The translations under genes and the position numbers were made by a program. This document shows, piece after piece, positions 1 through 21,233 of a stretch of 21,233 nt of DNA; position 1 is the stretch's first letter, and every line of letters starts with the position of its first letter. The stretch comes from a virus. The notes beneath the pieces are model-generated. The model searched no databases. It saw nothing but the letters and a program-made list of their open reading frames with translations, and was not told the DNA's origin. Location of the stretch: the IMG/VR virus record IMGVR_UViG_3300002053_000551, positions 1 through 21,233 of that record; one strand, written 5' to 3'.

Positions 1-1
1 A

Positions 2-208
2 AAAGAACTCAAAGAGGCAAAAGCCCTCAACGAGAAACAACGTAGAACCATCAGGGGTCTACAGGTTGTGCTGTGGATGGCTCTGATCGGGTGGACTATC
101 ACTTTGGCGTCTGGCATCGCTTTATGGAAGATCACAGAAAAATCGGCACCTTCACCAATACGCCTCATGGAACCAGATTTTGGATGGGGGTACAACCGTG
201 GCTACTAA
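2..208 (+). CDS. C-terminal fragment of a small membrane protein (start outside window)
   Basis: The reading frame is open from the left edge to TAA at 206-208 and gives 68 residues. It begins with a charged, Lys/Glu/Arg-rich stretch (about residues 1-19) suggestive of a coiled coil. One hydrophobic segment follows (about residues 21-43, LWMALIGWTITLASGIALW), then a short polar tail rich in Pro, Gly and Tyr. A soluble coiled coil followed by one membrane span is seen in many phage small membrane proteins, but no family is recognised and the N-terminus is missing. The next gene starts inside its last codons, as in the rest of this run. Confidence 0.6.
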   Translation, partial: KELKEAKALNEKQRRTIRGLQVVLWMALIGWTITLASGIALWKITEKSAPSPIRLMEPDFGWGYNRGY

Positions 209-329
209 GCAACTCCAGGATGTTCTTGATCAGCATGGGTCTTGGGTGTTCAAGAACGGTCAGAAGGCCGAGATCAAGAGCAAGAGGATTGGTCCTGGGC
301 GATATGAAATATGGTTGGAGACTGAGTAG
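198..329 (+). CDS. Small hypothetical protein, 43 aa
   Basis: A GTG start at 198 lies about 7 nt after a GGGGG/GGATGG SD-like run, and the frame ends at TAG 327-329. The product is basic and polar (starts MATKQLQDVLDQHGSW, ends YEIWLETE) with no membrane segment. It overlaps the preceding gene by 11 nt, and its stop shares a base with the next start (TAGTG), which suggests translational coupling. No family is recognised; the call rests on the SD, the overlaps and the coding-like composition. Confidence 0.5.
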   Translation: MATKQLQDVLDQHGSWVFKNGQKAEIKSKRIGPGRYEIWLETE

Positions 330-628
330 TGATTCGAGCTATCCGTTCACCCGATATTATGTGGTATGTGGAGTATTGGGATGATGACGATTGTTCCGAC
401 TTCCCGGTAGGTACCGCGTATGTCTGGGAGTATCAGGATGGCGACGAGCGGAAGGCTGAACTATGCTTCGTGTTGACGGCGGATCAAGAGCGGCGCAAGG
501 GGATTGCTACCAAGCTGTTGAACGAGTGTGAGGAAAGATGGCCGGGTATCCAATTCACAGAGCCCATAAGCAAGGCAGGAGAGGCCCTACGCGACTCTAG
601 GAGACGAGATCATGCCCGAATACTGTAA
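329..628 (+). CDS. GNAT-like N-acetyltransferase (short)
   Basis: The 99-residue protein has a recognisable GNAT acetyl-CoA-binding region: a beta-strand AELCFVLTADQ followed by RRKGIATKLLNECEERW (about residues 44-71), matching the family's R/Q-x-x-G-x-G/A loop and following helix. GNAT enzymes move an acetyl group from acetyl-CoA to an amine. The substrate cannot be read here. At 99 residues it is shorter than the usual 140-170, so it is a minimal or partial domain. The GTG at 329 is preferred because GGAG lies about 8 nt upstream and the start abuts the previous stop; an ATG at 359 is the alternative. The AdoMetDC-like gene two genes downstream raises, without proving, a polyamine-type substrate. 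Confidence 0.55.
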   Translation: MIRAIRSPDIMWYVEYWDDDDCSDFPVGTAYVWEYQDGDERKAELCFVLTADQERRKGIATKLLNECEERWPGIQFTEPISKAGEALRDSRRRDHARIL

Positions 629-911
629 ATTCAATTGCATGTGCTGCAACAGGATCGTTGAAGGTGACGTAGATGAAAACCCCCTGGTCATTCATATTCA
701 GGGTGTTGGGGTCGAGCAGATCATCAGTCTTGGTCTGCTCGACTCTCCTGTCTACAACGGCTTGATCTTTCGGGCGACGGGTAATTTCGGGTCCACGGTT
801 TTTGACCCAATGCCCATTGGTATAGAGGAAATCCTACAGGTGGTCATCTGTGACGATTGTATGAAGAAGAAGGCCAAGCGGGTGACGCGGATTCACAATG
901 GAACGCGGTGA
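612..911 (+). CDS. Hypothetical Cys-rich protein, possible Zn-binding
   Basis: The 99-residue protein starts at ATG 612 behind an AGGAGA SD. The N-terminus holds a cysteine cluster (CKFNCMCC, residues 5-12) and the C-terminal part holds CDDC (about residues 80-83), so a Cys4 zinc site joining the two ends is plausible. The middle is hydrophobic and beta-rich (LVIHIQGVGVEQIISLGLL). The tail is basic (KKKAKRVTR). It overlaps the GNAT gene by 17 nt. No family is recognised; the zinc site is inferred from cysteine spacing alone. Confidence 0.6.
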   Translation: MPEYCKFNCMCCNRIVEGDVDENPLVIHIQGVGVEQIISLGLLDSPVYNGLIFRATGNFGSTVFDPMPIGIEEILQVVICDDCMKKKAKRVTRIHNGTR

Positions 912-936
912 GTTTGTGTCCGAATAGGAGACAGAA

Positions 937-1311
937 ATGGAAGAGCCATACGGGAAGGAACTGATTCTCGATCTGAGCAGTTGTAATGTCGAGACTTTCA
1001 CCAGAGAGTCTATAGGCAACTACTTCGACAAACTTTGTGAACTCATTGATATGCAGGCCGAGGATCGGTATTTTTGGGATGATGAAGGCTTGCCCTCGGA
1101 GGAATGTCAGACCAATCCCAAAACCTGCGGCATTAGTGCGGTTCAGTTTATCCTCACTAGTACCATCGTAATTCATTCGCTTACCAAGCTCGGCAAAGTA
1201 TATATCAATATTTTCTCATGTAAGGATTTTAACGTAGACGATGTCTGCGAGTTTACTGTTAAGTGGTTTGGCGCTGGTAAGCACAGCTACGTTGCCATAG
1301 CGAGGGAATAG
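937..1311 (+). CDS. S-adenosylmethionine decarboxylase-like protein (SpeD fold, altered cleavage motif)
   Basis: The 124-residue length matches class 1B bacterial AdoMetDC proenzymes, which self-cleave to a pyruvoyl enzyme. The N-terminus GKELILDLSSCNVETF resembles the SpeD opening (GxHLIxxLxGC). Aligned by eye to the SpeD core, S67 matches the catalytic Ser of GVS, S75 the pyruvoyl-forming Ser, H80 the processing His and C95 the catalytic Cys; GK and NIFSC keep the spacing. The usual ESHLxIHTWPE is replaced by TSTIVIHSLTK, so the Glu before the scissile bond is Thr and WPE is lost. It could be a decarboxylase with a different substrate or an inactive homologue. SpeD homologues acting as ornithine or arginine decarboxylases are known. 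SD AGGAGA precedes ATG 937; DUF3326 follows after 2 nt. Confidence 0.7.
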   Translation: MEEPYGKELILDLSSCNVETFTRESIGNYFDKLCELIDMQAEDRYFWDDEGLPSEECQTNPKTCGISAVQFILTSTIVIHSLTKLGKVYINIFSCKDFNVDDVCEFTVKWFGAGKHSYVAIARE

Positions 1312-1313
1312 AT

Positions 1314-2603
1314 ATGCAGGTTATTGAGCGATCAGTAATCTTAAATAGTTTTATGGAATTGGTCGATCTCGGAGAACGCATATATAGTCAATACCAAGAA
1401 GTTGTGATCAGGTTCGTGGTTGAAGATATCTGTGACGGCAAATTTCATTGTAGTGTTAACACAATAAAGGGTCTACCGTTATTTAGATATTCCAATTCTG
1501 CAAAGTTTACTCCTGGATCGAATCTAAGATCAGATGGCAAGTTTATGGTCGCGTTGGTAATTCCTACTGGTTTAGGCGCTTCTGTTGGTGGTCATGCTGG
1601 CGACGGCGGTGCAACTGCAAAATTGATGGCTTCTGTATGTGATACATTGATCACACACCCAAACGTAGTAAATGCATCAGATATCAACGAAATGACAGAC
1701 AATACTATGTATGTTGAGGGTTATTCGTTAACACAATATCTACTGGGTAACATTGGGCTACAAGAAGTTCGACAAAATCGTGTGCTGGTTATAGTTGATG
1801 GTTCTGCTGATCCCATTTATGTTACTGCTGTTATCAATGTCGTCAATGCCGCCCGTGCGACTTATGGGTTAAATTGCCCAGAAGTAGTAATATTGAAAAA
1901 TCCCTTCACTATGAAAACTGGTTGGTCAAATGGGGGTCGGGCTGTTGGTGTCATAGATGGTATGGATGAATTGTTTTCTGTACTTCACGACCGCGAAGGT
2001 ACTTATGATGCTGTGGCAATAACGTCGTTGACACAGATTCCTGCCGAAGACCGTGCCCATTACTACAAGAATGGTGGAGTTAATCCATGGGGTGGTGTGG
2101 AAGCTATGCTGACGCACACCATATCTCATTGTTTCAAAGTGCCGTGCGCACACGCCCCTATGATGGAATCTCAAGAGGTGGAGTTGCTTGACTTTGGTGT
2201 TGTCGATCCACGAAGTGCAGCAGAGTCCGTTTCTATTACGTATCTTCCTTGTGTTCTCAAGGGGCTCAATAGAGCACCACGGATTATCGAAGATAGTCCT
2301 GACGTATCTTGTTTGGTAATTCCGAGACGGTGTCTTGGCATTCCCCATTTTGCCGCTTATCAGAGGGATATTCCAATCATTGCTGTCGATGATTTTATGG
2401 AAATTGATAATGTAAATTGTAATGATTATGTTGATGCTATGGTTGTTGGGAATTACCTTGAAGCGACTGGCGCTGTTATTGCATTACGAGAGGGTATTAG
2501 TCTTGAGACGTTGCGCCGACCAATATCGAAAGTAAAGGTGTCTAGTTATGATGAACTTCGAAACGTGTCCCCGGTGCTCGCAAATTCACAAGCTTCCGCC
2601 TGA
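1314..2603 (+). CDS. DUF3326 family protein
   Basis: The 429-residue protein matches the pattern I know for DUF3326, described mainly in cyanobacteria and plastid-bearing organisms with no established function. Landmarks in order: IPTGLGASVGGHAGD (about 83-97), THPNVVN (114-120), YVEGYSLTQ (133-141), RQNR (153-156), GGVNPWGGVEAMLTH (254-268), PCAHAPMM (277-284) and LPCVLKGLNRAP (311-322). The Gly-rich, Asp- and His-containing motifs suggest a ligand- or metal-binding enzyme, but that is inference. The first 70 residues look like an extra N-terminal domain. ATG 1314 follows the AdoMetDC-like stop by 2 nt with GAGGGA upstream, so the two are almost certainly co-translated. It is by far the largest gene in this run and is more AT-rich than the first genes of the window. 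Confidence 0.75.
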   Translation: MQVIERSVILNSFMELVDLGERIYSQYQEVVIRFVVEDICDGKFHCSVNTIKGLPLFRYSNSAKFTPGSNLRSDGKFMVALVIPTGLGASVGGHAGDGGATAKLMASVCDTLITHPNVVNASDINEMTDNTMYVEGYSLTQYLLGNIGLQEVRQNRVLVIVDGSADPIYVTAVINVVNAARATYGLNCPEVVILKNPFTMKTGWSNGGRAVGVIDGMDELFSVLHDREGTYDAVAITSLTQIPAEDRAHYYKNGGVNPWGGVEAMLTHTISHCFKVPCAHAPMMESQEVELLDFGVVDPRSAAESVSITYLPCVLKGLNRAPRIIEDSPDVSCLVIPRRCLGIPHFAAYQRDIPIIAVDDFMEIDNVNCNDYVDAMVVGNYLEATGAVIALREGISLETLRRPISKVKVSSYDELRNVSPVLANSQASA

Positions 2604-2763
2604 ACGGATGAAGCCGATGGTCCTGTCCGGGGATGATATGGAGATGCAGTGCGACGTTTGCAACAACAGCTTCAAGCTGCCGAATTGTGAGTCGATTCGA
2701 GAATTGGCCAGACACCAAAGGGATGTGAGATATGATTCGAGAAGTTGGAATAATGCGGAATAA
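2548..2763 (+). CDS. Small zinc-ribbon protein
   Basis: The 71-residue product has two CxxC knuckles, CPRC (residues 7-10) and CDVC (about 35-38), spaced as in a classic zinc ribbon. The rest is polar with a basic C-terminus. It overlaps the DUF3326 3' end by 56 nt in another frame, with AAAGGTG about 10 nt upstream of ATG 2548; a later Met at codon 21 would remove the first knuckle, so the early start is favoured. Such phage zinc ribbons are often nucleic-acid or protein adaptors, but no specific role can be given. Confidence 0.6.
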   Translation: MMNFETCPRCSQIHKLPPERMKPMVLSGDDMEMQCDVCNNSFKLPNCESIRELARHQRDVRYDSRSWNNAE

Positions 2764-3301
2764 ACATAGTGGTTTATACGAAGTTACGATTACCACAACA
2801 GACTTTGAAGAAATTATGGTTTATTTTGCCGATTGTTTTGTCGGATTTGTTACAAAAAACTACCAATCTTATTATATATGGGAGAGATTAATGGGTGAGT
2901 GTGGATGTATCTCTGGCAATAAGACTTACAAGCTTAGGGGTCCGGGTGGTGGTTGGTATGTTTTCCAAATGAATCCAGGATGTGATTATTGTGGCGTTGG
3001 ACCTACTATTCACATCAGTATACCGCAAACTTCAAAGCTTTATTATGAGGAAGAACTAGAATACATACCAATTATACCCACGATAGGGTCGGGAAAAGAA
3101 GTTGTTGCTGTTATCAAATGTGGTATTCCCAAAGACCAAGCGGCAAACTTGGCAATTAAAACAATGATCGGGTCTGAGACTGAAGATAACAAAATTGATG
3201 AATATTTGGCCGAGATTTTAGGTGAGGATTTTTGGGAAGAAGCTATGAGCCAGGCACCAGATTTTGTACAACCAATAGGAGACAATAATGCTGAAAATTA
3301 G
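2732..3301 (+). CDS. Hypothetical protein, 189 aa
   Basis: The start at ATG 2732 follows a GGATGTGAG SD and overlaps the zinc-ribbon gene by 32 nt. Residues 15-130 look beta-rich, with Cys pairs GECGC (about 55-59) and CDYC (about 84-87) that could form a metal site. The C-terminal part (about 130-189) is helical and acidic (QAANLAIKTMIGSETEDN, LAEILGEDFWEEAM). No signal peptide or membrane segment is seen. It is AT-rich, like the DUF3326 gene. No family is recognised. Confidence 0.65.
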   Translation: MIREVGIMRNKHSGLYEVTITTTDFEEIMVYFADCFVGFVTKNYQSYYIWERLMGECGCISGNKTYKLRGPGGGWYVFQMNPGCDYCGVGPTIHISIPQTSKLYYEEELEYIPIIPTIGSGKEVVAVIKCGIPKDQAANLAIKTMIGSETEDNKIDEYLAEILGEDFWEEAMSQAPDFVQPIGDNNAEN

Positions 3302-3905
3302 TGACATGTTAATTCTAGCATTGGATTTGGAAACTGGTGGTCTGATCCCCTGCAAGCACACGCCATTGTCAATCGGCGCTGTGTGGTTGAACAGCCCCAG
3401 GTTACCAGTCGATGAAACGAATTCCTTCTATGCTCAGCTTGAGTGGCCTGTCTACATTACCACTCCCCAAGCGATGGCTGTCAACAAATTAGATTTGGTC
3501 AATCCTCCAGGCCCCAATGGTACTTTTGCTAATCGAAGTTACCCAGCAGAAGAGGTTGTGCATCGTTTTATGGAGTGGCTTTCCTCTCACATGACAGATC
3601 AACCAGTTATCGCTCTAGGATTTAATGTAGGTTCTTTTGATCTTCCAATGCTCCGTTCTATTTGGAAAGATTACCCATGGCCATTCCATTACCGATCTAT
3701 CGATCTTAACAGTCTGTTCTTCGCTTTGTCCCAGGTTCAGAATATGCCATATAGTGCTGTGAAGGCAGAAATTGTGAAGAAGGCTTGGGCTGCAAGCGAA
3801 TTTCCAGGAATGGAGCATAACGCACTTGCTGACGCTTGGATGGCGATCCACGTATGGGATGAGTGTATACGACGTTTCAATGGTGACTGTGAGGTGTTGT
3901 GTTAA
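3288..3905 (+). CDS. DnaQ-like 3'-5' exonuclease (DEDDh)
   Basis: The 205-residue protein carries all three exonuclease motifs of the DEDDh RNase T/DnaQ superfamily: ExoI ALDLETGGL (D13, E15), ExoII GFNVGSFDLPML (D118) and ExoIII EHNALADAW (H177, D182). These residues bind the two metal ions for 3'-5' hydrolysis of DNA or RNA ends. The length fits a single-domain enzyme with no polymerase attached. In phages such enzymes serve replication proofreading, recombination or RNA turnover; which applies here cannot be read. Start ATG 3288 is preceded by AGGAGA and overlaps the previous gene by 14 nt. Confidence 0.9.
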   Translation: MLKISDMLILALDLETGGLIPCKHTPLSIGAVWLNSPRLPVDETNSFYAQLEWPVYITTPQAMAVNKLDLVNPPGPNGTFANRSYPAEEVVHRFMEWLSSHMTDQPVIALGFNVGSFDLPMLRSIWKDYPWPFHYRSIDLNSLFFALSQVQNMPYSAVKAEIVKKAWAASEFPGMEHNALADAWMAIHVWDECIRRFNGDCEVLC

Positions 3906-3928
3906 CCGACGTTCCGAGGAAGGATTCA

Positions 3929-4075
3929 ATGGCACCATGCGTTGTGAGCGAAGGCGTGAAGGCATGGGCAACAACCACAGGAGGCCACGGGCTGAGTTCG
4001 CCGCAGTCTGAGAGCAACGTATCGGAGAGTGGTATGCCAGCGTCGGTTTCACTTTTTACAGGATATACATTGTGA
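3929..4075 (+). CDS. Small hypothetical protein, 48 aa
   Basis: ATG 3929 lies 5-6 nt behind a strong GAGGAAGGA SD, and the frame ends at TGA 4073-4075. The product is Ser/Gly/Thr-rich and soluble (starts MAPCVVSEGVKAW). Its stop overlaps the next gene's start as GTGA, a typical translational-coupling arrangement. Together with the following gene it fills the space between the exonuclease and the gene at 4203. No family is recognised. Confidence 0.45.
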   Translation: MAPCVVSEGVKAWATTTGGHGLSSPQSESNVSESGMPASVSLFTGYTL

Positions 4076-4203
4076 AAAAACTAATGTTCCTGGTGATCTT
4101 GATCTTGTCTGGTATCATTATGTATCAGAGTGGCTGTTTCGACGATTTCGATTTCTATTATGGTGCGAAGATGTTGCGGATTCTTGAGGGGGAGGAACAG
4201 TAA
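4072..4203 (+). CDS. Small membrane or lipoprotein-like peptide, 43 aa
   Basis: GTG 4072 overlaps the preceding TGA by 4 nt. The product has a basic start (MKK), one hydrophobic segment (LMFLVILILSGIIMY) and then QSGC followed by an acidic, aromatic stretch FDDFDFYYG. The S-G-C resembles a lipobox but lacks the usual Leu at -3, so lipidation is uncertain; it may simply be a one-span membrane protein or a secreted peptide. Its TAA shares one base with the next ATG. Exported phage microproteins of this kind include superinfection-exclusion and lysis accessory proteins, which is only a possibility here. Confidence 0.5.
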   Translation: MKKLMFLVILILSGIIMYQSGCFDDFDFYYGAKMLRILEGEEQ

Positions 4204-4436
4204 TGGCTGCTGCTAAGGCACCGATTTTTAAAGAAGAGGGGATCGTTGGCAATCCTGAATTGTTGGATCAACTTAATGCCGCTGTAGAAGAATTGGCTAC
4301 TCAGATGAAAGCCACCGTTCCGATCAAGAAGGGTGCGACGAGAATCGGCTTTGGTGTTAATAAATTACAACGTAATTTGGCGGCTGATACAGTAATCGCC
4401 GTTGCTAGGGCTATCAAGTCTTTGAAGGGATGGTAA
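4203..4436 (+). CDS. Hypothetical protein, 77 aa
   Basis: ATG 4203 follows a very strong GGGGGAGGAA SD lying inside the end of the previous gene and overlaps that gene's TAA by one base. The product is soluble and largely helical (NPELLDQLNAAVEELATQM; NLAADTVIAVARAIKSLKGW) with a basic middle (IKKGATRIGFGVNKLQRN). No conserved domain is recognised; a small DNA- or protein-binding helical protein would fit but is inference. Confidence 0.65.
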   Translation: MAAAKAPIFKEEGIVGNPELLDQLNAAVEELATQMKATVPIKKGATRIGFGVNKLQRNLAADTVIAVARAIKSLKGW

Positions 4437-4437
4437 G

Positions 4438-4716
4438 ATGGAATCGGTAAAAGGTTATTGTCCAAGAAACCTTACTACTGTTTTGTGTATTGGTGGCGGT
4501 GTGATGGAAGATGCTAAGGGTGAGAAAATTTTTCCGTCATTTTATCAAGCCAAACAATATGCACTACAGTTAAAAGAACAGCATGGAGATATTGGCGGTT
4601 GGGTTTCTCATATGAACGTTCCACCGGATGATTCGTTTTTGATAAACGATCATTTGGATATTAAGATTGAAATTCGACCTAGACGGGTGTTGTGGCCAGA
4701 CAAGGAATTGAGATGA
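4438..4716 (+). CDS. Hypothetical protein, 92 aa
   Basis: ATG 4438 starts 1 nt after the previous stop, with AAGGGATGG upstream as SD. The 92-residue product is soluble, with a helix FYQAKQYALQLKEQHGD and a beta-rich C-terminus (LDIKIEIRPRRVLW). No motif is recognised. Its last codons overlap the next start as ATGA. Confidence 0.65.
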   Translation: MESVKGYCPRNLTTVLCIGGGVMEDAKGEKIFPSFYQAKQYALQLKEQHGDIGGWVSHMNVPPDDSFLINDHLDIKIEIRPRRVLWPDKELR

Positions 4717-4925
4717 GGCGTTTGTTGTTTAAGCACTTCCACGAAGGCGACAAGGGCTTTGCTCTTGGTCTGCGTATCGGTTCATGGACGTATGCTGGGT
4801 ATCTTGGATATGGATTTCCAGTGTGGTGGCTTCCCAAATTGATTGATCGTGGTAAGGCCCGGTGGGGGTTTGGATTCGGATGGCTTCTTCTTTGTATTCG
4901 ATTTCAAATTTGTACATGGAGATAG
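4713..4925 (+). CDS. Small hydrophobic protein, 70 aa
   Basis: ATG 4713 overlaps the previous TGA (ATGA) and sits behind AAGGAATTGAG, which favours it over an in-frame upstream start at 4692. The product is basic, aromatic and Gly-rich (WTYAGYLGYGFPVWWL; WGFGFGWLLLCIRFQICTW). The last 20 residues are hydrophobic enough to associate with a membrane. No family is recognised. Confidence 0.6.
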   Translation: MRRLLFKHFHEGDKGFALGLRIGSWTYAGYLGYGFPVWWLPKLIDRGKARWGFGFGWLLLCIRFQICTWR

Positions 4926-4928
4926 TAA

Positions 4929-5249
4929 ATGAGTATATCTGTTAAACCACATCATCCATTACAGGAATTATTGGCCCAATTACTTTTTAATATAGAAAGT
5001 GTTCCACCACGTGAACAAAAGCGAATGGTAAATTTCGCCTGCAAAAAAGCTGCCGAATGGCATGATAAAAAAATGGATCAAATGTCTGATTTAGCAGCTA
5101 GGCGTATTACATGTTTTGTTTGGAATTATTCTATGTTAGAACCAAATGAAACTATTAATGGTATGGATTGTTATAAATATGCCGAAAATATTCAGCGTAT
5201 AATCGATGGTATTGGTCCGTCGTGGGTTTTGAAAGATATTCCCGAATAA
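4929..5249 (+). CDS. Hypothetical protein, 106 aa
   Basis: ATG 4929 lies behind GGAGATAGTAA, 3 nt after the previous stop. The protein looks all-helical and soluble (HPLQELLAQLLFNIESV; REQKRMVNFACKKAAEWHD; YAENIQRIIDGIG). It is AT-rich. No catalytic or metal motif is evident and no family is recognised. Confidence 0.65.
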   Translation: MSISVKPHHPLQELLAQLLFNIESVPPREQKRMVNFACKKAAEWHDKKMDQMSDLAARRITCFVWNYSMLEPNETINGMDCYKYAENIQRIIDGIGPSWVLKDIPE

Positions 5250-5268
5250 CGGGGAAAATGAGGTTCTG

Positions 5269-5472
5269 ATGAAGATTGGTGATTTGGTTAAGATTATAAA
5301 GTGTGAGCAGTGCCCAGCAGTAGTTGGAAAGATTGTTTCAGTGTCGAAGCTCAATATGGAAGGTGAGCAGGTTGTGTCGGTGGAATTGAACTTTGGTCGT
5401 GGTAGACCACAACTGAATCGTCCTACTAAATTCTCTGTGGACGAAGTAGAATCAATACGAGCTTTCTTCTGA
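5269..5472 (+). CDS. Small beta-barrel-like protein, 67 aa
   Basis: ATG 5269 has GAGG 6-7 nt upstream. The sequence MKIGDLVKIIKCEQCP...VVGKIVSVSKL...VSVELNFGRG reads like a small SH3/KOW-type barrel, in which a Gly-Asp/Glu-x-Val start and alternating hydrophobics are typical; CEQC could bind zinc. Function is unknown. This fold guess rests on pattern alone. TGA 5470-5472 is followed by the only sizeable gap in this run. Confidence 0.6.
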   Translation: MKIGDLVKIIKCEQCPAVVGKIVSVSKLNMEGEQVVSVELNFGRGRPQLNRPTKFSVDEVESIRAFF

Positions 5473-5619
5473 CCATTTCGAATTGGTTTAGCAGGAATAG
5501 AACCTGCACCATTAAGAGCATATTCTATAGAATCCAAAGCTTTAGCTGCGCTGGTCTTTATGACTGCGATATGGAGGCCATCATCAGGTGTTCTAGCGCT
5601 GTAGCCGAAGAGGAATGGA
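5473..5619 (+). other. Gene-free stretch with a tRNA T-arm-like hairpin
   Basis: No forward gene with an SD is seen between the neighbouring genes. Bases 5484-5511 can pair TGGT/ACCA and GCAGG/CCTGC around a 7-nt loop with a TTA bulge; on the minus strand this resembles a tRNA T-arm (stem GCAGG, loop TTCTATT). The matching acceptor, D and anticodon arms could not be built, so it is not called a tRNA. The minus strand is open across the gap and reads in a coding-like way (for example ARTPDDGLHIAVIKTSAAK), but it has no clear start, and its only stop lies deep in antisense sequence. It may be a decayed remnant. Confidence 0.3.
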
Positions 5620-5865
5620 ATGAATACTGTGCCCCGACAGCTACAGACGCTTGATCTCGAATATTCCGAGTGGTGTCACGAACTCTTGAGGGATGGGATG
5701 GACCCGATAGATTTCATGCGAGTATTGAGCCAGTGCCAGTTTGTTTGGGAAGCATGTCGTCGGCGATGTGCCGACCTGTGTGTACAGCGTGGTCTTGTTG
5801 GTATGGCGCGGGATATTATGACGAATGAAGACGGGACTATTGCTCAAGACTGGCCGAAGAAATAG
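5620..5865 (+). CDS. Hypothetical protein, 81 aa
   Basis: ATG 5620 follows AGAGGAATGGA. The product is soluble and helical, with several Cys and Trp (EYSEWCHELL; CQFVWEACRRRCADLCVQRG) and an acidic C-terminus ending DWPKK. The four cysteines within about 25 residues could bind a metal, but spacing is not that of a known finger. No family is recognised. Confidence 0.6.
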   Translation: MNTVPRQLQTLDLEYSEWCHELLRDGMDPIDFMRVLSQCQFVWEACRRRCADLCVQRGLVGMARDIMTNEDGTIAQDWPKK

Positions 5866-5891
5866 GATGTATAATGATGGCATAATTATGT

Positions 5892-6062
5892 GTGGCTCAA
5901 AAAAATGGTTTTTCCAAATTGAACGAGGATGATATCCGGGAGGTTAGAAAATTGTGGGAAACCGATAAATATACCTAGTGAAATTTGGCCGATATGTTCG
6001 GGGTACGCCAATCCTGTATTTGGTCAATTATTCATAGGAAAAGTTGGAAGCACGTTGTTTAG
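5892..6062 (+). pseudogene. Broken helix-turn-helix module of an HNH/homing-type protein
   Basis: Read in one frame from GTG 5892, the sequence encodes SKLNEDDIREVRKLWETDKYT, then two consecutive stops (TAG 5976-5978, TGA 5979-5981), then NLADMFGVRQSCIWSIIHRKSW and TAG. The two halves together match the helix-turn-helix repeat often found at the C-terminus of phage HNH endonucleases (KLTEDDVREIRxLY..G.YTQxELAxxFGVSQSTIxxIINRKTWKHV). The stops could come from CAG and CGA by two C-to-T changes. They could also come from an extra T plus a missing T in a TTT run, which would read YTSEILADMFGV. No nuclease half and no good SD are present, so this is a fragment. Confidence 0.6.
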
Positions 6063-6071
6063 GAGATTGTC

Positions 6072-6524
6072 GTGACAGATGATGGTAAGAAAAAATATGA
6101 TTTTTACTTATCTGGAGGTATGAGAGGATATCCAGAGTTGAACTATCCAACGTTCAACGCGATTGCAAAGAAGCTGAGGGAGATGGGATACACTGTCTTC
6201 AACCCGGCAGAATGCGACGGGAGCAATATGTTCGCATCATGTATGGTACGAGATTTGCACGCGATCATCCATGAATGCGACAGTATCTTGCTCATCCCTG
6301 GGTGGGCAAAGTCATTGGGGGCCAACGCTGAGGCTTTTGTGGCTTTTGTCTGCGGCAAAACTACGATAATGATTGACAATTTGTATGTGTCCGATGGTGA
6401 AGCGACCTTCGATGTCATTCCTATCGACCTAACAGATTATCGTCTGCCTTATATGAAGGATGGTGGTCGTAAGTTTGATCCCCACAACTGTCCGTTAGAC
6501 GGTTTTGAACCGCATGAACAATAG
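6072..6524 (+). CDS. DUF4406 / nucleoside 2-deoxyribosyltransferase-like protein
   Basis: The 150-residue protein has the Rossmann-like pattern of the nucleoside deoxyribosyltransferase superfamily: FYLSGGMRGYPELNYPTFNA (about residues 11-30), LREMGYTVFNPAE (35-47), the strand CDSILLIPGW and then GANAEAFVAFVCGK (about 83-96). E87 stands where the catalytic Glu of these enzymes lies. Family members break or exchange the N-glycosidic bond of deoxynucleosides or deoxynucleotides, which would suit phage nucleotide salvage. DUF4406 members are mostly untested. GTG 6072 lies 7 nt after AGGAG. It is the last gene of the plus-strand run and its end overlaps an opposing gene. Confidence 0.8.
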   Translation: MTDDGKKKYDFYLSGGMRGYPELNYPTFNAIAKKLREMGYTVFNPAECDGSNMFASCMVRDLHAIIHECDSILLIPGWAKSLGANAEAFVAFVCGKTTIMIDNLYVSDGEATFDVIPIDLTDYRLPYMKDGGRKFDPHNCPLDGFEPHEQ

Positions 6525-6633
6525 GAGCAACATATAGCTCATACATATAGCGTAAACGCTGTTTATCGCTGAATGCTACGCACATAGCGAGAAAGGCAGG
6601 GATGCCCAAGATGATCCATCGTTTGTTGTTCAT
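6421..6633 (-). CDS. Small one-span membrane protein, 70 aa (overlaps opposing gene)
   Basis: On the minus strand ATG 6633 begins 4 nt after the stop of the 22-aa ORF upstream. The product starts MNNKRWIILGIPAFLAMCVA, a basic start plus a hydrophobic segment, then has a charged soluble tail. The last 100 bases overlap the opposing DUF4406 gene antiparallel, so the tail sequence is constrained by that gene, and the true extent or even the existence of this CDS is uncertain. No SD stands out; coupling to the upstream ORF would be needed. Confidence 0.4.
   Translation of the reverse strand: MNNKRWIILGIPAFLAMCVAFSDKQRLRYMYELYVAPIVHAVQNRLTDSCGDQTYDHHPSYKADDNLLGR
6547..6562 (+). terminator. Possible weak hairpin terminator after the plus-strand run
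   Basis: ATAGCG and CGCTGT pair (6 bp with one G-T) around a TAAA loop, followed by TTTAT, 23 nt after the last plus-strand stop. The stem is short and the T-run is poor, so this is at best a weak intrinsic terminator. It is listed because convergent transcription must end hereabouts. Confidence 0.2.
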
Positions 6634-6637
6634 TATA

Positions 6638-6706
6638 CTATTTTCGCCAGAAGCATAACATCTTCTTGAATTCTCGCCAGAATAGTTTGAACCAGTCCTC
6701 GACCAT
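6638..6706 (-). CDS. 22-aa amphipathic microprotein
   Basis: ATG 6706 on the minus strand sits behind a strong GGAGGGGGAAATGTA SD and encodes 22 residues (begins MVEDWFKLFWREFKK, ends WRK), ending TAG 6638-6640. The sequence alternates Trp/Phe/Leu with Lys/Arg and would form a cationic amphipathic helix, typical of a peripheral membrane peptide. It may be a product in its own right or a leader coupling translation into the ORF at 6633. Evidence is the SD, spacing and composition; the short length limits certainty. Confidence 0.4.
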   Translation of the reverse strand: MVEDWFKLFWREFKKMLCFWRK

Positions 6707-6732
6707 TACATTTCCCCCTCCGCTTTGTTGGG

Positions 6733-7011
6733 CTAATCGTTGTTGTTTTCTTTCGGCGGCTGATTTTCCAGAATACTTTTCAGTCGGTCTCGTTCTCTCC
6801 GAGTTGCTTCCAAATCCAACAGCAGATACTTGAGGAAGATGCGGAGATCGGCCAGCGAGTTGGCGATCTTGCCCACGTTTTTTTTGAGTTCCTCATGTCT
6901 TTCCCCGGTCTTTTCGACCAGGGGAGCGAGTTGCTTCTGTTTGTCGGCTGGTAGATTTGCGATTTCTCGGATCAATTCCCTTAGTCGTTTATTGAACGCT
7001 TCCTCGTTCAT
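6733..7011 (-). CDS. Coiled-coil protein, 92 aa
   Basis: ATG 7011 lies behind AAGGATGG, 3 nt after the preceding small gene's stop. The product is highly helical and charged (RLRELIREIANLPADKQKQL; EELKKNVGKIANSLADLRIF; LEATRRERDRLKSILENQP) with heptad-like hydrophobics, so a coiled coil is likely; LRIFLKYLLLDLE is the most hydrophobic part but short for a membrane span. No family assignment is possible. Confidence 0.7.
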   Translation of the reverse strand: MNEEAFNKRLRELIREIANLPADKQKQLAPLVEKTGERHEELKKNVGKIANSLADLRIFLKYLLLDLEATRRERDRLKSILENQPPKENNND

Positions 7012-7014
7012 GAC

Positions 7015-7119
7015 TTAGCCATCCTTTCTGGAATCCCACACTATCTCTAAAGCCAGAGCGCTAACGATTCTTTCACGATGACCCCATTTTCGACACAGAA
7101 AACCCAGCTTCACCATCAT
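7015..7119 (-). CDS. Small basic protein, 34 aa
   Basis: On the minus strand ATG 7119 overlaps the HNH-type gene's TGA (ATGATG) and the frame ends at TAA 7015-7017, 3 nt before the next ATG. The product (MMVKLGFLCRKWGHRERIVS...) is basic with a short amphipathic helix. It fills the space between two genes exactly, with an overlap on one side and a 3-nt gap on the other, and this is the main evidence. A TATAAT hexamer overlaps its start region (7120-7125). Confidence 0.45.
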   Translation of the reverse strand: MMVKLGFLCRKWGHRERIVSALALEIVWDSRKDG

Positions 7120-7550
7120 ATTATACACCCCGAGTAATCTGTAGCTAGGTTTTCCCACTTGTCGAGAGAGTTGTCCGCTTCCGAATGGCAGTCCTTACAG
7201 AGATACAGCAAAAAAAATGGCCTAGAGTGATCGGGATGATGGGCTTCGACACGGTTTTCAGACCCACAGAACTCGCATTCTGTCAATGGAATGAGTTTAC
7301 CCGATTTCACCATTTGGCGAACCAGATATCTAGCGTGAACTTTTTCTGGATATTTTTCCTTGTCTCGGCGAGTATGGACTGCGTTGATCGTGGTAGGCTC
7401 ACAGCGGCGTTCTTCGTTGGTCAGTTTCGATGCACAGGAACGACAACAAGTGTGTTGCTTGCCGAACTTTTCTGTTTGGTTGATGCGCTTGATGGCTTTC
7501 TCAAATGTGTTTCCACACCATGCGCAGGTGACCGTCTTGGTTGCAGACAT
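7116..7550 (-). CDS. HNH-type zinc-binding protein
   Basis: ATG 7550 is chosen because GGGAAAGGTGG lies just upstream; an in-frame extension to 7610 reads low-complexity Gly/Lys across that SD. The 144-residue product has an N-terminal treble-clef-like finger (CAWCG at residues 9-13 and CCRSC at 35-39). A C-terminal module follows, CEFCG (92-96), then HHPDHSRP (104-111) and CKDCH (118-122). This last block is the HNH-like zinc fold common in phage proteins (CxxC...HHxDYxKP...CxxCH), used by some nicking endonucleases and packaging-associated nucleases. Whether it cuts DNA is not known. Its 3' end overlaps the next start. Confidence 0.7.
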   Translation of the reverse strand: MSATKTVTCAWCGNTFEKAIKRINQTEKFGKQHTCCRSCASKLTNEERRCEPTTINAVHTRRDKEKYPEKVHARYLVRQMVKSGKLIPLTECEFCGSENRVEAHHPDHSRPFFLLYLCKDCHSEADNSLDKWENLATDYSGCII

Positions 7551-7551
7551 G

Positions 7552-7724
7552 CTACCACCTTTCCCACCGTTTTTTGTATCCTTCTGCATAGTCAACAAAA
7601 CGTGGATCACAAAATATGATGTGGGCTACGATCTCGTGGTATATAGTCCGTATTTGTTTGACCGGTGCGTTTGCTGGGAGATCGGTATTTTCGACATTTC
7701 TGGCCCGTTAAATCGATTAGTCAT
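7552..7724 (-). pseudogene. Small gene interrupted by a 1-nt frameshift in an A-run
   Basis: On the minus strand ATG 7724 encodes MTNRFNGPEMSK and then runs into an out-of-frame stop. The -1 frame continues NTDLPANAPVKQIRTIYHEI and DPRFVDYAEGYKKRWERW to TAG 7552-7554, just before the HNH-type gene's ATG. The two join if the run of four A (bases 7688-7691, T on plus) were five. The downstream half is convincingly coding but has no start codon of its own, so a missing base or a real frameshift mutation is the simplest reading. Restored length would be about 57 residues; no family is recognised. Confidence 0.5.
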
Positions 7725-7728
7725 TGCA

Positions 7729-8085
7729 TTATGTGATTTCCATCTGCTGCATGAGGATTTTGACCTTTTCGGCACACTGTTTGTGGTCTTCGATGTACAT
7801 TTCCATGAAGTCGCTTGGATCGAGTGGGGCTTGTGCTTCATAGGCGTAATCTATGAAGTGTGCTTCGGGCAGGATTTCGATGATGTGTTGTTTGATAATC
7901 TCTATCTGACGACCTGGTTGTGCCTCGATGATGGCTGGCTTAGATGGTACTGGTTGACCGTTGTTCTGGGCGAACTGGCACGATGCAACGTACACCCTTT
8001 CCATGGCTGCTAGCCCGGAAATAAGCAGCCATCGCTGGACCAGAAAGTCGAGCAACAGTTTGCGGTTGCTTCCTTGTGTGATCAC
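7729..8085 (-). CDS. Hypothetical protein, 118 aa
   Basis: GTG 8085 has GGAG about 10 nt upstream and follows the previous stop by 12 nt. The product is soluble and helical, starting RKLLLDFLVQRWLLISGLAA, with a mid-part QIEIIKQHIIEILPEAHF and an acidic C-terminal half (DPSDFMEMYIEDH). No family is recognised. It belongs to the minus-strand run with the Nudix gene. Confidence 0.65.
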   Translation of the reverse strand: MITQGSNRKLLLDFLVQRWLLISGLAAMERVYVASCQFAQNNGQPVPSKPAIIEAQPGRQIEIIKQHIIEILPEAHFIDYAYEAQAPLDPSDFMEMYIEDHKQCAEKVKILMQQMEIT

Positions 8086-8097
8086 TTTGTATCTCCA

Positions 8098-8364
8098 TTA
8101 GCTCTTGACTTCAGTTTTCATTTCATCGACACAATCGGCGGCAAGACCCCAAAGGTCAGATGCACGTCCTGTGATTACATCAAGGCCAAAGCTACGACGT
8201 ATCTTTTGATATTCTTCCTCGATGGATGTCTCAACCAATATAGATACAAATAGAGTGCCACGGAAGTATGTGCTTTTGAGCACCCAATGCTTCGGGGAGT
8301 TGGCCCACAGCAGATTTTCGAACAATTGTGCCAGCGTTGGTTTAGACGACTTAGCTATTTCCAT
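8098..8364 (-). CDS. Hypothetical protein, 88 aa
   Basis: ATG 8364 is preferred over an in-frame start at 8406 because GGAGGAAACGTG precedes it. It overlaps the Nudix gene's end by 14 nt. The product (MEIAKSSKPTLAQLFENLLW...) is soluble, mixed alpha/beta, with a strand RGTLFVSILVETS and an acidic end. No motif is recognised. Confidence 0.65.
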   Translation of the reverse strand: MEIAKSSKPTLAQLFENLLWANSPKHWVLKSTYFRGTLFVSILVETSIEEEYQKIRRSFGLDVITGRASDLWGLAADCVDEMKTEVKS

Positions 8365-8803
8365 CACGTTTCCTCCACTGTTTGTGCCACTTATCTGGGT
8401 GGTCATCGTAGTGTTGTATTAGGTATGCTAGATACATCAGACTTTCATTGACAAATGGAGCAAGGCTTTGACCGAGCGCGTATATCTCAGCGAGCGTGAA
8501 CCATCCTACCCCTATGATGTCGTTACAGGCTGGCCTTGGTTTCCCAGACCACTGTTTACAATAAAAAACCTGGACGCGATATTTGCCCAGGCGTGTACTA
8601 CACAGCTTTCTGAATTGTCCTCCCTCAAGTCCCACTTCTTCTTTTAGCTCTCTGGCGGCTGTGTCGAGAGGCGTCTGATCTTCTGGGTCCGCTTTGCCAC
8701 CGGGGAAAACCCAGGTGCCGCTAGCGGTGTCGGACAGCGATCTCTGAACCAATAGAAACCGGTTATCCTGTCTGAGAATGGTCCAGACAACCTCGACAGT
8801 CAT
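8351..8803 (-). CDS. Nudix hydrolase
   Basis: The 150-residue protein carries a Nudix box: PGGKADPEDQ (about 34-43) followed by TAARELKEEVGL (48-59), with R51, E52, E55 and E56 of REUxEExGU in place. The first acidic ligand is shifted by a 2-residue longer loop (PED), a variant also seen in CoA-pyrophosphatase-like members. Nudix enzymes hydrolyse nucleoside diphosphates linked to another moiety, for example oxidised dNTPs, NAD or CoA; the substrate cannot be read. ATG 8803 has AAAGGGGGC upstream. With MazG upstream it would suit nucleotide-pool housekeeping. A TATAAT promoter-like element lies 40 nt upstream. Confidence 0.9.
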   Translation of the reverse strand: MTVEVVWTILRQDNRFLLVQRSLSDTASGTWVFPGGKADPEDQTPLDTAARELKEEVGLEGGQFRKLCSTRLGKYRVQVFYCKQWSGKPRPACNDIIGVGWFTLAEIYALGQSLAPFVNESLMYLAYLIQHYDDHPDKWHKQWRKRDGNS

Positions 8804-8843
8804 AGTCGCCCCCTTTCACGACGAAGTGAGGACTTCTGTAGTG

Positions 8844-8849
8844 ATTATA
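8844..8849 (-). promoter_or_regulatory. Promoter-like -10 element upstream of the Nudix gene
   Basis: On the minus strand a perfect TATAAT preceded by GGTG lies about 40 nt upstream of the Nudix start, in the gap after the broken HNH gene. No convincing TTGACA-like -35 is found at 16-18 nt, so this would be a -10-driven or phage-specific promoter, if one at all. The same GTGTATAAT string occurs on the plus strand at 12740. Confidence 0.35.
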
Positions 8850-8860
8850 CACCAAAACTG

Positions 8861-9321
8861 CTACTTCCAGATTTTTTATCGCACGATTTTCGAGACTACA
8901 CTTTAGACTATACCGAAGTCAGAGGCAACTGATACTTGTGATTCGCCAGCGGCACATCGCTGCCGGATGCGTTTTGCTTGATGTTCGGTTATTTTGGCCC
9001 GTCCATGTTGCTCTTTGGTGCAGAGAGTGCCGTGTCGGATTTTGTCGTCTGAGTTTTCCTTTCTAGTTCTCCATCTCAAGTTACTTGCAGAATTATCGCT
9101 TCGAACACCGTTAAGATGTCGTGCTTCCATATCGGCAGGACATGGACCATAGAATACGATACACACCAATCGATGTACTTTCAGACAGATATGTATCCGT
9201 ATCTGTCTGATCTTTAGGCCAATTGCCGCAATTTTCCGTTCTTGTATCGACGATAGACATTGCCATTGGTATCGACAAGGCACTGAGGGAAGTCTGGTAC
9301 TTGCCTGAGATCACCTGTCAT
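8861..9321 (-). pseudogene. Degenerate HNH homing endonuclease with helix-turn-helix tail
   Basis: From ATG 9321 (SD GGGAGATGG) the frame reads LRQVPDFPQCLVDTNGNVYR and on to TAA (9214-9216), then continues RSDRYGYISV before a frameshift. The other frame supplies CLKVHRLVC and the HNH core ARHLNGVRSDNSASNLRW, then KIRHGTLC, HGRAKITEHQAKRIRQR and an HTH ending SDFGIV with another stop. Further stops interrupt SVVSKIVR and KIWK. The frameshift lies in tandem CAGA (TCTG on minus) at 9182-9189; three copies instead of two would give YGYISVCLKVHRLVC. Such genes are selfish nucleases that home into intergenic sites. This copy is broken, by decay or by consensus indels, and sits between MazG and Nudix. 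Confidence 0.8.
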
Positions 9322-9883
9322 CACCATCTCCCTTTAGCGTACCACGCTGCTTTCGTCCAGTAAGATTTTCTATGTTGGCGACATAGATTTCTTCGAGAGT
9401 AAAACCACATCTGCGAGCGATCTCTTCTATGCACGTTAGAATGTGAGACAGGTGGTTGGGGATTTCTGTGTATCGTCCCCTTTCGCATAGTCTACAACCG
9501 TACTGGTAATACCACTCTTCCAGGGCGGTGGCGACAGCGGTGGCGTGGCGGTTCATGTGTATGGCAAGTCTAGGGAACACGAGACCACGGATTTGGTGCA
9601 GAATGGAAGCCCCTCTCATTTCGTACATCATACTGAGATCATGACCGGTGTCACAACAAATGTTGGCGAGGTACCAACAACAATCACCTAATTCTTTCAT
9701 GATTGCTGCTATGCGATCAGGCTTCATCTTCCAACCGGCATCACGGATGAATTTCTTGGTCTTTTCGGCTACCTCACCGCACTCACCTATGATACCAAGA
9801 GCAGGATATATTATCCGACTGTGTTTTGTATCTAGATAGATTGCAGTATCGCGTGCTTTACTCTGATATTCCTTCAGATTCAT
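9311..9883 (-). CDS. MazG-like nucleotide pyrophosphohydrolase
   Basis: ATG 9883 (SD AAGAGGAAAAAA) gives 190 residues; an in-frame extension to 9976 reads antisense to the SPFH gene's coding strand and is not used. The MazG signature ExxE..ExxD is seen as GECGEVAE (E34, E37) and MKELGDCCWYL (E64, D67), spaced 26 residues apart, with the family's N-terminal YPALGIIGE. The C-terminal half is an extra helical region, longer than minimal MazG. These enzymes hydrolyse NTPs or dNTPs to monophosphates; phage versions are proposed to affect dNTP or (p)ppGpp pools. It overlaps the SPFH gene by 26 nt and the HNH remnant by 11 nt. Confidence 0.8.
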   Translation of the reverse strand: MNLKEYQSKARDTAIYLDTKHSRIIYPALGIIGECGEVAEKTKKFIRDAGWKMKPDRIAAIMKELGDCCWYLANICCDTGHDLSMMYEMRGASILHQIRGLVFPRLAIHMNRHATAVATALEEWYYQYGCRLCERGRYTEIPNHLSHILTCIEEIARRCGFTLEEIYVANIENLTGRKQRGTLKGDGDDR

Positions 9884-10589
9884 TTTTTTCCTCTTGATCA
9901 AGATTTGACTTAGGTTGTTCAACAGACAAAATATTAGAAATGAAGTGGATATTCGGTGACAAGGCTGCGACAGCATCTCTGAATGATATGGGTGATGAAT
10001 TTGTCATATTTTTTGCTGAGGATGTCAATGTTGGTTCCATAGCTCGTAACGAGGATAATCCTCGTCCTATAGGGTCAGTTAACTCTATATCTTGGAAGCG
10101 ATATCGCTTAACTTTTATACCAAGTTCTTTACATATTTTAGAAATTTTTACACTAATTGCTTCTTCAACAGTATTACTATCAACAACCAAATCGTCAAAT
10201 GGTACTGAACTAATAGCATTTTTGATTGCTGCTTCACATGCTTCCAAAACAAATGTATTTGAATCTTCAGTAATAGTCAGATATTTCACCAAAGATGTGA
10301 TTTTATATATTGTTACTCCACTAACCCGTAATGATACACCATCTTCAGTTAATACATACATAGATTCTGCCGAAGCTAATCTTGTTCGCACATGTTCTTT
10401 GTGAAATGTTTGTCCTATAGTACCAAAGTGAATTCCTGGTTTCAAATCTGGACCTGGTAATCCAAATGTAAACCGTACAGCAGATGACCCTGGTATTATT
10501 GTTATCCATTTAATCGGGAAGAGCCAAATCAGAGGATGTATTAGTAATTTTTCTATAATTGAAATGATGTTAGTGAATAGTTCATTCAT
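9858..10589 (-). CDS. SPFH/band-7 (stomatin-prohibitin-like) membrane protein
   Basis: The 243-residue protein has an N-terminal hydrophobic segment (about residues 8-30, IIEKLLIHPLIWLFPIKWIT). An SPFH domain follows: IIPGSSAVRFTFG (31-43), LKPGIHF (49-55), then VRTRLASAESMYVLTEDGV, a central VSGVTIYKITSLVKYLTITE and a helical region ending GIKVKRYRFQDIELTDP. SPFH proteins form membrane-bound oligomeric cages or scaffolds such as HflK/C and stomatin. The usual long C-terminal coiled coil is short and replaced by a Ser/Asn/Glu-rich tail. Its partner cannot be read. It is AT-rich compared with MazG, which it overlaps, so the two are probably co-translated. GGAG lies 13 nt upstream of ATG 10589. 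Confidence 0.85.
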   Translation of the reverse strand: MNELFTNIISIIEKLLIHPLIWLFPIKWITIIPGSSAVRFTFGLPGPDLKPGIHFGTIGQTFHKEHVRTRLASAESMYVLTEDGVSLRVSGVTIYKITSLVKYLTITEDSNTFVLEACEAAIKNAISSVPFDDLVVDSNTVEEAISVKISKICKELGIKVKRYRFQDIELTDPIGRGLSSLRAMEPTLTSSAKNMTNSSPISFRDAVAALSPNIHFISNILSVEQPKSNLDQEEKNESEGISE

Positions 10590-10626
10590 TGTTTATTATC
10601 TCCGTATCATGTGAATAATTTGCCAT
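10582..10626 (-). CDS. 14-aa leader-like ORF ahead of the SPFH gene
   Basis: On the minus strand ATG 10626 lies 6-7 nt after AGAGGAAA and encodes MANYSHDTEIINNE, with TGA 10582-10584 inside the SPFH start region. The strong SD here, and the weak one for SPFH, suggest ribosomes may load at this ORF and re-initiate at ATG 10589. It also shares one base with the stop of the preceding gene (TAATG). The product is too short to judge on its own. Confidence 0.35.
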   Translation of the reverse strand: MANYSHDTEIINNE

Positions 10627-10747
10627 TATTTTCCTCTTTCTTTATCAGTTTCATTCACATAAAACAAGCTGCCAAGTATCTTACGTATATCTCCATGATC
10701 GGCTACAACATAAGGAATGCGTGGATTCGTTCGAGTTTAACTATCAC
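10626..10747 (-). pseudogene. Small gene with a single-base frameshift
   Basis: On the minus strand GTG 10747 sits 7 nt behind GGAGGAAA and encodes MIVKLER. The frame is then lost, but the adjacent frame reads NPRIPYVVADHGDIRKILG and YVNETDKERGK to TAA 10626-10628. The span is 122 nt, one short of a whole number of codons; one extra base near 10722-10735 would give a continuous 40-residue protein. The strong SD supports a real gene, so a missing base (error or mutation) is likely. No family is recognised. Confidence 0.5.
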
Positions 10748-11060
10748 TGTCTGTTTCCTCCGGGAGCGACGGTAGGTCGCAATAACGGCATTTCTCTGCG
10801 TTCCCTTCTTTCCCATAGCAATATGGACACAGCGTTTTAAGTGGGTGGGTAGCTGTATGGACGGTCAAGATAATCTCCGTACACTGCTCACAGATGCAGA
10901 CACCACCCCACACTTGGTGCATGTTTGTTGTTGGCTTGAGCTTTCCGCAGGCGTCACACGTCAGTCGTTTGGCCGATAAATCGTCGGAGTTTCTCCACGA
11001 CCAGACGAAAGTGTCCGAAATAAAGCTCAATAAAATCACCACGAGTCCACGCATGTCCAT
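10737..11060 (-). CDS. Zinc-finger protein with four CxxC-type knuckles
   Basis: The product ends with a Cys-rich region: CDACGK (about 35-40), CICEQC (55-60), CPYC (about 78-81) and CRYC (about 91-94), followed by an acidic tail ETDSDS. This gives two Cys4 zinc-ribbon-like sites, as in small nucleic-acid-binding or adaptor proteins. The start is uncertain: ATG 11060 would overlap the preceding gene by about 107 nt and give a hydrophobic N-terminus (GLVVILLSFI) that may only be antiframe reading. No better start with an SD is seen closer to the fingers. The finger region itself is convincing. Confidence 0.55.
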   Translation of the reverse strand: MDMRGLVVILLSFISDTFVWSWRNSDDLSAKRLTCDACGKLKPTTNMHQVWGGVCICEQCTEIILTVHTATHPLKTLCPYCYGKEGNAEKCRYCDLPSLPEETDSDS

Positions 11061-11442
11061 CCATTATCTCCGGTGTGCTGCGGATAAGATCGGCGTATTG
11101 TGGAAGTTCTTGGCACAGCGAATTCTGAATATCCTTCTGGTATTCATAGGTATCAAAATCAAAGATGACGGGTGTCCCGGTTGTCCTACGAATACGCCCC
11201 TCAAGACCGTCAGCATTTTTGCTGGCTTTGGCCTTGGAAGCTTGTTCCATGGCGTTGGCATTTGCGAGCATGGTACATGCAATAGCGATTTTGTCGTTGG
11301 GGGCCAGAGCAAGATTGCTGCTCATCATAGCAGCAACACTTACAGTTTCGATTAACTCCAGCATGGCTTCTGGAGGCAGTTCGAGTATCTGCTTGAATGT
11401 GTTGTGCTCAACTGACAAGGGGATTATCGTCACTTTCTTCAT
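10954..11442 (-). CDS. Hypothetical protein, 162 aa
   Basis: ATG 11442 is taken as start; a TTG at 11457 is possible. The N-terminal half is strongly helical and hydrophobic but patterned as soluble helices (LPPEAMLELIETVSVAAMM; NDKIAIACTMLANANAMEQA). The C-terminal half carries IFDFDTYEYQKDIQNSL, LPQYADLIRS and a final amphipathic segment (FIELYFGHFRLVVEKLRRF). No recognised motif. The first codons overlap the end of the frameshifted gene upstream. Confidence 0.6.
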   Translation of the reverse strand: MKKVTIIPLSVEHNTFKQILELPPEAMLELIETVSVAAMMSSNLALAPNDKIAIACTMLANANAMEQASKAKASKNADGLEGRIRRTTGTPVIFDFDTYEYQKDIQNSLCQELPQYADLIRSTPEIMDGHAWTRGDFIELYFGHFRLVVEKLRRFIGQTTDV

Positions 11443-11639
11443 CGCTGTTTCTTTCAAAGTATTCTTTGACTTCTTCTATGCGACCGGAGATTTCTTCCAT
11501 GTGGTCAGCAACTTTGTTAGGCGTGGAACCAGCGAAGGTCAATTCCCAGAAGATGCTGGTAATGAAGCACCATAGAGTAGGCTCGATCTTTGTTCCAAAA
11601 ATCGCTGCTTCTGATTTGTAAAGCTTTCAGTTTATTCAT
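11408..11639 (-). pseudogene. Small gene with an apparent 1-nt insertion in a G-run
   Basis: ATG 11639 overlaps the methyltransferase stop (ATGA) and encodes MNKLKALQIRSSDFWNKDRA, then YSMVLHYQHLL, before an out-of-frame stop at 11517. A second frame reads ELTFAGSTPNKVADHM and EEISGRIEEVKEYFER to TGA 11408-11410. Removing one G from the GGG at 11545-11547 (CCC on plus) joins them into a 76-residue protein with a coiled-coil-like acidic end. Without that change there are two ORFs of 40 and 30 residues. No family is recognised. Confidence 0.5.
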
Positions 11640-12349
11640 TCGTAATTGACTCCTAGATTAGCTGCCGTTTTCTGGATGATGGGTTCGCTTATTTCGATAC
11701 CAATACAATTTAATCCGAGTCGTTTGCATACGATAGCAGTAGTTCCACTGCCGATGAATGGATCGAGCACACGTCCATTCGGACGGCAATGACCACTAAC
11801 AATGCGATTTACAAGAGCTTCTGGTAACTGAGTCGGTATCCAATTCCGTCGTTCCTTGAATGTTCCACATACACGGGAAAATTCCCAGACGTTCGGTGGC
11901 ATCTTCCCATTCTTAGCTGCTCTTTTGTCATTGTAATTTGCCTGTCTGGCGCTGGGGATTTTTATGCATTCTGGTTGAACATAATCAGAATTCAGCCAAT
12001 ATATTGGTCGATGACATAGACCATATTTTCCTTTACTTGTTTGGTCTTGCCCGAATGTATAATACCACTGTAATCTTTGAATTAATGGTAGACCAACTTC
12101 TTCTATAGCGTTTTCTACAGTTTTTGTCCATTTTTCGTTAAAAGTAAAGAATATAGGTCCATCTGTTATATTAGCCATAAGGCTTAACCAAATCCGAATG
12201 TTAGTTTCATATTCATTTGTTGGCTGACGATCCATGAAGCCATTATATTTGAGGCCGATGCAATCTGGCGGATCAGCTATGATCAGATCAATTTGGCCGA
12301 GGTTCGCTACCGGGGTTAACTCGAATCGTCCATGGATTAACTTGATCAT
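11636..12349 (-). CDS. DNA methyltransferase (N4-cytosine/N6-adenine, beta-type order)
   Basis: The 237-residue protein has catalytic motif IV LIIADPPD (DPPD at 26-29, a variant of DPPY/NPPY) near the N-terminus. The AdoMet-binding motif I VLDPFIGSGTT (194-204) lies near the C-terminus, followed by LNCIGIEIS. Order IV before I is that of the beta group. IPTQLPEALV (171-180) is the motif-X-like segment before motif I. The target-recognition part lies between. Stand-alone methylases in phages usually shield their DNA from host restriction; no matching nuclease is seen. Asp instead of Tyr at the fourth position of motif IV is known in phage homologues but could alter activity. It starts 1 nt after the upstream small gene's stop. 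Confidence 0.85.
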   Translation of the reverse strand: MIKLIHGRFELTPVANLGQIDLIIADPPDCIGLKYNGFMDRQPTNEYETNIRIWLSLMANITDGPIFFTFNEKWTKTVENAIEEVGLPLIQRLQWYYTFGQDQTSKGKYGLCHRPIYWLNSDYVQPECIKIPSARQANYNDKRAAKNGKMPPNVWEFSRVCGTFKERRNWIPTQLPEALVNRIVSGHCRPNGRVLDPFIGSGTTAIVCKRLGLNCIGIEISEPIIQKTAANLGVNYE

Positions 12350-12350
12350 A

Positions 12351-12613
12351 TCAGTCTAGCTCTACTCGCCGATTGTCTGAGTGCTTTCGCTGCCTCTTTG
12401 GTAGTTTCGGTGGTGGATCGCCGCAAGGATGCCTCATACGCTTATTGATAGCGTTCCAGGCGTTCCTCTCAAAGCCATCACAAGCCTTTTCAGCGAATTT
12501 CTTGGTTTTGTATTCGCCCACCTTGTTACCCGCTCATTTCGGTATCGATCACAGCCCACTGATGAACGTAGGGCAGCGTGTTTTTTCTTACGACGAACCT
12601 TGGCATACTCCAT
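12351..12613 (-). pseudogene. Small basic gene with an apparent 1-nt frameshift in a G-run
   Basis: On the minus strand ATG 12613 encodes MEYAKVRRKKKHAALRSSV and CDRYRNER. The adjacent frame, usable from GTG 12521, encodes MGEYKTKKFAEKACDGFE, then RNAWNAINKRMRHP and a basic C-terminus to TGA 12351-12353. If the GGG at 12529-12531 (CCC on plus) were GGGG, the frames would join into one 87-residue basic protein. Otherwise the intact gene is the 56-residue product from GTG 12521. Its stop lies 1 nt before the methyltransferase ATG, so this is the first gene of the leftward run. Confidence 0.5.
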
Positions 12614-12617
12614 TATA
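12612..12617 (-). promoter_or_regulatory. Possible -10 element for the leftward run
   Basis: A perfect TATAAT on the minus strand overlaps the ATG at 12613 and lies about 100 nt upstream of GTG 12521. Next to it on the upstream side is an A/T-homopolymer tract (12641-12658) that could act as an UP-type element. No good -35 is seen at the right distance. If this is the promoter, transcription would start near 12605 and the 12613 ATG would not be in the message. Confidence 0.3.
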
Positions 12618-12717
12618 CGGTCAACTAGGGGGTTTGTTCGAAAAAAAGAAAAAAAAGTTGGAGCGCTTTTCCCAAAACGGACTCTCTATATATATGGAGG
12701 GGGGTTTTTATCGGACG

Positions 12718-12745
12718 TTGATTATCGGATGCAATTGTGTATAAT
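12718..12745 (+). promoter_or_regulatory. sigma70-like promoter for the rightward packaging run
   Basis: TTGATT (12718-12723) and TATAAT (12740-12745) are separated by 16 bp, a near-consensus vegetative promoter. Transcription would begin near 12752, at the SD GAGGG of the gene starting at 12762, giving a very short leader. It is in the divergent region between the two large transcription units. The roughly 240 nt between 12522 and 12761 otherwise hold only the uncertain first half of the small minus gene, an A/T-homopolymer tract and a TATATATA stretch. Confidence 0.5.
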
Positions 12746-12761
12746 TTCGAGGGTGATAGAA

Positions 12762-12941
12762 ATGAGTGACAAGAAAACACAGATTAATTGCCGTTTGATT
12801 ACCCGTGGGACAGATAAGGCCAACACCAAGGCTATCGAGGATTTGAATGTCCCCGATCCAGAACCGGCTGTTGGTGAGCAGATAATCAAGGATGCGATGG
12901 AGAAAGGGTCAGAGGATGACAGTCAAACAGGAAATTCTTGA
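12762..12941 (+). CDS. Small hypothetical protein, 59 aa
   Basis: ATG 12762 has GAGGG 8 nt upstream. The product is polar and acidic (starts MSDKKTQINCRLITRGTDK, ends EKGSEDDSQTGNS), likely flexible and soluble. A longer open frame to 12429 runs through the promoter region and is not used. It is the first gene after the rightward promoter and overlaps the sigma-like gene by 26 nt. No family is recognised. Confidence 0.6.
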   Translation: MSDKKTQINCRLITRGTDKANTKAIEDLNVPDPEPAVGEQIIKDAMEKGSEDDSQTGNS

Positions 12942-13473
12942 CGAAGCACATTCAATTGTCGAACGATTAGCCACGTCTCGTAGCGCCAATGGTTCGTTCG
13001 CATATTATGAGAACAGCGATGTTTATCAAGAGGTGTGGCGAATGTGTTTAGATGCCCTTGAGAGATATGATCCACAGATAGGGCCAATCGAGAATTATCT
13101 AGTGAGACATGTCACCAACAGACTTAAGAACCTCAAAAGGGACAATTACTTCCGTCCAGGTTCCGATGCTCCGAGTTCTGGTTTGGCACGTACCAGGATG
13201 AACTTGGTGAACGCGCTGCCGCTCGGTGGTGGAGATATTGCCGAACAGGGTATGCTCTTGGGGTCCATTCCCGTCAATATCGATCCGGTTGATCATCTTC
13301 TTTGTGATGAAACCTTGGAGTACATCAGAGAGCGTATACCGGAAAACCTGAGTGCTCCGTTTGAGGATTTGATTGGCAATAATCGTGTCCGCAGTTCGGT
13401 TGTAGATGAAGTACGTCAAAAGGTGGCCGAGATTCTGAGCGAGAGGGAGGAAGATGTCGAAAGCAAAGAATAA
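12916..13473 (+). CDS. Sigma-factor-like protein (region 2-like)
   Basis: ATG 12916 (SD AGAAAGGGTCAGAGG) gives 185 residues. Residues about 29-80 read YENSDVYQEVWRMCLDALER, then YDPQIGPIENYLVRHVTNRL and KNLKRDNYFRP. This matches the sigma70 region 2 pattern DVxQEVWxxxLxAxxxYDPxxGxxxxFLxxxxxNRLxNxxRD. The C-terminal part (ENLSAPFEDLIGNN...VDEVRQKVAEIL) could be a reduced region 4 helix-turn-helix but is weak. A phage sigma-like factor next to the packaging genes could direct late transcription; that is inference. An alternative is a DNA-binding protein that shares only the fold. It overlaps the terminase-like gene by 20 nt. Confidence 0.6.
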   Translation: MTVKQEILDEAHSIVERLATSRSANGSFAYYENSDVYQEVWRMCLDALERYDPQIGPIENYLVRHVTNRLKNLKRDNYFRPGSDAPSSGLARTRMNLVNALPLGGGDIAEQGMLLGSIPVNIDPVDHLLCDETLEYIRERIPENLSAPFEDLIGNNRVRSSVVDEVRQKVAEILSEREEDVESKE

Positions 13474-14365
13474 GAGATTATCTTCCAATCCCAAGGCTTT
13501 GAAGATTCTTGCCGATTGCGTCAAGCAGGGTCTTAGCGATAAGAAAATTCAACAGCGATTGGCTCAGGAATGTGGATATCAATGGACGCTGGACACTATT
13601 GGAAGACGCCGCCGTGTCATGGGCGTGATTAAGAGTGCTGGGCAGCCAGTTGATGTTAATGTGTTGGATGGTCCCATTCTTACCGTGCCGCCCCTTGGAT
13701 TGTCGGATGGAGAAAAGGCTAAATGGTTTCGAGACCAGTTCAAAAAGACCCATCTTTACAAAACCATCCAGAGACAATTTGAACCAGGAGAAGTGGAGAT
13801 GTACTTAGAGGATTTCGGTTTGCTGTGCTGCCAGTTCGAGGACATCGTTATCAGTGAATTTATGCAGGTAGACGATTTTCTGAAGCACAGAATTCTTGTT
13901 GATAGACAATTGATTCTCAGTCGTTCTCTACAGAGAGAGATCACCGATCTACAAATGTGGTTCGTGGCGAATCCCAAGCCAGAGGATGAAGACAAAGCAG
14001 CTACTAAGTTTCGCATTTTACAACAAAGACAACTTGACGACAAACATCGATATCTCAAGAATGTCAATGATCGTTACGATGCCTTGGTCAAAGAGCGGCA
14101 GAAAATCTACAGTAGTTTAGCTGCGACACGTAAGGATCGCATGGATGAACTCAAGGGGGGCAAGGAAACCTTCTTGGAATTGGTAGGTAGACTACAACAC
14201 TTGCAGGACGAAAGAAATAGGCAGGGGAGATTTGCTGAATTGACTAGATTGTCTGCTGAAGACGTAAAGAATGAATTTCGTCATCCGGTGGAATTTCCAG
14301 ATGGCAGTGTTGAGCCAATCATTATGGATGCGGATACGGACTTTGTGGAGGATGAGGATGAATAA
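13454..14365 (+). CDS. Probable terminase small subunit
   Basis: The 303-residue protein begins with a basic stretch and a helix-turn-helix-like segment (ALKILADCVKQGLSDKKIQQ ... WTLDTIGRRRRVMG, about residues 15-56). It continues as mostly alpha-helical, charged sequence with coiled-coil character (about 150-260) and ends very acidic (DADTDFVEDEDE). DNA-binding N-terminus, oligomerising helical middle, acidic C-terminus and position upstream of TerL in the same transcript fit a small terminase subunit. There is no unique motif, so the call is by context, and several genes lie between it and TerL. Confidence 0.5.
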   Translation: MSKAKNKRLSSNPKALKILADCVKQGLSDKKIQQRLAQECGYQWTLDTIGRRRRVMGVIKSAGQPVDVNVLDGPILTVPPLGLSDGEKAKWFRDQFKKTHLYKTIQRQFEPGEVEMYLEDFGLLCCQFEDIVISEFMQVDDFLKHRILVDRQLILSRSLQREITDLQMWFVANPKPEDEDKAATKFRILQQRQLDDKHRYLKNVNDRYDALVKERQKIYSSLAATRKDRMDELKGGKETFLELVGRLQHLQDERNRQGRFAELTRLSAEDVKNEFRHPVEFPDGSVEPIIMDADTDFVEDEDE

Positions 14366-15467
14366 GTGTGCTTTGTATATACCACGCCCAGGTGGAACGT
14401 CCAGGATGATCCAGAACGGTTATGTTGATGCGCTGCGACATTTCGGCTGGAAGGTGTATGTTGGCGACCCCAAGACCAAGTTGGGTTGCCGTAAGCTCGT
14501 CGAAGAATATGGCGTGCGGTTGATCCTGACTCATTCCAGATACGGAATCCGGCAGTTGCCAGTAAATGTGATCAATGCCAACAAAGTTATAGTATTTGTT
14601 GAAGCTCTTCCACTTAATGACGGCAACCTGGAAATTGACGGCCCATACGAGGTGGCTCATCAGAATGAACCAGATATAATTAAATCAATCGAATCAGCTA
14701 CGGTCCACACTAGGATTGAGCCCCACTTATGGGCGAACTATATGTCTGTCTGGGGAGAGAATAATGTTGATATTATGTTTCTTCCAGCGGCGGGTAACAT
14801 GATTCGTGCAATGCCACCAACCTGCACAATCTTGACAGATGTGGCGATGGTTGCCAATTTTGCCCACAGACAGGGTATCATGCGACAGTTGATCGAGCCA
14901 CTTTTCAAGCGGTTGGATTTGCTGGGACATTCGTACCAAGCTTTTGGAGATGACATCTGGGCAAGAGCCGGTCTAAACTATAATGGTCCGCTTGATGATG
15001 ACCAGAACCGATTGGCGCATGTATACGCGACGGCCCGTGTGTGTCCTAACGTACATACCGAACAACAGGTCGGTCTCCAGGCGTGTGTCAACGAAAGGTC
15101 GTTTATGATCCCGTTGTGTGGTGGGGTGCAAGTGTCGGACAACCCGCTGATATCCAGATATCTAGGATCACACTGTGCGGTATCTACCAGCGTAACCGAC
15201 TTTATGAATAAGGTTATCGGGCTAGTGGAAGACCAGCCACAGCGATTTGAGAAAATTCGTGCCAGTGTAGAGCATGTGGCTAACAATCACACATATTTCA
15301 ACCGGTTGGTTGATCTGTTTCAGGTGGCTGGATTGCATGATTTGGCTACCGATATGATAGAGCAAGGACAAAGAGCAGCAGTCAGGCATTGTTGGGAAAT
15401 CGATGCCAGATTGAGTGCTGAGGAAAGGGGAGTACCTTATGAGCAAAAAGCAATCGCTATGCAATAA
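14358..15467 (+). CDS. Glycosyltransferase (GT-B, CgeB-like C-terminal domain)
   Basis: ATG 14358 (SD GGAGGATGAGG) overlaps the previous stop by 8 nt and gives 369 residues; an in-frame upstream extension is rejected. The N-terminus MNKCALYIPRPGGTSRMIQ with Gly-rich loop and GYVDALRHFGWKV is typical of GT-B enzymes. The C-terminal domain has YATARVCPNVHTEQQVG (about 223-239), CVNERSFMIPLCGGVQVSDN (243-262) and a following helix, as in CgeB-type GT1/GT4 relatives where the NER and Gly-rich loops bind the sugar nucleotide. It probably transfers a sugar to a phage protein or nucleotide or to a host surface polymer. Next to GDP-mannose dehydratase, a GDP-deoxysugar donor is a reasonable guess. 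Confidence 0.75.
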   Translation: MNKCALYIPRPGGTSRMIQNGYVDALRHFGWKVYVGDPKTKLGCRKLVEEYGVRLILTHSRYGIRQLPVNVINANKVIVFVEALPLNDGNLEIDGPYEVAHQNEPDIIKSIESATVHTRIEPHLWANYMSVWGENNVDIMFLPAAGNMIRAMPPTCTILTDVAMVANFAHRQGIMRQLIEPLFKRLDLLGHSYQAFGDDIWARAGLNYNGPLDDDQNRLAHVYATARVCPNVHTEQQVGLQACVNERSFMIPLCGGVQVSDNPLISRYLGSHCAVSTSVTDFMNKVIGLVEDQPQRFEKIRASVEHVANNHTYFNRLVDLFQVAGLHDLATDMIEQGQRAAVRHCWEIDARLSAEERGVPYEQKAIAMQ

Positions 15468-16101
15468 CAATGATTTAGTCGGTAATAAATTTGGTCGTTT
15501 GATTGTTATTAGGCAATCAGACGAACATAAAAGTGGACATGTTTGTTGGGTATGTAAATGTATTTGTGGCAAATTGATTATAGCGACAAGTAGTGGTCTG
15601 AAGAGGGGTAATGTAAAGAGTTGTGGATATTTACGAACAGATTTAACGAGACAAAGATCGTATAAGCATGGCCATGGTGGTAGAAATAAACAATCTCCTA
15701 CTTATGTGTCTTGGAGTAATATGGTTCGAAGATGTGTTGACCCTCACAATCATGCCTACCACAATTATGGAGGTCGAGGTATTGCCGTATGTCAAAGATG
15801 GAAGAAATTTGAACATTTTTTGGCTGATATGGGTGAAGCCCCGGTAGGATATCAAATTGATCGAATTAATAACAACGATGGTTACCACAAGAATAATTGT
15901 CGATGGGTAACTACTAAAATTAATAGCAGAAATAGACGGAATAATCATTTGATAACTTATAATGGTAAAACTAAATGTATTGTTGATTGGTCGGAGGAAT
16001 GTGGTATTTCTCGTAGCACTTTGTGGGCTAGATTGTATTTGTATAATTGGTCTATACAGAAAGCATTGACTACTCCTGTAATTAGCAGAAGGAGGAAATA
16101 G
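15439..16101 (+). CDS. HNH-like endonuclease-type protein, probable mobile insertion
   Basis: ATG 15439 (SD GGAAAGGGGAG) overlaps the glycosyltransferase end by 29 nt and gives 220 residues. The N-terminal part has a Cys zinc site (CWVCKCICG, about 36-44, and SCG at 61-63). Then come the hallmark blocks NYGGRGIAVCQRW (109-121), FLADMG (127-132), DRINNNDGYHKNNCRW (141-156) and a C-terminal ITYNGKTKCIVDW...GISRSTLWARL module. This is a widespread phage family that behaves like a homing-endonuclease relative with a NUMOD-like DNA-binding tail. Its AT-rich composition differs sharply from both neighbours, suggesting recent insertion between two genes of the packaging run. Confidence 0.7.
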   Translation: MSKKQSLCNNNDLVGNKFGRLIVIRQSDEHKSGHVCWVCKCICGKLIIATSSGLKRGNVKSCGYLRTDLTRQRSYKHGHGGRNKQSPTYVSWSNMVRRCVDPHNHAYHNYGGRGIAVCQRWKKFEHFLADMGEAPVGYQIDRINNNDGYHKNNCRWVTTKINSRNRRNNHLITYNGKTKCIVDWSEECGISRSTLWARLYLYNWSIQKALTTPVISRRRK

Positions 16102-16105
16102 TCTA

Positions 16106-16372
16106 ATGAACAGAAAAGAAAAATCATTTTTACAAAAGAGATTAGCCGGGGTTTCTATGCCTATTACCCGCAGACGTATGAGGTGGGGTCGTAACTGGCC
16201 GTGTTTGTGCGGAAGTGGGAAAAAGTACAAAGTGTGTTGCCTCAACGAAATCGAAGCCATTACGGCATCTGACAGCAACGCCAATGTTACCAAGCTACCA
16301 GAGAATATTCAGGAGATGATTGACGCTCATCGTGAAGCGCAGAAGAACGGAGGGAAGAAAGACAATGAATAA
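16106..16372 (+). CDS. SEC-C motif protein
   Basis: The 88-residue product contains NWPCLCGSGKKYKVCCL (about residues 30-46), a CxCx8CC zinc site identical in form to the SEC-C motif at the end of SecA and in many small proteins. The N-terminus is very basic and the C-terminus acidic and helical. SEC-C sites bind zinc and mediate protein or ribosome contacts; the role in a phage is unknown. SD GGAGG lies about 11 nt before ATG 16106. It overlaps the dehydratase start by 8 nt. Confidence 0.75.
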   Translation: MNRKEKSFLQKRLAGVSMPITRRRMRWGRNWPCLCGSGKKYKVCCLNEIEAITASDSNANVTKLPENIQEMIDAHREAQKNGGKKDNE

Positions 16373-17303
16373 GACAGCACTGATCACCGGGACAACGGGG
16401 CAAGATGGCAGTTATCTTGCTGAACTGCTACTGGACAAAGGCTATACAGTCCATGGGCTTATCCGACGATCTTCGGTTGACACCACAGAGCGTATCGCTC
16501 ACTTTCAACATCATCCACATTTCGAATTGATAGAGGGTGATATCACCGACGCGGCATGTATGCATCGGCTGATTTCCGGTATCCAGCCGGATGAAGTGTA
16601 TAACTTGGCTGCCATGAGCCATGTGGGCGTATCATTTGATCAGCCCATCACCACTTGCCAGATCGACGCGATGGGGCCTCTGTACATTCTGGAGGCTATT
16701 CGCCAGTCGTCTCCAAAAACCAAGTTCTATCAAGCGAGCACATCGGAGTTATTTGGCAACACTTCCATTGCGCCACAGAATGAAAATACGCCAATGGTAC
16801 CTAATTCTCCATATGCAGTTGCTAAGCTTTATGCACATCAATTAACAGGTCTTTATCGTCGTGCATATGGCATTTTTGCGTGTGCTGGAATTCTATTTAA
16901 TCATGAATCCCCTCGTCGTGGCGAAGCGTTCGTTACAAGGAAAATTACTCGATATGTTGCAATGCTTCGGAAATGGATGGATATTCATGGTGGTCCTCCA
17001 AAAATAGCTGTGGATTTTGCTCCACTTTTTATGGGTAATATCGAAGCAAAAAGAGATTGGTCTCATGCTGAAGATATGGTTCGCGGGATGTGGATGATGA
17101 TGCAGCAAGACAAACCAGAAGATTACCGAAATTATATTGTTATTGATCCAAAATTCTACCGACCAGTAGATGTGAATTTGCTTCTGGCTGATTCTACGAA
17201 AGCCAAGACCGTGCTCGGGTGGGAATTAACAATCGGTTTCGGTGAAATGATAGATTGTATGATACAAAGTGATTATGAGGTTTTGATAAAATGCCACGTT
17301 TAA
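16365..17303 (+). CDS. gmd: GDP-mannose 4,6-dehydratase, with an internal deletion
   Basis: ATG 16365 gives 312 residues, shorter than the usual 340-370. NADP-binding loop GTTGQDG (9-15), catalytic STSELFG (T126, E128) and YAVAK (Y150, K154) are present, as are NHESPRRGEAFVTRKI and the C-terminal YRPVDVNLLLAD. The enzyme makes GDP-4-keto-6-deoxymannose, the precursor of GDP-fucose, rhamnose and perosamine. The conserved block that normally follows PEDY (YVIATGETHSVREF... to the next beta strand) is absent: PEDY joins RNYIVIDPKFYRP directly. About 25-50 residues of the substrate-binding side are missing in frame. The product may be inactive, or the deletion may be an assembly artefact. The second half is more AT-rich than the first. 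Confidence 0.85.
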   Translation: MNKTALITGTTGQDGSYLAELLLDKGYTVHGLIRRSSVDTTERIAHFQHHPHFELIEGDITDAACMHRLISGIQPDEVYNLAAMSHVGVSFDQPITTCQIDAMGPLYILEAIRQSSPKTKFYQASTSELFGNTSIAPQNENTPMVPNSPYAVAKLYAHQLTGLYRRAYGIFACAGILFNHESPRRGEAFVTRKITRYVAMLRKWMDIHGGPPKIAVDFAPLFMGNIEAKRDWSHAEDMVRGMWMMMQQDKPEDYRNYIVIDPKFYRPVDVNLLLADSTKAKTVLGWELTIGFGEMIDCMIQSDYEVLIKCHV

Positions 17304-17836
17304 TTTTGCCTAATTATACTGTAATTCGTGACACTAGAGAACAAAAAGATTATGGGTGGATTTTTAGTGCGCATGTACCAGATCGGAGACCCCCGAGATG
17401 CGAGGGGACGATTGTGGATACGGTAGAGACTGGCGATTACAGCTTGGTTGGATATACCGACATTCTGGCTATTGAGCGTAAATTCGCTTTTTCAGAATTG
17501 TGGGGCAACTACAGTGCCAAGAGACGACCGCAATTCGAAGAAGAGATGGAGCGGATGTCCAACATTAAGCACGCTTACGTCATAATCGAATCATCTATGA
17601 CACCAGACATCCTTGAATTGTCACCACCACAATTCTCCAAGGGTGTACCGGGCAAGTCGCTGGTCAGATGGTTGATGTATCTGTCAGTTAAGTATGGGGT
17701 GAACATCATACCGGCAGGACAGTGTGGTCGCAAGATGGCTCAGATGATTTTCGAAGAGGTAGTTAGGGTAGAGAAAGATCGTTGGGTTTACCAGGAACCA
17801 AAGAAGAAGTTAGGAGAGGATTGCCTTGGGTGCTAA
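17291..17836 (+). CDS. ERCC4-type (XPF-like) nuclease
   Basis: The 181-residue protein matches the ERCC4 nuclease core: VIRDTREQ (D14, E17), VETGDYSL (D49) and AIERKFAFSEL (E62, R63, K64), equivalent to the GDxxxxxERKxxxD region. R78 and E85 lie in the helix after it. It lacks a helicase or (HhH)2 domain, as is usual for phage versions. Such nucleases cut branched or flap DNA and may act in recombination or in resolving DNA before packaging. ATG 17291 overlaps the dehydratase stop by 13 nt, and the TerL start overlaps its end by 11 nt. Confidence 0.85.
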   Translation: MPRLILPNYTVIRDTREQKDYGWIFSAHVPDRRPPRCEGTIVDTVETGDYSLVGYTDILAIERKFAFSELWGNYSAKRRPQFEEEMERMSNIKHAYVIIESSMTPDILELSPPQFSKGVPGKSLVRWLMYLSVKYGVNIIPAGQCGRKMAQMIFEEVVRVEKDRWVYQEPKKKLGEDCLGC

Positions 17837-19529
17837 AGTCACATTAGATGATCTGCTTCATGGAGATCAGGGAAGATACGGATACCTGTTTCCATATCGT
17901 GATCGTGTACCCAATGTGCGCAAACACATTTTTACCGATCTGAAGCAATCCAAAGACCCGCTTGACCAAGTTGTTGTAAGTCGGATGCTCGATATCAATT
18001 ACATAGGCTGGACAGCAAAGGTTGTTCTGGGTCTCGATTTATTTCCCATTCAGATAGCTACCCTACAGATGATGTGGAATACTCCATTCCCGATGCTGAT
18101 TGCGTGCCGTGGTGGTAGTAAATGTGTACGTGGGGACACACTTTGTAGAACGTCAGATGGTTTGATACGAATGGATGAAATTGTTGATCCACAATCTCCA
18201 GAAATGGAGCGGATTAGTGTTGATTGTGAAATGCATGGTGAAAATGGGTTAAATAAACCATCCTATGGATGGAATAATGGACACTCTAAGACGAAAGTTA
18301 TTAAATTGCGGTCTGGGATAGAAATAGAAGTCACTGATAATCATCCTATCAGATGTGTTAATGAGGAAGGCAAGATAATATGGCGAAATGCTGAAGAAAT
18401 TAGTCCAGGAGATTATATTCCTATCTGTAGGGATCAATATGATTTTGGGAACGATCCAACTACGTCTGAGGATTTGGGTTGGTGGCTTGGGGTCATGACA
18501 GGCGATGGGATGTTTACCCAGCGATCTTGTTTGCGCTTATCATCCACTAACCAATCTGTTGTAGATGAATTTATTCGAATTACGCAAAAAGAATTTGGTT
18601 ACGAACCTAGGCCGCTTCTTAGACCAGGTCATTATAATATTTATAATGTTAAAATTTGGGATAATATCGATAATTTATATAATATTGGTGGTAAAGATTC
18701 ATATACAAAAGAAGTTCCTAGATTAATAAGACAGAGTCCTCGCAAAGTAGTATCTGCTTTTATTAAGGGGCTGTTCGACGCAGATGGTTGTGTTTCAGAA
18801 AACCGCTCTAGAATATCTTACACTTCGTGTTCTGAATTATTAGCTAGGCAGGTTCAGCAAATTCTATTAGGTTTTGGGATAGTTTGTACATGCAGAGAAA
18901 GATACACAAAGTCTCAGAATGGGACAGAAGTAAAATCATACCAGTTAGTGATAGATGGCGAATATAATGTTGCTTTATATGCAAAATATATTGGATTTGT
19001 TCATAGTCGAAAATATAGTAGACTGCAAAATCGTATAATAAAATTTACTAACCCGAATAATGATTTGATTCCTAATATTCAATCAGTAATGGTCAGGTTG
19101 CGAGAAAAGTTTGTGCGAGATACTGGTGGACCGAACAAACGTGGTTACGGCCATAAAAATACATTTGTTTCATCACCATGTAGAATTTTGCAATATGTCC
19201 CATCCTACAATAAATTAGAAAAATTTCTTGATGTTACACAATGCATATGTGATGATGAAGATTGGCGATTTCTTAAGAAAATTTACGATAAACACTATTA
19301 TTACGATTATGTTGAGAGTGTTGGGAGTTCCTGTTGTCAAACATTCGATGTCTACATACCGGATGACCATTCTTTTATCTCCAATGGATTGATTTCTCAT
19401 AACAGTTTCATGCTGGCGGTTTATGCTGTACTCAGAGCCCTGCTAGACCCTGGAACTAAGATTGTGATTGTCGGTGCTGGCTTGAGACAAGCCCGCTTGG
19501 TGTTCAACTATTCGTGGATTCAGAGCTAA
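17826..19529 (+). CDS. Terminase large subunit, N-terminal part, with intein 1; frame lost near 19512
   Basis: TTG 17826 follows AGGAGAGG. TerL residues 1-99 lead to LFPIQIATLQMMWNT, a Q-motif-like adenine contact, and LIACRGGSK, the start of the Walker A loop. Intein 1 follows, and TerL resumes at S19404 as SFMLAVYAVLRALL, restoring GGSKS. It reads VIVGAGLRQARLVFNY and is then lost: SWIQS and TAA (19527-19529). The next recognisable TerL sequence, RGFRANVVIADEFA, begins in another frame at 19513. Related terminases have roughly 50 residues between these points, so part of the ATPase is deleted out of frame. TerL is the packaging ATPase-nuclease that drives DNA into the capsid. Confidence 0.85.
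   Translation: MGAKVTLDDLLHGDQGRYGYLFPYRDRVPNVRKHIFTDLKQSKDPLDQVVVSRMLDINYIGWTAKVVLGLDLFPIQIATLQMMWNTPFPMLIACRGGSKCVRGDTLCRTSDGLIRMDEIVDPQSPEMERISVDCEMHGENGLNKPSYGWNNGHSKTKVIKLRSGIEIEVTDNHPIRCVNEEGKIIWRNAEEISPGDYIPICRDQYDFGNDPTTSEDLGWWLGVMTGDGMFTQRSCLRLSSTNQSVVDEFIRITQKEFGYEPRPLLRPGHYNIYNVKIWDNIDNLYNIGGKDSYTKEVPRLIRQSPRKVVSAFIKGLFDADGCVSENRSRISYTSCSELLARQVQQILLGFGIVCTCRERYTKSQNGTEVKSYQLVIDGEYNVALYAKYIGFVHSRKYSRLQNRIIKFTNPNNDLIPNIQSVMVRLREKFVRDTGGPNKRGYGHKNTFVSSPCRILQYVPSYNKLEKFLDVTQCICDDEDWRFLKKIYDKHYYYDYVESVGSSCCQTFDVYIPDDHSFISNGLISHNSFMLAVYAVLRALLDPGTKIVIVGAGLRQARLVFNYSWIQS
18123..19403 (+). mobile_element. Intein 1 with LAGLIDADG endonuclease, in the Walker A loop
   Basis: The element is 427 codons long. 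It begins with the splicing Cys (CVRGDTLCRTSDGL, block A), has block B EIEVTDNHPIRC with the TxxH histidine, and ends DVYIPDDHSFISNG...ISHN (blocks F/G) with penultimate His and terminal Asn. The following extein residue is Ser. All class 1 splicing residues are present. The central endonuclease has both dodecapeptides, LGWWLGVMTGDG and FIKGLFDADG. The Asp/Glu-like ends (D of GDG and DADG) are kept, so it may be active. It is AT-rich against TerL. Insertion is exactly between Lys and Ser of GGSKS, the ATP phosphate loop, where loss is very costly. Confidence 0.92.
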
Positions 19530-21233
19530 TGTAGTCATTGCGGATGAGTTTGCCTGTTTGGATAAAGATACTTTAGTAGAGACACAGAACGGTCTTGAGA
19601 GGATATCTGATATTACAGACATTAATACAAAGGTACTCAATAGATATGGAGAACTAGAATCTATTGGTTCTTTGATAAAAACACCGAAAACTGATGTGTA
19701 TGAAGTCGTTACGAAATATGGGTATAGATTTAAGTGTTCAAATAAACACAAGGTACTTACTCAGAATGGGTGGAAACTTGGCAAGGATTTAACGATAGAT
19801 GATTTTATTATTACAGAGAACAAATATACTTTCCCGACTGAATCGTATGATGATTTTATTACTAAAGATATGGCCTGGTTAATTGGCCTATTGATATCAG
19901 AAGGTGATGTTACGAATGAACATTGTGTTTCTATAAGAACTACAGATACCAGTCTTGTTGAGCGAATCAAAGATAGGTTTGATCATCTAAACCCAAAAGT
20001 ATATATCAGAGAGCCGTATACAGATGGACGTGGATGGGACTGTAAGAAATCGTATGAAATTAAAATACATAATACGGAATTTAGGAAAAAATTATTCGAT
20101 TTAGGAATAGGTTATTCCAATGTATATGAAAAGCGGATACCTAATTCTATTCTGAGATCACCGGTAGATATATCGACGGCATTTTTAAGCGGTCTGTTTT
20201 ACGGCGATGGATCGTGTTTTTTGTGGAAAGATAGGTCTACGACCAAGCTTGGTGTTGCATATTATACAGTTTCTGATATTTTGGCACAGGATGTACAAAC
20301 ACTACTTTTGAAATTCGATATCATAATTGGTCGTAGGACTAGAAAAAGTCAACTGAGTCACAGAAAACAATGGATATTGCGCGCAAATGGTATACATGCG
20401 CATAGATTATCTGAATTGTTAGAAATTGATGATTGGAAAGAATTGGCAGATGTAGCACACACACATTCTAATAAAGATACATATGGAGTTACATTTGACA
20501 AAAGTCGCAATCAATGGAAAGCTGCTGTTTTATATTGTGGAAAAGTTCGATATCTAGGTAGATATGACACTAAAGATGAAGCAGTTTCTGCTGTAAAAGA
20601 ATTTTTGGATAACAATAATACATGCCTGAAGGTAGAATCTGTTAGAAAGCTTGATTATCAGGATCATTTATATGATTTTCATTTGCCAAATACCCATAGT
20701 TTCTATGGTAATGGTTTTGTACAGCATAATTCTATCCCAGAAGATGTATTCGACGTTGTTGTCCGTGGTTTTGCAGCTACCGCCAAGACTCCTGTCGAAG
20801 AGGCCAAGAGGGCTGCCTTCGAAAAACAGTTGGCAAAACTTGATCTGCCAGCAGATATCAAGAAAAAGATCACCACAGATAATGGCAGGATGCATGGTAA
20901 CCAAATAGTTTATTCTGGTACCGCATATTATGCTTTTAACCATTTTGCAAAGAAGTATGAGATGTGGAGAAAGATTATCAGAAGTAAGGGTGATCCAGAT
21001 CAGGTAGCACAGATTTTTGGTGGAGAGAATTTGGTCCCAGAGGGATTCGATTATAGAGACTACGCGATCATCAGAATTCCTCACACACATCTGCCAGAGG
21101 GTTTATTGGATCAACGGCAGTTGGCTCATGCGAAAGCAACCCTGCCACGCAACATCTATCTCATGGAGTATGGTGCCGTTTTTGTTAAGGATTCAGACGG
21201 TTTCTACCCACGTAGTTTGATCGAAGGATGTAC
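19513..21233 (+). CDS. Terminase large subunit, remainder, with intein 2 (runs off window)
   Basis: The frame is open from CGT 19513 to the right edge. TerL reads RGFRANVVIADEFA, with Walker B VVIADEF (catalytic Glu). Intein 2 interrupts it, then SIPEDVFDVVVRGFAATAKT and VEEAKRAAFEKQLAKL follow, motif III VYSGTAYYAFNHF, and PHTHLPEGLLDQRQLAHAK toward the nuclease domain, which begins beyond the visible end. It has no start codon of its own and would need the upstream part. The composition and motifs match the first TerL part, so both are one gene split by the lesion at 19512/19513. Confidence 0.85.
19555..20730 (+). mobile_element. Intein 2 with LAGLIDADG endonuclease and AP2-like domain, just after Walker B
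   Basis: The element is 392 codons. It starts with Cys (CLDKDTLVETQNGLERISDI), has a block-B-like FKCSNKHKVLT with His, and ends LYDFHLPNTHSFYGNGFVQHN. Extein Ser follows in SIPEDVF, so the class 1 Cys/His-Asn/Ser residues are in place. The endonuclease dodecapeptides are AWLIGLLISEGD and AFLSGLFYGDGS. Between the second dodecapeptide and the C-terminal splicing block lies YGVTFDKSRNQWKAAV...GKVRYLGRYDTKDEAV, an AP2-like DNA-binding domain. Insertion follows DEFA of TerL Walker B. It differs in sequence from intein 1 and is also AT-rich. Confidence 0.9.
20482..20610 (+). other. AP2-like DNA-binding domain inside intein 2
   Basis: The segment encodes about 43 residues with the AP2 pattern YGVxxxxxxxxWxAxxxxxGKxxxLGxYxTxxEAxxA: YGVTFDKSRNQWKAAVLY, then CGKVRYLGRYDTKDEAVSAV and a closing helix. 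AP2 folds bind DNA through a three-stranded sheet and are found in plant regulators and phage HNH homing endonucleases. Within a LAGLIDADG intein it probably extends the recognition site. Its boundaries are estimated by eye. Confidence 0.75.

Follow-up and report, generated by a model that had tools for sequence, protein, structure and literature searches.

A virus-encoded SpeD-like protein with a predicted Thr-Ser cleavage site forms a conserved gene pair with DUF3326

Even among true S-adenosylmethionine decarboxylases (AdoMetDC, SpeD), the residue preceding the scissile Ser varies, since the class 1a enzyme of E. coli cleaves at Lys-Ser. Published genes for SpeDC, the ornithine-decarboxylating homologues of SpeD, are found in clusters with speD/speE, casdh/casdc, or hss. 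SpeDC enzymes are recognized by diagnostic Gln, Thr, Phe, and Tyr residues, and bona fide AdoMetDCs are distinguished by one fully conserved Pro (Li et al., PMC10407285). The SpeD of Sinorhizobium phage phiN3 is a proven AdoMetDC that restores spermidine (PMC9992855). Here, a SpeD-like gene is described from a 21,233-base IMG/VR virus record, which was analyzed in full and is referred to as the window (Table 1). This gene is not a lone phage oddity; together with a DUF3326 gene, it makes up a conserved unit of two genes.

Table 1. Features of the SpeD-like locus in the window
Feature	Position	Strand	Basis
SpeD-like (AdoMetDC-fold) protein, 124 aa	937..1311	+	Pfam/PHROG profiles, AlphaFold fold, 99-member alignment
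Predicted scissile bond Thr74-Ser75	1156-1161	+	Alignment to AdoMetDC family
DUF3326 protein, 429 aa, partner gene	1314..2603	+	Pfam PF11805, E 3.3e-88

The SpeD-like gene, whose ATG is preceded by the ribosome-binding-like element AGGAGA, encodes a protein of the class 1b AdoMetDC (SpeD) fold, as confirmed by both profiles and the predicted structure. Pfam AdoMet_dc matches with an E value of 9.4e-13 (48.9 bits, cut-off 25) and PHROG 3125, "S-adenosylmethionine decarboxylase", with an E value of 1.2e-11. The AlphaFold model has a pLDDT of 96.4, its closest solved structures are those of T. maritima AdoMetDC (Foldseek TM 0.79), and VIA-align superposes it on 1tmi with a Z score of 16.2 and an rmsd of 1.7 Å over 110 residues. 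Residues Ser67, Ser75, His80, and Cys95 correspond to Ser55, Ser63, His68, and Cys83 of the T. maritima enzyme, with identical intervals of 8, 5, and 15 residues; the superposition at 1.7 Å on the S63A variant of the T. maritima enzyme, combined with this spacing, was used as a stand-in for three-dimensional distances in the model. With a significant AdoMet_dc profile, the fold, and S75/H80/C95 at the conserved spacing, the protein belongs to the AdoMetDC-fold superfamily. A phmmer search of the PDB with the single sequence returned only antibody chains at E values of 0.2 or worse, which are chance matches, whereas the family profile retrieved AdoMetDC among the solved structures. Thr74 precedes Ser75, and residues 80-84 read HSLTK rather than HTWPE. 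The initial annotation was therefore accurate in its coordinates, in the four catalytic residues, and in both substitutions, and the AdoMetDC fold, which it proposed to check by overlay on the Thermotoga enzyme and by profile searches, is found.

Viral relatives found with the SpeD-like sequence alone numbered 25, and a family-alignment search gave 70 viral loci and 80 genome loci. The family-search patterns contained the TS segment and so favor Thr-Ser members; the first search, with patterns outside this segment, gave Thr-Ser members too. In an alignment of 99 viral and cellular relatives, Thr74, Ser75, and His80 never vary, 98 members retain Cys95, and 97 retain Gln70. At position 81, 96 of the 99 have Thr, Ala, or Ser and one has Phe; position 82 is Leu in 95, and the segment at the HTWPE site is mostly HTLD. 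Because these positions are invariant or nearly so, Thr-Ser together with HTLD/HSLT constitutes the signature of a subfamily spanning viruses, bacteria, and archaea, and the rewritten site is not private to this phage. When the window is compared with its two nearest relatives, both the SpeD-like and the DUF3326 genes show a large excess of synonymous over nonsynonymous change, so both genes are under purifying selection.

The same alignment bears on the proposal, made in the initial annotation, of a pseudoenzyme acting on host SpeD. A catalytically dead protein that binds and regulates host SpeD, like the trypanosome prozyme, would agree with the loss of the substrate-side HTWPE motif, but the self-processing residues are all kept in essentially all relatives, and this idea, which is highly improbable, was dropped on that conservation and fits poorly with the excess of synonymous change. 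Furthermore, among 19 cellular genomes that carry the gene, no SpeD of another type was detected in 11, although most of these are MAGs of uncertain completeness.

To place the protein among the described branches, the AdoMetDC-distinguishing Pro was identified with the one in HTWPE, an equation of our own; the whole segment, including this Pro, is gone from the window protein. The SpeDC diagnostic positions are likewise our own placement, made from residue order and from the alignment of fitting homologues, one of them encoded between canonical speD (speD1) and speE and 29 more from genomes sampled within a single phylum. Almost all of these 29 share the pattern YSMVQLI[E/S]TSLISGHFA...YLDIFSC, which supplies the Gln, the Thr before Ser, the Phe after His, and the Tyr. 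On these inferred positions, the window protein has three of the four SpeDC residues (Gln70, Thr74, and Tyr89) and Ser81 in place of Phe. Thr before the scissile Ser thus also occurs in homologues with all four diagnostic residues, and a Thr-Ser bond should be cleavable, because SpeDC enzymes have published activity and their Thr is placed at this position. In the tree, which includes no biochemically characterized SpeDC, phage-type and SpeDC-type sequences are joined with support of 96/95, and canonical SpeD is separate (100/99). A single phage-type clade is not rejected (p-AU 0.52), and the phage-type and SpeDC-type sequences may each form their own clade. The comparison first suggested, with SpeD homologues whose substrate changed to ornithine or arginine, was the appropriate one. 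The expectation of altered chemistry divides: a change of substrate is probable from signature and branch, and altered pyruvoyl formation is not supported, since SpeDC-type homologues share Thr-Ser.

The phiN3 SpeD, a nearby long-branch homologue, falls just outside in the tree, and because it is a proven AdoMetDC, the substrate is not readable from the branch alone. It restores spermidine although it lacks HTWPE, and it is 30% identical to the window protein, which could therefore be imagined as a true AdoMetDC with a similarly unusual active site. This is rather improbable: phiN3 SpeD keeps an acidic residue before Ser, the window protein scores 22.4 bits with the TIGR03330 equivalog against a cut-off of 75.65, and the window group stands apart from canonical SpeD in the tree. 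Ornithine cannot be assumed as the substrate either, because the window protein and nearly all of its relatives lack the diagnostic Phe.

The DUF3326 gene, a partner overlooked in the initial annotation, begins two nucleotides past the SpeD-like stop codon. The same arrangement, with DUF3326 directly downstream, is observed in 71 of the 74 cellular loci whose sequence extends far enough, including one (L029) that appears viral. Among 54 non-redundant viral loci, counted without the window and two reference phages, DUF3326 is adjacent in 32 and nearby in 7 more (about 39 in total), and about 15 are without it. It is also present in all six loci from later genome searches with the SpeD query, some of which sit in genomes already known for the pair. 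Choice of loci does not account for the pairing, because they were chosen by SpeD similarity and not by DUF3326. No common third gene was found in the viral loci checked, except for genes within small groups of related viruses. By sequence, DUF3326 has no relative in the PDB. Its AlphaFold model (pLDDT 89.5) has predicted Rossmann-like domains, and Foldseek returned nothing under an E value of 0.001. Resemblance to lumazine synthase-like or GT-B-like domains was considered but not adopted; VIA-align Z scores of about 8-9 are, as the tool warns, commonly reached, and no fold family is therefore claimed.

This partnership also weighs on the view that the protein is no more than a SpeDC, supplying the infected cell with putrescine by pyruvoyl-dependent decarboxylation of ornithine, with DUF3326 as bystander or helper. 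Three of four diagnostic residues and the tree position fit such an enzyme, and phage SpeDC enzymes have already been shown for other phages. It is nevertheless unlikely, given the replacement of Phe81 by Thr, Ala, or Ser in 96 of the 99 relatives, the absence of DUF3326 beside any SpeDC-type locus as against its near-constant presence in the present group, and the different neighbors of published SpeDC genes. Separately, Microcystis phage MaAM05 (L028) carries an operon that combines speE and speB with genes for two distinct SpeD homologues and resembles a nearly complete pathway to spermidine.

The directly supported features, namely the fold, the catalytic residues, the family signature, the branch, the purifying selection, and the conserved pairing, are best accommodated by a self-processing pyruvoyl-dependent decarboxylase of class 1b fold, on the SpeDC side of the family, that probably uses a substrate other than AdoMet and works as one unit with DUF3326. 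The SpeD-like protein would cleave itself between Thr74 and Ser75, and Ser75, aided by His80, Ser67, and Cys95, would become the pyruvoyl cofactor. The enzyme would then decarboxylate an amino acid or amino-acid-like compound, and DUF3326 would cooperate with it, probably by acting on the amine product or by providing the substrate.

The cellular neighborhoods of the pair vary considerably. PtuA-like genes lie beside it in 17 of 80 cellular loci and PtuB-like genes (Septu) in 19 of 80, nearly always immediately upstream and in the same orientation; these counts come without a background rate. A glutathionylspermidine-synthetase-like (GSP_synth) ligase is found at 22 of the 80, mostly with DUF1190 and DUF350, and cyclase-TPR or HD-domain genes take the equivalent place at further loci. 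Many cellular loci have no defense gene adjoining the pair. The pair is spread over bacteria, archaea, and viruses, occurs in 1 of 294 and 4 of 289 genomes of two sampled groups (starting genomes counted), and is present twice in one genome; from its neighborhoods, such a rare and patchy pair resembles mobile accessory systems. In two loci (L033 and L035), an HD-domain protein and then a second protein directly precede SpeD-DUF3326, and the second protein of L033 matches a CxxCxxCC zinc/iron-chelating domain.

These surroundings raise the possibility that the pair is an accessory cassette of defense or conflict operons, providing an amine-based signal, modifier, or antidote alongside Septu and other effectors, and that phages carry it to resist or exclude rivals. 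This idea concerns the role of the pair and is compatible with the non-AdoMet decarboxylase reading preferred above. It is tentative: the Septu-like and other effector-like neighbors and the patchy distribution speak for it, but the link to defense is one of neighborhood, neither the window nor the viral loci contain a homologue of the PtuA, PtuB, or GSP_synth of the relatives, and defense genes are lacking at many cellular loci. PADLOC models do not match either window protein, and without PtuA ATPase and PtuB HNH genes the window is not a Septu system. With similar caution, SpeD(Thr-Ser)-DUF3326 might constitute an undescribed mobile pathway of two genes for an amine-derived molecule used in anti-phage conflict together with Septu, GSP-synthetase-like ligases, or HD/cyclase proteins, which phage copies would counter or exploit.

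Known cases of SpeD homologues that switch substrate are thereby extended by a branch that has a constant partner gene, and DUF3326, a family of unknown function that is also present in cyanobacteria, gains a functional lead from its conserved pairing with a decarboxylase. If the connection with Septu and other conflict genes is real, a pyruvoyl enzyme and a small amine would be tied to anti-phage defense, a tie made nowhere in the accessible literature. Literature on DUF3326, on Septu with SpeD or decarboxylase, and on AdoMetDC with anti-phage functions was covered mostly outside subscription journals; within it, no report of the pair was found, and no polyamine or defense paper retrieved names DUF3326.

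Other features of the window and of related loci were also observed. The terminase large subunit (17826-21233) appears to carry two inteins, the first near the Walker A motif, with LAGLIDADG and intein-splicing matches, and the second after a DEFA segment; between the two, at about 19.5 kb, the frame is interrupted. On the minus strand at about 5136-5538, a short remnant matches an SbcC-like ATPase gene of a related viral stretch, with 80-83% conservation at the DNA level over about 85 bases, and the window ORF looks incomplete. A stretch of a Candidatus Heimdallarchaeota MAG (L225, G001:C1:78000-92000) contains genes related to those of the window virus, including the SpeD-DUF3326 pair (80% and 74% identity), an HNH protein, a DUF4406 protein, and others, and could represent an Asgard-associated virus or a binning error.

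Among described systems, SpeDC (Li et al., PMC10407285, PMC9992855) shares with the window protein the AdoMetDC fold, the Gln and Thr-Ser around the cleavage site, a Tyr ahead of the NIFSC/DIFSC segment, the same side of the tree, and an occurrence in phages, bacteria, and archaea. The main differences are that the diagnostic Phe is Ser/Thr in the window group and that this group has DUF3326 as its neighbor in place of speE or genes for carboxyspermidine or homospermidine. Class 1b AdoMetDCs such as T. maritima TM0655 (1vr7, 1tlu, and 1tmi) have the same fold and Ser/His/Cys catalytic set, whereas the window protein lacks both the Glu before Ser and HTWPE and falls far under the TIGR03330 cut-off. 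The phiN3 SpeD, the best annotated phage match, is likewise without HTWPE and has the Gln and an FSCKDFD segment, but it has Asp before Ser, is a true AdoMetDC (PMC9992855), and has no DUF3326 within the neighboring 3 kb. Septu is connected by the PtuA/PtuB-like genes that adjoin many cellular copies of the pair, yet PADLOC's Septu has no SpeD-like or DUF3326 component, and PtuA/PtuB are missing from the window. Finally, the DUF350-DUF1190-GSP_synth operons with SpeD, as noted in PMC11237479 (citing Li et al. 2019), similarly place a SpeD-family gene beside DUF350 and GSP-synthetase-like ligases; in the loci described here, this gene encodes a Thr-Ser-type SpeD and has DUF3326 after it.
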